Positions 1 to 64,000 of a stretch of DNA of 64,000 bases are shown piece by piece. Source of the stretch: Rhodococcus ruber NBRC 15591 (GTDB taxonomy: Bacteria > Actinomycetota > Actinomycetes > Mycobacteriales > Mycobacteriaceae). The notes below the pieces were generated by a model. The model was not told where the DNA came from. It worked only from the letters and a program-made list of their open reading frames with translations, and ran no database searches. Within the stretch, counting starts at the first letter, position 1; each line of letters starts with the position of its first letter. The DNA is taken from positions 124,001-188,000 of the forward strand of contig NZ_BCXE01000001.1 of assembly GCF_001894945.1 (NCBI RefSeq). The letters are read 5' to 3'. Position numbers and translations under genes: made by a program.

Positions 1-113
1 CTGACCGTGGTCATCGGCAGGGCGACCGCGGTGGACGGCAGCTTGAGGGTCTCTTCGTACGCGGTGACGGCCAGCCCGGCCGCCACCCGCGCCATGAACG
101 GTGGACGGATCAT
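1..113 (-). CDS. lipid droplet-associated protein, N-terminal part (cut by window edge)
   Basis: Reading leftward from an ATG at 111-113, the first 37 codons begin MIRPPFMARVAAGLAVTA and continue through YEETLKLPSTAVALPMTTV before the window ends. This short alpha-helical N-terminus resembles the conserved actinobacterial lipid droplet-associated protein found beside ispH (the Rv1109c position in Mycobacterium tuberculosis). It is too short for domain analysis. It is divergent from ispH, with 79 bp between the two starts. The assignment rests on the N-terminal pattern and the conserved neighbourhood. Confidence 0.6.
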   Translation of the reverse strand, partial: MIRPPFMARVAAGLAVTAYEETLKLPSTAVALPMTTV

Positions 114-180
114 GGGAAACAGACTGCCTCACGTGCCGCCCGATTGGTAGCCGAGGACGGCCGGCCCCGCGGACGGCCCG

Positions 181-186
181 TACCCT
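181..186 (+). promoter_or_regulatory. candidate -10 of a leaderless ispH transcript
   Basis: TACCCT fits the actinobacterial -10 pattern TANNNT and lies 6 nt before the ATG. Transcription would start at or next to the start codon. A GGAGG follows at 187-191 but sits only 1 nt from the ATG, too close for a normal ribosome-binding site. Confidence 0.4.
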
Positions 187-192
187 GGAGGC

Positions 193-1194
193 ATGTCTGC
201 GCCTGTTCCCCTCGAAGTCGGAATCACTCGGTCGGCCGGTTCACCGGCTGCCGGCAAGCGCGTCCTGCTCGCCGAGCCGCGCGGGTACTGCGCCGGTGTC
301 GACCGGGCCGTCGAAACGGTGGAGAAGGCACTCGAGAAGCATGGTGCCCCGATCTACGTCCGCAAGGAGATCGTCCACAACCGGCACGTGGTCGAGACCC
401 TCGCCGAGCGAGGTGTCGTCTTCGTCGAGGAGACCGACGAGGTACCCGAGGGCGCGGTGCTCGTGTTCTCGGCGCACGGTGTCTCCCCTGCGGTGCACGC
501 CTCCGCCGCCGAACGCAGCCTGCGCACCATCGATGCCACGTGCCCCCTGGTGACGAAGGTGCATCAGGAGGCGAAGCGCTTCGCCCGCGACGACTACGAC
601 ATCCTGCTCATCGGTCACGAAGGCCACGAGGAGGTGGAGGGCACTGCCGGCGAGGCCCCCGACCACGTCCAGCTCGTCGACGGTCCGGACGCGGTCGACC
701 AGGTCACCGTGCGCGACGAGGCGAAGGTCATCTGGCTCTCGCAGACCACCCTCAGCGTCGACGAGACCATGGAGACGGTCCAGCGGCTGCGCGCGAAGTT
801 CCCGCTGCTGCAGGATCCCCCGAGCGACGACATCTGCTACGCCACCCAGAATCGGCAGGTGGCGGTCAAGGCGATGGCGCCCGAATGCGACCTGGTCATC
901 GTCGTGGGGTCCCGCAATTCGTCGAACTCGGTCCGGCTCGTGGAGGTGGCTCTGGGGGCCGGTGCCCGGGCCGCGCATCTCGTCGACTACGCCCGCGAGG
1001 TCGACCCGGCATGGCTCGACGGCGTCCGGACCGTGGGCATCACCTCCGGCGCCTCGGTGCCGGAGGTCCTCGTACGCGGCGTGATCGACCTGCTCGCCGA
1101 GCACGGTTTCGCCGACGTGCAGTCGGTCACCACAGCCAACGAGACCTTGGTGTTCGCGCTGCCGCGCGAACTGCGCTCCGCGCGTCGCGCGTAA
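193..1194 (+). CDS. ispH: 4-hydroxy-3-methylbut-2-enyl diphosphate reductase
   Basis: Final step of the MEP isoprenoid pathway: reductive conversion of HMBPP to IPP and DMAPP by a cytosolic [4Fe-4S] enzyme. The 333-aa product has the three cluster cysteines in their family contexts: Cys33 in GYCAGV, Cys117 in DATCPLV and Cys215 in ICYATQNR. The catalytic-site motif SAHGVSP and the SRNSSNS loop are also present. Length is normal for actinobacterial IspH/LytB. An alternative start would lie inside the divergent gene's promoter. A TACCCT hexamer ends 6 nt before the ATG, so the mRNA may be leaderless. The order lipid-droplet gene, ispH, DUF6542, ychF matches the Mycobacterium lytB2 locus. Confidence 0.97.
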
Positions 1195-1224
1195 TCCGGC
1201 GCGCGTGATCCGGCGCGGACTCGG

Positions 1225-2205
1225 TCAGTCCTCGTACCGGTCCCGATAGCGCACCCGGGGCTGCCGGTAGTCCGGGGTCTCCGGTCCCGGCGCCCGCCGA
1301 CGGGACGGCGGGGGCACCTCTCCCCGCTCGTAGGGACGGTCGGGGCGGGAGCGGTGATCGCCGCGCCGGTCGTAGTCCCGGCGGGTCTCGGCGGCCCGCC
1401 GTGGGGCCGGTTCGGCTCGCCGTGGGGCCGGTTCGGCCCGTCGTGGGGCGGGTTCGGCTCGCCGTGGGGCCGGCTCGGCTCGCCGGGTCCGGTAGGCGAC
1501 ATCGGGTGCCGCGGGCGGCTCGCCGGCGCCGCGGCGCGCCGCGTCCGGAGCCGGGGCGGTGGTGCGGCGCCGCACCACCGGGTTGTCGCGCGTGTCTGCA
1601 ACCTGTCGCACGCTTGCCTTTGTGGAGGCCGGGGGTCGGGCGGCCGCACGGGCGCGACGTCCCCGCGCCGGCTTCGCAGCCCCACCACCGTCGCGGTCCA
1701 GCTGCGAGTCGCGTGACGGGGCCCCGGCGGCGCGTGCGCCCCGCCGGCGCGGACGGGCCGGGGCCGGTACCTGCGACCGGCTCAGGAAGATCCGCAGCCC
1801 GCCGACGACCAGGACCGCCACCGTGGCGGTGAGCATCACCGGGAACCGGTTCACCAGCGGATACGCCACGTTGAGCGCTAGGTCCTTCAGGCCCCCACCA
1901 CCGGATTCGACGAGGAACTCCTGCGCGATCGGAACGGCGACGAGCAGCAGCAGCGGCGGCTGGGCCATCGCGGTGAACAGCGCCCGATGCTGCACGGCCG
2001 CTACCGCCGCGACGCAACCGAGCACGTAGAACGCGGAGAACGCCGAACCCAGTTCGTTACCGCGTGCCGCATCGATGAGGAAGCCGAGCAGGGTCGAGCC
2101 CGCCGCGACGAGGACCGCGCCCCACCACGGGACGCCAGGCACAGTGGGCGCCACCGACCGCATGTCGAGCGGCACCGCCGAGCGAGCACGTTGCGTTGCA
2201 GACAC
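1225..2205 (-). CDS. DUF6542 membrane protein with repeat-rich C-terminal tail
   Basis: A 326-aa protein of unknown function at the Rv1111c position between ispH and ychF. Residues about 25-145 contain four hydrophobic segments (for example around WWGAVLVAAGSTLLGFL and LTATVAVLVVGGLRIFL), matching the DUF6542 membrane region. The rest is a very Arg/Pro/Ala-rich, probably disordered cytoplasmic tail. It includes four perfect or near-perfect copies of the heptad RRAEPAP followed by RRAAETRRD. The tail is strongly basic and ends RYRDRYED. The start MSATQRARSAVPLD is the only one that keeps all the membrane segments. It is convergent with ispH across 30 bp. Confidence 0.75.
   Translation of the reverse strand: MSATQRARSAVPLDMRSVAPTVPGVPWWGAVLVAAGSTLLGFLIDAARGNELGSAFSAFYVLGCVAAVAAVQHRALFTAMAQPPLLLLVAVPIAQEFLVESGGGGLKDLALNVAYPLVNRFPVMLTATVAVLVVGGLRIFLSRSQVPAPARPRRRGARAAGAPSRDSQLDRDGGGAAKPARGRRARAAARPPASTKASVRQVADTRDNPVVRRRTTAPAPDAARRGAGEPPAAPDVAYRTRRAEPAPRRAEPAPRRAEPAPRRAEPAPRRAAETRRDYDRRGDHRSRPDRPYERGEVPPPSRRRAPGPETPDYRQPRVRYRDRYED
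1396..1494. repeat. 21-bp in-frame tandem repeat inside the DUF6542 gene
   Basis: About four consecutive 21-bp units (plus-strand core CGCCGTGGGGCCGGTTCGGC) encode the repeated heptad RRAEPAP on the minus strand. Units differ by single substitutions only. Copy number could vary between strains without breaking the reading frame. Confidence 0.8.
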
Positions 2206-2228
2206 ATGTCGACACTAGACCCCTCGGG

Positions 2229-3392
2229 TCAACTTGCTTCGTCGACAGGACCGTCGGACTCGGAAGTATCCGTCGGCGTCACGCGGCGCGGCCACGCATC
2301 GACCGGTCGCACCTCCGGGTGTTCGCCGTCGAAGATCTCCAGTTCGCTCAGCTTCCGGGCCGTCACCCCGACCCGGGACTCCATCGACGCGACGGTCAGG
2401 TTGAACGAGTCGACGGCCTTGCCCAGCTGGGACCCGAGCCGATCGAGGTGTCCGCCGACGACCCCGATCCGCTGATACAGCTCCCGGCCGAGCTGGTGGA
2501 TCGTCGCGGCCTCCTTCGACAGGGCCTCCTGGCGCCAGGTGTGCGCGATGGTGCGCAGCAGCGCCACGAGGGTGGTGGGGGTGGCCAGGATCACGTTCCG
2601 CGCGAACGCGTACTCGAGCAGGTCCGAATCCGCGGCCAGCGCCGCATCGAGGAACGGGTCGCCGGGAACGAACAGCACCACGAACTCGGGCGTCGGATCG
2701 AACGATTCCCAATAGGCCTTCGCCGAGAGCTGGTCGACATGCGTGCGTACCTGACGGGCGTGCCGCACCAGGTGCTGGTCACGCCGAGCGACGTCCTCCT
2801 CCTGGGCGGCGTCGAGATAGGCGGCGAACGGCACCTTCGCATCCACGACGATCTGCTTGCCACCGGCGAGATACACCAGCAGATCCGGGCGGACCCCGTC
2901 CCGGGTGACCTGGGTGTCGAAGTCGCAGTGCCGCACCATGCCGGCGAGCTCGACGACGCGTTCGAGCTGGATCTCGCCCCACCGTCCGCGCACCTGCGGG
3001 GCGCGCAGGGCCGTCACCAGCTGCTGCGTCTGCGTCGAGAGCAGCTGCGAGGCGCGGTGCATGCCTTCGACCTGCTCGGTGAGACCGGCGTACGCGTGCA
3101 CCCGGTTGCGCTCGACGTGCTCCACCTGCCGGGCGAGCGCCCCCACTGCCTCCTGCAAGGGTCCGACGAGACGTGAGACCTGTTCACCGATCGCGCCCGA
3201 ATGGCGGCGGGCGGAGTCCTCGCTCACGGCGCCGAGCGCTTGCCGCAGCTGCCCCTCGTTCTCGCGCAGGGCCGCGAGCTGGGCCTCCGCCCGCGCGGCG
3301 CGGTCGCCGCTGCGGGCGGCGTGCAGCAACCAGCCGACAACCACGCCGAGCGCGAGGGCCGCGAGCAACGCCAGTGCCGTGAGTGCCGTCAT
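2229..3392 (-). CDS. rmuC: DNA recombination protein RmuC
   Basis: Inner-membrane-anchored protein of the RmuC family, which limits recombination at inverted repeats and is predicted to be a PD-(D/E)XK-like nuclease. The product has an N-terminal membrane helix (residues about 1-22), a coiled-coil region to about residue 110, then the RmuC domain. Family stretches include RGRWGEIQLERVVE, RPDLLVYLAGGKQIVVDAKVP and EFVVLFVPGDPFL. The ATG at 3390-3392 (MTALTALALL) puts the membrane helix at the very N-terminus. Upstream ATG/GTG codons at 3401 and 3428 add only a few polar residues. It is divergent from sbcD with an 84-bp gap, so two double-strand-break genes share a promoter region. Confidence 0.93.
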   Translation of the reverse strand: MTALTALALLAALALGVVVGWLLHAARSGDRAARAEAQLAALRENEGQLRQALGAVSEDSARRHSGAIGEQVSRLVGPLQEAVGALARQVEHVERNRVHAYAGLTEQVEGMHRASQLLSTQTQQLVTALRAPQVRGRWGEIQLERVVELAGMVRHCDFDTQVTRDGVRPDLLVYLAGGKQIVVDAKVPFAAYLDAAQEEDVARRDQHLVRHARQVRTHVDQLSAKAYWESFDPTPEFVVLFVPGDPFLDAALAADSDLLEYAFARNVILATPTTLVALLRTIAHTWRQEALSKEAATIHQLGRELYQRIGVVGGHLDRLGSQLGKAVDSFNLTVASMESRVGVTARKLSELEIFDGEHPEVRPVDAWPRRVTPTDTSESDGPVDEAS

Positions 3393-3462
3393 GGTGCGCA
3401 TGATGCCCGAGTGGACCGACAGGCTCACCCGGACCGGGCGACGGCGTGTCGGTGCGCTGCTC

Positions 3463-3468
3463 TACGGT
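3463..3468 (+). promoter_or_regulatory. candidate -10 of a leaderless sbcD transcript
   Basis: TACGGT lies 8 nt before the sbcD ATG, matching TANNNT at the spacing expected for a leaderless mRNA. There is no purine-rich ribosome-binding site before the ATG. Confidence 0.35.
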
Positions 3469-3476
3469 CTGACGGC

Positions 3477-4652
3477 ATGCGGATCCTGCACACCTCGGAC
3501 TGGCACATCGGCCGCACCTTCCACGGTGTGGATCTGCTGTCCGACCAGGCCCAGGCCCTCGCCGCCCTCGCCGACCTCGTCGCCGAGCGGCACGTCGACG
3601 TGGTCGTGGTGGCCGGGGACGTCTACGACCGCTCCATCCCGAGTGCCGATGCCGTCGCGGTGTGCAACGCGGGGCTCGAAGCGATCCGCGCGGCCGGTGC
3701 CGTCATCGTCGCGACGTCCGGCAACCACGACTCGCCCGTCCGCCTGGGCGCGGGCGCGGCGTTCGCCGCCGAGGGCGGGCTGCATCTGATCACCCGGGTC
3801 TCCCAGATCGACCGGCCCGTCCTGCTCGACGATGCCCACGGCACCGTCGCCTTCTACGGCATCCCCTACCTGGAGCCGGAGATCACCCGCGCCGACCTGG
3901 GCGTGCCCGAGGCGCGCTCACACGCGGAGATCCTCGGCGCGGCGATGAACCGGGTCCGCGCCGACGCCCGCGCCCGCGGCGTCCGCGCCGTGGTTCTCGC
4001 GCACGCCTTCGTCGTCGGCGCCGAAGCCTCCGGTTCCGAGCGGTCCATCTCGGTCGGCGGCGTCGAAACCGTCCCGGCGTCGGCGTTCGACGGCGTCGAC
4101 TACGTCGCGCTCGGTCATCTGCACTCCCCGCAGACCGTCGCCGAGCACGTCCGTTACTCGGGTTCGCCGCTGCCGTACTCGTTCGGGGAGCGCACCCATC
4201 GCAAAGCCGTGTGGCTCGTCGAGCTGGATGCGGCCGGGCGGGCGGGCGTCGAGCGTGTCGACCTGCCAGTCGTGCGGGGCCTGAGCCGTCTCACCGGCGT
4301 CCTCGACGAGCTGCTCACCGACGACGCGCACGCCGCGGCGGAGGAGCACTACGTCTCGGCCGTTCTCACCGACGCCGTGCGCCCCCTCGACGCGATGCGT
4401 CGGCTGGAGGCCCGTTTCCCCCGGGCCGTCCACGTCGAGTGGGACCCGCCCGTCGCGACCTCGACCGGCACCTATCGGCAGAAGGTGCGCGGCCGGACCG
4501 ACCTCGACATCGCCCGGGAGTTCCTCACCGACGTGCGCTCCGAGCCGTCCGCGCGGGAGCTGCGCTGGGTACAGCAGGCGCTGCGCGACGTCGACCGCGC
4601 CGCGGGTGTCGGAACCGAGCAGACCGTCGCACCGGGGGAGGCGTCCGCGTGA
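3477..4652 (+). CDS. sbcD: exonuclease subunit SbcD
   Basis: Nuclease subunit of the SbcCD (Mre11-Rad50-like) complex, which cleaves hairpins and protein-blocked DNA ends. The 391-aa protein starts MRILHTSDWHIG, with the metal-binding Asp8 and His10. It also carries GDVYDRS, TSGNHDSPVRL and YVALGHLHSPQ, the ordered metallophosphoesterase motifs. The C-terminal region is the capping domain that contacts SbcC. Upstream in-frame codons back to 3201 are rejected because they run through rmuC. The stop overlaps the sbcC start by 4 bp (GTGA), which indicates translational coupling. Confidence 0.96.
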   Translation: MRILHTSDWHIGRTFHGVDLLSDQAQALAALADLVAERHVDVVVVAGDVYDRSIPSADAVAVCNAGLEAIRAAGAVIVATSGNHDSPVRLGAGAAFAAEGGLHLITRVSQIDRPVLLDDAHGTVAFYGIPYLEPEITRADLGVPEARSHAEILGAAMNRVRADARARGVRAVVLAHAFVVGAEASGSERSISVGGVETVPASAFDGVDYVALGHLHSPQTVAEHVRYSGSPLPYSFGERTHRKAVWLVELDAAGRAGVERVDLPVVRGLSRLTGVLDELLTDDAHAAAEEHYVSAVLTDAVRPLDAMRRLEARFPRAVHVEWDPPVATSTGTYRQKVRGRTDLDIAREFLTDVRSEPSARELRWVQQALRDVDRAAGVGTEQTVAPGEASA

Positions 4653-7624
4653 GGCTGCACCAGCTGGAGGTCACCGCGTTCGGCCCGTTCGCCGACACCG
4701 TGCGGGTGGACTTCGACGAACTCGGCGCCGACGGACTGTTCCTGCTGCACGGCCGCACCGGCGCCGGCAAGACCTCCATCCTCGATGCGGTGGCGTTCGC
4801 CCTGTACGGCACGGTGCCCGGGGCCCGCGCCGACGGGCGCCGGCTGCTGTCCGATCACGCACCCGCCGGCACCGCACCCCAGGTGAGCCTCGAGGCGACC
4901 GTCGCCGGCCGGCGGCTGCGGATCGTGCGCAGCCCCGACTACGAGCGTCCGAAGCTGCGCGGAACCGGGACCGTCAAGCAGAACGCCAAAGCGAGCCTGA
5001 CCTGGCTCGACGGCTCGGGTGAGCACCTCTCCCGGCTGCCCGACATCGGGGAGGCCGTCCGGCGGCTGCTCGGGATGAGCGCCGAGCAGTTCTTCCAGGT
5101 CGTGCTGCTGCCGCAGGGCGAGTTCGCGAAGTTCCTGCGCGCCGACAGCGAGGACCGCGGCAAGCTGCTCGAGCGGCTGTTCGACACCACCCGATTCGGC
5201 TCCGTCGAACGCTGGTTCAAGGACCGGCGCAGTGCCGCAGCCACCCGCCTCGAGGAACAGCAGCGTGCCGTCGACCTGCTCCTCGCCAAGGTCAGCGCGG
5301 CCGCCGGCCTCGAGGCGGGCGCCGACTCCGAACCGGTCGTGTGGGCGCATCGACTGCGCGACGACGCCGCCGAGAACCGGGACCTCGCGCTGGCGGCACT
5401 CGACCGTGCGCGCGCCGACGACATCCGCGATCGGGCGGCCCTCGCGGAGGCGACCGAGCTGCGACGGTGCCAGGAACGCCGCGCCCGCGCGGTCGCCGAG
5501 CTCGCCGAGCTGGATGCCGCGGCCGCCGAGCTGCAGACTTTGACCGCCGAACTCGACACGGCCCGGCGGGCGGCGCCGGTCGTCGAGATCGCCCGGGACG
5601 CGCACCGCGCCGCCGAAGCCGCCGCCACCGCCCATGCCGCCGCGGTGGACGCGGCCGCGCCCCTCGCCGCCGACCGGGAGGGTCGGGCCCTCGTCGCGCA
5701 GCTCGACGGTTCCCCCGCCGACGCCGACCGCGGACTGATCCGGCCCCACGAACAGCGTTGGTCGGCGGAGGTGGTCCGCCTCGACGGCCTGCTCGAGCAG
5801 GAGCAGCGGCTGATCCTGCTCGAGACCGACCGCGCCGCCCTGCAGCAGCAGCGCCGCGATCTGGCGGTGCGCGCCGAACGGATCGCCGAGGAACTGGACG
5901 AACTCCCCGGTCGCCGCGACGCTGCGGAGAAGGCCGCGCGCGAGTCCGAGCAGGCCGCCGCCACGCTGCCCCGGCTCGAGGCCGACCTCACGCGAACCAG
6001 CGACGCCCTCGCCGCCGCCACCGAACTGCAGAACCTGGCCCCGCAGCTGCACCGGCTCGAGGACGAGGTCGTCGCCCGTCGCGACGCACACCTCGACGCG
6101 CGCACCGCCCTGCTCGACGTGCGTGAGCGCCGCATCGCCGGGATGGCCGCCGAACTGGCCACCGCGCTGGTCGACGGGCATCCGTGCGTGGTGTGCGGAG
6201 CCACCGCTCATCCGTCCCCGGCCCGGCCGGCGCCGGACACCGCCACCAAGGCGGACGAGGACGCGGCCCGGGACGCCGAGCAGCGAGCCGGCGCGGAACT
6301 GACGCGGGCGCAGGCGGCCGTCGCGGACCTCGCCAACACCGTCGCGGTGCTGCGGCAGCGCTGCGGCGACGCCGGTCTCGAAGAACTCACCGAGGCGCGG
6401 GCCGGGGCCGCCGCCGCGCACGCCGCGGCGGCGGCCACCGCGGCCGAATGCGAGCGCCGCCGCGGTGAGATCGCGCGGCTGCGCCAACTCGACGCCGACC
6501 TGCGCGAGCAGGCGCACGCGGTGGATGTCGAGGCCGCCCAGGCTGCGCACCGCGAGGAGAGCGCCGCCGCGGAGGCCGACGAGATCCGTGCCCGCATCAC
6601 CGCGGCAGCCGGGGACGCAGACTCCCTCGCCACCCGCCGGCGTCGGATCGCGACGCTCGCCGCCGCCGCGGCGAACCTGCTCGACGCCCGGGTTCGGGCC
6701 GCGAACGAGGCGACGAGCGCGCGCGAACGTGCCCGGGAGGCGGCCGCAGCCGCAGAACGGGCGGGATTCGCGAGCGTCGAGCAGGCCCTGGCGGCCGTCC
6801 GTCCCGAGGCGCGTCTGCGCGAGATCGACCAGGTGCTGCGCGCGGCGGCCGACCGGCGCGCGGCGGCGCAGGGCGTGCTCGACGACCCGGATACGGCACG
6901 GGTCGGCGACGACCCGGTGGACCTGGCCGAACCGGAGGGCGCGGTCGCGCGCAGTGCGGCCGCACTGGCCGCGGCCGTCTCCGCAGCCTCCGAGGCCGAG
7001 CGACGCCACGCCGACATCGAGAAGTTCGCGACGCGCCTCGAAGACGAGTACGCGAAGCTGGTGCCGCTGCGGGACGAGCAGGCCGAACTCGCAGCCCTCG
7101 CCGAAGTCGTCGCGGGCACCGGGCAGAATGCGCGCAAGATGTCGCTGCGCTCGTACGTCCTCGCGGCCCGCCTCGAGGAGGTCGCCGAATCGGCCTCGGT
7201 GCGGCTGCGGCGCATGTCCGGTGGCCGCTACGAGTTCGTGCACTCCGATGCGGCAGGCACGCACGGCAAGCGCGGTGGCCTCGGGCTCGACATCCACGAC
7301 GAATACACCGGTGTGGTGCGGTCCACGAAGACCCTCTCGGGCGGCGAGTCGTTCCAGGCGTCGCTGGCGCTGGCGCTCGGGCTCGCAGATGTCGTCGCCG
7401 CCGAATCCGGGGGACTGGTGCTCGACACGATGTTCATCGACGAGGGGTTCGGCACGCTCGACGCCGACGCGCTCGACGCGGTGATGGGCGTGCTCGACGA
7501 ACTGCGCGCCGGCGGCCGGGTGGTCGGCGTGGTCAGCCACGTCGACGAAATGCGTCAGCGTATCCCCAGCCGCCTGCACGTCGTGCGCGGCCGCGCCGGG
7601 TCCACGGTGGAGATCGCCGGCTGA
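4649..7624 (+). CDS. sbcC: exonuclease subunit SbcC (SMC-like ATPase)
   Basis: ATPase and DNA-tethering subunit of SbcCD. The 991-aa product has an N-terminal Walker A, GRTGAGKTSILDAV, followed by the Q-loop region LLPQGEFAKFLRA. Long Ala/Glu/Arg-rich coiled-coil arms are split by a zinc-hook CVVC (Cys513 and Cys516) close to the exact middle. The C-terminal lobe has the ABC signature LSGGESFQASLALALG and a Walker B-like LDTMFIDEGFGTLD. The start is the GTG at 4649, overlapping the sbcD stop. The reading frame stays open far upstream only because of the high GC content. Confidence 0.96.
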   Translation: MRLHQLEVTAFGPFADTVRVDFDELGADGLFLLHGRTGAGKTSILDAVAFALYGTVPGARADGRRLLSDHAPAGTAPQVSLEATVAGRRLRIVRSPDYERPKLRGTGTVKQNAKASLTWLDGSGEHLSRLPDIGEAVRRLLGMSAEQFFQVVLLPQGEFAKFLRADSEDRGKLLERLFDTTRFGSVERWFKDRRSAAATRLEEQQRAVDLLLAKVSAAAGLEAGADSEPVVWAHRLRDDAAENRDLALAALDRARADDIRDRAALAEATELRRCQERRARAVAELAELDAAAAELQTLTAELDTARRAAPVVEIARDAHRAAEAAATAHAAAVDAAAPLAADREGRALVAQLDGSPADADRGLIRPHEQRWSAEVVRLDGLLEQEQRLILLETDRAALQQQRRDLAVRAERIAEELDELPGRRDAAEKAARESEQAAATLPRLEADLTRTSDALAAATELQNLAPQLHRLEDEVVARRDAHLDARTALLDVRERRIAGMAAELATALVDGHPCVVCGATAHPSPARPAPDTATKADEDAARDAEQRAGAELTRAQAAVADLANTVAVLRQRCGDAGLEELTEARAGAAAAHAAAAATAAECERRRGEIARLRQLDADLREQAHAVDVEAAQAAHREESAAAEADEIRARITAAAGDADSLATRRRRIATLAAAAANLLDARVRAANEATSARERAREAAAAAERAGFASVEQALAAVRPEARLREIDQVLRAAADRRAAAQGVLDDPDTARVGDDPVDLAEPEGAVARSAAALAAAVSAASEAERRHADIEKFATRLEDEYAKLVPLRDEQAELAALAEVVAGTGQNARKMSLRSYVLAARLEEVAESASVRLRRMSGGRYEFVHSDAAGTHGKRGGLGLDIHDEYTGVVRSTKTLSGGESFQASLALALGLADVVAAESGGLVLDTMFIDEGFGTLDADALDAVMGVLDELRAGGRVVGVVSHVDEMRQRIPSRLHVVRGRAGSTVEIAG

Positions 7625-7625
7625 G

Positions 7626-7644
7626 CCCGGCCGATCAGGCCGGG
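7626..7644. terminator. hairpin between convergent sbcC and transporter genes
   Basis: CCCGGCC, loop GATCA, GGCCGGG: a perfect 7-bp stem just past the sbcC stop. It overlaps the last codons of the convergent gene. There is no T-run, which is usual for high-GC actinobacteria. Confidence 0.45.
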
Positions 7645-8813
7645 CCGGGCTCGGCCGGTGCCGGTGGCAGTGCCGGGGTCTCCTCGGTCGTCTCGAGTTC
7701 GTCCGTCGCAGCGCTGCGCTCGTCGATCTGCTCGCCGACGTAACGCAGCACCACCGCGGCGACGGCCGCGACGGGGACGGCGAGGAACGCGCCGATGATG
7801 CCGAACAGCGACGATCCTGCGGTGACGGCGAGCAGCACGACCACCGCATGCAGATGCATGCTGCGCGACTGCAGCACGGGCTGGAGCACGTTCCCCTCGA
7901 GCTGCTGCACCGCGATGATGATGACGAGAACGATGATCGCGGTGGTCAGCCCGTTCGCGACGAGCGCCACGAGGACGGCGAGCGCTCCGGCGACGAAGGC
8001 ACCGACGATCGGGATGAACCCACCGATGAAGGTGAGGATCGCCAGCACCGGCGCCAGCGGCACCCCGAGGATGACCAGGCCCAGACCGATGAAGAACGCG
8101 TCGATGAAGCTGACGAGCGCCTGCGTGCGGATGAACCCGCCGAGGGTGTTCCACATCCGGATCAGCACCTCTTCCAGGTGCCGCCCGGCACGACCGCCAC
8201 CGACGGCGTGCACCCACGGGATGAATCGCGGCCCGTCCTTGATGAAGAAGAACACCAGGACGAGGACCAGGCCGATCGTCACCAGCAGGGAACCGGCCGT
8301 GCTGACGCCGGTGAACACGCCGCTGGCGATGGTGGCGCCGCTCTCCTGGACCTTGTCGATCACGACCTGGGTCGCGTTCTCGAGCTGCTCGTCCTTCAGG
8401 TTGAACGGGGGGCCCTGCACCCAGTCCAGCACCTTGTTGATGCCGTCGGTGGTCTTGTTCGCGAGTTCCGGTGCCTGCGCCACCACCGACGGGACGATGC
8501 CCGCGATGATGCCGCCGACGATCGCGAAGAACAGGAACAGCGTCAGGCCGGCGGAGGCCGCGGGCGGCACGCCGCGCTTCATCATGCCGCGGGTGGGCGG
8601 CCACAGCATGGTGGCGACGACGATCGCCAGTGCCACGGGCAGGACGATCACCCACATCTTCTCGATGATCCAGCCGATGACCAGCGCGCCCGCCGCGATC
8701 ACGACCAGCGCCGCCGACCACTTCGCCAGCGCCAGCCCGCCGGAGGCGATCAGCGTGGTGCGGTCCGGTTTCGGTGCCGGTGGCTTGCGCTCGGTGCTCT
8801 GCACATCGCTCAA
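7635..8813 (-). CDS. AI-2E family transporter (PerM-like membrane protein)
   Basis: Multi-pass membrane protein of the AI-2E/PerM family, whose members export small molecules or act as Na+(Li+)/H+ antiporters; the substrate is unknown here. The 392-aa protein has about eight hydrophobic helices. These include the paired segments near the start (SAALVVIAAGALVIGWII, VIVLPVALAIVVATML) and the C-terminal block with the family signature around GGFIPIVGAFVAG and QQLEGNVLQPVLQSR. A TTG at 8811-8813 with GGAAGGA about 7 nt upstream gives MSDVQSTERKPPAPKPD. A longer open frame reaches 9152 but would cover the lipoprotein gene on the other strand, so it is rejected. Confidence 0.88.
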   Translation of the reverse strand: MSDVQSTERKPPAPKPDRTTLIASGGLALAKWSAALVVIAAGALVIGWIIEKMWVIVLPVALAIVVATMLWPPTRGMMKRGVPPAASAGLTLFLFFAIVGGIIAGIVPSVVAQAPELANKTTDGINKVLDWVQGPPFNLKDEQLENATQVVIDKVQESGATIASGVFTGVSTAGSLLVTIGLVLVLVFFFIKDGPRFIPWVHAVGGGRAGRHLEEVLIRMWNTLGGFIRTQALVSFIDAFFIGLGLVILGVPLAPVLAILTFIGGFIPIVGAFVAGALAVLVALVANGLTTAIIVLVIIIAVQQLEGNVLQPVLQSRSMHLHAVVVLLAVTAGSSLFGIIGAFLAVPVAAVAAVVLRYVGEQIDERSAATDELETTEETPALPPAPAEPGPA

Positions 8814-8934
8814 CGGACGGTCCTTCCGATGCTCTCGACGCCGCGGATCGGGCTCCGTCTGCAATCTACGGGAACGGCGGCTCGGGGGGCGGTTCACCGG
8901 CGCGAAACCCACGGATCGTGGCAGGCTTTCGGCC

Positions 8935-9351
8935 ATGAAGAAGTTCACCGCCGTGCTGGCCGCGAGTGCCGCGGCTGTCGTGCTCGTGTCCTGCAGTTCC
9001 GGTGACGACGCGTCGAACGAGTCCGATGCGGCGCGCACAACGATCGGCGGGGCCGCCTCGAGCCTCGCCTCGGCCGCGTCGAGCGTCGCCGAGCGGGCGC
9101 GCGGCGCCTTCGACGAGGCGAAGCTCGCGACGTTCGTGGCCGCGTTCCGCACCGGCTACCCCAACCTCGCCGCCGACCGCGACGACGCCTCCATCGAGGC
9201 GATCGTCATCGAGACGTGCCCGCTGATCGACTCCGGCGCGAGCGATCAGGAGGTGATCGCCAAGGTCGGCGAGCTGGCGCAGAACGGGGACACCGCGCCC
9301 ACCGAGGAGCAGGCCGGCCGGATCTCGCAACTCGTCCGTGTCGCCTGCTGA
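8935..9351 (+). CDS. small secreted lipoprotein, function unknown
   Basis: A 138-aa protein with a lipoprotein signal peptide: MKK, a hydrophobic stretch, then the lipobox LVSC with the lipidated Cys20. The mature part has an Ala/Ser-rich linker. A compact domain follows with two cysteines (in VIETCPLIDS and the terminal VRVAC) that could form a disulfide. This layout resembles the small DUF732-type lipoproteins of Nocardiaceae and Mycobacteria, but I cannot place it firmly. It overlaps the downstream methyltransferase start by 14 nt and is divergent from the AI-2E transporter. Confidence 0.75.
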   Translation: MKKFTAVLAASAAAVVLVSCSSGDDASNESDAARTTIGGAASSLASAASSVAERARGAFDEAKLATFVAAFRTGYPNLAADRDDASIEAIVIETCPLIDSGASDQEVIAKVGELAQNGDTAPTEEQAGRISQLVRVAC

Positions 9352-9979
9352 CGACCGGGGCATCGGGTCGAGCTCCGCGACGCGATGGCAGTCCGAGCGT
9401 AGCGCCGACGACTCCCGCGCCTACATCGAGCGGTTCGCCGAACTCGCGCACGCGGGGACGGATCTGCACGGCGAGGCCCGGTTCGTCGACGTGCTCGTCC
9501 CGCGTGGCGCGCGGATCCTCGACGCCGGCTGCGGCACCGGCCGCGTCGGGCTCGAGCTGGCCCGGCGGGGCCATCGGGTGACCGCGGTCGATCTCGACCC
9601 GGTGCTCGTGGAGGCGGCCCGGTCGCACCCGGAGCTGACCGTGCATCTCGCCGACCTGGCGCAGCTGGATCTGCCGGGCCCGAGGTTCGATGCGGTGGTT
9701 TCGGCCGGCAACGTGATGGTGTTCCTCGCGCCCGGCTCCGAGCGGTCCGTGCTCGGGCGGATCGCCGCGCACCTGCGCCCGGGCGGGGTGTTCGTCGCCG
9801 GGTTCACCACCGGCGCGGCATACCGTCCGTCGCAGTTCGCCGCCGACCTCGCGGCCGCCGGCCTGGTACTCGAGCAGCGTTTCGCCACCTGGGACCTGCG
9901 GCCGTGGCACGACGACGCCGACTGGCTGGTGGCCGTCGCGCGCCGTGCGGATGACGGGGGCGTGACCGCGACCCCGTAG
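9338..9979 (+). CDS. class I SAM-dependent methyltransferase
   Basis: A 213-aa protein with the Rossmann SAM-binding motif LDAGCGTGRVGLELA (residues about 63-77). Motif II-like VTAVDLDP, an ADLAQLDLP acidic segment and SAGNVMVFLAP follow. The substrate cannot be inferred. It begins with a GTG inside the last codons of the lipoprotein gene. It is clearly related to the methyltransferase at 13381-13995: both share the DLAxLDLP, AGNVMxFLAP and TWDLRPxxD segments in the same order, so the two are paralogues. Confidence 0.85.
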   Translation: MSPADDRGIGSSSATRWQSERSADDSRAYIERFAELAHAGTDLHGEARFVDVLVPRGARILDAGCGTGRVGLELARRGHRVTAVDLDPVLVEAARSHPELTVHLADLAQLDLPGPRFDAVVSAGNVMVFLAPGSERSVLGRIAAHLRPGGVFVAGFTTGAAYRPSQFAADLAAAGLVLEQRFATWDLRPWHDDADWLVAVARRADDGGVTATP

Positions 9980-9982
9980 AAT
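9977..9982 (+). promoter_or_regulatory. candidate -10 of a leaderless ychF transcript
   Basis: TAGAAT overlaps the stop codon of the methyltransferase gene. It lies 9 nt before the ychF GTG. No ribosome-binding site is present in the intervening bases. Confidence 0.4.
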
Positions 9983-9991
9983 ATCGATTCC

Positions 9992-11071
9992 GTGAGCCTA
10001 ACCCTCGGAATCGTCGGTCTTCCCAACGTCGGAAAGTCGACGCTGTTCAACGCGCTGACCAAGAACGAAGTGCTTGCCGCGAACTACCCGTTCGCCACCA
10101 TCGAGCCGAACGTCGGCGTCGTCGAGCTGCCCGATCCGCGGCTGGAGCGGCTCGCCGAGATCTTCGGGTCGCAGCGCATCCTGCCCGCGACCGTGTCGTT
10201 CGTCGACATCGCCGGCATCGTCAAGGGCGCCTCCGAGGGCGCCGGGCTCGGCAACAAGTTCCTCGCCAACATCCGCGAGGCCGACGCCATCTGCCAGGTC
10301 GTGCGGGTGTTCGCCGACGACGACGTCGTCCACGTCGACGGCCGCGTCGACCCGCTCGCGGACATCGAGATCATCGAGACGGAGCTGATCCTCGCCGACC
10401 TGCAGACCCTGGAGAAGGCCCTGCCGCGCCTCGAGAAGGAGGCGAAGAAGAACAAGGAACTCAAGCCGCAGTTCGACGAGGCCGTCAAGGCCCAGGGCGT
10501 GCTCAACGAGGGCAAGACCCTGTTCGCGGCGAAGGACTCGCTCGACTTCGGCCTGCTGCGCGAGCTGAACATGATGACGACCAAGCCGTTCCTCTACGTG
10601 TTCAACGCGGACGAATCGGTGCTCACCGACGAGGCGAAGCAGCAGGAGCTCCGCGCGGCCGTCGCGCCGGCCGACTGCGTGTTCCTCGACGCGAAGGTCG
10701 AATCCGAGCTGATCGAGCTCGAGGCCGACGAGGCCCAGGAACTGCTCGAGTCCATCGGACAGACCGAGCCGGGACTGCACTCGCTCGCCCGCGTCGGCTT
10801 CCACACTCTCGGCCTGCAGACCTACCTCACCGCCGGACCGAAAGAGGCCCGGGCCTGGACCATCCCGCAGGGCGCGACCGCCCCGCAGGCCGCCGGTGTC
10901 ATCCACTCCGACTTCGAGCGGGGCTTCATCAAAGCCGAGGTCGTCTCCTTCGAGGACCTCGACTCGGCCGGATCGATGGCCGAGGCGAAGGCCCGCGGCA
11001 AGGTCCGCATGGAGGGCAAGGACTACGTCATGGCGGACGGAGACGTCGTGGAGTTCCGCTTCAACGTGTAG
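9992..11071 (+). CDS. ychF: redox-regulated ATPase YchF
   Basis: Universally conserved Obg-family P-loop protein that hydrolyses ATP rather than GTP, binds ribosomes and is linked to oxidative-stress and translation control. The 359-aa protein starts with a GTG, then [22 protein letters not shown] containing the P-loop. Switch regions follow, with [25 protein letters not shown]. The altered G4-type motif around YVFNADE and a C-terminal TGS-like domain ending [14 protein letters not shown] complete it. Length is typical. The neighbourhood with ispH and DUF6542 matches that of Mycobacterium. Confidence 0.97.
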
Positions 11072-11076
11072 TGGGG

Positions 11077-11090
11077 CCCCGACGTCGGGG
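11077..11090. terminator. short palindrome after ychF
   Basis: CCCCGACGTCGGGG is a perfect 14-bp palindrome 5 nt past the ychF stop, between convergent genes. It has no T-run, so it is only a weak terminator candidate. Confidence 0.3.
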
Positions 11091-11158
11091 AGACCGGCTC
11101 GGTGTCTGCCGTCGCCTCCCCCAGGTTGCCGAGCGCGACGCCACCGCGCACGCTGCGC

Positions 11159-12136
11159 TCAGCACCCCGGCACGGGTGCCTCGCCCAGCGTCCGGCGGGT
11201 GACGAACCTCCGCGGCGTCCCCGACAGCGGATCTCTGAATTCCAGTTCCCGCGCGAGCAATTGGAGTGGGAGGGAATGATCGTCCGGGGCCTCGGGCAGC
11301 AGGTCGGGATACCAACGGTCGCCCAGGATCCCGGCGCCGAGCGCCGCCAGATGCACCCGCAACTGGTGCATCCGTCCGGTGTGTGGACGCAGAACCGTGT
11401 GCAGCACAGCGCGTCCGGAGGCGCTCACGCCGGTCCCGCACACCTCCACCACCGTCTCGGCATTGGGCTCACGGAGGTTGTCGACGACCACCCGTAGTTC
11501 GCCGCGCCGCGCCTCGATGTGGTTGCGGTAGACGGTGGGCAGGGCGCGACCGGCAAGCGCCGGTGCGTCCGGGTCCCACCCGGGCGGTCGCGCCGACACC
11601 GCCTCGTAAACCTTGACGACCCGCCGCTTTTCGAACAGCGACTGGTAGGCGCCGCGCGTCGCGGGGCGGGCCGAGAACATCACCAGGCCGGCGGTCGCTC
11701 GGTCGAGTCGATGGATCGGCGTCAGGTACGGGTTGTCGAGGCGGGTCCGCAACCGGACGAGCGCGGACTCGCGCAGGTATCGTCCGCCCGGGGTGGTCGG
11801 GAGGAAGTGCGGTTTGTCGATCACGACGAGATCGTCGTCGACATGCAGGATCTCCTCCTGGAACGGCATCGGTTCCTCCACCGGCAGATCGCGGTAGTAC
11901 CAGATGAACCGGTGCGCGCCCAGCGCGGTGCCACGACCGATCGGACTGCCGTCGGAACCCACGATCTCGCCGGCGTCGAACCGCCGGTACAGGTCGTCGG
12001 CGTCCAGGTGGTCGAACCTCGCGACGACGTACGCGGCGATCGTTGCCCACGGACCCGACGCCGGGACGCGCAGGCGCGTCGGTCCGATCCCGTCCTTGAC
12101 GGGAAGCGGTGAGGGCATCGGCACGCCCGTCATCAT
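11159..12136 (-). CDS. RluA-family pseudouridine synthase
   Basis: Predicted rRNA or tRNA uridine isomerase. The 325-aa product carries the RluA catalytic motif PIHRLDRATAGLVMFS with the nucleophilic Asp. It also has VIDKPHFLPTTPGG, and the C-terminal PHTGRMHQLRVHLAALG element followed by ILGDRWY. The N-terminal part has no clear S4 domain. Two adjacent ATG codons at 12131-12136 are the likely start (MMTGVPMPSPLPV); the frame upstream of them is an Arg/Gly-rich GC artefact. The exact RNA target is unknown. It is convergent with ychF. Confidence 0.9.
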   Translation of the reverse strand: MMTGVPMPSPLPVKDGIGPTRLRVPASGPWATIAAYVVARFDHLDADDLYRRFDAGEIVGSDGSPIGRGTALGAHRFIWYYRDLPVEEPMPFQEEILHVDDDLVVIDKPHFLPTTPGGRYLRESALVRLRTRLDNPYLTPIHRLDRATAGLVMFSARPATRGAYQSLFEKRRVVKVYEAVSARPPGWDPDAPALAGRALPTVYRNHIEARRGELRVVVDNLREPNAETVVEVCGTGVSASGRAVLHTVLRPHTGRMHQLRVHLAALGAGILGDRWYPDLLPEAPDDHSLPLQLLARELEFRDPLSGTPRRFVTRRTLGEAPVPGC

Positions 12137-12207
12137 CCCACCGCCTGCCGGCTCGTCCGCGCCGCGGGTCGGGCCGAGACGTGGGTGGGACGGTCCGGCC
12201 CACAAGC

Positions 12208-12242
12208 GATCGCCGGGCCCCGCGGCGCGGAACCCGGCGATC
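12208..12242 (-). terminator. hairpin after the ferritin-like gene
   Basis: A 10-bp perfect stem, GATCGCCGGG / CCCGGCGATC, with a 15-nt GC-rich loop. It lies 15 bp past the stop of the leftward ferritin-like gene and upstream of the pseudouridine synthase. Confidence 0.5.
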
Positions 12243-12257
12243 TGCTGCGACGGTCGA

Positions 12258-13220
12258 TCAGTGGAGCCCGACGACCTCCTGGGCGATGGCGGCCAGGCGG
12301 GTCTGGGCGGCCGACACGACCCCGTGCCGGTTCTTGTGGGCCTCCTCGTATGCGACGATCGCGCGCACGTCGGCCGGTTCGGTCAGTTCCTTGACCTCGG
12401 CGACCGCCTGGGAGACGTTGAGGCTGTCGTAGTCGGCGATCGGAAGTTCCTCGGCGGAGAGGATGCCGGTGGCGCTGCGCGCCGTGTGGATGGCCCGGGC
12501 GGTCCCGTCCGCGCCTTCGCGGCGGGTGATCCGTTCGGCGGTCTCGAGCGCCGCGTCCCGGCTGGCCGTGAGGGTCTTGGTGGCGACGTCGCCGGCATGT
12601 GCGCCACGGGCCAGCAGCGACCCCAGGGCGGGCCGGGTCGAGCGGGCGGCGTCGATCGCGCGGTCGATGCCGCGCGTGGACCACATCAGCGGGACGTTGA
12701 CGATGCGCACGGCCGCGCCGGCGGCGGCCTGCAGCGGGGTCCGTCGCAGCGCGGCGGGCCCGCCGAGGGCGTCCTCGGCCAGGACGGTGGTCAACCACTC
12801 CACGGTCGCGCTGTGGGCGGTGATCAGACGATCGGCCAGGCCGACGACCGCGGGGGTCTGGGCGGCCGTGGCGAGGGCCTTGAGGTAGCGGGCGCGGTCG
12901 AGAAGCTGGTGCTCGAGCGCGAGGTCGCCCAGGAGCGCCTCGTCGAACGGCTGGGCCTGTTCGGCCATGGCCTTCACCGCGGCGGCGGCGCGGCCGACGA
13001 ACGGGCCGATGACGTCGGGCAGGCCGCCCAGTTCGCGGATGGTGCGTTCGATGGCCTCGGCGCGGTCGCGGCCGTTGGCTGCGTTCTCGGTCAGTTCGCG
13101 GCGGACCGCCTCGGTGCGGGCCTGGGCGATCCGGGTCTCGGCGACCTGGATCTCGGTGTTGGTCAGGTCGAGCAGTGCTCGCAGCTGGGTGAGCAGCGTG
13201 GCGGTGTCGGTCTTGGTCAT
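12258..13220 (-). CDS. ferritin-like domain protein, function unknown
   Basis: A 320-aa mostly alpha-helical protein beginning MTKTDTATLLTQLRALLDLTN, with a GAAGGAGC ribosome-binding site upstream of the ATG at 13218-13220. Helical segments with regularly spaced Glu/His (for example LALEHQLLDRARYLKAL and HSATVEWLTTVLAED) fit proteins annotated as ferritin-like in Rhodococcus and Gordonia. The remainder (residues about 150-310) looks like amphipathic helices without recognised motifs. I see no complete di-iron ExxH pair, so iron storage is not claimed. No operon partner: hairpin on one side, divergent space on the other. Confidence 0.65.
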   Translation of the reverse strand: MTKTDTATLLTQLRALLDLTNTEIQVAETRIAQARTEAVRRELTENAANGRDRAEAIERTIRELGGLPDVIGPFVGRAAAAVKAMAEQAQPFDEALLGDLALEHQLLDRARYLKALATAAQTPAVVGLADRLITAHSATVEWLTTVLAEDALGGPAALRRTPLQAAAGAAVRIVNVPLMWSTRGIDRAIDAARSTRPALGSLLARGAHAGDVATKTLTASRDAALETAERITRREGADGTARAIHTARSATGILSAEELPIADYDSLNVSQAVAEVKELTEPADVRAIVAYEEAHKNRHGVVSAAQTRLAAIAQEVVGLH

Positions 13221-13380
13221 CGTGCGTTCGCTCCTTCGGTCGATGTCATCGATGGGGCTCACCGACGTGACATCGTTCGGCTACCCGGCGCCTACTGGCG
13301 GGTAACACTGTGTGAGGGAGAACACATCCGAGGGGCGCGTGACCTGCGTCCGGGTCCGGCACCGGCAGAAGGGACGGGGA

Positions 13381-13995
13381 TCAGTCCGCGCGCGACAGCA
13401 CCGCGACCAGGAACCCGGACCCGTCGGTGAACGGGCGCAGATCCCAGGTCGAGAGCTTCAGGTCCACCGCGAGACCGCCGGCCGCGGCGTCGGCGAGGAA
13501 CTGCGGGAACTCGTAGCCCCGGTCCGCGCCGAACCCCACGACCGCCCGACCCGTCGGGGCGAGATGGCGGGCGAAGCCCGCCAGGACCGCACCGCGAGTG
13601 GAGGGCGCCAGGAAGGTCATCACGTTGCCCGCGCAGACGATGACATCGAAATCGGCCGCGACACCGCGGGCCGGCAGATCCAGTTCGGCGAGATCGCCGA
13701 CGAGCCAGGTCGGGCCGGGATGGTCCTGTTCCGCAGCAGCGATCAGGACCGGATCCACGTCGACGCCGACCACCACGTGACCGGCATCGTGCAGATAGCC
13801 ACCGATCCGTCCCGGGCCGCAGCCCGCGTCGAGGACTCGTCCGCCGCGGTCGAGCATGGCGTCGACCAGCCGGGCTTCGCCGACGATGTCCTTGCCTTCC
13901 GACGCCATCGTCCGGAACCGCTCGACGTACCAGGTGGAATGTGCGGGGTCGGCCGCGGTGATCTCTTCCCACTGGCTCGGGGTGCGATCGCTCAT
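13381..13995 (-). CDS. class I SAM-dependent methyltransferase (paralogue of 9338-9979)
   Basis: A 204-aa protein starting MSDRTPSQWEEITAADPAHS from the ATG at 13993-13995, with GAGGAACG nearby as ribosome-binding site. It has motif I RVLDAGCGPGRIGGYL, VVGVDVDP, GDLAELDLPARG and CAGNVMTFLAP. The shared motif order with the gene at 9338 makes it a diverged paralogue. Substrate unknown. The upstream frame is GC-rich with no protein-like composition. Confidence 0.85.
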   Translation of the reverse strand: MSDRTPSQWEEITAADPAHSTWYVERFRTMASEGKDIVGEARLVDAMLDRGGRVLDAGCGPGRIGGYLHDAGHVVVGVDVDPVLIAAAEQDHPGPTWLVGDLAELDLPARGVAADFDVIVCAGNVMTFLAPSTRGAVLAGFARHLAPTGRAVVGFGADRGYEFPQFLADAAAGGLAVDLKLSTWDLRPFTDGSGFLVAVLSRAD

Positions 13996-14303
13996 CGTCG
14001 TTCCTCCTCGATTCGGCGGGGCTGCGGTCCCCCGTGCGGCGGCCGTGGACCCCGCGGGGCGGCCGTAGAGCCGGCGCGGCGGGCCGCAGTCACCGTATGC
14101 GGTCACCTTAGGCACCCGGGGTGGAGCTCTGTCGAGCGCACCCGCCGGCGCTCCGGCTGCGCAGACCCGTTCGATGACCGGTCACCTGCCGGGACCGGTT
14201 GACATCCGTGTGCCCGACCGCGAACGTGCAGTGGACGAGTCCGGCAGACGCTGCGCGGGTGCGCGAGTCCGGCTCACCTGTCCTCCGTACAGAGGAGTGC
14301 GAT
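13996..14303. other. 308-bp intergenic region between divergent genes
   Basis: No convincing gene. The left 110 bp is GC-rich with no clear motif. At 14199-14204 there is a perfect -35 hexamer TTGACA, and at 17-bp spacing a poor -10 (GAACGT, 14222-14227). This is a possible promoter for the oxidoreductase at 14304. Confidence 0.4.
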
Positions 14304-14774
14304 GTGAAGTCCGACTCCCGGCCCGGCGAGCCCCGCCGGTATCGCAGGGGCCGCACCCACCGCCTGGAGAACGTCGTGATGAGCGCGTTGGTGCGGGCCG
14401 GCGTCGTCCCGCATTCGTACCTGCTGACCACGCGAGGGCGTCGCACCGGCCGCACCCGCGCCAACCCCGTCACCGTCGTCGAGCATGCGGGCCGGCGCTG
14501 GCTGGTGGCGCCCTACGGTGCGGTGCCGTGGGTGCTCAACGCGCGCGCCTCCGGCCGCGTGGGCCTGACCCGCCGCTTCCGCACCCGCCACTACACGATC
14601 CGAGAGGTGCCGGCGCACGAGGCCGGCCCGGTCCTGCGGACGTACGTCGGCGTCGCGTCCGCCACCCGGGACTACTTCCGGGCCGGCCGCGACGCCTCGA
14701 CGGAGGAATTCGAGGCGGAGGCCGACCGCCACCCGGTATTCGAACTCACCCCGGACCGCCGGCCCGAGAACTGA
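14304..14774 (+). CDS. nitroreductase family deazaflavin-dependent oxidoreductase (DDN-like)
   Basis: A 156-aa protein of the split-barrel DDN family, which binds the deazaflavin F420 in actinobacteria. The core HSYLLTTRGRRTGRTRANPVT and WLVAPYGAVPWVLNARA match the cofactor-binding part of the family. The C-terminal RDYFRAGRDAS segment is also typical. The start is a GTG at 14304 preceded by GAGGAG (14292-14297) at good spacing. A further in-frame ATG at 14199 lacks such a site. Substrate unknown. Confidence 0.85.
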   Translation: MKSDSRPGEPRRYRRGRTHRLENVVMSALVRAGVVPHSYLLTTRGRRTGRTRANPVTVVEHAGRRWLVAPYGAVPWVLNARASGRVGLTRRFRTRHYTIREVPAHEAGPVLRTYVGVASATRDYFRAGRDASTEEFEAEADRHPVFELTPDRRPEN

Positions 14775-14972
14775 ACGGTGGCGGACGACGGACGCGCTCG
14801 GCTGCGTCGGCCCCGATTCCCGACGGGGAGGTGCCCGCAGTTCTCGAAGAGGGACTGCGCCCGCGCGGAGATGCGGTCGCCGAAGCGCCACTACCGGCCC
14901 TGTTATTCGTTCGTGATCGAATGTTGCCGTTCGGTGATGTGAGTGAGGGTGGGAACGTCACCGGAGGGAGGA

Positions 14973-15053
14973 ATGCTCGTGCACGGCAGGCTCACGAGTA
15001 TCAGCAGCAACGGTCGAGCGCGGCCGTGCGGTGCGCACGAGGTTGGGACGTGA
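14973..15053 (+). CDS. possible 26-residue leader ORF coupled to the next small gene
   Basis: An ATG at 14973 follows a very strong purine box (GGAGGGAGGA). The frame encodes MLVHGRLTSISSNGRARP and eight further residues before TGA at 15051-15053. That stop overlaps the GTG start of the next small membrane protein (GTGA), the classic layout for translational coupling. No homologue is recognised. It could be a regulatory leader peptide, or the purine box could be fortuitous. Confidence 0.35.
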   Translation: MLVHGRLTSISSNGRARPCGAHEVGT

Positions 15054-15262
15054 CCATGGCGACCACACCGGCAATCCCCGAGATCTCCGGCGAACGGGCT
15101 GCATCGCTCGTCGAGAGTCCGAGAGTCGGGTGGATCCTGCTCGCGCTCTTCGGTCTCGGCGGTGGCCTGGTGGCGGCGTCGATCGCCGGGTCGCTCCTGA
15201 TCGGGGTGTCGGTGGTGGTGCTCGTCGGCGGCCTCGCCGCGGTGCTCGTCGCCGCCGTCTGA
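15050..15262 (+). CDS. small two-helix membrane protein, function unknown
   Basis: A 70-aa product (start GTG 15050; an ATG at 15056 is the alternative). It has a polar N-terminus MTMATTPAIPEISGERAASL and two hydrophobic stretches: VGWILLALFGLGGGLVAASI and LLIGVSVVVLVGGLAAVLVAAV. Glycine-rich membrane helices fit a small integral membrane protein. The frame ends right after the second helix. It may be co-translated with the leader ORF before it. No recognised family. Confidence 0.55.
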   Translation: MTMATTPAIPEISGERAASLVESPRVGWILLALFGLGGGLVAASIAGSLLIGVSVVVLVGGLAAVLVAAV

Positions 15263-15343
15263 CCCCGGTCCCGGCTGGGGAAGGTCGGGACCGGTCCGTC
15301 GTCCGGCCTTTGCCGGGCAGGTCGCCCGTGCGACGCTGGGCAC

Positions 15344-16567
15344 ATGGTGTTCGTCCTCGCCGATCCCTCCCGGCCCGCGGTTCCCGGGGCCGCGGGTCTG
15401 CAGGTGACGCCGTTCTACGCGCCGGTGCGCCGCCTCGACTCGGGTGCGCTCGCCGCGGTGGAGGTCCAGCTGCGCGGACCCGCAGACGGGCCGCTCGCCA
15501 CCGCGGAGGCGCTGCGGGCCGCGGCACGGACGATGAGCGAGAAGCGGCACCTCGACCGCCTCAAATGGTCGGTCGCGCAGTCGCGGCCGGTCCGGACCGT
15601 TCCCGCGCTGGTGGCGATGGACATCGAATCGGTCGAGACCCTGGACGTCCCCGACGCGGAAGGGTTGCGGCACGATGTCGTGGTGATCACCGAGGAGTCC
15701 CTGATCGCCGACCCGTCGCGGACGTTGCGCGCGGTGGCCGACGCCCGTCGCCGCGGCAAGGTCGTCGCCGTCGACGACGTCGGGTCGCGGCCGCAGTCCC
15801 TGGCCCTGCTGCCGCTCGTCGAGCCGGACGTGATCGTCCTGGCGCCGCGGCTGTCGGCCCACCGCGCGGACGATGCCACGGCCCGTACCGCGCACGCCGT
15901 GGCCGCACAGGTCGAACGGACCGGTGCGCTGGTGATCGCGGACGGCGTCGATACGGAACTGTGCCGGCGACGGGCCCTGGCCCTCGGGGCCACCTACGGG
16001 CTCGGGGCGCTCTATCCCGCAGTCGACACCCCGGAACAGCTCGCGGGGGACAGGGTCGACCCCTTCCCGCCCATCCCCGTCCGCGGCGCACCCTCCGCGG
16101 AGACGAGCACACCGTTCGCGATCGCCTCGGACGGGCGCCGGCCCGTGCACAGCGTCAAGCGTCTGCTCGTCGCGATGAGCACGAGTCTCGAGAATCAGGC
16201 CGGCGCCGCGGGCCCGGAGACCATCGTGCTCGGCACCTTCCAGTACGCCCGCAACTTCGGGGAGCGCACCCGAGCGCGCTGGCAGTACCTGGCGGATCGG
16301 GTCGCGTACGCCGGGGTGTACGGCGTGGGCCTCGGACCCTGTGCGGAGGCACGCATTCACCACGCGTCGCTGGACCCGGACGACCCGCTCGTCGAGGAGT
16401 GGAACGTCGTCGTCCTCGGCCCGTACTTCGCGTGTGTCCTGTCGGCCGTGGACCGGCATCGGGGCACCGGCGACCTCGATCGCGAGTTCGACTACGTCGT
16501 CTCGTACGACCGCGGCACCGTGGTGCGGTGTGCCCGTTCGATCCTGGACCGGTTCACGACGGCGTAG
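15344..16567 (+). CDS. degenerate EAL-like domain fused to a DICT sensory domain
   Basis: A 407-aa cytoplasmic protein. Residues about 20-235 follow an EAL (c-di-GMP phosphodiesterase) fold: FYAPVRRLDSGALAAVEVQLRGP at the EAL position, VVAVDDVGSRPQSLALL at the DDFG position, and GALVIADGVDT at the EGVE position. The key acidic residues are altered (EVQ for EAL, DDVG, DGVD), so catalysis is doubtful. Residues about 275-380, with VKRLLVAMSTSLENQAG and LGTFQYARNFGERTRARWQY, match the DICT domain found with diguanylate cyclases and regulators. It is more likely a sensor or c-di-GMP-binding protein than an enzyme. It overlaps the convergent flavoprotein gene by 14 bp. Confidence 0.75.
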   Translation: MVFVLADPSRPAVPGAAGLQVTPFYAPVRRLDSGALAAVEVQLRGPADGPLATAEALRAAARTMSEKRHLDRLKWSVAQSRPVRTVPALVAMDIESVETLDVPDAEGLRHDVVVITEESLIADPSRTLRAVADARRRGKVVAVDDVGSRPQSLALLPLVEPDVIVLAPRLSAHRADDATARTAHAVAAQVERTGALVIADGVDTELCRRRALALGATYGLGALYPAVDTPEQLAGDRVDPFPPIPVRGAPSAETSTPFAIASDGRRPVHSVKRLLVAMSTSLENQAGAAGPETIVLGTFQYARNFGERTRARWQYLADRVAYAGVYGVGLGPCAEARIHHASLDPDDPLVEEWNVVVLGPYFACVLSAVDRHRGTGDLDREFDYVVSYDRGTVVRCARSILDRFTTA

Positions 16568-18176
16568 GACGGTCCGGCACGGGACCGATCAGCACCCCCG
16601 GATTCAGGATGCCCGCCGGATCGAGCGCCGCCTTGGCCGCCTGCAGGACCGCGGCGAACGGGCCGGGACGTTGGCGGTCGTACCAGGGCCGGTGATCGCG
16701 GCCGATCGCGTGGTGGTGGGTGATCGTGCCGCCGGCGCTCAGGAGTGCCTCCGACACGGCGGCCTTGATGTCGTCCCACTGCGCCACCGTGCTGCCCCAC
16801 CGACCCGCGGCGTAGATGCCGAAGTAGGGGGCGGGGCCGTCCGGGTACACGTGGCTGAACCGGCATGCGACCACCCCCGTCGCGCCCGCCCGGCGCAGCG
16901 CCTCGTTCGCGGCGTCGTGCACCGCCTCCCGCAGGGTGTCGAAAACGTCCCAGGTGCACGCGGTTTCGAAGGTCTCGACGATCATCGATCGGGCGGCCAG
17001 GGCATCGCGCAGGTACGGCATGCGCAGGAACGACGACCGCCACCGTCCCGCGGCGCCCGTGTCGGTCCCGTCCCCGGCCGTGTGCCGCGGCGGCTCCGGC
17101 AGGGTGCCGCCGTGCCCGCGGCACAGGTCGACAGCCCGGTCCAACCACGCGTCCACCGGGTGATCGGCGGACTCGAAGGCGAGCAGGAGGACGCCGCCGG
17201 GGGACGACGTGGCCGCGTTGACGAACGCCTCGACGGGGTCCAGCAGCCGGCAGTTGGCGGGACGCAGCCCCGACTGGGCGACGGCGCGCGTCGCGGCCAC
17301 CGCCGCGCCGTAGTCGGCGAAGTGCACCGAGGCGTCGGCTCGCCGACGGGGGCGAGGCTGCAGCCGCATCCAGGCCTCGGTCACGATTCCGAGCGTCCCC
17401 TCGGAGCCGAGGAACAGGCGATCCGGTGAGGGGCCCGCCCCCGAGCCGGGCAGTCGTCTCGACTCGCACGTGCCGGCGGGGGTGACGACCCGCATCGACT
17501 CGACGAGATCGTCGATGTGGGTGTACCCGGTCGCGAAGTGGCCTCCCGACCGCGTGGCCAGCCAGCCGCCCAGTGTGGAGAACTCGAAGGACTGGGGGAA
17601 GTGCCGCAGCGTCAGACCGGACGGGCGCAGGCCGTCCTCGAGTGCCGGGCCCAGGGTGCCCGCCCCGATGCGGGCCGCCCGGCTCGTGGCGTCGATCTCC
17701 CGGACCCCGGCGAGGCCGGTGAGATCCATGCTCACCACACCGGTGAAGTCGCCGTCGAGCCGTGGCTCGACACCACCGACGACGGAACTGCCGCCGCCGA
17801 ACGGGATCACGGCGACGCGCGCCCCGGCGCACCAGTCCAGCACGTCCACGATCTCGGTTTCGGTGGTCGGCCGCACGACGAGATCGGGCGGATGGCGCAG
17901 GTCGCCGAGCAGGTTCCGCACCACATCCCGGAACGCGCGACCGTGGGTGTGGGCTGCCCGATCCACCGGGTCGGAGGAACACAGCGGCGCAAGGGAATCG
18001 GGCGCCGCGATGCGTGCGGGCGGTAGTCCGAGCGACGCGATGTCCGGTGGCGGGTTGTCGGTCAGGTCGGCGCCGGGCAGCAGAGCCGAGGCGCGTGCGA
18101 TCAGCTCCCGCAGTTCCCCGCCGCGTACGGCGTCCTCGACGGTGCCCCAGCCCCACCACGAACGCGTTCGGGTCAC
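16554..18176 (-). CDS. FAD-binding oxidoreductase, alkyldihydroxyacetonephosphate synthase-like
   Basis: A 540-aa flavoprotein of the FAD_binding_4/FAD-oxidase_C type. The FAD segment VIPFGGGSSVVGGVEP precedes QSFEFSTLGGWLATRSGG, SEGTLGIVTEAWMRL and the C-terminal HHHAIGRDHRPWYDRQRP. That last motif is the His-rich signature of alkyl-DHAP synthases. Members in Mycobacteriales are usually annotated AGPS-like, but ether-lipid synthesis is not established for them. The start is a GTG at 18174-18176 (MTRTRSWWGWGTVED). The open frame upstream lies in the phosphatase gene. The gap to that gene is 25 bp, so the two are probably one operon. Confidence 0.85.
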   Translation of the reverse strand: MTRTRSWWGWGTVEDAVRGGELRELIARASALLPGADLTDNPPPDIASLGLPPARIAAPDSLAPLCSSDPVDRAAHTHGRAFRDVVRNLLGDLRHPPDLVVRPTTETEIVDVLDWCAGARVAVIPFGGGSSVVGGVEPRLDGDFTGVVSMDLTGLAGVREIDATSRAARIGAGTLGPALEDGLRPSGLTLRHFPQSFEFSTLGGWLATRSGGHFATGYTHIDDLVESMRVVTPAGTCESRRLPGSGAGPSPDRLFLGSEGTLGIVTEAWMRLQPRPRRRADASVHFADYGAAVAATRAVAQSGLRPANCRLLDPVEAFVNAATSSPGGVLLLAFESADHPVDAWLDRAVDLCRGHGGTLPEPPRHTAGDGTDTGAAGRWRSSFLRMPYLRDALAARSMIVETFETACTWDVFDTLREAVHDAANEALRRAGATGVVACRFSHVYPDGPAPYFGIYAAGRWGSTVAQWDDIKAAVSEALLSAGGTITHHHAIGRDHRPWYDRQRPGPFAAVLQAAKAALDPAGILNPGVLIGPVPDRPTPS

Positions 18177-18201
18177 GACGCCCGCACCGGCGTGCGCGGT
18201 C

Positions 18202-19857
18202 TCACGGGGCGCCCTCCGGTGCCGACAGCACCAGGTCGGCGGTGGTGGTGAAGCCGACGGGCCCGCGCGGGACCCGTTCGGAACGTTCCAGCAGCAGATG
18301 GGCGGCGCGGCCGGCCAGGCGCAGCGTCGCGATCTGGTTGCCGAAGAACGGCCCGGTCGCGCGGGTCCACTCGATCGGTACCGGGGGCACCTCCGACACC
18401 CGTCCGAGCACGAAACGCACGGCCCGTTCCATCGCCCGGCTCCAGGAGACGCGGAACACCGCCCGGACCGCGGCGGGCACATAGTTGTGCAACGGCGAGC
18501 AGGTCAGCTGGAACACCCGGGTCGACATCGGATCCGGGAACCGTGCCTGCGCGACGTAGGCGTGGTGCACGTCGCCCGAGAGCACGCAGATCGTGGCCGG
18601 CGGACGGCCGGACGGTCCGGTGCAGCGGCCCCGGCCGATCTCCGCGAAGAGCCGGGCGAGCCGGTCGAACGAGTCGCGGAACGCCGCCCAGTGCTCGAGG
18701 TCCGCGCCGCGGCGGACGATCTCCGCCCAGCCGGCGACCCGTTTTCCGCGCACCCCGGCGGCGAGCCGCTCGTCCCAGGACTCGAGGTCGTGCAGCGCCC
18801 GCGGCAGCAGCCAGGGCAGCGACGTCCCGACGAGCAGGTGGTCGTAGTCGCCCTCCGTCTGCCGCTCGATCCAGGAGAACTCCGGGTCCGAGACCATCTC
18901 GCGACGCCCGCCGGCCAGGATCCGGCCGCAGCGCGAGTCGATCACCAGCAACCGGACGTTCCCGAGGTCGCGCCGGAAGGACCACAGGGTGCCCTTCGCG
19001 CCGTCGGCCTCCTCGTCCGCGGCCGACGCGAATTCCCGCAGCAGCGGCTCAGCATCCCCGTCGCACTTGCGGACGCGCTGGTACAGCTCGTTGCCCGCGA
19101 GCTCGGCGGGATCGAGGTTGCCGAGGTGCTGGTACACCCAGTACGACGCGAGGGCGCCGACGATGCGTTCCTCCCACCACGAGGTGGCTTCGACCTCGTC
19201 GCGCCAGGACTGCGAGGTGTTCCAGTCGTCGTGCACGTCGTGGTCGTCGAAGATCATCGAGGTGGGGACGGTGGACAGCAGCCAGCGCACGTGGGGGTCG
19301 GACCACGACTCGGCGTAGAGCCAGGTGTACTCCTCGTAGTTGCGGACCTGCGGGCCGGGAGGCTCGTCGAGGTCGTGGCGCTCGCGGACCCGCTCGAGGG
19401 TCTGGGCGGACAGTTCGTCGGCGTAGACCTGGTCGCCGAGGAGCAGCAGCGCGTCGGGCCAGCGGTCCGGTGCCCGGGTCGTCATGCGCTGCGCGTACGC
19501 GTCGAGCGCGTCGGCGCCGAGCTTGTCGTCGTTCTCGGTGGCGGCCGTGGTGGCGAACCGGCACGAACCGAAGATCAGTTCGAGGGGGCGGCCGGTGCCG
19601 AGGGTGCGGACGACGGACGCCGGGAAGTCGGGGGGCGGCCAGACCGGATGTCCGTCGAGGCGGACCTCGTACGGAGTGGTCGAGCCGGACTCGAGGTCGT
19701 CGATCACCACCAGTGCGTAGTGGTGACCGGCAACGGTCCAGGTGTGTTCCCGGTGGCCGAGGATCTCGACGGTGCACGGGTCCGACGTCTCCACCCACAC
19801 GGTGGCGTCGCGGCGACCGACGTGCCGCAGGACCGGACCCAGGACGAGTTCTGCCAT
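18202..19857 (-). CDS. PhoD-like alkaline phosphatase/phosphodiesterase
   Basis: A 551-aa protein with the PhoD metallophosphatase motifs in order: IFGSCRFATTA, LLLGDQVYADELS, MIFDDHDVHDDWN and CVLSGDVHHAYVAQARF. The N-terminal beta-sandwich region (VGRRDATVWVETSDP) is the PhoD N-domain. There is no Tat or Sec signal peptide, so it is probably cytoplasmic, unlike classical secreted PhoD. The ATG at 19857 gives MAELVLGPVLRHVG. It is the first gene of a leftward pair with the AGPS-like flavoprotein. Confidence 0.9.
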   Translation of the reverse strand: MAELVLGPVLRHVGRRDATVWVETSDPCTVEILGHREHTWTVAGHHYALVVIDDLESGSTTPYEVRLDGHPVWPPPDFPASVVRTLGTGRPLELIFGSCRFATTAATENDDKLGADALDAYAQRMTTRAPDRWPDALLLLGDQVYADELSAQTLERVRERHDLDEPPGPQVRNYEEYTWLYAESWSDPHVRWLLSTVPTSMIFDDHDVHDDWNTSQSWRDEVEATSWWEERIVGALASYWVYQHLGNLDPAELAGNELYQRVRKCDGDAEPLLREFASAADEEADGAKGTLWSFRRDLGNVRLLVIDSRCGRILAGGRREMVSDPEFSWIERQTEGDYDHLLVGTSLPWLLPRALHDLESWDERLAAGVRGKRVAGWAEIVRRGADLEHWAAFRDSFDRLARLFAEIGRGRCTGPSGRPPATICVLSGDVHHAYVAQARFPDPMSTRVFQLTCSPLHNYVPAAVRAVFRVSWSRAMERAVRFVLGRVSEVPPVPIEWTRATGPFFGNQIATLRLAGRAAHLLLERSERVPRGPVGFTTTADLVLSAPEGAP

Positions 19858-20049
19858 GGCGCCACCTACATCGGAGTTCGGCTCGGCGTTACAGCCATGC
19901 GCACGAGCCTACTGGCGCGCGGGGTCTGCGCGGTCCGGCTCGGCCGATTCGTCGTCGGGGGTGGTGCCGGGTGCCGATGCGGAGGATGGTGAGGGGTGCC
20001 GGGTGACCGGCGGACAGATGCGCACTGCGAGGGGAACGGAGCGGAGCAG

Positions 20050-20280
20050 TTGAGTACTCAGCCCAGGTCCGAGGACCCACTGGAGAACATCGACGAGGAC
20101 ACGAAGCGCCGGGCATCGGAGCAGGCGGAGGAGATGCAGCGCCGGTACGAGCCGGGGGCGCGCCCCACGGTGACGCTGCCCGGAACCGGGGGGACGGTGT
20201 CGGGCACGGCGTTCGCCGACATCGTCGAGACGGGGAGCGACGAGGTCGACGAGGAGGGCGACACCGCCCCCGGCCGGTGA
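20050..20280 (+). CDS. small acidic hypothetical protein
   Basis: A 76-aa hydrophilic protein read from TTG at 20050 (MSTQPRSEDPLENIDEDTKR), with a purine-rich AGGGGAACGGAGCGGAG run upstream. An in-frame start at 19996 is possible. The middle RPTVTLPGTGGTVSGTAFAD looks like a short folded or binding element. The C-terminus is rich in Asp/Glu. Composition and third-position bias look coding. No recognised domain. Confidence 0.6.
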   Translation: MSTQPRSEDPLENIDEDTKRRASEQAEEMQRRYEPGARPTVTLPGTGGTVSGTAFADIVETGSDEVDEEGDTAPGR

Positions 20281-20294
20281 TGCCCGCAGGCCGT

Positions 20295-20315
20295 GGCACC
20301 CGCACTGCGGGTGCC
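20295..20315. terminator. hairpin between convergent genes
   Basis: GGCACCCGC, loop ACT, GCGGGTGCC: a perfect 9-bp stem between the small hypothetical gene and the leftward SRPBCC gene, suitable as a bidirectional terminator. Confidence 0.55.
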
Positions 20316-20323
20316 GGGCGCGG

Positions 20324-20806
20324 TCACGTCCGGGCGAGCAGTGCGTCCAGTGCCGCGTAGCTCTGGCCGAGACCCTCGGCCATGCCGGAGTTCAGCATGC
20401 CGTCGCGTTCCTCGGAGGTGTGGAACTGCGAGACGGTGACCACGCGGGTGCGGCCGTCGCCGAGGTCTTCGAACGTCGCGGTGTCGATGGCGACGTACGC
20501 CGGCATGCCGTCCCATTCGAAGGACTGGACGATGCGGTCCTTGGGGGTGATCTCCCGGAATCGCCCTTCGAATCCGTGGGCTTCACCGTCGCTGTGCTCG
20601 ACGAACCGCCAGTGTCCACCCCGTTCGAACTCGAAGCGTTCGACGTCGAGGCGGTTGCCCCGGCCCCACCACCGGGCGAGCAGCTCGGGGTCGGTGTAGG
20701 CGGCCCAGACGCGGTCGCGGTCGGCGTCGAAGACGCGCTCGACCCGGATCTCCCGCTCGTGGGGAGTCGTGACCGTAAGCGGGGCAGAGGGATTCGTGGT
20801 TGTCAT
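20324..20806 (-). CDS. SRPBCC family protein (AHSA1-like)
   Basis: A 160-aa START/Bet v1-fold protein of the AHSA1 type. It has HEREIRVERVFDADRDRVWAAYTDPELLARWWG followed by a beta-rich core and a C-terminal helix ending GQSYAALDALL. Such proteins bind small hydrophobic ligands; the ligand is unknown here. The start overlaps the stop of the upstream ArsR-type regulator by 4 bp (ATGA). Paired ArsR-AHSA1 genes are a common bacterial arrangement, in which the regulator controls both. Confidence 0.9.
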   Translation of the reverse strand: MTTTNPSAPLTVTTPHEREIRVERVFDADRDRVWAAYTDPELLARWWGRGNRLDVERFEFERGGHWRFVEHSDGEAHGFEGRFREITPKDRIVQSFEWDGMPAYVAIDTATFEDLGDGRTRVVTVSQFHTSEERDGMLNSGMAEGLGQSYAALDALLART

Positions 20807-21135
20807 GGCGTTCCTTTCGTTCGGTCGAGGAACTCCGCAAGGCGGTCCATGCGGCCCTCGATCATCTGCTGGTGGTCGCGGATCCAGTCCGCTTCGTGCT
20901 CGAGTCGGTTGATGCCGAGCCGGCAGTGGCGCACGCGGCCCTTCTTCTCGGTGACGACGAGACCTGCCTCCTCGAGGAGCCGGACGTGTTTCGTGATCCC
21001 GGTCGGTGTCATCCGGTACCGGGCGGCCAGGTCGCTGATCGAGGCCGGTCCGGCGCGCAGATCCTGGAGGATCCCGCGCCGGGTCGGGTCCGACAGCGCC
21101 GCGAACGTGGCATCGAGACTCGAATACTGAACCAT
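20803..21135 (-). CDS. ArsR-type winged-helix transcriptional regulator
   Basis: A 110-aa regulator starting MVQYSSLDATFAALSDPTRR. The HTH region, ISDLAARYRMTPTGITKHVRLLEEAGLV, is typical of metal-independent ArsR/PadR-like repressors paired with AHSA1 proteins. No CxC metal-binding motif is visible, so metal sensing is unlikely. The much longer upstream open frame is antisense to other genes and is rejected. A consensus promoter and two inverted repeats lie at its start, consistent with autorepression of the two-gene operon. Confidence 0.9.
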   Translation of the reverse strand: MVQYSSLDATFAALSDPTRRGILQDLRAGPASISDLAARYRMTPTGITKHVRLLEEAGLVVTEKKGRVRHCRLGINRLEHEADWIRDHQQMIEGRMDRLAEFLDRTKGTP

Positions 21136-21171
21136 CAGGTTCAGTGTTGCAGGGCTGCGGAGCCCTGTCAA
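21127..21171 (-). promoter_or_regulatory. ArsR promoter with two nested inverted repeats
   Basis: On the minus strand, -35 TTGACA (21166-21171), a 17-bp spacer and -10 AACACT (21143-21148) precede the ATG by 7 nt, so the mRNA is probably leaderless. CAGGGCT/AGCCCTG (21150-21167, loop GCGG) fills the spacer. CTGAACC/GGTTCAG (21127-21144, loop ATCA) spans the start codon. Either could be the repressor operator. Confidence 0.5.
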
Positions 21172-21188
21172 CGGTCCCGACCGGCCGA

Positions 21189-21194
21189 TACTGT
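21189..21194 (+). promoter_or_regulatory. candidate -10 of a leaderless DUF2505 transcript
   Basis: TACTGT lies 7 nt before the ATG at 21202. No ribosome-binding site is visible. Confidence 0.35.
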
Positions 21195-21201
21195 GCAGTT
21201 C

Positions 21202-21699
21202 ATGCCGAAGTCCTTCGCCTTCACCACCGAGCTGGACCACCACGTCCGCGACGTGCACGCGGTGCTGCTCGACGAGCGGTACTGGCTCGACCGGGTGGCG
21301 GACCGGGCGAGTGCCACCGCGATCGTCGAGGAACCGCACGGTCCGGGCAGTGTGCGGGTGACCGTCACGGACCGGTCCGAACCCTCGGATCTGCCGTCGA
21401 TCGTGCGCGGCGTGCTGCGCGGGCCGCTGATCGTCGAGCGCACCGACGAATGGGGTCCGCTGGTCGACGACGTCGCCGACGGGCTGCTGTCCGGAGGCGC
21501 CACCGGCCTGCCGGTCGCCCTCGAAGGACGATCCCGGCTGCGGACGAGCCGCACCGGTGGGACGTACGTCGACGTGCAGGGGCAGGTCGTCGTCCGGGTC
21601 CCGCTCCTCGGCGGCCGGATCGAGTCGATGGTGCACGGGATGGTCCAGCAGATCGTCGAGCACGATCGGATCGCGATCGCGGCGTGGCTGTCGCGCTGA
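21202..21699 (+). CDS. DUF2505 domain protein
   Basis: A 165-aa actinobacterial protein of the DUF2505 family (SRPBCC-like fold). It starts MPKSFAFTTELDHHVRDVHAVLLDERYW and ends RIESMVHGMVQQIVEHDRIAIAAWLSR. The pattern of a helix, then beta strands with alternating polar and hydrophobic residues, then a long C-terminal helix is typical. Function unknown. It is divergent from the ArsR gene across 66 bp, so the promoters almost overlap. Confidence 0.85.
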   Translation: MPKSFAFTTELDHHVRDVHAVLLDERYWLDRVADRASATAIVEEPHGPGSVRVTVTDRSEPSDLPSIVRGVLRGPLIVERTDEWGPLVDDVADGLLSGGATGLPVALEGRSRLRTSRTGGTYVDVQGQVVVRVPLLGGRIESMVHGMVQQIVEHDRIAIAAWLSR

Positions 21700-21813
21700 C
21701 CTGCCCCGACCGGTCCGGCAGCGCGCGTCGCGCGGCCGCCGCGGCGAGCGCTGTCGCCGGGATGTGATAAGCCGGTGCAGGACCGGAACACACCGAGCGA
21801 CGAGGGGACCCGC

Positions 21814-24800
21814 GTGCTGACGCTGCACCGCGCCGAGCGCGCCGACACCCTGGCCGCCGCTCTCGCCGAGTTGCTCGTCGTGCCCCTCGCCGACCCGTTC
21901 GCCCGCGAGATCGTCGCCGTCCCCGCCAAGGGGGTCGAGCGGTGGCTGACGCAGCGGCTGTCGACGGTGCTCGGCGGCACCTGCGGTGACGGTGTCGCCG
22001 CCAACATCGACCACCCGTCGCCGGCACGGCTGGTGGACGAGGCGCTGGCCGCTGCCACCGGCCGGACGGCGGCGGACGACCCCTGGCACCCCGACCGGAT
22101 GCGGTGGACGCTGCTCGACGTCGTCGACGACTGCCTCGACGAACCGTGGTGCACCGTCCTCGCCCGGCACCTCGGCCGCGACGGCGTCGATCACCGCGCC
22201 GGTCGACGCTACGCCACCGCCGCCCACCTGGCCGACCTGTTCCGCAGCTACGCGTCGCAGCGCCCGGAGATGCTCGTCGACTGGGCCGCCGGGCGCGACA
22301 CCGACGGCACCGGCCACGACCTCGCCGAACACCTCGTGTGGCAGGCCCGGCTGTGGCGGCGGCTGCGCGAGCGCCTCGGCGACGACAGTCCCGCCGAGCG
22401 GCTCACCGCCGCCTGCACGCGGTTGCGCACCGACCCGGAGCTCGTGGACTGGCCGGCTCGGCTGTCGCTGTTCGGCCCCACCCGGCTCACCGTCGCCCAG
22501 TGCGCGGTGCTGTCCGCGGTTGCCGCGAACCGTGATGTGCACCTGTGGATTCCGCATCCGAGTCCGGCGATGTGGGAAGGGCAGGCGGCCGCGGCGCCGG
22601 TTCGTCGTCGCGCCGACGACCGCAGTGCCCTCGCGGTGCAGCACCCCCTCCTGGCGAGCCTGGCCCGGGACGTGCGCGAACTACGCGCGCACCTCGCCGG
22701 TCCCGGAGTCGCCGACGTGCACCACCCCGGCGGGACCGGCCCCGACACGCTCCTGGGGCGCCTGCAGGACGACCTCCGGGCCGACCGGCCCCCGGCCCGC
22801 TCCGCCGCCGCCGACGGCACGATCCGCATCCACGCCTGTCACGGTCCGGCGCGGCAGGTGGAGGTGCTGCGCGAGTGCCTGCTGCACCTGTTCGCGGACG
22901 ATCCGAGTCTCGAACCCCGCGACGTGGTCGTCATGTGCCCGGATGTGGAGACTTACGCGCCGCTCGTGCAGGCCGCATTCGGCCAGGGTGCCGCCCGGCA
23001 CGACACCTCCGGGCACCCGGGACACCGGCTACGGGTGCGTCTCGCCGACCGCGGCCTGCGCCGCACCAACCCGGTGCTGGCGGTCGTCGCGACGCTCGTG
23101 GGGCTCGCCGACGCACGGGTGACCGCCAGCGAGGTCCTCGACCTCGCCGGGGCCGCGCCGGTGCGCCGGCGGTTCGGCTTCGTCGACGACGACCTCGAAC
23201 GGCTGCAGGAATGGACCGCCGCTGCCGGGGCCCGCTGGGGCATCGGCAAAGGGCAGCGGAACGCCTTCGGCCTCGGGGACTTCCCGCAGAACACGTTCGG
23301 CACGGCCCTGGACCGGATCCTCCTCGGCACGGCCGCCGACGAGTCGCAGAGCGAGTGGCTCGGACTCACGCTCCCGCTCGACGACGTCGAGAGCAACGAC
23401 ATCGACCTGACGGGACGGTTCGCCGAGTACATCGACCGGCTCACGGTGGCACTGCACGGCCTGCGCGGTCCCCAGCCGGCCGCGCAGTGGGCCGACGCCC
23501 TCACCCGCGCACTGGATCTGCTGACCGATGTCGATCCCGCCGACGCCTGGCAGCTCACCCAGGCTCACCGGGAACTCGCCGCCGCCGTCGAGCACGCCGG
23601 GCCGGCGCCGCTGCGGCTGGCCGACGTGCGGGCCATGCTGACAGCCCGGCTCGCGGCACGCCCGACGCGCGCGAACTTCCGGACCGGCGAGCTGACCGTG
23701 TGCACGATGGTGCCGATGCGGTCGGTGCCGCACCGCGTCGTGGTCCTGCTCGGCCTCGACGACGAGAGCTTCCCCCGCTCCGCCCACATCGACGGCGACG
23801 ACGTGCTGGCAGTGAATCCCTGCCTGGGGGAACGTGATCCGCGCAGCGAGGACCGGCAGTTGCTGCTCGACGCCGTCATGTCGGCGGGGGAGACGCTGCT
23901 GCTGTTCTACACCGGTGCGGACCCGGTCACCGGTGCCCGCCGCCCCCCGGCGATCCCGCTGAGCGAACTGCGCGACGTGGTCGAGACGATGGTCGGTCCC
24001 GACGGCATGGCCGAGCTCCTCACCCGGCATCCGTTGCAGCCGTTCGATCCGCGCAACTTCCGGCCCGACCGCCCGCTGAGCTTCGACCGGGCCGCACTCG
24101 CGGGGGCGCGCGCCGCGCAGCACCCGGCGAAACAGCGTCCCGGACTGCTGCAGCGGCCGCTCGCGCCTGCCGCGCGCACCGACGTCGACCTGGCCGACCT
24201 CGTCGCGTTCGTCACCCACCCCACCCAGGCGTTCCTGCGGCAGCGCCTCGGGGTGCGGGTGCCCGATCGCGACGAGGACATCGCCGACGCCCTCGATGTC
24301 GGCCTCGACCCGCTCGCCCGGTGGGACCTCGGCGACCGCATGCTCGAGGCGCTGCTCGCCGGCACGGACCCCGCGGACTTCCGGGCCGCCGAATGGCGGC
24401 GCGGTACCCTGCCGCCGTACCGGCTCGGTGAACTCGCGCTCGACGACGTCGCCGCCACCGTGGGCACCTTGGTGGCGGTGTGCCGGCCGATCTACACGGG
24501 ACCGGCCGACACCGTCGACGTGAACGTCGACCTCGGGGACGGCCGGCGCCTGACCGGGACGGTCGGCGGGGTCCACGGCGCCGTCGTCGCCCGCAGCACC
24601 TTCTCCCGGCTGGCGCCGAAACACCGCCTCACCGCCTGGGTGCACCTGCTCGCCGTCGCCGCGTCGGACCGGCCGGGGCAGTGGCAGGCCGTCACCACCG
24701 GCCGGGGGCGGTTCCGCAGCACCCCGGCCTGGCGGTCCACGATCAACGCCCCGGCCGACCCCGTGGAGCAACTCGCCCGCCTCGTGGACCTGCGCGACCG

Positions 24801-25107
24801 CGGGTTGCACGAGCCGCTGCCGACCGCCACCGCCGCCGCCGCGGAGTACGCCGAGCGCCGCCACCGCGGCGACTCCGTCGAGATGGGACTCGACGCCGCC
24901 GCCCAGGAGTTCGGATCCACCTACGGCGAACGCACCGACCGTCACCTCACCTACCTGTACGGCCCCGACGTGACGCTGCGGGACCTGACCTCCGTCGCCG
25001 CCCGCGACGACGAGCAGACGTGGCACGGCGAGCCCACCCGATTCGGCGCCCTCGCGCGCCGCCTGTGGGAGCCGTTGCTGTCCAACGAGATCCAGGGGCG
25101 GCCGTGA
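21814..25107 (+). CDS. recC: exodeoxyribonuclease V subunit gamma (RecC)
   Basis: Chi-recognising, helicase-fold but catalytically inactive subunit of RecBCD. The 1097-aa product starts at the GTG at 21814 (MLTLHRAERADTLAAALAELL), preceded by GAGGGGAC; an upstream GTG at 21775 is less well placed. RecC landmarks include DPFAREIVAVPAKGVERWLTQ near the N-terminus, CHGPARQVEVLRECLLHLF, DVVVMCPDVETYAPL, and VVVLLGLDDESFPR in the degenerate helicase part. No Walker A is present, as expected for RecC. The stop overlaps the recB start (GTGA). Confidence 0.94.
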   Translation: MLTLHRAERADTLAAALAELLVVPLADPFAREIVAVPAKGVERWLTQRLSTVLGGTCGDGVAANIDHPSPARLVDEALAAATGRTAADDPWHPDRMRWTLLDVVDDCLDEPWCTVLARHLGRDGVDHRAGRRYATAAHLADLFRSYASQRPEMLVDWAAGRDTDGTGHDLAEHLVWQARLWRRLRERLGDDSPAERLTAACTRLRTDPELVDWPARLSLFGPTRLTVAQCAVLSAVAANRDVHLWIPHPSPAMWEGQAAAAPVRRRADDRSALAVQHPLLASLARDVRELRAHLAGPGVADVHHPGGTGPDTLLGRLQDDLRADRPPARSAAADGTIRIHACHGPARQVEVLRECLLHLFADDPSLEPRDVVVMCPDVETYAPLVQAAFGQGAARHDTSGHPGHRLRVRLADRGLRRTNPVLAVVATLVGLADARVTASEVLDLAGAAPVRRRFGFVDDDLERLQEWTAAAGARWGIGKGQRNAFGLGDFPQNTFGTALDRILLGTAADESQSEWLGLTLPLDDVESNDIDLTGRFAEYIDRLTVALHGLRGPQPAAQWADALTRALDLLTDVDPADAWQLTQAHRELAAAVEHAGPAPLRLADVRAMLTARLAARPTRANFRTGELTVCTMVPMRSVPHRVVVLLGLDDESFPRSAHIDGDDVLAVNPCLGERDPRSEDRQLLLDAVMSAGETLLLFYTGADPVTGARRPPAIPLSELRDVVETMVGPDGMAELLTRHPLQPFDPRNFRPDRPLSFDRAALAGARAAQHPAKQRPGLLQRPLAPAARTDVDLADLVAFVTHPTQAFLRQRLGVRVPDRDEDIADALDVGLDPLARWDLGDRMLEALLAGTDPADFRAAEWRRGTLPPYRLGELALDDVAATVGTLVAVCRPIYTGPADTVDVNVDLGDGRRLTGTVGGVHGAVVARSTFSRLAPKHRLTAWVHLLAVAASDRPGQWQAVTTGRGRFRSTPAWRSTINAPADPVEQLARLVDLRDRGLHEPLPTATAAAAEYAERRHRGDSVEMGLDAAAQEFGSTYGERTDRHLTYLYGPDVTLRDLTSVAARDDEQTWHGEPTRFGALARRLWEPLLSNEIQGRP

Positions 25108-28100
25108 CCCGAACCGTGTCCGAGTTCGACCTGCTGGGGACGCTCCCCACGGGCACCACCGTGCTCGAGGCCAGCGCGGGAACCGGCAAGACCTACGCCC
25201 TCGTCGGCCTGGCCACCCGGTTCGTCGCCGAGGGCACAGCGGAGTTGTCGGAGCTGCTGCTGGTGACGTTCAGCCGCGCCGCGACGCAGGAGCTGCGCGA
25301 ACGCACCCGGGACCGGTTCGCCGCCGCCGCGCGGGCGCTGGCCGATCCGGACGCCGCCCGCCGCCATCCCGACGAGCTGATCCGGCACCTCGCCGACGGC
25401 GACGTGGCCACGCACCGGCGCCGGCTGCTGCGGGCGCTGTCCGACTTCGATGCCGCCACCATCGCCACCACGCACGGGTTCTGCCAGCGCATGCTCGACG
25501 AACTCGGCACCGCCGGGGAATGCGACTCCGCCGCGGTGCTCGTCGAGGACGTCGACGACCTGACCGCCGAGGTCGTCGCGGACCTGTACCTGCGTCGGTA
25601 CGGCCGCGCGGATGCGGCACCGATCTCACACGCGGAGGCGGCGGAGGCCGCGCGTGCCGCGATCTTCGACCCGCAGGCCACGCTCGCCCCCGAGGGCGCG
25701 GACGGCACGCCCGCGGGTGAACGCGTCGAGTTCGCCCGGGCCGTGCGGGCCGAGGTCGACCGCCGCAAACGCCTCGCGGGTCTGCGGGACTACGACGACC
25801 AGCTCTCGCTGCTGCACGCGGTGCTGACCGATCCCGGGCACGGCGAGGCCGCGTGCCGCCGCATCGGCTCCCGATTCCGGGTCGTGCTCGTCGACGAGTT
25901 CCAGGACACGGACCCGCTGCAGTGGGAGATCCTGCGCAGCGCGTTCCACCGGCGCACGACCCTCGTCCTCGTCGGCGACCCGAAACAGGCCATCTACGCG
26001 TTCCGCGGCGCCGAGGTGCTCAGCTATCTCGGCGCGATGGAGTTCGCCGACGAGCACCAGGAACTCGTCCGCAACTGGCGCAGCGACGGGAACCTGCTCG
26101 CGGCCCTCGACCACCTGTACGGCGGTGCGGCCCTGGGGGATCCGCGAATCGTGGCGCATCGGGTCGAGGCCGCGCAGCCGCCGTCCCGGATCGCCGGGGC
26201 GGTGCCGCTGCGGCTGCGGCACCTGCCGCGTGCCGGGGCCGGTCCGTGCGGGGCCTCCGGTTTCCCGAAGGCACCGGCGTTGCAGGCCCGGGTGGCACGC
26301 GACGTCGCGGCGGACATCGCGGCACTGCTCGGCGGCGAGGTCACCGTCGACCTCGGCGCCGGCCGGCGACCCGTCGAACCCGGCGACGTCGCGGTTCTGG
26401 TCCGGACCAACGCGCAGGTCGCCCTCGTGCACGGAGCCCTCACCCGCGCCGGGATCCCGGCCGTGCTCGCGGGCGGAACCAGCGTCTTCGCGACCCCCGC
26501 CGCGCGGGAATGGCTGCGGGTGCTGCAGGCACTCGAGCAGCCGCACCGCCCCGACCGGGTGCGTCTGGCCGCCCTGACCTCCCTGATGGGGCACACCGCC
26601 GGGGACGTCGACACCCGCGGCGACGAGCTCGTGGCCGCGGTCGGCACCCTGCTGCGCGAGCTGGACCTCGTGTTCGAGCGGTCCGGCTTCGCCGCGCTCT
26701 TCGAGCGCCTCGCCGCGTCCTGCGCCCTCGAGCCGCGACTGCTGGGCTGGCCGGGCGGCGAACGGGAACTGACCGATCTGCGCCACCTCGCGCAACTGCT
26801 CGACGAGACCGCGGCGGCCGGCGCGCTCGGTGTCACGGCGCTGACCCGCTGGCTGACCGAACGGATCGCCGAGGCGGGCACGGCCCGCGCCGACCGCAGC
26901 CGCCGGCTCGACAGCGACGCCGCCGCGGTGCAGGTGCTGACCGTCCACGCCAGCAAGGGCCTCGAATTCCCCGTGGTCTACGTGCCGTTCGCGTGGGAGT
27001 CGGGCGTGCGGTCGAAACCGGACCGGCTCCTGCTCCACGACGACTCCGGACGCCGGATCCTCGACGTCGGCGGCGAGGGCAGCCCCGGATACGGGGAACG
27101 TCGCCGGCGCCACGACGACGAGGTTGCCGGTGAGGAACTGCGGCTGCTGTACGTCGCGCTGACCCGCGCCCGCTGTCACCTGGTGCTGTGGTGGGCTCCC
27201 GGATACAGCACCCCCGGCGCCCCGCTGCACCGTCTGTTGTTCGGCCGGGCACCCGGCACGTCCGACGTCGCCCCCAAGGCCCGCGTGCCCGAGGATCCGA
27301 TCGTGGCGCAGCAGCTCGCCGCGTGGGCCGACCGAGCCGCCGGCTCGGTGTCCGTCGAGGCCGTCGGCTCGGCGCCGATCCCCACCGTGACGTGGGTGCG
27401 CCCGCGTGAGGCCGTCGTGGACCTCGAGGCGGCGCGTTTCGACCGCGAGCTCGACGACGCCTGGCGGCGCACCTCGTACACCGCCCTCACCGCCGCCGCC
27501 CACGACGAACCCCACCAGGTGCGGGCGGAGACCGAGCAGCCGGTGAACATCGACGAACCGGAGGAGCCGCCGCTGCTGCCGGCCGACGCGGGCGAGGGCA
27601 TCGAGTCCCCGATGAACGCCCTGCCCGGTGGGGCGGTGTTCGGCACCCTCGTGCACGCGGTGCTCGAGGTCGTCGACACCGCCGCCGCCGACCTCGGCGC
27701 GGAACTGCTGCGCTGTTGCCGCGACACCGTCGCCGAACAGTTCTCCGACGTCGACCCCGAGGAGCTGGCGACGGCACTGCTGCCGGTCCTGCGGACCCCG
27801 CTCGGTGGGGACGCGGGCACACTCGCCGACATCGCCCCGGCCGACCGCCTCGCCGAACTCGACTTCGAGCTGCCCCTCGCCGGCGGGGACGATCCAGTCG
27901 CCACCACCGTCACCCTCGACGGTGTCGCCCGGTTGCTGCGTGCGCACCTGCCCGCCGACGACCCGTTCGCCTCGTACGCCGATCTCGTCGGCACCCTCGA
28001 GCCCACCCCGCTGCGCGGCTATCTCACCGGCAGCATCGATTCGGTGCTGCGGATCCGCGGCACCGAGCCGCGGTTCGTGATCGTCGACTACAAGACGAAC

Positions 28101-28400
28101 CGCCTCGGGCCGGAGGAGCTCACCACCGCCCACTACACCCGGGACCGGATGGCGCAGGAGATGCTGCGCGCCCACTATCCGATGCAGGCGCTGCTGTACG
28201 CCGCCGCCCTGCACCGGTACCTGCGGTGGCGGCTGCCCGGCTACGACCCGGCGGTGCATCTCGGCGGCGTGCAGTACCTGTTCGTGCGCGGCATGGTCGG
28301 TCCGGAGACCCCGGCGGGCTGCGGTGTGTTCGACTGGACGCCGCCGCCCGCCCTCGTCGCCGCACTGTCCGATCTGTTGGCAGGCAAGGAGATTCCGTGA
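25104..28400 (+). CDS. recB: exodeoxyribonuclease V subunit beta (RecB)
   Basis: 3'-5' helicase and nuclease subunit of RecBCD. The 1098-aa product has Walker A EASAGTGKTYALVG (residues about 18-31), LLLVTFSRAATQELRERTR, LVDEFQDTDPLQWEIL and GDPKQAIYAFRGAE of UvrD-type helicases. Later come VLTVHASKGLEFPVVYVPFAW and LLYVALTRAR. The C-terminal nuclease domain carries FVIVDYKTNRLG, the catalytic D-x-K motif. The GTG start overlaps recC and the stop overlaps recD, so the three subunits are made from one transcript. Confidence 0.96.
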   Translation: MTRTVSEFDLLGTLPTGTTVLEASAGTGKTYALVGLATRFVAEGTAELSELLLVTFSRAATQELRERTRDRFAAAARALADPDAARRHPDELIRHLADGDVATHRRRLLRALSDFDAATIATTHGFCQRMLDELGTAGECDSAAVLVEDVDDLTAEVVADLYLRRYGRADAAPISHAEAAEAARAAIFDPQATLAPEGADGTPAGERVEFARAVRAEVDRRKRLAGLRDYDDQLSLLHAVLTDPGHGEAACRRIGSRFRVVLVDEFQDTDPLQWEILRSAFHRRTTLVLVGDPKQAIYAFRGAEVLSYLGAMEFADEHQELVRNWRSDGNLLAALDHLYGGAALGDPRIVAHRVEAAQPPSRIAGAVPLRLRHLPRAGAGPCGASGFPKAPALQARVARDVAADIAALLGGEVTVDLGAGRRPVEPGDVAVLVRTNAQVALVHGALTRAGIPAVLAGGTSVFATPAAREWLRVLQALEQPHRPDRVRLAALTSLMGHTAGDVDTRGDELVAAVGTLLRELDLVFERSGFAALFERLAASCALEPRLLGWPGGERELTDLRHLAQLLDETAAAGALGVTALTRWLTERIAEAGTARADRSRRLDSDAAAVQVLTVHASKGLEFPVVYVPFAWESGVRSKPDRLLLHDDSGRRILDVGGEGSPGYGERRRRHDDEVAGEELRLLYVALTRARCHLVLWWAPGYSTPGAPLHRLLFGRAPGTSDVAPKARVPEDPIVAQQLAAWADRAAGSVSVEAVGSAPIPTVTWVRPREAVVDLEAARFDRELDDAWRRTSYTALTAAAHDEPHQVRAETEQPVNIDEPEEPPLLPADAGEGIESPMNALPGGAVFGTLVHAVLEVVDTAAADLGAELLRCCRDTVAEQFSDVDPEELATALLPVLRTPLGGDAGTLADIAPADRLAELDFELPLAGGDDPVATTVTLDGVARLLRAHLPADDPFASYADLVGTLEPTPLRGYLTGSIDSVLRIRGTEPRFVIVDYKTNRLGPEELTTAHYTRDRMAQEMLRAHYPMQALLYAAALHRYLRWRLPGYDPAVHLGGVQYLFVRGMVGPETPAGCGVFDWTPPPALVAALSDLLAGKEIP

Positions 28401-30265
28401 CCAACGCCCAGGTGGCCCAGCGCGGCAAGGGTGCCCTGCGGGTCTTCAACGAGGCCGGGGTGCTCGCGGCCGCCGACGTGCACGTCGCGCTGCGGCTCGC
28501 CCAGCTGGCGGGGGAGACCGCCGAGGAGGTGCACCTCGCCACTGCGCTGGCCGTGCGCGCCGTGCGCGCCGGTTCGGTGTGCCTGGACCTGACCCGGCTG
28601 CGCGAGATCACCGTCGACGAGTCCGCCGAGGTGGATCTCGCGGCGCTGCCGTGGCCGGAGGACGACGCCGTCGTCGCCGGCTTGCGGCGCAGCCCGCTCG
28701 TCGTCGGCGGCGACCGCGGCCCGCTGCGTCCGCTGCGCCTGGTCGAGACTGCCGACGGTCCGCTGCTGTACCTCGACCGCTACTTCCGTCAGGAGGAGGC
28801 GGTCCGGCGGATCCTCGACGCCCGCGGGCTCGGTCATCCCGTCGTCGACGAGCCGGCGCTCGAGCGGGGACTGCGCGAGTTGTTCCGCGACCAGCACGAC
28901 CCCGGTCGTCCGTCCGCCGCACCGGACCGGCAGCGCATCGCCGCGGCGCTGGCCGCCACCGGGTGGACCACGGTGATCGCGGGCGGGCCGGGCACCGGCA
29001 AGACCCACACCGTCGCCCGGATACTCGCGCTGCTGACCGCGCTGCACGGTCCCGCCCTGCGGATCGGACTGGCCGCGCCCACCGGCAAGGCCGCGGCCCG
29101 GCTGCAGGAATCCGTCCGCGAGCAGGCCGGGCCGTTGGGCCTGCGCGCCGACCTGACCGCGATGACCCTGCACCGCATGCTCGGCTGGCAGCGCGGCCGC
29201 ACCCGGTACCGCTACCACGCCGGCAACCACCTGCCCTACGACGTCGTGGTCGTCGACGAGACGTCGATGGTGTCGCTGACCATGATGTGCCGGCTGCTCG
29301 AGGCCGTCCGCTCCGGCACCCGGCTGATCCTGGTGGGCGACCCGGACCAGCTGACGTCGGTCGACGCCGGCGCCGTCCTGGCCGACCTCGTCGCCCGTCC
29401 CGTGACCGCGGCGGGCAACCCCGTCCTCGGGCGCGTCGTCGCAGCCGACCTCGATGCCGGCGACGACCCCGCCGAGGCGTCGCTCTCCGTGGGTGAGCGG
29501 AACCGGTTGCGCGGCGGCGTGATCCGGCTCAGCCGCGGCCGGCGGTTCGGCGGCGACATCGCGCACCTCGCCGTCGCCGTGCGGGAGGGCGACGCCGACG
29601 CGGTGATGCGGATCCTCGACGGCGGTGGCCCCGAGGTGTCCTTCCACGCGCCGGACGACCTCGGGGCCCTGCGCCGCGACGTCGTCTCCACCGCCGCGAC
29701 CGTCACCGCCGCCGCCGTCGCGGGCGACGACGTGACCGCCCTCGAGAAGTTCGAGACGCACCGCCTGCTGTGCGCACACCGCGAGGGGCCCTACGGTGTG
29801 CAGTGGTGGGCGCGGCGGGCGATGGAGTGGATCGCCGCCGACACCGGCCGGCGGCTCGACACCGAGCGCTGGTACCCGGGGCAGCCGCTGCTGGTCACCG
29901 CCAACGACCACGAGACCCGCATCTACAACGGTGACACCGGCGTCGTGGTCGTCGATGCGGACGGCGAACCCGTCGCGGCGTTCGCGCGCGGCAAGGAGCC
30001 GTTCCGGCTCCACCCCAGTCGGCTCTCGGCCGTGCAGACGGTGTACGCCATGACGATCCACCGCAGCCAGGGCAGCCAGTACGGCACGGTCTCGGTGATC
30101 CTGCCCCCTCCCGAATCCTCGTTGCTGACCCGCGAATTGCTGTACACCGCGATCACCCGGGCGCGCGGTCACGTGCGCCTGATCGGCACCGAGGAGGCGG
30201 TCCGCGCCGGGGTCGGGCGGCGGGTGTTGCGAGCCAGCGGACTGCGCCGGCAGCCGCGCGCCTGA
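28397..30265 (+). CDS. recD: exodeoxyribonuclease V subunit alpha (RecD)
   Basis: 5'-3' helicase subunit of RecBCD. The 622-aa product has an N-terminal RecB-contact region (FNEAGVLAAADVHVALRLAQLAG). Walker A is TVIAGGPGTGKTHTVARIL, then VVVDETSMVSLTMM, LVGDPDQLTSVDAGAVLAD and the C-terminal AMTIHRSQGSQYGTVSVILP with LYTAITRARGHV. It begins with a GTG overlapping the recB stop. The order recC-recB-recD is that of Mycobacterium and Rhodococcus. A 51-bp palindrome follows directly as terminator. Confidence 0.96.
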   Translation: MTNAQVAQRGKGALRVFNEAGVLAAADVHVALRLAQLAGETAEEVHLATALAVRAVRAGSVCLDLTRLREITVDESAEVDLAALPWPEDDAVVAGLRRSPLVVGGDRGPLRPLRLVETADGPLLYLDRYFRQEEAVRRILDARGLGHPVVDEPALERGLRELFRDQHDPGRPSAAPDRQRIAAALAATGWTTVIAGGPGTGKTHTVARILALLTALHGPALRIGLAAPTGKAAARLQESVREQAGPLGLRADLTAMTLHRMLGWQRGRTRYRYHAGNHLPYDVVVVDETSMVSLTMMCRLLEAVRSGTRLILVGDPDQLTSVDAGAVLADLVARPVTAAGNPVLGRVVAADLDAGDDPAEASLSVGERNRLRGGVIRLSRGRRFGGDIAHLAVAVREGDADAVMRILDGGGPEVSFHAPDDLGALRRDVVSTAATVTAAAVAGDDVTALEKFETHRLLCAHREGPYGVQWWARRAMEWIAADTGRRLDTERWYPGQPLLVTANDHETRIYNGDTGVVVVDADGEPVAAFARGKEPFRLHPSRLSAVQTVYAMTIHRSQGSQYGTVSVILPPPESSLLTRELLYTAITRARGHVRLIGTEEAVRAGVGRRVLRASGLRRQPRA

Positions 30266-30278
30266 CTCCCGCGCGGGT

Positions 30279-30329
30279 GGCCGAATGTCACATCGCGTCG
30301 ATCGGATCGACGCGATGTGACATCGGGCC
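30279..30329. repeat. long palindrome between recD and the flavoprotein gene (GGCCGAATGT family)
   Basis: Inner arms GTCACATCGCGTCGATC (30287-30303) and its exact complement (30305-30321) form a 17-bp perfect stem around one base. The outer GGCCGAAT/ATCGGGCC adds imperfect pairing. It probably terminates both convergent genes. It includes the stop codon and last codons of the flavoprotein gene. Its outer arm recurs at 34036. Confidence 0.75.
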
Positions 30330-31421
30330 GACCGGCGCGCGGTGCTCGACGAGGTGCCGGACGACGTGCCCGGCGTCCGCGCCGGCCCCGCCGACGAGCA
30401 TCGAGCGGAACGACGACTGGAAGCACAGGCCGGTGAAGTACAGGCCGGGAATGGTGGTCACCACCCCGTGCTCCTCGAGCGGCCAGCCGTCCGGGCCGAG
30501 CACCGGCAGCTCGATCCAGTCGTAGGCCTGACGGAAGCCGGTGCACCACAACACGTTCGTCACGTCGAGGACGCGACCGCCGGCGAGGACCGGGCGGCCG
30601 TCGACGACCCCGGTGACCCGTTCGGTGATCCGTTCGACGCCGAGCGCGGCGAGGTCCTCCCGCTTGACCCGCAACAGCGGTGCGCCGTGGCGGCGTTCGA
30701 GTTCACGTACCTTCCGGCCGAGCGGGGTGCGTACGGAGAGCACGTGGCCCCACGCGAACCACACGATCGGGAAGAGCACCCGCATCCGGCGGCTCTCGAG
30801 CCGCACCGGGAGCTGTCCGGTGTCGCGGCCGCACAGGATCGTCGGATGGGACGTCGCCACCTCGTAGGCGAGGTCGCCGCCGGAGTGGGACGCGCCCACC
30901 ACGAGCACCGGGCCGTCGGTCAGCTGCGCCGGATTGCGGTACTCGCTCGAGTGCAGCTGCACGATCCGCGGGTCCAGCTCGGCCGCGAAGTCCGGGATGC
31001 TGGGGGTGCGGCCGAACGTGCCGGTGGCGACGACGACGTTGCCGGCCTCGATCCGCATCTCGCCGCAGTCGAGGACGAAGCGATCGCCGTCGCGCGACAG
31101 CCGTCGCACGCGGGTGCCGCCGCGAACGGGCAGCTCGAACCGCGCGGCGTACGCCTCGAGGTAGTCGGCGACGTCGTCCTTCGTCGGGAACCGGTGCGGA
31201 TCGCCGGGGAACGGCATGCCGGGCAGGCCGTCGTATCCGGCGGGGCTGTACAGGCGCAGCGAATCCCAGTGGCTGCGCCAGTTGTCGCCGATCCGCCGGT
31301 TCGCGTCGACGATCAGGAAGGGGCGCCCGTGCCGGGCGAGGTGGTAGCCGGCGGACAGCCCCGCCTGGCCTGCGCCGATCACGACGGTGTCGATCCGTCG
31401 GGGTGCACTGTCGGTGGTCAT
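30288..31421 (-). CDS. FAD-dependent oxidoreductase of the flavin monooxygenase (CzcO-like) type
   Basis: A 377-aa protein with two Rossmann motifs: VVIGAGQAGLSAGYHLARHG near the N-terminus (FAD) and VLVVGASHSGGDLAYEVA in the middle (NADPH). Family segments RIGDNWRSHWDSLRLYSP, VVVATGTFGRTPSIPDFA and LWCTGFRQAYDWIELPV are also present. Substrate unknown; relatives oxidise heteroatoms or carbonyls, or act in disulfide redox chemistry. The start is the ATG at 31419-31421 (MTTDSAPRRIDTVVIG). The last residues, SHRVDPIDAM, are encoded by the palindrome at 30279-30329, so the repeat contributes the C-terminus. Confidence 0.88.
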   Translation of the reverse strand: MTTDSAPRRIDTVVIGAGQAGLSAGYHLARHGRPFLIVDANRRIGDNWRSHWDSLRLYSPAGYDGLPGMPFPGDPHRFPTKDDVADYLEAYAARFELPVRGGTRVRRLSRDGDRFVLDCGEMRIEAGNVVVATGTFGRTPSIPDFAAELDPRIVQLHSSEYRNPAQLTDGPVLVVGASHSGGDLAYEVATSHPTILCGRDTGQLPVRLESRRMRVLFPIVWFAWGHVLSVRTPLGRKVRELERRHGAPLLRVKREDLAALGVERITERVTGVVDGRPVLAGGRVLDVTNVLWCTGFRQAYDWIELPVLGPDGWPLEEHGVVTTIPGLYFTGLCFQSSFRSMLVGGAGADAGHVVRHLVEHRAPVGPMSHRVDPIDAM

Positions 31422-31535
31422 CGGAACTCCCGGGCTCGAGGGGACTGGACGGATGACGTTAGGCGCCGCCGGCATCGGCCGCGTCGGGCGAAGTACGCAG
31501 CCGTCCGCGGACCCGGATGGGTAGTTCTGTGCAGC

Positions 31536-33164
31536 TCAGAGCAGGTGGTGCTCGTACGCGTATGCCGTCGCGGCCGCCCGGGACGACACGTCGAGCTTGG
31601 TGAAGATGTTGCTCAGGTGCCGCGCCACGGTCTTCTCGCTCAACACGAGTTCACGGGCCACGGCGCGGTTGGTCTTCCCCGTGGCGACGGCCCGCAGCAC
31701 CTCGATCTCGCGGGTGGTCAGCCGGCCCCGCGCGGCCGGGCGCCCCGGCCTCCGCGCGAGGTCCCGCAGGTCCGGCTCGGCGTGCAGGTCCCGGAACGTC
31801 GCCGCCGCGGCCTCGTACTCGAGCCGCGCCGTCTCGGCGTCGCCGAGCGCGTCACAGCACCGGCCCTGCAGCACCCGCACCCGCGCGCACTCGTAGGGCG
31901 CCTCGAAGCCGCGCCAGAGCCCGCACGAGCGGCGCAGCCGGTCGAGGGCAGCGCGCGGTGCGCCCTCGGCGAGCAGGACGGCGCCGGTGACCTGCTCGGC
32001 GATCGCGCTCAACGCCGGAGCGTCCTGTTCTCCGGCCAGCGCCGCGAGTTCGTCGGCGCTGCGGCGCGCGGCCGCGACGTCGCCGACGGCGAGCGCGATC
32101 TCCGCGTGGCCCGCCAGCAGCCGCGGACGATAGAGCGGAAGCGATTCGCCGAGCGCCCGCCGGATCCCGGCGAGCGCCGCGTCGGTGTCGCCCTGGCGCA
32201 GACGCAGCAGCGCCATGCCCGGCTGGATCTCGCGGCCGAGCCGCCCGGCGCGGCGGTAGGCGTCCTCGGCCTCGTCGAACTCGCCGCGCAACCGGTGCAG
32301 TTCGCCCTGTTCGTACAGGGCCATGCCGACGGCCGGTTGACCCGGTGGGTCCGACAGCCGCCGGAACGCGAGCCGGGCCAGGTCCATGGCCTCCGTCCAG
32401 GCGCCCTCGAGTTGCAGGATCTCCGCGCGGTGTACGAGGCACTGTCCCCGGAAGGGAACGAGGCCGGGCTGGGCGTCGCACCAGCGGCCGAGTGCCCGCG
32501 TCCATTCCCTGGCCCGCTGCAGCTCGAACGTGCCCTGGCAGGCCTCGATGACCGCGCAGTACACCAGTCCGGCCACGACCGGCGAGACCTCGTCGAGGCT
32601 CACGCCGACCATCACCTCGTCCAGGGTGCCGAGACCGCCGGCGACGTCGCCGAGCAGGATGCGGCACTGCCCGATGCCGAGGGTGCTCAGCGCGACGAGG
32701 TCGGCGTCGCCGCAGGCTCGGCCGATCGCCTGGGCGGCGGTGAACGAGGGCAGGGCGTCGGCCGGCCGGTTCGCATGCATGTCCTGCACCGCCGCCGGCA
32801 GCATCAGGAGGCCGCGTGTCGCGCAGTCCGGGCGCCCGGGCTCGGTCAGGTGCTGGGCCCGGGCGAGCCAGCCGCCGGCGCGCGCCACCTCCCCACGGTT
32901 CATCAGCAGGAAGCAGAGCCAGAACGCACTGAGTCCGGCCCGCTCGGGGTCGTCGGCGTCGAGATGCGCCGAGAACGCACGCTCGCACAGCGTCGCGCAG
33001 TCGTCGTCCCGGCCGACCAGATACGCCGACCGTGCGAACAGGTCGAGGTCGTCGGCGGTGAGGGGCTCGTGCGCGTCGGCGGTGCGGAACGCGTCGAACG
33101 CCCGCGTCCAGTCCCGCGCGTGGAACGCTGCCCGCGCGTGGTCGAGCACCGTCGACGTGCCCAT
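31536..33164 (-). CDS. LuxR-family transcriptional regulator with TPR-like N-terminal region
   Basis: A 542-aa regulator. Residues about 1-460 are tandem helical pairs rich in Ala/Leu/Arg, resembling TPR repeats (for example AEDAYRRAGRLGREIQ and LLRLRQGDTDAALAGIRRAL). The C-terminal LuxR HTH is GRLTTREIEVLRAVATGKTN followed by RAVARELVLSEKTVARHLSN and IFTKLDVSSRAAA. There is no N-terminal AAA/ATPase of the MalT type. The start is the ATG at 33162-33164 (MGTSTVLDHARAAFHARDWTR) with GCAGGGAGCGAGG before it. It is upstream of the flavoprotein gene on the same strand (114-bp gap) and may control it; this is inference. Confidence 0.85.
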   Translation of the reverse strand: MGTSTVLDHARAAFHARDWTRAFDAFRTADAHEPLTADDLDLFARSAYLVGRDDDCATLCERAFSAHLDADDPERAGLSAFWLCFLLMNRGEVARAGGWLARAQHLTEPGRPDCATRGLLMLPAAVQDMHANRPADALPSFTAAQAIGRACGDADLVALSTLGIGQCRILLGDVAGGLGTLDEVMVGVSLDEVSPVVAGLVYCAVIEACQGTFELQRAREWTRALGRWCDAQPGLVPFRGQCLVHRAEILQLEGAWTEAMDLARLAFRRLSDPPGQPAVGMALYEQGELHRLRGEFDEAEDAYRRAGRLGREIQPGMALLRLRQGDTDAALAGIRRALGESLPLYRPRLLAGHAEIALAVGDVAAARRSADELAALAGEQDAPALSAIAEQVTGAVLLAEGAPRAALDRLRRSCGLWRGFEAPYECARVRVLQGRCCDALGDAETARLEYEAAAATFRDLHAEPDLRDLARRPGRPAARGRLTTREIEVLRAVATGKTNRAVARELVLSEKTVARHLSNIFTKLDVSSRAAATAYAYEHHLL

Positions 33165-33255
33165 CCTCGCTCCCTGCGGCGACCGAACGTGCACCGAGTG
33201 GTTGCCTGCGATCCTACGCCCACCGGCCTCCGGTTCCGGGGTGCGCAGTGGGAGG

Positions 33256-34005
33256 TCAGTCCGGCAGGCCGGGCCGGGTACGGACCGGTGCCAGACCGGA
33301 GACGAGGACGACGGCGGTGATCGTTCCGGCGGCCATGATCGCGGCGAGCACCACGATCTGGAAGCGTCCGGCCTCGAGCGGGGACACACCTCCGAAGATC
33401 GCGCCGACGAAGGCACCCGGCAGCGTCACCAGCCCGGTGGTCTTGGTCTGGTCGGTCGACGGGATCAGCGCCGAGTGGACGGCCAGTCGCGTGAGCTCGC
33501 GGGTGGACTGCCGCGGCGTCGCACCGAGCGCGAGCCAGCCCTCGACCGTGTCCCAGTTGTCCCCGGTCAGTTCCGTGAAGCGCCGCCCCGCGAGGGTCGC
33601 GATGGTCATCGCGTTGCCGACGACGATGCCGCCGATGGCCAGGACGTACCGCGGGGAGAACTCGATGGCGCCGGTGACGAAGACGATCGTGAGCGTCACG
33701 GCGATCCCGAGCGCCATCGCACCGGATACGAGGGCCACGTGCCCCGGGCTCCAGCCGATCCGGCGGGATGCGGTGGCAGCGGCGACGGTGAACATGACCA
33801 GCAGCGCGGCCCCCACCCAGACGGGACTCGTGATCACCCCGGACAGCACCACACTGATCAGGGCGAGTTGCACGGCGCCCCGCAGCACCGCGACCGCCGG
33901 CGCGAAGTGATGCGGGGCGCGGTAGCCCCACAGCACCGCGGTCGTCGTCCCGACGAGCAGGGTCACCCCGACGGCGGTGGGAACCAACTCCAGGGACCAG
34001 GTCAC
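33256..34005 (-). CDS. FetB/UPF0014-type membrane permease, orphan
   Basis: A 249-aa, seven-helix membrane protein of the FetB (UPF0014) family, known in E. coli as the permease of an iron exporter. Signature parts are YRAPHHFAPAVAVLRGAVQLALIS, RYVLAIGGIVVGNAMT, GATPRQSTRELTR and STDQTKTTGLVTLPGAFVGAI. A GTG at 34003-34005 (MTWSLELVPTAVG) gives a typical length. The frame continues upstream into the palindrome and is not used. The ATPase partner FetA is not adjacent, so the energy source and role are open. Confidence 0.85.
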   Translation of the reverse strand: MTWSLELVPTAVGVTLLVGTTTAVLWGYRAPHHFAPAVAVLRGAVQLALISVVLSGVITSPVWVGAALLVMFTVAAATASRRIGWSPGHVALVSGAMALGIAVTLTIVFVTGAIEFSPRYVLAIGGIVVGNAMTIATLAGRRFTELTGDNWDTVEGWLALGATPRQSTRELTRLAVHSALIPSTDQTKTTGLVTLPGAFVGAIFGGVSPLEAGRFQIVVLAAIMAAGTITAVVLVSGLAPVRTRPGLPD

Positions 34006-34035
34006 CCTCCGGAGGGTATCCGCCGGGGGACGGGG

Positions 34036-34090
34036 GTGGCCGAATGTGACATGCGTTCGATCAGATCGAAGCGGTGTGACATTCGGCCAC
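34036..34090. repeat. long palindrome, second member of the GGCCGAATGT family
   Basis: Arms begin GTGGCCGAATGT and end ACATTCGGCCAC with TTCGATC/GATCGAA near the centre. It is an imperfect 55-bp inverted repeat between the SDR gene (34106) and the FetB-like gene. Its outer arm is nearly identical to that of the palindrome at 30279-30329, which marks both as copies of one dispersed element. Here it can terminate the leftward SDR gene. Confidence 0.75.
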
Positions 34091-34105
34091 ACAGGGTGGG
34101 GGCGC

Positions 34106-34921
34106 TCAGCGGATCAGGTTCCCCAGGTCGACGGGGATCTGCGCGCCGGTGATGTACTTCGCCTCGTCGGAGCACACCCACGCGACGACGGCCGCGACGT
34201 CCTCGGGCTGCAGGATCTCGTAGGGCAGCGAGTTCATGTAGATCGGGCCCAGGGTGGTCGCGTACTTCGCGATGAGCGGGTGCAGGTCGCTGACCTTCAT
34301 GCCGGTCTCCACGCCGGCCGGGTGGACGGTGTTGACCCGGATCCGGTGCTCGCCCAGTTCGTTCGCCATCGTCTTCGCCAGGCCGGTGATGCCGTGCTTG
34401 GTCGCGACGTAGTGGCCGGTGAAGGGGGTGCCCTTGAGCCCCGAGACGGAGCTGGTGAAGACGACCGCCCCGCCCTCGCCCTGCTCGATCAGGTAGGGCA
34501 CGGCGGCCTTCGCGGTGTGGAACACGCCGGTGAGGTTGACGTCGACGGTCTCCCGCCACTGCTCGAGGGTGATCTCCCACGACAGCGCGCCCGAGCAGAT
34601 GCCGGCGTTCGCGACCACCACGTCGAGGCGGCCGAGCTGCTCGACGCCGTCGGCCAGCGCCCGCGACAGCGCGTCGAAGTCCCGCACGTCCGCGGTCGTG
34701 GCGACGATGCGACGGCCCGTCTTCTCGACCAACCGCACCGTCTCCGCGAGATCCTCCTCCGTGGCGCCCGGGTAGGCGGTCGAGGCGAAGTCGGTGCACG
34801 CGTCGACCGCGATGATGTCGGCGCCCTCGCGGGCGAACTGCACGGCCTCGGCGCGGCCCTGACCGCGCGCCGCGCCGGTGACGAAGGCGACCTTGTTCTC
34901 GAAACGGCCGGCGGTCTCCAT
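34106..34921 (-). CDS. mycofactocin-coupled SDR family oxidoreductase
   Basis: A 271-aa short-chain dehydrogenase starting METAGRFENKVAFVTGAARGQG. The NAD motif is TGAARGQGRAEA, then DVVVANAGICSG. The catalytic Ser/Tyr/Lys lie in VFTSSVSGLKGTPFTGHYVATKHG. An insertion after the first beta strand (VDACTDFASTAYPGATEEDL) and the end IPVDLGNLIR are typical of the mycofactocin-associated SDR subfamily, which holds NAD tightly and uses mycofactocin as electron carrier. Substrate unknown. It is divergent from the TetR gene across 176 bp. Confidence 0.88.
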   Translation of the reverse strand: METAGRFENKVAFVTGAARGQGRAEAVQFAREGADIIAVDACTDFASTAYPGATEEDLAETVRLVEKTGRRIVATTADVRDFDALSRALADGVEQLGRLDVVVANAGICSGALSWEITLEQWRETVDVNLTGVFHTAKAAVPYLIEQGEGGAVVFTSSVSGLKGTPFTGHYVATKHGITGLAKTMANELGEHRIRVNTVHPAGVETGMKVSDLHPLIAKYATTLGPIYMNSLPYEILQPEDVAAVVAWVCSDEAKYITGAQIPVDLGNLIR

Positions 34922-35065
34922 GCTTGCCTCCTCGGTGGTGTCGGACGCGGATTCTCCCGGTCCGAAGCGGGGACGGCAGCGCGGGTTCCGCTCACCGGGA
35001 CCGCGGTCCGGAAGGCGCACGGTGTCCCGTGTCCGGCCGGGCGCCCCCGTTCGGTTACCCGCTGG

Positions 35066-35087
35066 TAATAGAGCATGCGTTCTGTTA
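35066..35087. promoter_or_regulatory. TetR operator-like dyad and promoter
   Basis: TAATAGA and TCTGTTA form the outer arms of an imperfect 22-bp dyad just upstream of the tetR GTG (35098), between divergent genes. TATGGT (35086-35091) overlaps its right end as a leaderless -10, 6 nt before the start. Repressor binding would block this promoter. Confidence 0.45.
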
Positions 35088-35097
35088 TGGTCCCGCT

Positions 35098-35751
35098 GTG
35101 CCCCGGCCCCGCATCCACGACCTCGACGAGGTTCTCGACGCCACCGAGAATCTGGTGGTGGCCGGTGGTGCGAGCGCGGTGACGCTGCGTGCGGTCGCCG
35201 CGGCCACGGGGATGTCGAACGGGGCTCTGTATCACGCCTTCGGCTCCCGCGGTGGGCTGGTCGGCCGGGCCTGGTTGCGCGCGGCCCACCGCTTCCTCGA
35301 CCTGCAGCGCGCGGCGGTCGACGAGGTTCTCGGCTCCGCGTCGACGCCGGACCGGGGGATCGACGCCGTCGTCGCCGCCGCCGATGCCCCCGCGGCGTTC
35401 GCCGCCCTGTTCCCCGAGTCCTCGCGCCTCCTGCTCGCCGTCCGGCGCGAGGAGTTGCTCGGGTCCGACCCGCCGGCGGACGTCGCCGCGGAGCTGGGGC
35501 GGCTCGATTCGATTGTGGTTGCGCTGCTCGTCCGCCTGTCCCGGGCGTTGTGGGGCCGCGGCGACGCGCGCGCGGTCGCGGTCGTCGAGGACTGTGTCGT
35601 CGGTCTGCCGACAGGTCTGTTGCTCCGGCGCGGGCGTGTCCCCGACGCGGCCATGCGCCACCGTCTCGAGGCCGCGGTCCGCGCGGTGCTCGCCCTCGAT
35701 CCTCCGCCCGCGCCATCCGGGCGCGGCGGCCGCACGAAAGGCTCGCGATGA
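35098..35751 (+). CDS. TetR/AcrR family transcriptional regulator
   Basis: A 217-aa regulator read from the GTG at 35098 (MPRPRIHDLDEVLDATENLVV). The N-terminal HTH is SAVTLRAVAAATGMSNGALYHAFGSRGGL. The C-terminal ligand domain is helical and Ala/Leu/Arg-rich, with no identifiable ligand. Its stop overlaps the start of the enoyl-CoA hydratase gene by 4 bp. The divergent SDR and the downstream hydratase suggest it senses an acyl-CoA or alcohol-type compound; this is inference from context. Confidence 0.88.
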   Translation: MPRPRIHDLDEVLDATENLVVAGGASAVTLRAVAAATGMSNGALYHAFGSRGGLVGRAWLRAAHRFLDLQRAAVDEVLGSASTPDRGIDAVVAAADAPAAFAALFPESSRLLLAVRREELLGSDPPADVAAELGRLDSIVVALLVRLSRALWGRGDARAVAVVEDCVVGLPTGLLLRRGRVPDAAMRHRLEAAVRAVLALDPPPAPSGRGGRTKGSR

Positions 35752-36407
35752 CCGTCACTCTGACCTACCGGGACAAGATCGCCGTCCTCGACCTCGGCGA
35801 CGACGAGAACCGGTTCTCTCCCGACTGGCTCGACACCGTCGACCGGCTCCTCGACGAAGTGCAGCAGAACGCGCACGCACTCGTCACCACGGCGACGGGG
35901 AAGTTCTACTCCAACGGCCTGGACTTGGAATGGCTGACAGCTCACGGTGATCGGGCGCAGTGGTACGTCGGCCGGGTGCAGGCGCTCTTCGGCCGCATCC
36001 TCACCTTCCCGCTGCCGACGGTCGCCGCCGTGGTCGGGCACGCGTTCGGGGCGGGTGCCATGCTCGCGATCGCGCACGACTACCGGGTGATGCGCGCGGA
36101 CCGGGGCTACTACTGCTTCCCCGAGGTCGACATCCACATCCCGTTCACGCCGGGCATGGCCGCGCTGATCCAGGCCAAGCTGACCCCGCAGACCGCGGTC
36201 ACGGCGATGACCACCGGTCGCCGCTACGGCGGTCTCGAGGCCGAGGCCGCCGGTCTGGTCGACCGCACGGCGGGCGCGGACGGCGTCCTCGACGCCGCCG
36301 TCGAACTCGTCACCCTGCTCGCGGGGAAGGACCCCGGCACCCTCGGTGCCATCAAGTCCACCATGTACGCGGCCGCGGTCGACGCACTCGCCCAGGGTCG
36401 GGCGTGA
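35748..36407 (+). CDS. enoyl-CoA hydratase/isomerase family protein
   Basis: A 219-aa crotonase-fold protein, shorter than the usual 260 aa. It begins MTVTLTYRDKIAVLDLGDDENRFS. The oxyanion-hole segments are TGKFYSNGLDLEWL and GHAFGAGAMLAIAHDYRVMRA. FPEVDIHIPFTPGM places a conserved Glu where delta3,delta2-enoyl-CoA isomerases have theirs, so an isomerase role is as likely as hydratase. It is translationally coupled to the TetR gene (ATGA) and ends at a perfect palindrome. Confidence 0.85.
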   Translation: MTVTLTYRDKIAVLDLGDDENRFSPDWLDTVDRLLDEVQQNAHALVTTATGKFYSNGLDLEWLTAHGDRAQWYVGRVQALFGRILTFPLPTVAAVVGHAFGAGAMLAIAHDYRVMRADRGYYCFPEVDIHIPFTPGMAALIQAKLTPQTAVTAMTTGRRYGGLEAEAAGLVDRTAGADGVLDAAVELVTLLAGKDPGTLGAIKSTMYAAAVDALAQGRA

Positions 36408-36411
36408 CCGG

Positions 36412-36427
36412 TCACGAACGTTCGTGA
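36412..36427. terminator. palindrome between convergent hydratase and ligase genes
   Basis: TCACGAACGTTCGTGA is a perfect 16-bp palindrome located between the enoyl-CoA hydratase stop (36407) and the end of the ligase gene. It includes the ligase stop codon. Confidence 0.5.
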
Positions 36428-37971
36428 TGGGACGGAAGTGGTTGCTGCGGAAAGGAATCCGTCACCGGTAACAGTGCGCGCACCGCGTCGACGGTATCCG
36501 CCTCGGCGGCGGTCTTGTCGGGGCGGTAGCGCAGCACACGGGCGAAGCGCAGCGCCACCCCGCCGGGGTAGCGGGGGCTGACCTGTACGCCGTCGAGTTC
36601 GATCTCCACGACCAGCTCCGGACGCAGGTACACGGTGTGCGCGTCGCGGCTGCGTTCGTGTCGAGGGAACTCCTCGGTCTGCCATTGCAGCAGGGCGTCG
36701 GTCAGTCCCTTGAACGTCTTGCCGACCATGATCGGCTCGCCGCCGTCCGGATCCCGCGCGCCCAGATGGAGATTGGACAGGTAGCCGGTGCGACGGCCGT
36801 AACCCCACTCGGCGCCGAGTACCACCAGGTCCAGGGTGTGCTCCGGTTTGACCTTCTGCCAGGCGCGGCCGCGCCGGCCCGCCGCGTAGGGCGCGGTGAG
36901 GTCCTTGACGACGACGCCCTCGTGCCCGGCGGCGAGGGCGGCGTCGAACTGGGCGTCCGCGGTGGCCGCGTCCGGCCGCAGCACGCCCGGGATCCGATGG
37001 TTCGGCGCGACCCGCCGCAGAGCGTCGAGACGCTCGGTGAGCGGCGCGTCGAGCAGGTCGGTGCCGTCGAGGTGCAGGCAGTCGAAGAAGTACGGGTGCA
37101 GCATCAGCTCGTGCGCGGACTCGGCACCGAACCGGCTCATCGTCTCCTGGAACGGCCGGGGCCGGCCCGCAGGGTCGAGTGCCAGGGTCTCGCCGTCGAG
37201 CACGACCGACGTGCAGGGCAGCGTCGCGACCAGCTCCACGAGTTCGGGGACGCTGCGGGTGATCTCCCGCAGCGTGCGGGTGAACACCCGCACCGTCCCG
37301 CCCCGGCGGTGCACCTGGATGCGGGCGCCGTCGAGCTTGTACTCGACGCTGACCTCGCCGCCGAACTCGCTGTGGGCACCGGCGAGGGACTGGGCCGGGG
37401 CGGCGAGCATGGGCCGGATCGGCCGGCCCACCTCCAGCCGGAAGGCGGCGAGCGCGTCCGCGCCGCCGCCGAGCCCGGCCGCCGCGGTTGCGGGCAACCG
37501 GCCGGAGAGCATGAACGCCCGGCGCACCGTCTCGGCCGGCAGCCCGGCCGCGGCGGCCACCGCGTCGGTCATCATTCCGTCGAGCGCGCCCTGCCGCAGG
37601 TCCCCGGTCAGCAGCCGCACCAGGAAATCCTGCTCCTCGGCGGTGGCCGCGCCGAGCAGACCGGCGAGCAGTTCGCGCCGCCGCCCCGTCGAGCCGGTCC
37701 CGGACAGGCCGGCGAGCTCGGTGAAGGCCCGGTCGACGTCGGCGACGGTCAGCGACGGCTCGTCGGACGGGTCGATGCGGGATCCGGCGAGGGTGCGCCA
37801 TCCCACGCCGATCCGGCCCTGACGTGGTTCACCCGCCAGCCACGACACCACGGGCTCGACCTCCCCGGGGTCGAGGACGGCGAGGAGGGCGCGCAGTTCC
37901 TCCACCTTGGCCCGCCGCGACCGGGTGGCACCGACGGCCTGCGAGGTGGCAACGATCGTCGAGAAGAGCAC
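36412..37971 (-). CDS. ligB: ATP-dependent DNA ligase (LigB type)
   Basis: A 519-aa ligase I-type enzyme like Mycobacterium LigB, used in repair in addition to the NAD-dependent LigA. The N-terminal helical DNA-binding domain leads to adenylation motif I VEYKLDGARIQVHR with the AMP-accepting Lys at about residue 212. FTRTLREITRSVPEL, VVLDGETLALD, GHEGVVVKDL and AWQKVKPEHTLDLVV (motif V) follow. The OB domain ends the protein. The start is a GTG at 37969-37971 (MLFSTIVATSQAVG). Two 23-bp tandem repeats lie 20-66 nt upstream. Confidence 0.92.
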   Translation of the reverse strand: MLFSTIVATSQAVGATRSRRAKVEELRALLAVLDPGEVEPVVSWLAGEPRQGRIGVGWRTLAGSRIDPSDEPSLTVADVDRAFTELAGLSGTGSTGRRRELLAGLLGAATAEEQDFLVRLLTGDLRQGALDGMMTDAVAAAAGLPAETVRRAFMLSGRLPATAAAGLGGGADALAAFRLEVGRPIRPMLAAPAQSLAGAHSEFGGEVSVEYKLDGARIQVHRRGGTVRVFTRTLREITRSVPELVELVATLPCTSVVLDGETLALDPAGRPRPFQETMSRFGAESAHELMLHPYFFDCLHLDGTDLLDAPLTERLDALRRVAPNHRIPGVLRPDAATADAQFDAALAAGHEGVVVKDLTAPYAAGRRGRAWQKVKPEHTLDLVVLGAEWGYGRRTGYLSNLHLGARDPDGGEPIMVGKTFKGLTDALLQWQTEEFPRHERSRDAHTVYLRPELVVEIELDGVQVSPRYPGGVALRFARVLRYRPDKTAAEADTVDAVRALLPVTDSFPQQPLPSHHERS

Positions 37972-37991
37972 GCCCCGACCGTACCGACCAT

Positions 37992-38037
37992 CGCCGGTTC
38001 CGGCGCGGGTGTACCGCCGGTTCCGGCGCGGGTGTAC
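37992..38037. repeat. 23-bp perfect tandem duplication upstream of ligB
   Basis: Two identical adjacent 23-bp units (37992-38014 and 38015-38037). Each starts with the palindrome-like CGCCGGTTCCGGCG and ends GCGGGTGTAC. They sit in the promoter region of the leftward ligase gene and also just past the end of the ABC ATPase gene. They could be tandem operator or hairpin elements. Confidence 0.75.
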
Positions 38038-38047
38038 AGCCGGAGGG

Positions 38048-39130
38048 TCAGTCGCCGACGCGTTCACCGGTCGCCGGATGGAACAGGTGCACCGTGCCCT
38101 CCCGCTTGCGCAGCCGGATCGTGTCCGCCAGCCGGGCCGGGGTGCGGGTGAGCGAGCGTGCGACGAGGGGGGTGTCGCTGCGCGCGACGCGGGTGTACAC
38201 GTACGACTCGCTGCCGAGTTCCTCGACGAGTTCGACGATGGTCTCGACGCCGTCGCCGTCCGTGATCTCGAGCTGTTCGGGCCGGATCCCGACGGTGACG
38301 GTCTCGAGTCCGGCGCGGTGCAGCGAGGCGATGCGGTCGCGTTCGACATCGACGACGGTGCTGCCGATCTGCACGCCGCCGTCGACGATCCGGGCGTCGA
38401 GCAGGTTCATTGCGGGCGAGCCGATGAACCCGGCGACGAATGCGTTGGCGGGCCGGTCGTACAGCTCGGTGGGGGAGGAGAACTGCTGGAGCTTGCCGCC
38501 GCGCAGCACCGCCACCCGGTCGCCCATGGTCATCGCCTCGACCTGATCGTGCGTGACGTACACGGTGGTGGTGCCGAGACGCCGCTGCAGCGCGGCGATC
38601 TGGGTGCGGGTCTGCACGCGCAGCTTGGCGTCGAGGTTGGACAGCGGTTCGTCCATGCAGAACACCTGCGGTTCGCGGACGATCGCGCGGCCCATCGCGA
38701 CGCGCTGCCGCTGCCCGCCGGAGAGCTTGGCGGGTTTGCGGTCCAGGTAGTCGGTGAGGTCGAGCAGCTTCGCCGCCTGTTCGACCTTGCGGCGCCGCTC
38801 GTCGGCGCCGACGCCGCGCATCTTCAGCGCGAAGCCCATGTTCTCGGCGACGGTCTTGTTCGGGTAGAGGGCGTAGTTCTGGAAGACCATCGCGATGTCA
38901 CGATCCTTCGACGGCACGCCGACCATGTCGCGGCCGCCGATGCTGATCGAGCCCTCGTCGATGTCCTCGAGCCCGGCGAGCATCCGCAGGGCGGTGCTCT
39001 TGCCGGAGCCGGACGGCCCGACCAGGACGACGAATTCTCCGTCCTGGATGTCCAGGTTCAGGGAGTCGACGGCGAGGGTGTCGGAGTTCTCGTAGAGGCA
39101 CGACGCGTTGCGGTAGGTGATCTCGGCCAT
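38048..39130 (-). CDS. sugar-alcohol ABC transporter ATP-binding protein (UgpC/SmoK type)
   Basis: A 360-aa ATPase of the MalK/UgpC group that powers sugar ABC importers. Walker A is VGPSGSGKSTALRMLAGLED. The signature is LSGGQRQRVAMGRAIVREP with Walker B VFCMDEPLSNLDAKLR. The H-loop region TTVYVTHDQVEAMTMGD follows, then a C-terminal TOBE/OB regulatory domain. It is the last gene of the leftward transport operon. The order (binding protein, two permeases, ATPase) is that of sorbitol/mannitol importers (smoEFGK). Confidence 0.94.
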   Translation of the reverse strand: MAEITYRNASCLYENSDTLAVDSLNLDIQDGEFVVLVGPSGSGKSTALRMLAGLEDIDEGSISIGGRDMVGVPSKDRDIAMVFQNYALYPNKTVAENMGFALKMRGVGADERRRKVEQAAKLLDLTDYLDRKPAKLSGGQRQRVAMGRAIVREPQVFCMDEPLSNLDAKLRVQTRTQIAALQRRLGTTTVYVTHDQVEAMTMGDRVAVLRGGKLQQFSSPTELYDRPANAFVAGFIGSPAMNLLDARIVDGGVQIGSTVVDVERDRIASLHRAGLETVTVGIRPEQLEITDGDGVETIVELVEELGSESYVYTRVARSDTPLVARSLTRTPARLADTIRLRKREGTVHLFHPATGERVGD

Positions 39131-39160
39131 GACGGTTCCTTCGGAAAGTGAGTGGGGGAG

Positions 39161-40042
39161 TTACTTGATCGCGCCGAACGACAGGCCGCGCACGAGCTTG
39201 TTCTGGGCGAGCCAGCCGGCCAGGACGACGGGCAGCGCCGCCATCGTGGCGGCCGCGGACAGGCGGGCCCAGTACAGGCCCTCGCCGGTGATGAAGCCGA
39301 CGAGGAACACGGGAATGGTCTGCGCCTGCACCGCCGTGAGGTTCACGGCGAAGAAGAACTCGTTCCAGGAGAAGATGACGCAGATCAGGGCGGTGGCGGC
39401 GATGCCGGGCGAGACGAGCGGCAGGATCACCTCCCGCACCGACGTCCACAGGTTCGCGCCGTCCATGCTCGCGGCCTCGAGCAGCTCGCCCGGCACCTCG
39501 AGGAAGAACGAGCGCATCATCCACACCGCGATCGGCAGGTTCATCGCGGTGTAGAGGATGATCAGTGCCCAGATGTTGTCGAGCAGACCGATGTTCGCGA
39601 CGATCACGTACAGCGGGATGATCGCGGCGACGATCGGCAGCATCTTCGTGCTGATGAAGAAGAACAGGGCGTCCTTGGTCTTGCGCACCGGCCGCAGCGA
39701 CAGGGCGAACGCGGCGGGCACGCCGAGCAGCAGGACGAGGATCGTCGACACGCCCGTGGCGAACGCCGAGTTGAGCAGGCTGACACCGACTCCGGTGTCG
39801 AACACGGCGCGGAACTGGTCGAGGGTGGGCGTGAAGGAGAACTTCGGCGGATCGGAATAGGCGTCGGCCTCCTGCTTGAAGGCGGTGAGCACCATCCAGA
39901 ACACGGGGAAGAAGAACCCCAGGGCGGCGATCCAGGCGACGACGCCCCACGGATTGGCCTTGCGGTGCTTGCGTTTCCGGGTTCCAACCGGGACGGTCTC
40001 CGGTGTGGGAACCTGTTGTGCGGTGGGGGCGGTGGTGCTCAT
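39161..40042 (-). CDS. carbohydrate ABC transporter permease (MalG/SmoG type)
   Basis: A 293-aa inner-membrane permease with six hydrophobic segments after a basic N-terminus (TRKRKHRKANPWG). The EAA loop reads LEAASMDGANLWTSVREVILPLVSPG, the site that contacts the ATPase. The start ATG at 40040-40042 overlaps the stop of the upstream permease by 1 nt, giving tight coupling. The likely substrate is a polyol, judged from the catabolic genes across the divergent promoter. Confidence 0.93.
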   Translation of the reverse strand: MSTTAPTAQQVPTPETVPVGTRKRKHRKANPWGVVAWIAALGFFFPVFWMVLTAFKQEADAYSDPPKFSFTPTLDQFRAVFDTGVGVSLLNSAFATGVSTILVLLLGVPAAFALSLRPVRKTKDALFFFISTKMLPIVAAIIPLYVIVANIGLLDNIWALIILYTAMNLPIAVWMMRSFFLEVPGELLEAASMDGANLWTSVREVILPLVSPGIAATALICVIFSWNEFFFAVNLTAVQAQTIPVFLVGFITGEGLYWARLSAAATMAALPVVLAGWLAQNKLVRGLSFGAIK

Positions 40043-41007
40043 CAGGCGGCCTCCTCCTTGCCGGTGAACGATGTGAAGATCAGCCGCAGCGCGACGGTGG
40101 CCACGACGATGGTGGCGACGACGACCACCACGCCCATGGCGGCGGCCTGGCCGATGTCGAAGCCGAGGAACGCGCGCTGATAGATGTAGAAGGGCAGGTT
40201 GGAACTCGCGGTGCCCGGTCCGCCCTGGGTCATCATGTAGATGGCGTCGAACGTGTTGACCAGGTGGATCGCGCCGAGCACGGCGCCGAGTTCGATGAAC
40301 CGCCGCAGGTGCGGCAGCGTCAGCTCGCGGAACAGGGCGAAGGCGCCCGCCCCGTCGACCCGCCCGGCCTCGAGGATGTCCCGCGGCATCGACTGCAGAC
40401 CGGCCAGGATGAGCAGCATCATGAACGGGGTCCACTGCCACACCAGGTTCGCCATCACCGCGGCGAGCGGGTAGCGGCTGACCCAGTCGATCTGCCCCAC
40501 GCCGAACGGGGAGAGCACGAAGTTGACGATGCCGAACACCGGGTCGAACATCGCGGTCTTCCAGATCAGTGCGCCGGCGACGGGGGTGACGAGAAACGGG
40601 GTGATGAGCAGGGTGCGAACGATGCCGCGGCCGAGGAAGACCCGGTCGAGCAGCAGCGCGAGGAGCAGGCCCAGCACGACGGAGATCAGCACCGTGCCGA
40701 CGATGAGGACCACGGTGTTGACCGCCACCTCGCGGAACTGACTGTCGCGGAAGACGTCCGCGTAGTTCTGCAGGCCGACGAAGCTGCGTGAGCCCGGGCG
40801 CACCAGGTTCCACGACTGCGTCGAGTAGTAGAGGGTGAACACGAACGGGATCTGGGTCACCACGATCATGAAGATCAGGGCAGGCAGCAGGGGCCCGCGT
40901 CGGCGCCAGCCCTCCGCGCGGGAGACCGCGTCGCTCTTGGCGTCGCGCACCCGGCGGATGCGCTCCGAGTCGTCGGCGGTGGAGGCGCCGACCGCCAGGG
41001 TTGTCAT
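40042..41007 (-). CDS. carbohydrate ABC transporter permease (MalF/SmoF type)
   Basis: A 321-aa permease with six membrane helices. EAA loop: LEAGRVDGAGAFALFRELTLPHLRR. Family segments IPFVFTLYYSTQSWNL and FDAIYMMTQGGPGTASSNLPFYIYQRAF are also visible. It begins MTTLAVGASTADDSERIRR at the ATG 41005-41007, which overlaps the stop of the binding-protein gene by 4 bp. Confidence 0.93.
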   Translation of the reverse strand: MTTLAVGASTADDSERIRRVRDAKSDAVSRAEGWRRRGPLLPALIFMIVVTQIPFVFTLYYSTQSWNLVRPGSRSFVGLQNYADVFRDSQFREVAVNTVVLIVGTVLISVVLGLLLALLLDRVFLGRGIVRTLLITPFLVTPVAGALIWKTAMFDPVFGIVNFVLSPFGVGQIDWVSRYPLAAVMANLVWQWTPFMMLLILAGLQSMPRDILEAGRVDGAGAFALFRELTLPHLRRFIELGAVLGAIHLVNTFDAIYMMTQGGPGTASSNLPFYIYQRAFLGFDIGQAAAMGVVVVVATIVVATVALRLIFTSFTGKEEAA

Positions 41008-42356
41008 CGCTGATCCTCTCGGTAGGTGGCGCCGACCACGTCGGCGTACTCCTGCGCCTGTTCCAGTGCCTCGGTGACGGTCTTCTGGCCCGCGATCGCG
41101 GCGCTGATCTGCTGGCTCACCCGGGTTCCGAGGTCCTGGAACTCGGGGATGGCCAGGAACTGGACACCGGTGTAGGGCACCGGCTCGACCGTCGGGGCGT
41201 CCGGCGTCGCGCTCTCGATGGACTCGAGGGTGAGCGGCCCGTATGCGGCTGCGGCCTCGCGGTATTCGGGGATCTCGTAGGTCGACAGCCGGCTGCCCGG
41301 CGGTACCCGCTCCCAGCCGAGGGTCTCCCCGACGGTGCGCAGGTACTCCTTGCTCGTCATCCACGAGACGAACCGCCACGCGGAGTCCGCGTTGTCGCTG
41401 TCGACGGGGATGCCGAGCGACCAGCTGTAGAGCCAGCCCGCATCGTCCTTGACCCGGATCGGTGCCGGGGCGTACCCGATCTTTCCGACGACGTTGCTCG
41501 ACGCCGGGTCCTCGAGGGTGGAGACCGCCGAGGTGGAGTCGTACCACATCGCGACCCGGCCCTGCGCAAGCTGCGTGGCGCATTCGCTGAAACCGCTCGT
41601 GGCGGCGCCGGGCTGGCCGTGCTCGCGGACCAGGTCGACGTAGAACTGCACCGCCTCGACGACCTCGGGGCTGGTGAGCTGCGCGTTCCAGTCCTCGTCG
41701 TACCAGCGGCCGCCGAAGGTGTTGATCACGGTGTTCAGCGGGGCGAGCACCTCACCCCAGCCGGGCTTGCCGCGCAGGCAGATCCCGGCGGTGTCGGGGG
41801 TGTCGAGCCGGGCGGCGGCGGCAACCTCGTCCCAGGTGGGGGTGGGGGACAGGACGATCCCGGCCTGCTCGAACAGGTCCTTGCGGTACATCAGGAACGA
41901 CGACTCGCCGTAGAACGGCACCGAGTACATGTCGCCCTCGTAGGACAGCGAGTCGCGCAGGGTGGGAATGAAGTCGTCCTCGTCGTAGCCCTCCGTCTGC
42001 CGGGCGTACTCGGAGAGGTTGGTCAGCCACCCGTTCGCCGCCCACTGCGGTGTCTCGTAGTTGCTGATCATCACCACGTCGAACTCGCCGCCGCCCATCG
42101 CGGTGGAGGCCGTGATCTTCGCGCGGGCCTGGTTCTCCGAGAGGGTGACGAACCGCAGGTCGATGTCCGGGTTCTCGGCCTCGAACTGGGCGGCGAGTTG
42201 CTGGGCGTCCTGCATCTGGGAGTTCGACACCATCGCGATGGTGACGGTCTGGTCGGAGGCGCCGAGCGAGCCGGCGCCGGCGCAGCCGCTGAGCGTGAGG
42301 CTGAGCGCCCCGGCCCCGGCCGCCAGCATGCGGGTGGTTCTTCTGGATCTGTTCAC
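41004..42356 (-). CDS. extracellular solute-binding lipoprotein of a polyol ABC importer
   Basis: A 450-aa family 1 substrate-binding protein. The start is the GTG at 42354-42356 (MNRSRRTTRMLAAGAG); a signal peptide ends in the lipobox LSGC with Cys25 as the lipidation site. The mature part begins with SDQTVTIAMVSNSQMQDAQQL and has PFYGESSFLMYRKDLFEQAGI and YSWSLGIPVDSDNADSAWRF, as in mannitol/sorbitol-binding SmoE-type proteins. It is the first transport gene after the SorC regulator. Confidence 0.92.
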   Translation of the reverse strand: MNRSRRTTRMLAAGAGALSLTLSGCAGAGSLGASDQTVTIAMVSNSQMQDAQQLAAQFEAENPDIDLRFVTLSENQARAKITASTAMGGGEFDVVMISNYETPQWAANGWLTNLSEYARQTEGYDEDDFIPTLRDSLSYEGDMYSVPFYGESSFLMYRKDLFEQAGIVLSPTPTWDEVAAAARLDTPDTAGICLRGKPGWGEVLAPLNTVINTFGGRWYDEDWNAQLTSPEVVEAVQFYVDLVREHGQPGAATSGFSECATQLAQGRVAMWYDSTSAVSTLEDPASSNVVGKIGYAPAPIRVKDDAGWLYSWSLGIPVDSDNADSAWRFVSWMTSKEYLRTVGETLGWERVPPGSRLSTYEIPEYREAAAAYGPLTLESIESATPDAPTVEPVPYTGVQFLAIPEFQDLGTRVSQQISAAIAGQKTVTEALEQAQEYADVVGATYREDQR

Positions 42357-42391
42357 CGATCGTCGCCTCTTCTCCGGTCTCTCCGGTGGTG

Positions 42392-43396
42392 TCATCGGTC
42401 GAGTAGCCAACGTGCGCACTCAATGTCGCATACGAGCATGGTGACCAGGCCGCCGCGCAGCGCTCCCAGCGCGGCCTGGTGTTTGGCGGCCCCGCCGGTG
42501 ACGAGGACCGCGGCCGGGCAGGCGCGGATGTCGTCGAGCGAGACCGACACGGCGCGACGGTCGAGATCCCCGCCCACGGCCGTGCCGTCGGCGTGGAAGA
42601 ACCGTCCCGCGATCTCCCCGACCGCGCCGAGGTCGGTGAGGGTGTCGAGCATGGCGGTGTCGAGATAGCTGCCCTCGAACAAGGTGGTCGACGTGGACAC
42701 CGCCCCCACACCGAACATCATCATGTCGGCGCGGCGGCCGACGTCCAGGGCGCGGGAGATCATGGAGTCGGCCCGCAGGGACGCGACCGTCGCGGGGTCG
42801 GCGTACAGGGGGACCGGGAGCCGGACCATCTTGGCCTGCAACTGTTCCGCGCAGCGCCCGAGCACGTACTCGGCGCCGGTCTGGTAGTCGGAGGTGGTGA
42901 CGGCGCCGTCGAGCTGGACGATCGTCGCGCATGCGGCCCCGCCCGGCGGGAGGGCCTGCGCGACGGCCACGGTCTCCGGCCCCCACGTGAACCCGAGGGT
43001 GTCGGTCGCGCGGATCCGCCGGCTGATCAGGGCGGCGGCGGCCCGTCCGACGCCCGCGAAGCTGGCGGCCTCGTCGAGCGGGCCGGCTGCGTCCACCCCG
43101 TCGCCGACGACGACGGCCTCGAGCAGGCCGAAACGCTCCTCGAGCGCGCGTTCCTCGTCGGCGTGCAGGTCGTCGCGCAGGTTGGCCGGCACATTCACCT
43201 CGATGCGCACCAGGCCCTGGGCCCGGGCCCGGGCGACGAGCCGTCCCGCCGTCGGGCGGGAGACGCCCAGGCGCGTCGCGACCTCGGCCTGGGTGAGGCC
43301 GTCGAGGTAGTACAGCGTCGCGGCGCGCAACGCCAGGCGCAGATCCTCCGGTGCCGCGGTGGCCGCGGGCGGGTTCGTCGCGTGGGGGACGGTCAC
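42392..43396 (-). CDS. SorC/DeoR-type sugar-binding transcriptional regulator
   Basis: A 334-aa regulator. The N-terminal HTH is LTQAEVATRLGVSRPTAGRLVARARAQGLV. The C-terminal SorC effector domain (phosphosugar-isomerase-like) has TLGFTWGPETVAVAQALPPG, DMMMFGVGAVST and GEIAGRFFHADGTAVGGDLD. It starts at the GTG at 43394-43396, preceded by CCAGGAGATGAC. As the first gene of the leftward operon and next to the divergent catabolic operon, it very likely controls both in response to a phosphorylated polyol or sugar. Confidence 0.92.
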   Translation of the reverse strand: MTVPHATNPPAATAAPEDLRLALRAATLYYLDGLTQAEVATRLGVSRPTAGRLVARARAQGLVRIEVNVPANLRDDLHADEERALEERFGLLEAVVVGDGVDAAGPLDEAASFAGVGRAAAALISRRIRATDTLGFTWGPETVAVAQALPPGGAACATIVQLDGAVTTSDYQTGAEYVLGRCAEQLQAKMVRLPVPLYADPATVASLRADSMISRALDVGRRADMMMFGVGAVSTSTTLFEGSYLDTAMLDTLTDLGAVGEIAGRFFHADGTAVGGDLDRRAVSVSLDDIRACPAAVLVTGGAAKHQAALGALRGGLVTMLVCDIECARWLLDR

Positions 43397-43452
43397 GTCA
43401 TCTCCTGGGTCGGAGGGACTCGGGCCGGGGAACCGGCGAAGTCGGTGGAGCG

Positions 43453-43486
43453 TGAGCAAATGCTCATGGGTGCGTTCATCTGCTCA
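43453..43486. promoter_or_regulatory. SorC operator-like dyad in the divergent polyol promoter
   Basis: TGAGCA-AA-TGCTCA (43453-43466) is a perfect 6-bp inverted repeat with a 2-nt spacer. A second TGCTCA lies at 43481-43486. A leaderless -10, TAGCAT (43493-43498), follows, 7 nt before the dehydrogenase GTG at 43506. The position fits repressor or activator control of both operons. Confidence 0.5.
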
Positions 43487-43505
43487 GTACGCTAGCATCG
43501 GCACT

Positions 43506-44558
43506 GTGACCCACACAACACCCCCGTCGATCCCGGAGCGCATGCGCGCCGCCGTCCTGGTCGAACCCGGACGGATCGAGATGCGCGAGCGCCCGGTCCC
43601 CGAACCCGCACCCGGCGACGTGCTCGTCCGGGTCACCACGGTCGGCGTGTGCGGATCGGACACGCACTACTACCGCGAGGGCCGCATCGGTGAATTCGTC
43701 GTCGAGGCCCCGCTCGTCCTCGGCCACGAGGCCTCCGGCACGATCGCCGCGGTCGGTGCCGGCGTCCCCGCCGAACGGATCGGGCAGCGCGTGTCGATCG
43801 AGCCGCAGCGACCCGACCCGACCACCGAGGAAACCCGGCGCGGTCGCTACAACCTCTGCCCGCACATGCGGTTCTACGCCACCCCACCCGTCGACGGCGC
43901 CTTCTGCGACTACGTCACCATCGGGGCGGAATTCGCCCATCCCGTCCCCGACGCCGTCTCCGACGACGCGGCCGCCCTCTGCGAACCGCTGTCCGTGGGC
44001 ATCGCCGCCGTCCGCAAGGCGGGCGTCACCGCCGGATCCCGGGTGCTCGTCACCGGCGCCGGCCCCATCGGCATCGTCACCGCGCAGGTCGCCCGCGCCT
44101 TCGGCGCCACCGACATCGTCGTCACCGACCTCGACGCGGACCGTCGCGCGCTGGCCCGGAAGTTCGGGGCGACCACCGCCCTCGACCCGCGCACCGACGA
44201 CGTCACCGACCTGCACGTCGACGCCTACATCGACGCCTCCGGCGCCCCCGCCGCGGTCGCCACCGCGATGCGGGCCGTGCGGCCCGCCGGCGCCGTCGTC
44301 CTCGTCGGCTCCGGCGCCGAGACGATGAACCTGCCGGTCCAGCTGATCCAGAACCGCGAGCTGGTCCTCACCGGCGTCTTCCGGTACGCCCACACCTGGC
44401 CGACGGCCGTCGCCCTCGCCGCCACCGGCCGCGTCGACCTCGACGCGATGGTCACCGCCCGGTTCCCGCTCGAGCGGGCGGCCGAAGCACTCGAATCCGA
44501 CCGGACACCCGGCAACATCAAGACCGTCGTGCGGGTCCACCCCGGCGACGACACGTAA
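43506..44558 (+). CDS. zinc-dependent polyol dehydrogenase (sorbitol/xylitol dehydrogenase type)
   Basis: A 350-aa medium-chain dehydrogenase, NAD(P)-dependent. The catalytic zinc ligands are in TVGVCGSDTHYY and PLVLGHEASG. GRYNLCPHMRFYATPPVDGAF is a sorbitol/xylitol dehydrogenase signature. The nucleotide site is RVLVTGAGPIGIVTAQVARAFG. The cysteines of the usual structural-zinc loop are mostly absent. It starts at the GTG at 43506. It is the first gene of the rightward catabolic operon, oxidising a polyol to a ketose. Confidence 0.9.
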   Translation: MTHTTPPSIPERMRAAVLVEPGRIEMRERPVPEPAPGDVLVRVTTVGVCGSDTHYYREGRIGEFVVEAPLVLGHEASGTIAAVGAGVPAERIGQRVSIEPQRPDPTTEETRRGRYNLCPHMRFYATPPVDGAFCDYVTIGAEFAHPVPDAVSDDAAALCEPLSVGIAAVRKAGVTAGSRVLVTGAGPIGIVTAQVARAFGATDIVVTDLDADRRALARKFGATTALDPRTDDVTDLHVDAYIDASGAPAAVATAMRAVRPAGAVVLVGSGAETMNLPVQLIQNRELVLTGVFRYAHTWPTAVALAATGRVDLDAMVTARFPLERAAEALESDRTPGNIKTVVRVHPGDDT

Positions 44559-44569
44559 GGAGCCCCGAC

Positions 44570-46041
<1,472 letters not shown>

Positions 46042-46045
<4 letters not shown>

Positions 46046-46968
46046 ACGGGCACGTCCTCGTCCTCGGCGAGGCCCTCGTCGACATCGTCCGGCGCGGCCC
46101 GGCCCGGCTCGTCGAACACGTCGGCGGCAGCCCGCTCAACGTCGCCGTCGGCCTCGGCCGCCTGGGCCGCGACGTCGAATTCGTCACCCACATCGGCGAC
46201 GACGACCGGGGCCGCCGCATCGTTCGCCACCTCGCCGACTCCTCGGTGCGGCTCGCCGCCGGCAGCAGTACCGCGCCGCGCACCCCCACGGCGACCGCCA
46301 CCCTGGACGAGAACGGCGCCGCCACCTACGAGTTCGACCTCGAGTGGCAACTGCCCGATCCACGCCCGGAGCCCGGCGCGGGGCACGTGCACACCGGGTC
46401 GATCGCGGCCCTGCTCGAACCCGGCTGCGAGGCCGTCGCCGCGCTGCTCGACCGGTACGTGCCCACCGCGACCATCAGCTACGACCCCAATGTCCGGCCC
46501 GCCCTCGTCGGCGACGACCCGCGCACCCGCGACCGCATCACCCGCTTCGTCGCGGGCGCCGACGTCGTCAAGGCCAGCGACGAGGACCTGCGCTGGTTCG
46601 CCCCCGACCGCGACCCCCGCGACGTCGCGCAGGAGTGGCTCGCCCTCGGCCCGGCGCTCGTCGCGGTGACCCTCGGCGCGGGCGGTGCCGTCGCCGTCGC
46701 GCGGTCCGGCGCCGTCGACGTCGCCGCGCACCCCGTCGAGGTCGTCGACACCGTCGGCGCCGGCGACGCATTCATGGCCGGTCTGCTCGACGCCCTGTGG
46801 ACGCAGGAACTGCTCGGCGACCGCGAGGGCCTGCACGGAATCGAACCGGACGCGCTGCGCGCGGCCCTCGACGTCGCCGCGCGCACCGCGGCGCTCACCG
46901 TCGCGCGCCTGGGTGCGGACCTGCCGACCCGCGGGGAGCGGGACGCCGACCCGAAGGAGCAGAGGTGA
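46042..46968 (+). CDS. PfkB-family carbohydrate kinase (fructokinase-like)
   Basis: A 308-aa ribokinase-fold kinase, predicted to phosphorylate fructose released from mannitol. It starts at a GTG ([19 protein letters not shown]). The sugar-binding [21 protein letters not shown] is followed by [24 protein letters not shown] and the PfkB signature [19 protein letters not shown] with the catalytic Asp. It overlaps the genes on both sides by 4 bp. Confidence 0.9.
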
Positions 46969-48386
46969 CGCTCGTCGCCGGGATCGACTCGTCCACCCAG
47001 TCCTGCAAGGTGCTCGTCTGCGACGCGCGCACCGGTCACGTCGTGCGGGAGGGCCGTGCCCCGCATCCCGACGGCACCGAGGTCGACCCGCGCGCCTGGG
47101 CGGACGCCCTCGACCGCGCCGTCGCCGCCGCGGGCGGGCTCGACGACGTCGCCGCGGTGTCGGTCGGCGGTCAGCAGCACGGGCTGGTGACCCTCGACGA
47201 GACCGGGACGGTGGTGCGCCCGGCGCTGCTGTGGAACGACACCCGCTCGGCCGCGGCCGCCGCCGACCTCGTCGCCGACCTCGGCGGCGGGCAGGCGTGG
47301 GCCGACGCCGTGGGGGTGGTGCCGCTCGCCGCGATCACCGTCGCCAAGGCGCGCTGGCTCGCCGACCACGAACCGGGCCACGCCGACCGCGCTGCGGCAC
47401 TGTGCCTGCCGCACGACTGGCTCACGTGGCAGCTCGCGGGAGCCTCCGGCGTCGGCGCGCTCGTCACCGACCGCAGCGACGCCAGCGGCACCGGCTACTA
47501 CAGTGCCGCCGACGGCTCCTACCGCACCGACCTGCTCGACCTCGCGCTGCGTGGCCGCCGGCCCGTGCTGCCCCGGGTGGCCGGACCGGCCGAACGGGTC
47601 GGGGAGACGGTCGCGGGCGCCGCCCTCGGACCCGGTGCCGGGGACAACGCCGCCGCGGCCCTCGCCCTCGGCGCGCACGAGGGCGACGTGATCGTCTCCG
47701 TCGGCACCTCGGGCGTGGTCTCGGCCGTCTCGGCCACCCCGAGCCGCGATCCGTCCGGGCTCGTCGCCGGCTTCGCCGACGCCACCGGCCGGCACCTGCC
47801 GCTCGTGTGCACCCTCAACGCGGCGCGGGTCCTCGACGCCACGGCCGCGCTGCTCGGGGTCGACCACGACGAACTGTCGCGGCTCGCGCTGTCGGCCCCG
47901 CCCGGCGCCGGCGGTCTCGTGCTGGTGCCGTACCTCGAGGGCGAGCGCACCCCCAACCGGCCCGGCGCCACGGGCGCGATCCACGGCCTGCGCCTGACGA
48001 ATTCGACACGGGAACACCTGGCGCGCGCGGCCGTGGAGGGACTGCTGTGCTCGCTCGCGGACGGTCTCGACCACATCACCGCGCAGGGCGTGCCGGTGCG
48101 GCGGGTGCTGCTCGTCGGCGGCGGCGCCCGTTCCCGGGCGCTGCGCGAACTCGCGCCCGGCATCCTCGGGGTCCCGGTGGAGGTGCCGGAGCCGGGCGAG
48201 TACGTCGCAGCCGGCGCGGCCCGGCAGGCCGCCTGGGTGCTGGCCGGCGGCACCGAACCACCCCGGTGGGAGGGTGGCGGCGTGCGGCGCTACGAGGCGG
48301 ACCCGGTCCCGGCCGTGCGCGCCCGGTACGCGGAGGTTCGTGATCTCACGGACGGCAGCGACCTGACACCTCTTTCCAGAACCTGA
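46965..48386 (+). CDS. xylB: xylulokinase
   Basis: A 473-aa FGGY-family kinase. The N-terminal phosphate motif is [44 protein letters not shown] and [13 protein letters not shown] define the xylulokinase type. The C-terminal parts [15 protein letters not shown] and [22 protein letters not shown] complete the family. It starts at a GTG overlapping the PfkB stop. It feeds xylulose from arabitol or xylitol into the pentose phosphate pathway. Confidence 0.93.
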
Positions 48387-48392
48387 CACCGG

Positions 48393-48408
48393 TTCCGGCC
48401 GGCCGGAA
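48393..48408. terminator. palindrome after the polyol operon
   Basis: TTCCGGCCGGCCGGAA is a perfect 16-bp palindrome 7 nt past the xylB stop; TTCCGG/CCGGAA can form a stem with a 4-nt loop. A direct repeat ACCTGACACC occurs just before it (48361 and 48381). Confidence 0.4.
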
Positions 48409-48533
48409 AGGCTGTCGGCATCCCGAAACGGATGCACGCTCCGGACCGCGGCCGCGATGAGTTCCGGCGTCGGCCCGGGTCGATATCTGTGACGCCGACA
48501 GGGCGCCGTCATCCACCGAGCAAGGAGAAGGCG

Positions 48534-49004
48534 ATGCCGAAGATCACCCCGTTCCTGTGGTTCGACACCGAGGCCGAGGAGGCCGCCAAGTTCTACACCA
48601 GCGTGTTTCCCCGCTCGCGCATCCTGAGCACCACGTACTACCAGGACACCGGGCCCAAGCCGGCCGGCACCGTCATGACCGTCGACTTCGAACTCGACGG
48701 CCAGCGCTACGTCGCGCTCAACGGCGGCCCGGAGTTCTCGTTCACCGAGGCGGTGTCGTTCCAAATCGACTGCGCCGACCAGGACGAGGTCGACCACTAC
48801 TGGAACGCTCTCACCGAGGGCGGGGAAGAGAGCCAGTGCGGCTGGCTGAAGGATCGGTTCGGGCTGTCCTGGCAGGTGGTGCCGCGACGGCTCTTCGAGC
48901 TGCTCTCCGACACCGGCCCCGAGGTGGGGCGGCGGGTCACCGAGGCGATGCTGCAGATGCGCAGGATCGAGATCGCACCGCTCGAGGAGGCCGCCCGCGG
49001 CTGA
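48534..49004 (+). CDS. VOC family protein (PhnB-like)
   Basis: A 156-aa glyoxalase/VOC-fold protein of the PhnB type. It has MPKITPFLWFDTEAEEAAKFY TSVF, then ALNGGPEFSFTEAVSFQIDCADQDEVDHYWNAL (split repeats of the fold), CGWLKDRFGLSWQVVPRRLFELL and a C-terminal MLQMRRIEIAPLEEA helix. These proteins lack a settled function. The start has AAGGAGAAGGCG just upstream. The nearby MFS gene may share the transcript (47-bp gap). Confidence 0.88.
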   Translation: MPKITPFLWFDTEAEEAAKFYTSVFPRSRILSTTYYQDTGPKPAGTVMTVDFELDGQRYVALNGGPEFSFTEAVSFQIDCADQDEVDHYWNALTEGGEESQCGWLKDRFGLSWQVVPRRLFELLSDTGPEVGRRVTEAMLQMRRIEIAPLEEAARG

Positions 49005-49038
49005 ACCGGCGAGCCCAGCGGGCACCGGGCGGCGGTGA

Positions 49039-49044
49039 TAGCTT
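49039..49044 (+). promoter_or_regulatory. candidate -10 of a leaderless MFS transcript
   Basis: TAGCTT lies 7 nt before the ATG at 49052, with no ribosome-binding site between. Confidence 0.35.
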
Positions 49045-49051
49045 TCGGTCG

Positions 49052-50365
49052 ATGACCACGCGCACCGAGCGGCTCGACGAGCTGCCGCTGACCCGCAGAC
49101 ACGGCAGGCTGCTGCTCGGCTCCGGTGTGGGCTGGGCACTCGACGCCATGGATGTCGGGCTCATCTCCTTCGTGATGGCCGCCCTGGCCGTGCAGTGGAA
49201 TCTGAGCGCGACCCAGCTGTCGTGGATCGGGTCGATCGGCTTCGTCGGAATGGCAGTCGGAGCCGCGGTCGGTGGGCTGCTCGCCGACCGGATCGGCCGG
49301 CGCCAGGTGTTCGCGGTGACACTGCTGGTGTACGGCCTGGCCACCGGCGCGGCGGCGCTCGCCGGCTCCGTCGCGGTGCTGATCGTGTTGCGGTTCGTCG
49401 TCGGCCTGGGTCTCGGCGCCGAGCTTCCCGTCGCGTCGACCCTCGTCAGTGAGTACGCGCCGCGCCGGCAGCGGGGTCGCATGGTCGTCGCGCTCGAGGC
49501 GTTCTGGGCGGCCGGATGGATCCTCGCGGCCCTCATCGGCTACTTCGTGATCCCCCTCGGCGACGACGGCTGGCGCTGGGCGCTGGCCGTGGGAATCGTC
49601 CCCACCCTGTACGCGGTGGTCGTGCGGTTCGGACTACCCGAATCCGTGCGATACCTCGAGCGCCGGGGCCGCTACGCCGAGGCGGAGAAGGCCGTGCGGT
49701 CCTTCGAGATGTCCGCCGGCGTCGCGGCGCCGACGGACGCGGAGGAGACGTCGCGTCCGGTGCTCACGGAGACGACCGCCGAGTCGATCTGGTCGCCGCG
49801 GTTGCGGCGGCGCACCGCCGCCCTGTGGACGGTGTGGTTCTGCATCAACCTCTCGTACTACGGGGCCTTCATCTGGCTGCCGAGCCTGCTGGTGAACCAG
49901 GGCTTCGACCTGGTGAAGTCCTTCCAGTACACGCTGATCATCACGCTCGCGCAGCTGCCGGGATACGCCGTCGCGGCGTGGCTGATCGAGGTGTGGGGGC
50001 GCCGCGCAACCCTGGCGAGCTTCCTCGTCGGCTCGGCCGCGGCCGCGGGCCTGTTCGGGCTGGCCGACACGCCCACCGAGATCGTCGCCGCCGGAATGGC
50101 ATTGTCGTTCTTCAACCTCGGCGCCTGGGGGGCGCTCTACGCGATCGGACCGGAGCTGTATCCGACGTCGGTGCGCGCCGCCGGGACCGGCGCGGCGGCC
50201 GCGTTCGGGCGCATTGCGTCGATCGTGGCGCCGCTGCTCGTGCCCTGGCTGCTCACCGGCGGCGGCAACGCCCTCGTGTTCGGGGTGTTCGCGGCGGCGT
50301 TCGTGCTCGCCGCCGTCGCCGCCTTCACGCTGCCGGAGCGCAAGGGGCACGTGCTCGAGGCCTGA
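49052..50365 (+). CDS. MFS transporter (aromatic acid/sugar porter type)
   Basis: A 437-aa, 12-helix permease. The loop motif GGLLADRIGRRQVF sits between helices 2 and 3. RFVVGLGLGAELPVASTLVSEYAPRRQRGRMV and the second-half WLIEVWGRRATLASF match the family including aromatic-acid/H+ and sialic-acid-type symporters. DAMDVGLISFVMAAL in helix 1 has the Asp typical of the aromatic acid:H+ symporters. Substrate not determinable. It is the last gene before the aromatic island. Confidence 0.88.
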   Translation: MTTRTERLDELPLTRRHGRLLLGSGVGWALDAMDVGLISFVMAALAVQWNLSATQLSWIGSIGFVGMAVGAAVGGLLADRIGRRQVFAVTLLVYGLATGAAALAGSVAVLIVLRFVVGLGLGAELPVASTLVSEYAPRRQRGRMVVALEAFWAAGWILAALIGYFVIPLGDDGWRWALAVGIVPTLYAVVVRFGLPESVRYLERRGRYAEAEKAVRSFEMSAGVAAPTDAEETSRPVLTETTAESIWSPRLRRRTAALWTVWFCINLSYYGAFIWLPSLLVNQGFDLVKSFQYTLIITLAQLPGYAVAAWLIEVWGRRATLASFLVGSAAAAGLFGLADTPTEIVAAGMALSFFNLGAWGALYAIGPELYPTSVRAAGTGAAAAFGRIASIVAPLLVPWLLTGGGNALVFGVFAAAFVLAAVAAFTLPERKGHVLEA

Positions 50366-50539
50366 GCCCTACGCCCGGGCGGCCGGCGCCGGGCCGCAGG
50401 CCGCCGCCACCGCGAAGGTCCCGAGGGCCGTGCCCGTGACGAGGCGCTGGGTCCGCACGGCCCGCGGGGGCGTCGCCATGCGGCGCACCGGTCAGCTCGA
50501 CGACCCGACCCTCGCGCACGTCGTGTCGCACCTGCGGAT

Positions 50540-50664
50540 GTCGTCGGGCGCGTAGCCCGCCGGCCCCCGCGCGTGCGCACGTCTCGCACCGATTCCGAAG
50601 GCAGCGCCACGGGATGTGCGCCCTCGGTGCGCGTGGAGTCATCCTTCTGTGCATTCCCAGCCAT
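50540..50664 (-). pseudogene. relic of an AraC-type regulator gene (5' end only)
   Basis: From the ATG at 50662-50664 the leftward frame reads MAGNAQKDDS then TRTEGAHPVALPSESVR. The functional AraC gene at 55894 begins MTDSAPKDDS then PCTAEAGRPVALSVREL. The DNA around the start is also similar (GAGTCATCCTTC, then ATGTTC on the plus strand). After about 30 residues the frame turns into Arg-rich sequence with no cupin or HTH domain. The start, promoter motif and N-terminus of a third AraC copy therefore survive and the rest has been lost. The left boundary is approximate. Confidence 0.55.
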
Positions 50665-50685
50665 GTTCGCCCGCACTCCGGGGAC

Positions 50686-50703
50686 CTAGTGTTCCAGATC
50701 ACA
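50686..50703. promoter_or_regulatory. conserved island promoter motif, copy 1 (IclR promoter)
   Basis: CTAGTGTTCCAGATCACA. The core AGTGT-N6-TCACA (50688-50703) fits the GTG-N8-CAC pattern of CRP/GlxR sites. It lies 23 nt upstream of the relic AraC start and 64 nt upstream of the IclR start. Copies 2 and 3 are identical over all 18 bp. Confidence 0.6.
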
Positions 50704-50767
50704 AGCATCCGGCGGCGGGCCGTGCGCATCCGAGGCCTCCGCCGCGACCGAAAGGACGGACCTGGAC

Positions 50768-51595
50768 GTGGCGTCACTGCAGACGGTGCAGAGGATCGGA
50801 CCGGTGCTGGACCTGTTCACGGTGCAGCAACCCGAGTGGGGGGTCTCCGAGGTCGCGGCGGCGATCGACGTTCCCCGATCGAGCGCGCACGCTCTGCTGT
50901 CGAGCCTGGTCGACACGGGGCTGCTCCAGTGCCGCGTGCGCGGACGCTACCGGCTCGGGTGGCGCGTCGTGGAGCTGGGGGAGACGCTGCGCGGCACCGT
51001 CGACGTCCGGTCCTGTGCCGCCCCCGTCCTCGAGCGTCTGGTGGAGAAGTACGGAGAGACAACTCATCTCGCGGTCATGGATCGATGGAACGTCCTCTAC
51101 GTGGACAAGATCCTCGGCAATCACAACATCACCGTGCAGGGCGCCCGGGTCGGGACGCGCCTGGACGCGCATTCCACGGCGGTGGGCAAGGTGCTGCTTG
51201 CGCAACTCGAGGAGATCGAGGTGCGCCGGTACCTGGCCATGCGTCCGTTGCGGCGGCTGACACCGTCGACCACCACGAACCCCCAGGCACTTCTGGACGC
51301 CCTGGCCGGTGTGCGCTCGGCCGGCTTCGCTGCGGACCTCGGGGAGACCGTCTCCGAGGTGCACTGCGTCGCCGCCCCGGTGCGCGACGACCTGGGCTCC
51401 GTCGTGGCGGCCGTGAGCGTGAGCGTGCCCGCGACGCGCTTCGCCCAGCGGCGACCGCAGCTCGAGCGGGCCGTGGTCGGCGCCGCGCACGAGATCACCC
51501 GGGCGATCGCCGAAGCCCACGACTGCAGTCCCGTACCGCTGCGGGACGACCCGAGTGCCGCCGCTCTCGTGGAGGCGAGTCCGCGCGCCTCCTGA
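50768..51595 (+). CDS. IclR family transcriptional regulator
   Basis: A 275-aa regulator starting at a GTG (MASLQTVQRIGPVLDLFTVQ), with AAAGGACGG upstream. The winged HTH is GVSEVAAAIDVPRSSAHALLSSLVDTGLL. The IclR effector domain includes HLAVMDRWNVLYVDKILG, RLDAHSTAVGKVLLAQLEE, and GFAADLGETVSEVHCVAAPVRD. It is directly upstream of the lower-pathway genes (44-bp gap). It probably regulates them, as IclR proteins do in other aromatic clusters, including alkylphenol clusters of Rhodococcus. Confidence 0.9.
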   Translation: MASLQTVQRIGPVLDLFTVQQPEWGVSEVAAAIDVPRSSAHALLSSLVDTGLLQCRVRGRYRLGWRVVELGETLRGTVDVRSCAAPVLERLVEKYGETTHLAVMDRWNVLYVDKILGNHNITVQGARVGTRLDAHSTAVGKVLLAQLEEIEVRRYLAMRPLRRLTPSTTTNPQALLDALAGVRSAGFAADLGETVSEVHCVAAPVRDDLGSVVAAVSVSVPATRFAQRRPQLERAVVGAAHEITRAIAEAHDCSPVPLRDDPSAAALVEASPRAS

Positions 51596-51639
51596 TCACG
51601 ATCCGACTGCACGAACACGACAAGCGAAAAAGAGGAGCC

Positions 51640-52434
51640 ATGGACACCGCCGCCCACAAGGCCGCAGACCGACTGCTCGAGGTGTATCGCACGGGGGAGC
51701 CGATCGATCCGCTCACCCCCGATCATCCCGACGCGTCGATCGAACTCGCCTACCGGATCCAACAGCTGCAGGTCGAGCAGTGGACGCTGGCCGGCGATGT
51801 CGTCAAGGGCCACAAGGTGGGCTTGGCCTCCCGCGCGATCCAGCGGCAGATGGGTGTCGATCAACCCGATTTCGGGCATCTGACCGCGAGCATGTTCCAC
51901 CTCGAGCATCAGCCGATCCCCGCCGGCCGCTTCCTGCAGCCGCGGATCGAGCCCGAGGTGGCGTTCGTGCTCGGCAGGCCGCTGGCCGGTCCGGGCGTCA
52001 CCGCCGCCGAAGCTGCGCGGGCCGTGGACTTCGTGCTGCCCGCACTCGAGATCGTCGACTCGCGGATCCGGGACTGGAAGATCGGCATCTTCGACACCAT
52101 CGCGGACAACGCCTCGTCCGGCGGCGTGATCCTGGGGAGCCGGCCGGTCTCCCTCGGTGACGTCGACCTGAGGCTGATCGGATGCACACTCCACATAGGC
52201 GGTGAACTCATGGCGACGGGAGCCGGCGGAGCCGTCCTCGGGTCCCCGCTCAACGCGCTGGTGTGGCTGGCCAACACGGTCGGCCCGCTCGGGGTCACCC
52301 TCGAACCGGGGCATGTGGTGCTTCCCGGCTCCATGACCAGGGCGTTTCCCGTGGCGGCGGGCAACTCCATCGTGGCGAACATCAGCGGGCTCGGCAGCGT
52401 CACCGCCGTGCTCGGCGGAAAGGACGAGAAATGA
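51640..52434 (+). CDS. 2-keto-4-pentenoate (2-hydroxypenta-2,4-dienoate) hydratase
   Basis: Lower meta-cleavage enzyme that adds water to 2-hydroxypenta-2,4-dienoate to give 4-hydroxy-2-oxovalerate. The 264-aa protein starts MDTAAHKAADRLLEVYRTGE after AGAGGAG. KGHKVGLASRAIQRQMGVDQPDFGHL and RIEPEVAFVLGRPLAGPGV are MhpD/BphE-type segments with metal-ligand glutamates. LEIVDSRIRDWKI and TIADNASSGGVILG follow. It overlaps the related decarboxylase gene by 4 bp. Confidence 0.9.
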   Translation: MDTAAHKAADRLLEVYRTGEPIDPLTPDHPDASIELAYRIQQLQVEQWTLAGDVVKGHKVGLASRAIQRQMGVDQPDFGHLTASMFHLEHQPIPAGRFLQPRIEPEVAFVLGRPLAGPGVTAAEAARAVDFVLPALEIVDSRIRDWKIGIFDTIADNASSGGVILGSRPVSLGDVDLRLIGCTLHIGGELMATGAGGAVLGSPLNALVWLANTVGPLGVTLEPGHVVLPGSMTRAFPVAAGNSIVANISGLGSVTAVLGGKDEK

Positions 52435-53219
52435 GCGACCAGTCGTGGAGCGCGGCCCGCGTCGCCGACGTGCTTCTGCGGGCGGAGGACACGGCGACCC
52501 CGCAGACGTCGATCCTCGCGGAATGGGACGGACTGGACCTGGGGACCGCGTACGCCGCGCAGGACATCGCGTTGCGCATGCGGCTCGCCCGCGGCGAGCG
52601 GCTCACCGGCGTGAAGCTCGGGGTCACGTCTAAGGCAAAGCAACGGCAGGTGGGCGTGGACTCGCCGTCCACCGCGTGGCTCACGGACAGGATGATCCTG
52701 CCGATCGGCGAGCCTGTCCCGCGCGAGAAGATGATCCACGCTCGCGCGGAGCCGGAGATCGCGTTCGTCATGGGCCGCAGGCTCGAGGGGCCGGGCGTCT
52801 CGGCCGCGACCGCACTGGCCGCGGTGGAGCACGTGGTCGGCGCGATCGAGATCATCGACAGCCGCTTCTCCGGCTACCAGTTCTCGATGATGGACGCCGT
52901 CGCGGACAACAACTCGTCCGGACGGTACGTGACCGGTCCGGTCGGCCGCGCGCCGGAGGATCTCGATCTCGCCCTCGAGGCGTGTCTGCTCGAGATCGAC
53001 GGCGAGGTGGTGGATTCGGCAACGGGCGCTGCGGTACACGGACATCCCGCGGAGGCGCTGGCCTTCGCCGTGAACACCCTGGCCGAGCGGGGACTCGCCA
53101 TCGAGGCAGGGTGGGTGGTGCTCACCGGCGGCATGACCGACGCCGTGCCGGTGCAGCCGGGGGCGCGCATCGCCGCGCACTTCACCACCCTCGGCACCGT
53201 CACCGTGGCGGGAGGCTGA
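52431..53219 (+). CDS. 4-oxalocrotonate decarboxylase
   Basis: A 262-aa homologue of the preceding hydratase, of the DmpH/XylI type; the two enzymes form a complex in known pathways. TGVKLGVTSKAKQRQVGVDSP, IHARAEPEIAFVMGRRLEGPGVSA and EIIDSRFSGYQFSMMDAVADNNSSG distinguish the decarboxylase branch. It converts 2-oxo-3-hexenedioate to 2-hydroxypentadienoate. It starts at the ATG at 52431 and is followed after 2 bp by the tautomerase gene. Confidence 0.88.
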   Translation: MSDQSWSAARVADVLLRAEDTATPQTSILAEWDGLDLGTAYAAQDIALRMRLARGERLTGVKLGVTSKAKQRQVGVDSPSTAWLTDRMILPIGEPVPREKMIHARAEPEIAFVMGRRLEGPGVSAATALAAVEHVVGAIEIIDSRFSGYQFSMMDAVADNNSSGRYVTGPVGRAPEDLDLALEACLLEIDGEVVDSATGAAVHGHPAEALAFAVNTLAERGLAIEAGWVVLTGGMTDAVPVQPGARIAAHFTTLGTVTVAGG

Positions 53220-53221
53220 CG

Positions 53222-53419
53222 ATGCCGCTCATCGACGTGACGATCGCGGAGGGGCGCAGCCCGGACGAGCTCCGGAGGCTGATCCACGAACTGACCCAGG
53301 CGGCGCACCGGGCCCTGGACGCGCCGCTGCCCAACATCCGGGTGGTGCTGCGGGAGACGCCGAAGACACACTTCGCCGCAGGCGATGTGACGATCGCCGA
53401 GCGTGAGACACGGGCCTGA
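53222..53419 (+). CDS. 4-oxalocrotonate tautomerase
   Basis: A 65-aa small tautomerase. After Met removal the catalytic Pro1 is exposed (MPLIDVTIAEGRSPDELRRL). The Arg residues (IRVVLRE) and the length match 4-OT. It isomerises 2-hydroxymuconate in the dehydrogenase branch of meta cleavage. With the decarboxylase and hydratase before it, and a muconic-semialdehyde-type dehydrogenase at the right edge, the dehydrogenative branch is complete down to 4-hydroxy-2-oxovalerate. Confidence 0.9.
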   Translation: MPLIDVTIAEGRSPDELRRLIHELTQAAHRALDAPLPNIRVVLRETPKTHFAAGDVTIAERETRA

Positions 53420-53550
53420 ACGGTCCGGATATCCCGGACTGCGACAGCGCCGGCCGGCGACGACGTCGAGCATCGTGATCGAGCCGCATCGGGGCGGGGA
53501 AGCGGGATACACAAGGGAGACACCATCCCCTGCGTCCCCTGGAGAACCCG

Positions 53551-54816
53551 ATGACGTCGAACCCACAGCGCGCCCTCACCCTGGTTGCCGAGCCCGAGCC
53601 CGGCTGCGAACGGGTGGCGGACCGGATGTACCACGACCTGCTTTCGCCACCGGAGGTGCAACAGGTGCGCGACCGCGTCCGGGACTTCGCCGCTCGGGCT
53701 GTCTCGCCGATCGCCGGCCGGATCGCCGGCGGGGACGAGCGCCTCGACGGGTTCCCCCGGGACGCGTTCGAGGTCATGGCCTCGAACGGTCTGTTCCGCC
53801 TTCCCTTCACCGCGGACGTCGGTGGCGACGGACTCACGCACCGCGCCACGGCCACCGCGGTGGCCGTCGAGGAACTGGCGTACTACTCCAACAGCGTCGC
53901 CGCGATCTACGACGTCCATTGCATCCTCGCCGGCACGGCACTGGACCAGGGCACCGAGGAGCAACGGCGCCGATGGCTGCGTGCCGTCGTCGACGGGGAG
54001 ATCGTCGGATCGTTCGCGACGAGCGAGCCCGGTGCCTCGAGCGATCTGTCTCCCGAGGCGGTGCAGACCGTCGCGAGCCCGGACGGCGACGGGTGGGTGC
54101 TCACCGGCCGCAAGCGGTGGATCACCAATTCGGTCGTCGCCGGTGTCGTCGTCGTGCTCGCCCGGACCGGCGACAGCCTCACCACCTTCATCGTTCCCAC
54201 CACCGCACCGGGCGTCACCGTCGGCACACCCGACCGCAAACTCGGCAACCGCGGGCAGATCACGGCCGACGTGATCCTCGACCGTGTTCCGCTCGGGCCG
54301 GAATCGGTGCTCGGGCGGGTCGGCGGTGGCCTGCGCGTCGCGCTCCGGACACTCACCTACGGCCGCATCGGAATCGGCGCCGCCGGCGTCGGCATGGCGC
54401 AGGCCGCCTTCGACCGGACCGTCGCGCATCTGAAGTCGCGGCACGCGTTCGGTGGTTCGCTGGCCTCCAAACAGCATTGGCAGTTCGTGATGGCCGACTA
54501 CGCGGCAGATCTCGAGTCCGCCCGTAGCCTGTACCTGAAAGCGGCGCTCCGGCTCGACGCGGGGGAACACTTTCCCGAGCCCGAAGCGGCGATGGCAAAG
54601 CTGCGCGGAACCGACCTGGCGGCGCGCATCGCCCGGGATGCCGTGCAGGCGTTCGGCGGACTCGGATTCGTGCAGTCCCTCGGTGCCGACGACACCGAAG
54701 GCCCGGTCGAGGCGATCTACCGGGACAGCAAGATCGGCGAGATCTACGAGGGAGCCAACGAGATTCAGAAATGGGTGCTCGCCCGGCAGATTTTCGGGCG
54801 GGACCACACCGGATAG
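53551..54816 (+). CDS. acyl-CoA dehydrogenase family protein
   Basis: A 421-aa FAD enzyme. The mid-domain reads GSFATSEPGASSDL and GRKRWITNSVVAGVVVVLART. The C-terminal helical domain has the catalytic region IYRDSKIGEIYEGANEIQKWVLARQIFG, with the base Glu in EIYEGANEIQ. It starts at the ATG at 53551 after CTGGAGA. Substrate is unknown. Its place behind a meta-cleavage operon suggests an acyl-CoA from an alkyl side chain or a ring-cleavage product. It is convergent with the AraC gene. Confidence 0.9.
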   Translation: MTSNPQRALTLVAEPEPGCERVADRMYHDLLSPPEVQQVRDRVRDFAARAVSPIAGRIAGGDERLDGFPRDAFEVMASNGLFRLPFTADVGGDGLTHRATATAVAVEELAYYSNSVAAIYDVHCILAGTALDQGTEEQRRRWLRAVVDGEIVGSFATSEPGASSDLSPEAVQTVASPDGDGWVLTGRKRWITNSVVAGVVVVLARTGDSLTTFIVPTTAPGVTVGTPDRKLGNRGQITADVILDRVPLGPESVLGRVGGGLRVALRTLTYGRIGIGAAGVGMAQAAFDRTVAHLKSRHAFGGSLASKQHWQFVMADYAADLESARSLYLKAALRLDAGEHFPEPEAAMAKLRGTDLAARIARDAVQAFGGLGFVQSLGADDTEGPVEAIYRDSKIGEIYEGANEIQKWVLARQIFGRDHTG

Positions 54817-54845
54817 GTTTCGGCAGTTCTGTGGGGGCTGGTCGT

Positions 54846-54859
54846 CGCTCGTGCGAGCG
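54846..54859. terminator. short hairpin after the acyl-CoA dehydrogenase gene
   Basis: CGCTCG-TG-CGAGCG between convergent genes; 6-bp stem with a 2-nt loop, weak. Confidence 0.25.
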
Positions 54860-54886
54860 TGGACGGCCGGCCCTCGCCGGTGACGA

Positions 54887-55894
54887 CTACCCGCGCACGG
54901 CGGGGTTCAGGCGGAAATGTGCAGGGCTGGAGCCGAACCGGCGACGGAACGCGCGGCTGAAATGCGATACGTCCCGGAACCCGACGTGGACACTGATCGC
55001 AGTGACGGTGAGATCGGTTTCCAGCAGCATCGTTCGGGCGCGGCCGAGTCGCACCTCGTACAGCCACGTGCGGGGAGTGGTTCCCGCCGTGCTGAACAGT
55101 TTGTGGATGTAGCGCAGCGACATTCCCAGTTCCATGCCGATCTCGGCGAGCGTGTGATCGGGATCGTGCAGGTACCGGGCCATGGTGGCCTGGACCTTGC
55201 GCAGGTCGTCCGCGTGCGCCCGCTTCGTGGCGTTCAGCGGAGTCACCCGGTCGCTGATCGCGGTGACGAGCAGGTCCAGCGCCGCGGCGGCCACAGAATC
55301 CGAGGTTCCACCGGACAGGGGGGTTTCGGTGGCGGCCACGTCGACCAGAAAACGCGACACCAGTCGCCCGATGCCGGTCTGCCCCGAAATGCCGTGGCCC
55401 GTCACGCTCTCCACCGCGTCGAGCGGCAGTCGGGACGTGAGCTGCCGGCGCGGCGCCCGCAGTACGATCTGCTCGAATTCGGTTGTGCCGTCGACGACGA
55501 ACGGCGTCGACGAGTCCACGACGCCGAAGGCGCCGTTCTCGAGGATCGCCGTCCGCGGCCCCTGCGTCAGGGTGGCGGAACCCTGAGTGATGAGGCACAG
55601 CAGGAAATCGTCGTTGGGATCCGAATCGATCATCGCGGGGGTCCGCACCACCGTGTGCGGATCGGCGCGCACCACGCTCACGATCACGTCGCCGATCGGG
55701 CGAGCGACCAGATCGGCAGCAAACCGGTCGTTCGATCGGGACCAGTCGACGTCCATCTCGCAGTAGGTCCGGTCGAGCGTATCCGCCCACCGCGCACGGC
55801 CTTCGGCGGATTCGAGTTCACGAACGCTCAGCGCCACCGGTCGACCGGCCTCCGCGGTGCACGGGGAGTCATCCTTCGGTGCACTGTCGGTCAT
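54887..55894 (-). CDS. AraC-type activator divergent from the P450 operon
   Basis: A 335-aa regulator. The N-terminal cupin-like AraC-binding domain includes DPHTVVRTPAMIDSDPNDDFLL and GAFGVVDSSTPFVVDG. The C-terminal double HTH reads TLAEIGMELGMSLRYIHKLFSTAGTTPRTWL and [24 protein letters not shown]. The ATG at 55892-55894 is preferred over a GTG at 55906, because the other two copies of this start region share the ATG position. It is most likely the aromatic-responsive activator of the gcoA-like P450 genes, comparable to the AraC gene beside gcoAB in Amycolatopsis. Confidence 0.9.
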   Translation of the reverse strand: MTDSAPKDDSPCTAEAGRPVALSVRELESAEGRARWADTLDRTYCEMDVDWSRSNDRFAADLVARPIGDVIVSVVRADPHTVVRTPAMIDSDPNDDFLLCLITQGSATLTQGPRTAILENGAFGVVDSSTPFVVDGTTEFEQIVLRAPRRQLTSRLPLDAVESVTGHGISGQTGIGRLVSRFLVDVAATETPLSGGTSDSVAAAALDLLVTAISDRVTPLNATKRAHADDLRKVQATMARYLHDPDHTLAEIGMELGMSLRYIHKLFSTAGTTPRTWLYEVRLGRARTMLLETDLTVTAISVHVGFRDVSHFSRAFRRRFGSSPAHFRLNPAVRG

Positions 55895-55915
55895 GTTCCT
55901 GCTCACCTCCTCCTC

Positions 55916-55933
55916 CTAGTGTTCCAGATCACA
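55916..55933. promoter_or_regulatory. conserved island promoter motif, copy 2 (P450 promoter)
   Basis: CTAGTGTTCCAGATCACA, identical to copies 1 and 3 and again 23 nt from the AraC start codon. On the plus strand, GATACC (55952-55957) lies 18 bp downstream as a possible -10. The motif would then overlap the -35 region of the P450 promoter. Confidence 0.6.
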
Positions 55934-56026
55934 GGAACTCGGCGGGCGGACGATACCGCGAGACGCACCGTCTGCGCGACCCTCGACCGTCGCCTCCGGA
56001 CGAGCCGACGACAGGAGAACGACATC

Positions 56027-57241
56027 ATGACCACCACCCACACCTGGATCGACGAGATCACCATGGAGGAACTGGATCGCGACCCGAATCCGATCTATGA
56101 GCGCCTCCGCCGTGAAGCCCCGGTCGCGTATGTGCCCGCAGTGGGGATGCACGTCGTGGCGACCCGCGAGTTGTGCCTGCAGATCACGCAGGACCCGCAG
56201 GCGTGGTCCACCGTGATCGCCCCCTCGGGAGGCCGGACGTTCGGCAAGGGAACGGTTCTCGACTCCAACGGCGAGCAGCACCGCAGGATCCGGGAGTGGA
56301 TCGATCCGCAACTGCGTCCCGCCGCCGTCGACACCTATGTCGAGGCCCTGGTCCGGCCGCAGGCGCAGCGGATCCTCGAGCGCATCGAAGACCTCGGAGC
56401 CGCCGACATCCAGGAGGCATACTTCGCGCCGGTCAGCGTCCGCGCCGTCGGCGACCTCATGGGCCTGACGGACGTCCCGTCCGAGACGCTCGTGCGCTGG
56501 TTCCAGACGCTCGCCCTGTCCTACGGCAACGCCGCGGTCGACGAGCACGGCAACTTCGCAGATCCGGCACCCTTCGAGGCCGGTGACAGGGTCAAGGAGG
56601 AGATCGTCGCGACGGTCGACCCCATGCTCGACCACTGGACCGCCCACCCCGACCACACCCTCATCTCGCACTGGCTGCACGACGGGATGCCCGAGGGACA
56701 GGTGCGCGATCGCGCCGAGATCTACCCGAACATCTACGTGTTCCTGCTCGGTGCTCTGCAGGAGCCGGGCCACGTCATGACGACCACCCTGGCGGGCCTG
56801 CTGCAGCACCCCGACCAGCTCGAACGGGTCGTCGACGATCCGGCCCTCGTGCCGCGCGCGATCAACGAGGGCGCTCGGTGGGTGGCGCCGATCTGGAGCG
56901 CTGCGGTGAAGGTCGCGAACCACGATGTCACGATCGGCGGTGTCGACCTGCCTGCGGGTACACCCGTGATACTCGCCTACGGCTCGGCGAACCGGGACGA
57001 GACCGCCTGGGAGAACCCGGACGCCTACGACGTGGATCGGCCGGTCATGCCGCATCTCGCGTTCGGCTCCGGCAACCATGCCTGTGCCGGAACCTACCTC
57101 GGCACCGCGATCGTCCGCATCGCGCTCGAGGAGCTGTTCGAGACGATCCCGAACATCGAGCCCGATCTCGACCACACGCCGGACTTCTGGGGCTGGACCT
57201 TCCGCGGCCCGCAGGGATTGCGTGTGCGGTGGGAGGTGTGA
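56027..57241 (+). CDS. gcoA: cytochrome P450, GcoA/AgcA-like aryl-O-demethylase (CYP255 type)
   Basis: A 404-aa soluble P450. Heme ligand Cys353 is in AFGSGNHACAGTYLG. Instead of the usual I-helix AGxDT it has LLGALQEPGHVMTTT, the unusual GALQEPGH stretch also seen in GcoA. Recalled alignment with Amycolatopsis GcoA is nearly gap-free: ITMEELDRDPNPIYERLR, APSGGRTFG, ISHWLHDGMPEGQVRDRAEI and FWGWTFRGP. GcoA active-site Phe75 and Phe395 are kept (Phe72, Phe392). Phe169, which shapes substrate size, is Tyr166 here. Predicted reaction: O-demethylation of guaiacol-type lignin phenols to catechols plus formaldehyde. The reductase partner follows directly. Confidence 0.88.
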   Translation: MTTTHTWIDEITMEELDRDPNPIYERLRREAPVAYVPAVGMHVVATRELCLQITQDPQAWSTVIAPSGGRTFGKGTVLDSNGEQHRRIREWIDPQLRPAAVDTYVEALVRPQAQRILERIEDLGAADIQEAYFAPVSVRAVGDLMGLTDVPSETLVRWFQTLALSYGNAAVDEHGNFADPAPFEAGDRVKEEIVATVDPMLDHWTAHPDHTLISHWLHDGMPEGQVRDRAEIYPNIYVFLLGALQEPGHVMTTTLAGLLQHPDQLERVVDDPALVPRAINEGARWVAPIWSAAVKVANHDVTIGGVDLPAGTPVILAYGSANRDETAWENPDAYDVDRPVMPHLAFGSGNHACAGTYLGTAIVRIALEELFETIPNIEPDLDHTPDFWGWTFRGPQGLRVRWEV

Positions 57242-57243
57242 CA

Positions 57244-58272
57244 GTGGAACATTCGGTGACCGTCTCGGACGGGGAACGGCCCTTTCGTGCCGCAGCGGAC
57301 CGCTCCATCCTCGAATCCGCGCTACGGGAGAACCGGTGGCTCCCGCATGCCTGCTCGCAGGGCACGTGTGGCACCTGCAAGATCCGCGTGCTGTGCGGGG
57401 AGGTGGACCACGGGCGGGTGGACGATACGGTCCTTTCCGAGACGGAGCGTGCGAGCGGGCTCGCGCTGGCCTGCCAGGCGAGCCCGCGCACCGATCTGAC
57501 CGTCGCGCCGTTGAGCGAGACTGCGCCGGTCGGCCCGAGGCATCCGTTGCGCGATCACGCCGGCACCGTGCTCGAGCTGACCGACATCGCCCGGTGCACC
57601 CGCCGGCTCGTCGTGGAGCTGGACGAGCCGATGGAATTCTCCGCCGGCCAGTACGCCGAGCTGGTTGTGCCGGGTTCCGTGGTGGCACGCCAATATTCGA
57701 TGGCCAATCCGCCGTCCGAGTCGCGTCGGCTCGAGTTCCACATCAAGAAGGTCGACGGTGGGCTCGCGACGGAGGGGTGGATCTTCGGCTCGCTTCGCCC
57801 GGGAGACCGGATCGAGTTGCGCGGGCCGCTGGGGCAGTTCGCCCTGGTTCACCCCCAGGAGGAACCGGCCATCCTGATCGGCGGCGGGACGGGACTAGCC
57901 CCCTTGAAGTCGATTGTGCGCCATGCTCTCTCCAGCGATCTCGTCCCGAGCATCGACCTGTACCACGGAGGGCGCGGGCAGGCGGATCTGTACGACGTGG
58001 ACTTCTTCCGGGCACTCGAGGCTGCCGATTCCCGATTCCGCTACCACCCCGTGCTCAGCGAGGAGCAGTGGGACGGCGCGACCGGCATGGTCACCGACGT
58101 CGTGCTCGACGACTTCGCCAGTTGCCGGGGGCGCAGCGCGTACCTGTGCGGACCACCCGCCATGGTCGCCGCGGCGGTCAAGGCGCTCAAACGGCGTCGC
58201 ATGGCGCCCCGGTCGATATTCAAGGAGGAGTTCACCGTCGGCGCCGCGCCGCCGGTGCTGTCGCCGACGTGA
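57244..58272 (+). CDS. gcoB: GcoB-like three-domain P450 reductase (2Fe-2S, FAD, NAD)
   Basis: A 342-aa electron donor for the P450. The N-terminal plant-type ferredoxin domain has Cys37, Cys42, Cys45 (HACSQGTCGTCKIRV) and Cys77 (LALACQA). The FAD domain has VARQYSMANPPSE. The NAD domain has IGGGTGLAPLKSIVRHAL and YLCGPPAMVAAAVKAL, ending KEEFTVG. This domain order is that of GcoB rather than of the usual separate ferredoxin and reductase. The GTG at 57244 lies 2 bp past the P450 stop, so the two are translated together. Confidence 0.9.
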   Translation: MEHSVTVSDGERPFRAAADRSILESALRENRWLPHACSQGTCGTCKIRVLCGEVDHGRVDDTVLSETERASGLALACQASPRTDLTVAPLSETAPVGPRHPLRDHAGTVLELTDIARCTRRLVVELDEPMEFSAGQYAELVVPGSVVARQYSMANPPSESRRLEFHIKKVDGGLATEGWIFGSLRPGDRIELRGPLGQFALVHPQEEPAILIGGGTGLAPLKSIVRHALSSDLVPSIDLYHGGRGQADLYDVDFFRALEAADSRFRYHPVLSEEQWDGATGMVTDVVLDDFASCRGRSAYLCGPPAMVAAAVKALKRRRMAPRSIFKEEFTVGAAPPVLSPT

Positions 58273-58282
58273 CCGGTTCTGC

Positions 58283-58317
58283 GGCCGGGTGTTCGGGTTC
58301 GTCCCGGGCACCCGGCC
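58283..58317. terminator. hairpin between convergent reductase and AraC genes
   Basis: GGCCGGGTG and CACCCGGCC form a perfect 9-bp stem with a 17-nt loop, positioned to end both transcripts. Confidence 0.55.
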
Positions 58318-58325
58318 GTTCGCCG

Positions 58326-59348
58326 TCAGTGCCGGTGGCCCGGTGGGCGGTCGGTTCTTCCCTTGCGGTACTGACCGGGGCTGGAGCCGAAGGAGGCGCG
58401 GAACGTCCTGCTGAAGTGGGAGACGTCCCGGAAACCCGCGCATTCGCTGACCTCCGCGACGGACATCTCGGTCGTCAGCAGGTACTTCCGCGCGCGTTCG
58501 AGGCGGGCCTGGTACAGCCATGCCCGGGGGGTGATCCCGGCCGCGCTGAACAGTTTCTGCACGTTACGCAACGACATCCCGGCGTCGGCCGCGACGTCCG
58601 ACAGCGTGAGCTCGGGATCGTGCAGTTTCTGTTCGATGACCCGCTGGACGCGGGTGAGGTCCTCGGTGCGATGCAGTTGCGAGGCGCTGGTCGCGAGCGG
58701 TCCCTTCGCGAGCGCGGTGGCCAGCATGTCGACGGCCGAGGAGGCGAACGACACGGCGGCCCCCGGCGAGATCGGCGCCGTCGTGGTCGAGAGGTCGACG
58801 AAGAATCGGCCGACCAGTTCGCCGGCCCCGGTGTCGCCGCCGATCGACCGGGCGGTGCCGTGCTCGACGATCCGGCCGGGTAGACGTGAGGTGAGCAGCT
58901 CGGCGGGGGACCGCACCACGATCTGCCGGAACGGCGCGGGGGAGTGGAAGACGAACGGTGCGGAGCAGTCCAGCAGCGCGAATCCCCCGCGCTCGAGAAC
59001 GGTGGCTCGACCGGACTGCTGCACCTCGACGCGGCCCTCGGTCACGATGCACACGAGGTAGCCCGCCCAGTTGTCCGAGGCGATCATCTCGGGGGACCGC
59101 ACCACGGTGTGGGCGTCGGCGCGGATCGTGCTGATGTGCAGGTCCCCGAAGGGCCGTCCACCCCACTCGGCGTCGAAGTGCTGCCGCGGATCGGGCCACG
59201 CCACGTCCATCTCGCCGTACAGCAGCTCGAGGGTGCTCGCCCACTGTGTGCGGCCTTCGCGGGTGTCGAGCTCCCGCGTGCGTAGGGACACGAGGGCGGG
59301 CGCCGCTCCGTTGCGCGCGGAGTCACCCGATTGTTCGCGCTCAGCCAT
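58326..59348 (-). CDS. AraC-type activator divergent from the flavin monooxygenase operon
   Basis: A 340-aa paralogue of the regulator at 54887. The N-terminal domain includes [22 protein letters not shown] and [15 protein letters not shown]. The C-terminal HTHs are [24 protein letters not shown] and [25 protein letters not shown]. The ATG at 59346-59348 ([14 protein letters not shown]) lines up with the other copies. It probably activates the HpaB/PheA1-type hydroxylase genes in response to a phenol, like PheR-type regulators of Rhodococcus. Confidence 0.9.
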
Positions 59349-59369
59349 GTTCCAGCAGACCTCCGCCTT

Positions 59370-59387
59370 CTAGTGTTCCAGATCACA
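59370..59387. promoter_or_regulatory. conserved island promoter motif, copy 3 (hydroxylase promoter)
   Basis: CTAGTGTTCCAGATCACA, identical to copies 1 and 2, 23 nt from the AraC start. On the plus strand GATATACC (59407-59414) follows about 20 bp later as a possible -10. The hydroxylase start is 170 nt downstream; nothing else is recognised in that leader. Confidence 0.6.
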
Positions 59388-59557
59388 GGGACTTGGCGTC
59401 CGGAACGATATACCGACATCGCGCCGAAGGCGACATCCGAGAGCGGATCCCCAATCAGGGCAACGCAATCGGTGCCGACCGCGTCGCAGCGCGACGCCGG
59501 TCGATCCCGCCGGTCCCCGAAACGACTCTCCACCGCCCGAGACCAGGAGTGAACATC

Positions 59558-61120
59558 ATGACGACATCAGCGATCATCGGCGACGCCGTGGGAGCACCCA
59601 ACACCGTCCGTCCCATGACGGGCGAGGAGTACATCGAGTCGCTGCGCGACGGTCGCGAGGTGTACTTCCGTGGTGAGCGGGTCGACGACGTCACCACGCA
59701 CCCGGCCTTCCGAAATTCGGTTCGGTCGGTGGCACGGATGTACGACGCGATGCACAAGCCGGAGGCGAAGGGCATCCTCACAGTGCCGACCGACACCGGC
59801 AACGGTGGCTTCACCCATCCGTTCTTCAAGACGGCACGCAGCGCCGACGACCTGCTCCTCGCCCGCGACGCGATCGCCACGTGGCAGCGCGAGGTGTACG
59901 GCTGGCTGGGCCGCTCGCCCGACTACAAGGCGTCGTTCCTCGGCACCCTCGGAGCCAACGCCGACTTCTACGGCGAGTACAAGCAGAACGCCCTCGACTG
60001 GTACAAGAAGTCCCAGGAGCGGGTGCTCTACCTCAACCACGCGATCGTCAACCCGCCGATCGACCGCGACAAGCCCGCCGACGAGACCGCCGACATCTGC
60101 GTGCACGTGGTCGAGGAAACCGACGCGGGTCTGATCGTGTCGGGCGCGAAGGTGGTGGCGACCGGTTCGGCGATCACGAATGCCAACTTCATCGCGCACT
60201 ACGGCCTGCCGCTCCGCAAGAAGGAGTTCGGCCTGATCTTCACCGTCCCGATGGATTCACCGGGGCTGAAGTTGTTCTGTCGTACGTCCTACGAGATGAA
60301 CGCCGCCGTCATGGGTACGCCGTTCGACTACCCGCTGTCGAGCCGATTCGACGAGAACGACGCGATCATGGTGTTCGACCGGGTGCTGGTGCCGTGGGAG
60401 AACGTCTTCGCCTACGACGCCGAGACGACCAACGGGTTCGTCATGAAATCCGGGTTCATGTCGCGCTTCATGTTTCACGGTTGCGCCCGTCTCGCCGTGA
60501 AGCTCGACTTCATCGCCGGCTGTGTGATGAAGGCGGTGGAGATGACCGGCTCGGCCGGATTCCGCGGGGTGCAGATGCAGGTCGGCGAGATCCTCAACTG
60601 GCGCGACATGTTCTGGGGACTGTCCGACGCGATGGCGAAGACGCCCGATCCGTGGGTGGGCGGGGCCGTGCAACCGAACCTGAACTACGGCCTGGCGTAT
60701 CGGACCTTCATGGGTGTGGGCTATCCGCGGATCAAGGAGATCATCCAGCAGACTCTCGGCAGCGGTCTGATCTACCTGAATTCCCATGCGAGCGACTGGG
60801 GCAACCCCGACATCCGGCCGTACCTCGACCGGTACGTGCGCGGGTCGAACGGCATCGCGGCCATCGACCGTGTCAAGCTGCTCAAGCTGCTCTGGGATGC
60901 CGTCGGCACCGAGTTCGGCGGCCGGCACGAGTTGTACGAGCGCAACTACGGCGGTGACCACGAGGCCGTGCGCTTCCAGACGCTGTTCGCCTACCAGGCC
61001 CAGGGCCTGGACAACCAGCTCAAGGGCTTCGCCGAGCAGTGCATGTCCGAGTACGACGTCGACGGCTGGACGCGCCCCGATCTGATCGGCAACGACGATC
61101 TGAAGATCGTCCGGGGCTGA
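59558..61120 (+). CDS. two-component flavin-dependent (alkyl)phenol 3-monooxygenase, oxygenase component (HpaB/PheA1 family)
   Basis: A 520-aa FADH2-utilising hydroxylase that ortho-hydroxylates phenols to catechols. Start [15 protein letters not shown] after ACCAGGAG. Family segments: [82 protein letters not shown] and a long helical C-domain with [16 protein letters not shown] and [15 protein letters not shown]. Substrate is not fixed by sequence: 4-hydroxyphenylacetate, phenol and 4-alkylphenols are all used by relatives. The genomic context (GcoA-like P450, AraC, IclR, meta-cleavage genes) resembles Rhodococcus alkylphenol (aph) clusters and supports a phenol or alkylphenol. Confidence 0.9.
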
Positions 61121-61133
61121 ACGGAGCGAGACG

Positions 61134-61661
61134 ATGAGGAGCACTGCTGTGGCCGATCTCGAGGTCACTCCACAACATATGCGAAAAGCGCTTGGGCGGT
61201 TCGCGAGCGGCGTCACCATCGTCACCACCGCCGAGTGCGAGGACGAGGCTTCGGTGCACGGGATGACCGCCAACGCCTTCACCTCGGTGTCGCTCGACCC
61301 GCCGCTCGTGCTCGTGTCGATCGCCAACCGCGCCAGGATGAACGAGCGGATCCGGGAGACCGGTAGGTACGGGGTTTCGATCCTCGCCGGGGACCAGGAA
61401 CCGTTGTCCCTGCACTTCGCCGGTGCGGCACACCAGCCGGATCTGGTCCGGTTCGTGTGGCGGAAGGAAGTGCCCCTCCTCGAGGGCGCGCTGGTGCACC
61501 TCGCGTGCACGGTGGTCGACTCCCATCCCGCGGGTGACCACACGCTGCACGTGGGCCGGGTGGAGCAGCTCTGGTACGACGACGGGCACCCCCTGGTGTT
61601 CTACACCGGCAGTTTCCGGTCGCTCGAGTTGCAGGGCAGGGACGACCCCTGGGGCTTCTGA
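61134..61661 (+). CDS. NAD(P)H:flavin reductase partner of the monooxygenase (HpaC/PheA2 type)
   Basis: A 175-aa flavin reductase that supplies FADH2. HMRKALGRFASGVTIVTTAE, HGMTANAFTSVSLDPPLVLVSI and LEGALVHLACTVVDSHPAGDHTLHVGRVE are the split-barrel family motifs. It starts at the ATG at 61134, 13 bp after the oxygenase stop, with ACGGAGCGAG before it. It forms the two-gene hydroxylase operon with the preceding gene. Confidence 0.93.
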   Translation: MRSTAVADLEVTPQHMRKALGRFASGVTIVTTAECEDEASVHGMTANAFTSVSLDPPLVLVSIANRARMNERIRETGRYGVSILAGDQEPLSLHFAGAAHQPDLVRFVWRKEVPLLEGALVHLACTVVDSHPAGDHTLHVGRVEQLWYDDGHPLVFYTGSFRSLELQGRDDPWGF

Positions 61662-61789
61662 TCGAGGTAGAGCGGGGGTGGCCGCGGCGGGTGTCGCGGC
61701 CACCCTCCCGCGTATCCGACGGAATCCCTCCGTGCCCTGTCTGCGGACATCTGGTTCGCAGGAGGGACGCGACGCCAGGTGGGCGCATC

Positions 61790-62405
61790 CGGGCGGTCGC
61801 AGCGGGACGGGGCGGGGAGTTGTTCCCGGTGGTCGAATCGATCCGGCGGCGCCCGCTCGACCGGTCACGGCCGCTGTGGGAGCTGTGGGTGATCCCGGGG
61901 CTCGGAGAGCATTCACATGCGGTCTACCTGCGGGTCCACCATGTGATCGCCGACGGCCCGGCGGGGGTGGCGATGCTCGGCGTGCTCCTCGACGCCGCCC
62001 CGGACGTGCCGCTGACGCCCGCGCCGCCTCGGCACGAGGAGAAGATCGACGATGTGCTGCTCTCGGTCTTCGCCGGGGGGCTTGCGCGAACTGCTGTGTC
62101 GCCGGGGCGAACCGGCCGACGACGTCGTGCTGCGGGCGGTCGTCCCCGTCTCACTGCACGGGCAGCAGTCGGGGCCGGCCCGCGGAAGCCTGCTCGGTCA
62201 GATGATCGTTCGGCTTCCGGTGGGCAACACCAGCCTCGGTGCGGGCGCGTTCTCGTACGCGGGGCGGTTCACGATCACCGTCGTCGGCGACAGTGTCGTG
62301 TGTCCCGAAGTGGACGTGGTGGCTCGCGGGATGGAGGAGGCGCCGCGAGTGCTCCGCGGCGGATGCCCGAGCGAATGTGCCGTGGTGTCGGGTAGACCGA
62401 CGTGA
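61790..62405 (+). pseudogene. decayed wax ester synthase/diacylglycerol acyltransferase (WS/DGAT) gene
   Basis: Fragments of a WS/DGAT: ELFPVVESIRRRPLDRSRPLWELWVIPGL and LRVHHVIADGPAGVAMLGVLLD, the latter containing the catalytic HHxxxDG. Then IDDVLLSVFAGGL, and in another frame LRELLCRRGEPADDVVLRAVVPVSL and FTITVVGDSVVCPEVDVVARGM. The frame changes at a G6 run (62075-62080); removing one G restores GGLRELL. The normal N-terminus and at least two internal blocks are missing (about 200 codons against roughly 450-470), so it is a pseudogene even without the frameshift. It lies between the hydroxylase operon and the convergent tautomerase gene. Confidence 0.75.
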
Positions 62406-62419
62406 CGGCACATTCGCTC
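62369..62419. repeat. long palindrome at the end of the WS/DGAT relic
   Basis: GAGCGAATGTGCCGT and ACGGCACATTCGCTC are perfect 15-bp arms; inner TGTCGG/ACCGAC extends the pairing to a 51-bp imperfect palindrome. The arm core CGAATGTG resembles the palindromes at 30279 and 34036. It can terminate the convergent tautomerase gene. Confidence 0.7.
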
Positions 62420-62431
62420 AGGTGCCGGCGA

Positions 62432-62860
62432 TCAGCGCGCCCGCTGTGTGGTTGCCGCCCGTGCCGCGACCTCGTCGGCGCGGGCGGCGGCGGCGGGGTC
62501 GCCTGCGATGAACCAGTTCACTGGGTCCGCCTCCACGATCCGGCCACGCACCGACTCCCTCGGCGCCCCGAGAATCTCGACGATCAGATCGGTGAAACGC
62601 GCTGCCAGCTCCTGCCGCTGCGCGATGGGGCGTCCGGCCAGGACGATCGCGGTGAAGTAGGGGGCCGGGGTGCCGCCGTCGGCGATCACCGTGCCGGACG
62701 TCGCGACGTCGTCGGGGTCATACCGGACGACGAACGCCCGCACCCGCTCGATCGGGGAGTCGAGGATCTCCGCATAACAGCGACTCGCGTCGGCGAGCAG
62801 ACGACGTCGTTGCCCGGCGGTGTAGGCGCCGTCGACGAGGTGGAAGTGTGCAACGGGCAT
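62432..62860 (-). CDS. tautomerase family protein
   Basis: A 142-aa protein with an N-terminal Pro after Met (MPVAHFHLVDGAYTAGQRRRL), two 4-OT-like halves (the second begins near APYFTAIVLAGRPIAQRQEL) and a helical tail. The double-length architecture resembles cis-CaaD/MSAD-type tautomerase superfamily members; the substrate is unknown. AGGAGC precedes the ATG. It is the last gene of the leftward set with the SDR (33-bp gap). Confidence 0.85.
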   Translation of the reverse strand: MPVAHFHLVDGAYTAGQRRRLLADASRCYAEILDSPIERVRAFVVRYDPDDVATSGTVIADGGTPAPYFTAIVLAGRPIAQRQELAARFTDLIVEILGAPRESVRGRIVEADPVNWFIAGDPAAAARADEVAARAATTQRAR

Positions 62861-62893
62861 CGATGCTCCTTCGTGACGCTTCGGGGTACAGGA

Positions 62894-63646
62894 TTACTGG
62901 ACTCCGTGCCGGGTCCCGCCGTCGACGTTGAGGACGCTTCCGTGCAGCACGGCGGCCTCGGGAGCGAGGAGCATCTCCAGAGTCCAGCCGATCTCGTCGA
63001 GCGTCGGTAGGCGGCCGAGCGTGGTCGCGGCGCGATAGCGATCCCAGATCTCGCCGGGGTCGCGCCCGGTCTCGGCGGCCTCGGTCTCGACGAACTTCCG
63101 CAGCCGTGGAGTGTCGACGGGTCCCGGTGCGATGGTGTGGGTGGTGACGCCGCTCGGGCCGTAGAGTGCGCTGAGCTGGCGCATGAGATTGAAGACTGCG
63201 GCGTTCACCGTCCCCGGCCCGGCGTCGAGCGGGCCGGGTTCGAGTCCGAGCGAACCGGCGATCGTCACGAAACGCGAGCCCGGTACGAGGTGGTCCCGGA
63301 CGGCGTGCAGCAGCCGCACCAGTCCGCCCACCTTGATATTCGCGCCTACCGCGAGGTCCCCCGGTGCGATGGTGTCGGCCGAGCCGCGCACCGGCAGCCC
63401 GGCCGCGAACACGGCCAGGCGCACGGGCGCGTCGAGACGGGCGGCGATCGCGCCGATGGCACTGTCGTCGGCGATGTCGGCGACACACGGAACGATCAGA
63501 TCGCCCTCGGTCGCGAGCTTGTCGAGGTCCTCGGCATTTCGGGCGACCGCGACGACGCGCATCCCGCGCCGGACCAGGCGCCGGGTGAACTCGGTGCCCA
63601 TCGCGCCGGTTGCGCCGACGACGACGCACAGTGCGGGTGAGGCCAT
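62894..63646 (-). CDS. SDR family oxidoreductase
   Basis: A 250-aa short-chain dehydrogenase. The N-terminal MASPALCVVVGATGAMGTEFTRRLVRRG has a GxxGxMG nucleotide motif. VAFAAG-type NAG replacement (LAVFAAGLPVRGS), SRFVTIAGSLGL and NVDGGTRHGVQ at the end are seen. The usual catalytic YxxxK is not clear: the region reads PGTVNAAVFNLMRQLSALYG. It may be a divergent or non-classical member. The start is the ATG at 63644-63646. Role in the aromatic island unknown. Confidence 0.85.
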   Translation of the reverse strand: MASPALCVVVGATGAMGTEFTRRLVRRGMRVVAVARNAEDLDKLATEGDLIVPCVADIADDSAIGAIAARLDAPVRLAVFAAGLPVRGSADTIAPGDLAVGANIKVGGLVRLLHAVRDHLVPGSRFVTIAGSLGLEPGPLDAGPGTVNAAVFNLMRQLSALYGPSGVTTHTIAPGPVDTPRLRKFVETEAAETGRDPGEIWDRYRAATTLGRLPTLDEIGWTLEMLLAPEAAVLHGSVLNVDGGTRHGVQ

Positions 63647-63758
63647 GTCTGTGCTCCTTGATTCGTGGGTGTGGCCGCAATCGAGACGCGAAATCGGAAC
63701 TCGCCCAGACATGGTCGTGGGCGGATTCCGATTCGGCGTGCGTATCCGTTGCTCCGTT

Positions 63759-64000
63759 TCAGCCGCGCAGCCGGAGGGTGACTGCCCGCGGCTCGGTGAA
63801 GAAGTCGCGGGAGTACTGCCCGCCCTCGCGTCCCAGGCCGCTGGCGCCCTCGCCACCGAACGGCAGGCGCAGGTCGCGCTCGAAGAAGCAGTTGATCCAC
63901 ACGGTGCCGGCCTTCCAGCGGGCGGCCATCCGGTGGGCGCGGTCGAGGTTCTGGGTGAACAGCATTCCGGCGAGACCGTAGGGGGAGTCGTTGGCGATGC
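63759..64000 (-). CDS. aldehyde dehydrogenase, 2-hydroxymuconic semialdehyde dehydrogenase-like (C-terminal part)
   Basis: The window cuts this gene; about 80 C-terminal codons remain. IANDSPYGLAGMLFTQNLDR, AGTVWINCFFERDLRLPFGG and ASGLGREGGQYSRDFFTEP are the C-terminal ALDH motifs. The WINCFF-RDLR-PFGG and GREGG-S-DFFTE pattern is that of 2-hydroxymuconic semialdehyde dehydrogenases. That fits the tautomerase, decarboxylase and hydratase genes of the same island. The catalytic Cys region lies outside the window. Confidence 0.85.
   Translation of the reverse strand, partial: IANDSPYGLAGMLFTQNLDRAHRMAARWKAGTVWINCFFERDLRLPFGGEGASGLGREGGQYSRDFFTEPRAVTLRLRG

Follow-up and report, generated by a model that had tools for sequence, protein, structure and literature searches.

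Why does the same block of 18 bp stand at three sites in one catabolic gene cluster of Rhodococcus ruber NBRC 15591, each time at a fixed distance from the start of an AraC-type gene? In the stretch of 64,000 nucleotides analysed here (the window), CTAGTGTTCCAGATCACA occurs unchanged and in the same orientation at 50686, 55916 and 59370, as the sequence-only reading of this DNA had claimed, with no fourth window match up to 3 mismatches and none in 100 shuffles. The genome-wide search proposed in that reading returns these three places, all at AraC-linked promoters, as the only exact copies in the whole 5.3-Mb genome, together with four others at 2-3 mismatches. An AraC start does lie beside each block, with two intact genes and a remnant at site 1, and each block faces a catabolic operon: lower-pathway genes at site 1 (IclR, two FAA-hydrolase-fold enzymes and a tautomerase), a P450 with its reductase at site 2, and an HpaB-type hydroxylase with its flavin reductase at site 3. 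The spacing is as constant as had been stated, but it measures 21 nt rather than 23 nt, the start codons ending at 50664, 55894 and 59348. The two intact regulators, AgcR and AphR, belong to the AraC/XylS family (AraC_binding_2, HTH_18 and HTH_AraC all score above cut-off in both) and are paralogues with 45% identity. A literature search using the letters of the block gave no matching paper.

Table 1. Features around the three sites, in window coordinates; names credited to PMC entries follow the available parts of those papers.
Feature	Position	Strand	Remark
Site 1 distal AraC box TGCGCGTGGAGTCAT	50628..50642	+	exact TGCR-N6-GYCAT; orphan (araC lost)
Site 1 proximal AraC box TGCATTCCCAGCCAT	50650..50664	+	ends on relic araC start codon
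Site 1 predicted -10, TAGTGT	50687..50692	+	geometry as CphR; start expected ~50699
Site 1 CRP-like 16-mer, AGTGT-N6-TCACA	50688..50703	+	8/10; over -10 and predicted start
IclR-family regulator (AphS-like)	50768..51595	+	first gene of operon 1; name from PMC6710988
Operon 1, meta-cleavage lower pathway	51640..53420	+	three genes
Hydratase-like gene	51640..52434	+	operon 1
Decarboxylase-like gene	52431..53219	+	operon 1
Tautomerase gene	53222..53420	+	operon 1
AraC-family regulator, here called AgcR	54887..55894	-	divergent from P450 operon
Site 2 distal AraC box TGCACGGGGAGTCAT	55858..55872	+	within araC codons 8-13
Site 2 proximal AraC box TGCACTGTCGGTCAT	55880..55894	+	overlaps araC start codon
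Site 2 predicted -10, TAGTGT	55917..55922	+	start expected near 55929
Site 2 CRP-like 16-mer	55918..55933	+	8/10
Candidate -10 of araC itself, TATCGT	55950..55955	-	weak
P450 and reductase, AgcAB/GcoAB-like pair	56027..58272	+	P450 at 56027..57241; names from PMC6710988, PMC13101465
2Fe-2S/FAD/NAD reductase	57244..58272	+	partner of P450
AraC-family regulator, AphR/NphR-like	58326..59348	-	name from PMC6710988, PMC13101465
Site 3 distal AraC box TGCGCGCGGAGTCAC	59312..59326	+	
Site 3 proximal AraC box TTCGCGCTCAGCCAT	59334..59348	+	overlaps araC start codon
Site 3 predicted -10, TAGTGT	59371..59376	+	start expected near 59383
Site 3 CRP-like 16-mer	59372..59387	+	8/10
HpaB-type flavin-dependent phenol hydroxylase oxygenase (AphA-like)	59558..61120	+	
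Flavin reductase component (AphB-like)	61134..61661	+	

The answer appears to lie just upstream of the block. Two 15-bp direct repeats, TGCR-N6-GYCAT with a period of 22 bp, lie within the first 13 codons of araC. They stand at -59 and -37 relative to TAGTGT in the majority of rows when the agc, aph and lower promoters are aligned, and the proximal repeat ends 22 bp before TAGTGT at all three window sites. The actinobacterial sigma-A -10 element is TANNNT, positioned 6-8 nt before the mapped start, and the predicted -10, TAGTGT, which is invariant across the aligned promoters, has the letters of this element. Each 18-mer would then consist of a -10 element and a start region ending in TCACA that serve the operon it faces, and AgcR or AphR would turn the promoter on by binding the two repeats, as in the Rhodococcus CphR promoter. 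Because the repeats sit in the first codons of araC, the proximal one overlapping the start codon, the distance between the block and the AraC gene is fixed. The boxes, their geometry and conservation, a codon constraint and a gene loss are all features of the DNA itself, and on this basis we consider, with a probability of roughly 0.8, that the 18-mer serves three catabolic operons as their core promoter, activated through AraC/XylS-type repeats inside araC. The earlier suggestion that the block is a common catabolite-control or AraC operator thus survives in part: the evidence does support a common regulon for the three operons, but the block itself is probably not the AraC operator, for which the repeats inside araC are the better candidate.

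The composite (TGCR-N6-GYCAT)-N7-(TGCR-N6-GYCAT)-N22-TANNNT is found at the three window sites and nowhere else in the genome when up to 3 mismatches are allowed (reversed control, 0), and the next-best place in the window has 6 mismatches. We found no composite before aphC, which belongs to this gene region but falls a little outside the window. Among 401 genomes of the family, 30 carry the composite, at 62 places (reversed control, 3), and TCACA, which is absent from the search pattern, follows exactly 6 nt later in 26 of the 29 loci examined out of 30. Conservation of the boxes, TAGTGT and TCACA spans Rhodococcus, Antrihabitans, Gordonia and Millisia. In the cross-genome alignment, from which L016 (a near copy of L009) and the L017 "lower" row were left out, mean pairwise identity is 0.83-0.98 for the boxes, 1.00 for TAGTGT and TCACA, and 0.41-0.67 for the 22-bp spacer; the site 1 spacer of L010 and L011 is 23 rather than 22, and one spacer base was skipped in these rows to keep the columns in register. 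The distal box is weaker in the Gordonia agc rows, and the second site of L017 "lower" faces a flavin reductase, not an IclR operon. An inverted repeat around the block, GTTCC-N8-GGAAC, is present in some rows only and was rejected as unconserved.

A similar geometry of boxes and -10 is present in related promoters. It is seen in five of eight AraC_binding_2 promoters of the same genome (background 3/522), a count obtained with a regular expression that was loosened after three of its five matches had been inspected, and in 19 of 27 PheR/GuaR-type loci of other genomes of the genus, which are related promoters and not independent draws (reversed and reverse-complement controls, 0/27; shuffles, 0.09%). 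There is no match at the remaining 3/8 and 8/27, respectively. In 19 held-out promoters and three of the same genome, 21-22 bp separate the proximal repeat from the -10. The repeat period is 22 bp at the window sites and 20 bp in the PheR/GuaR/CphR promoters.

A constraint is also seen in the coding sequence. Across 10 AgcR genes, codons 4, 5 and 8 end in T, A and T in every case while the residue at codon 8 varies (D/V/L), and across 8 AphR genes codons 5 and 8 always end in A and T, with codon 8 encoding G, N, D or H; L016 and L013 were omitted here. In the remainder of the same genes, A ends 9% and T ends 10-11% of codons. Third codon positions within the boxes are frozen while the encoded residues vary. 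At site 1, AraC coding sequence can be recognised for about the first 20-27 codons only, and a tblastn search detects no araC remnant beyond them. The gene has been lost at site 1 of the window, L008 and L009 (in L009 it has a stop at codon 6), and both boxes are kept in all three; in the window the -10 and TCACA remain as well. These first codons have presumably been retained as operator DNA, so that a surviving regulator, AgcR or AphR, could drive the lower pathway together with the two upper-pathway operons.

The same bases lend themselves to other interpretations, the most serious being that the block is above all a CRP/GlxR site, conserved for catabolite control, with an incidental -10 match. 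AGTGT-N6-TCACA, which the sequence-only reading had assigned to this type, does match 8 of 10 consensus positions, and an 8/10 match is found in 24/24 AphR/AgcR-class promoters and, at the -10, in 17/22 PheR/GuaR-class promoters (background 0-0.2%; L016 and L017 agc left out). The genome encodes a Crp-type protein (cNMP_binding plus HTH_Crp_2), and the full palindrome TGTGA-N6-TCACA occurs 17 times elsewhere in it, versus once in the reversed control; however, this palindrome is absent at all 24 + 22 promoters compared. Moreover, the two deviations from the consensus, A and T, are two key bases of the -10. TANNNT-N6-TCACA as a general promoter rule was abandoned, having 11 genomic places versus 7 in reversed controls and no enrichment unless the middle is GTG; GTG is present in six of the 11, which favours a CRP/GlxR site, yet the PheR/GuaR -10, TATGGT, is without it, and TATGGT-N5-TCACA has 5 places versus 0 in the control. 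A block copy with 2 mismatches precedes an aldehyde dehydrogenase gene, which also speaks for this reading, but 9 of the 10 places at which exact 17-mers occur in 121 genomes are AraC-linked, and a CRP/GlxR site leaves the adjacent repeats and the fixed spacing unexplained. Such a plain reading is unlikely, and we have demoted it to a second layer. Since the CRP-like dyad covers the -10/+1 region in both promoter classes, a putative CRP/GlxR control, probably repressive and weaker than AraC activation, is possible, and a protein of this type may shut the promoters. TCACA is not explained by a -10 and an operator alone. TGTGA-N6-ACACTA turned up three more times elsewhere: ahead of an aldehyde dehydrogenase gene, of a phosphotransferase-like gene and of a sulfur-metabolism-like operon, the latter two labels being our own.

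The block had also been proposed to carry AACACT as the -10 of the divergent araC on the other strand. This hexamer has A2 and T6 of TANNNT and lies at a fitting distance from the araC ribosome site, but it is without T1, and TAGTGT-N6-[TC]CACA is kept at all 10 distinct sites that have no AraC frame (for most of these, TAGTGT was itself in the search pattern), so that the proposal is not supported and is very improbable. TATCGT, 14-17 bp beyond many blocks on the minus strand, is a better choice; a minus-strand TANNNT at this distance is seen at only 12 of 33 long-frame sites (L016 left out), of which L017_lower and L177_6046 are probably not AraC, and at 0 of 10 orphan sites, and TATCGT is therefore a candidate only. 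Least credible of all is the idea that the three copies are passive, functionless relics of a recent araC-promoter duplication. The two araC paralogues and an intact third AraC at site 1 of two relatives, L010 and L011, are in keeping with duplication, but the spacers and the DNA downstream of the start have diverged (mean identity 0.39-0.67) and the boxes, TAGTGT and TCACA have not.

Under the core-promoter reading, control of this cluster for lignin-derived alkylphenols and alkylguaiacols, which is of biotechnological use, is relocated, and the DNA outlives its gene at site 1 because it doubles as operator. With the operator inside the regulator gene, deleting or replacing araC, or cloning the intergenic region only, would deprive the catabolic operon of its switch. 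The composite offers a predictive 76-bp regulon signature for Rhodococcus, Gordonia and relatives. We tentatively suggest, at somewhat less than even odds, that such regulons grow by regulator shedding, in which araC is duplicated with its promoter, the copy is later deleted, and the operator fossil binds the sister regulators; since the regulator's first codons contain the operator, duplication would equip a new operon with a full switch. Site 1 would be an example, with AraC intact in L010/L011 and lost in the window, L008 and L009, and further examples may be the orphan composites that precede ring-cleavage-dioxygenase-like and aldehyde dehydrogenase genes in R. opacus-like genomes. The CRP-like dyad, fused to the -10, may also be part of each promoter.

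As in XylS/CphR-type systems, the window sites have two direct A box-N6-B box repeats, although with GYCAT instead of GGNTA as the B box, and the proximal repeat ends beside the -35, 22 bp before the -10, at all three. The XylS/Pm system differs in using Gram-negative sigma factors, and its operator is not known to lie in the regulator gene. Like the window sites, Pm of the TOL plasmid has 15-bp direct repeats next to an aromatic-pathway core promoter, each made of a TGCA box (A) and a GGTA box (B) with 6 bp between them, according to the available part of PMC5481539. A close parallel is CphR/cphA2A1 of Rhodococcus sp. YH-5B, likewise an AraC-type activator divergent from a two-component phenol hydroxylase, with two 15-bp A box-N6-B box repeats at -69..-55 and -49..-35, the proximal one touching the -35; mutating the repeats lowers activity (PMC6205950, available part). 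The CphR repeats have a period of 20 bp and read TGCA-N6-GGNTA (PMC6205950), whereas those here lie inside the coding start of the regulator. PheR and GuaR of R. opacus PD630 are also AraC-type activators, encoded divergently from operons for phenol hydroxylase and a P450 (cyp255), and their deletion abolishes or lowers induction; the available part of that paper maps no operator (PMC9582017). Our literature coverage, which did not extend to subscription papers (e.g. on NphR and PheR), contained no mapped aph or agc promoter. A published predicted aphA promoter has CAGGAG as its -10, unlike the TAGTGT proposed here (PMC6710988, available part), and CAGGAG in the window is at the ribosome site. 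R. rhodochrous EP4 and RHA1 have the same agc/aph cluster, with regulators AphR, AphQ and AphS, and 4-ethylphenol as an inducer of both aphAB and the P450 pair, as described in the available parts of PMC6710988 and PMC13101465.

The 18-mer CTAGTGTTCCAGATCACA occurs unchanged at three places in the window, and a search of the 5.33-Mb genome shows that these are its only exact copies; four more places resemble it with 2-3 mismatches. As the sequence-only reading had proposed, an AraC gene lies beside each block (two are intact and one is a relic), and the blocks face catabolic operons: lower-pathway enzymes with an AphS-like IclR regulator, a P450/reductase pair, and an HpaB-type hydroxylase with its flavin reductase. 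The spacing from the 18-mer to the AraC start codon, however, is 21 nt for both intact genes and the relic rather than 23 nt. These genes match the alkylphenol/alkylguaiacol (aph/agc) cluster known from R. rhodochrous EP4 and strain RHA1 (PMC6710988; PMC13101465).

Comparisons were made using 11 of 63 loci, from Rhodococcus, Antrihabitans, Gordonia, and Millisia, that have a close relative of AgcR, the regulator divergent from the P450 operon; the 52 left out have distant AraC proteins. The 16-mer TGTGATCTGGAACACT upstream of AgcR is identical in 10 of the 11, with two changes in L012. Alignment of the three kinds of site reveals the direct repeat TGCR-N6-GYCAT in two copies with a 22-bp period, at -59 and -37 relative to the hexamer TAGTGT within the 18-mer, the proximal box ending 22 bp before this hexamer. 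Identity is high in the boxes, TAGTGT, and the TCACA end, and low in the spacers; the distal box is degenerate in some Gordonia rows. The proximal repeat of the CphR promoter occupies -49 to -35 (PMC6205950); the same arrangement here would put TAGTGT at -12 to -7, giving the predicted starts in the table. The composite pattern (both boxes, 22-bp spacer, and TANNNT; up to 3 mismatches) matches the genome at these three sites only, with none in the reversed control, and the next best match in the window has 6 mismatches.

Coordinates of sites and neighboring features (window positions unless a contig, C, or retrieved locus, L, is named)
Feature	Position	Remark
18-mer, site 1	50686	predicted start near 50699
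18-mer, site 2	55916	predicted start near 55929
18-mer, site 3	59370	predicted start near 59383
Short frame, + strand	~50463-50558	putative AraC helix-turn-helix fragment; wrong strand for lost araC
CAGGAG	59544-59549	at ribosome-binding position before hydroxylase start codon; proposed as aphA -10 in EP4 (PMC6710988)
Wax ester synthase/DGAT catalytic-domain fragment	61691-62392	profile positions 86-173 of 263 only; directly after flavin reductase; probably a decayed gene
aphC, own genome	C1:191424	just past window
Near copy of block, own genome C20	L004 1501-1518	upstream of aldehyde dehydrogenase gene
Near copy TGTGATCTGGAACACA, own genome C32	L006 1501-1518	upstream of MspA-family porin gene
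Perfect TGTGA-N6-TCACA, own genome	C19:103120-103135 (L106)	upstream (~200 bp) of a further AraC_binding_2 gene
Orphan composites distant from any AraC gene	L177 3775, 6046; L178 3692, 5971; L179 4190; L180 3879	dioxygenase-like, aldehyde dehydrogenase, alpha/beta-hydrolase genes

Nine AraC_binding_2 matches are present in the genome, and a loose form of this geometry is found in five of eight promoters examined (the five best-scoring) versus 3 of 522 background regions, the expression having been loosened after inspection of three of those five. Run unchanged on loci taken from further genomes in this genus, it matches 19 of 27 (0/27 when reversed, 0/27 when reverse-complemented), which is confirmation rather than an independent probability because these loci are related to each other. 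The related promoters have a period of 20, a spacer of 21-22, a -10 that is mostly TATGGT, then 5 nt and TCACA. Three promoters of the same genome (L087, L088, and L089 on C2, C32, and C3) have the repeat-22-TANNNT geometry of the blocks but the 20-bp period: two are of the AraC/flavin-reductase type (PheR/PheA-like), and one is a second promoter of the AraC/P450 type.

Read in the direction of araC, the start codon plus codons 2-5 make up the proximal box, and codons 8-13 the distal one. Codons 4, 5, and 8 end in T, A, and T in all 10 AgcR genes, and codons 5 and 8 in A and T in all 8 genes for AphR, the regulator divergent from the hydroxylase operon; in the gene bodies, the share of codons with a final A is 9% and with a final T 10-11%. 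These third bases are fixed while the codon 8 residue varies (D, V, or L in AgcR; G, N, D, or H in AphR): what is conserved in the box codons is DNA rather than protein.

At site 1 of the window and in L008 and L009, tblastn with AgcR and AphR found no AraC past the first codons (none below E ~0.7). In L009, the frame runs into a stop between the boxes (codon 6). An intact AraC of 48-57% identity is still present at this site in L010 and L011. A search of 401 family genomes for the composite with TAGTGT (up to 3 mismatches) gave 62 places, spread over 30 genomes, against 3 in the reversed control. An AgcR/AphR-like protein begins at the proximal box in 19 of 29 loci examined, eight are orphan sites, and two (L149, L167) are chance-like; TCACA lies exactly 6 nt past TAGTGT in 26, a spacing that is not part of the pattern. 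Orphan composites precede a glyoxalase/dioxygenase-family gene, AphC-like by our reading, and an aldehyde dehydrogenase gene in R. opacus-like genomes, an alpha/beta hydrolase gene in another genome, and in Millisia one faces a flavin reductase. No composite was found at aphC of the present genome, so the regulon differs between genomes.

Two other roles had been proposed for the block. That AACACT on the opposite strand serves as the araC -10 seems unlikely, because all 10 distinct orphan sites examined still carry the block. Farther out, a TANNNT on the minus strand, seen at 12 of 33 long-frame sites versus none of 10 orphan sites, is a candidate only. The match to a CRP/GlxR-type site is partial. 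In 24/24 AphR/AgcR-class promoters, AGTGT-N6-TCACA shares 8 of the 10 consensus bases, and an 8/10 16-mer is located at the -10 in 17 of 22 PheR/GuaR-class promoters. A Crp-type gene is encoded in the genome, which has 17 perfect CRP palindromes (1 in the control), and GTG is in the middle of 6 of 11 TANNNT-N6-TCACA places. On these grounds, a CRP-like element overlapping the core promoter is plausible, and its position over the -10 and start would suit repression. The chance of a real CRP/GlxR-family role at these promoters is roughly even. As the principal function of the block, however, CRP/GlxR control is improbable: these promoters show no full palindrome, none of the 17 lying at the three sites, and the repeats would be left without account.

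The block is most likely the core of an AraC-regulated promoter. Our literature search, mostly without subscription papers, found no published account of such a module. In kind, it is a known AraC/XylS-type promoter; what is unusual, as far as sequence comparison indicates, is that the operator sits within the coding start of its regulator and outlives the regulator gene.
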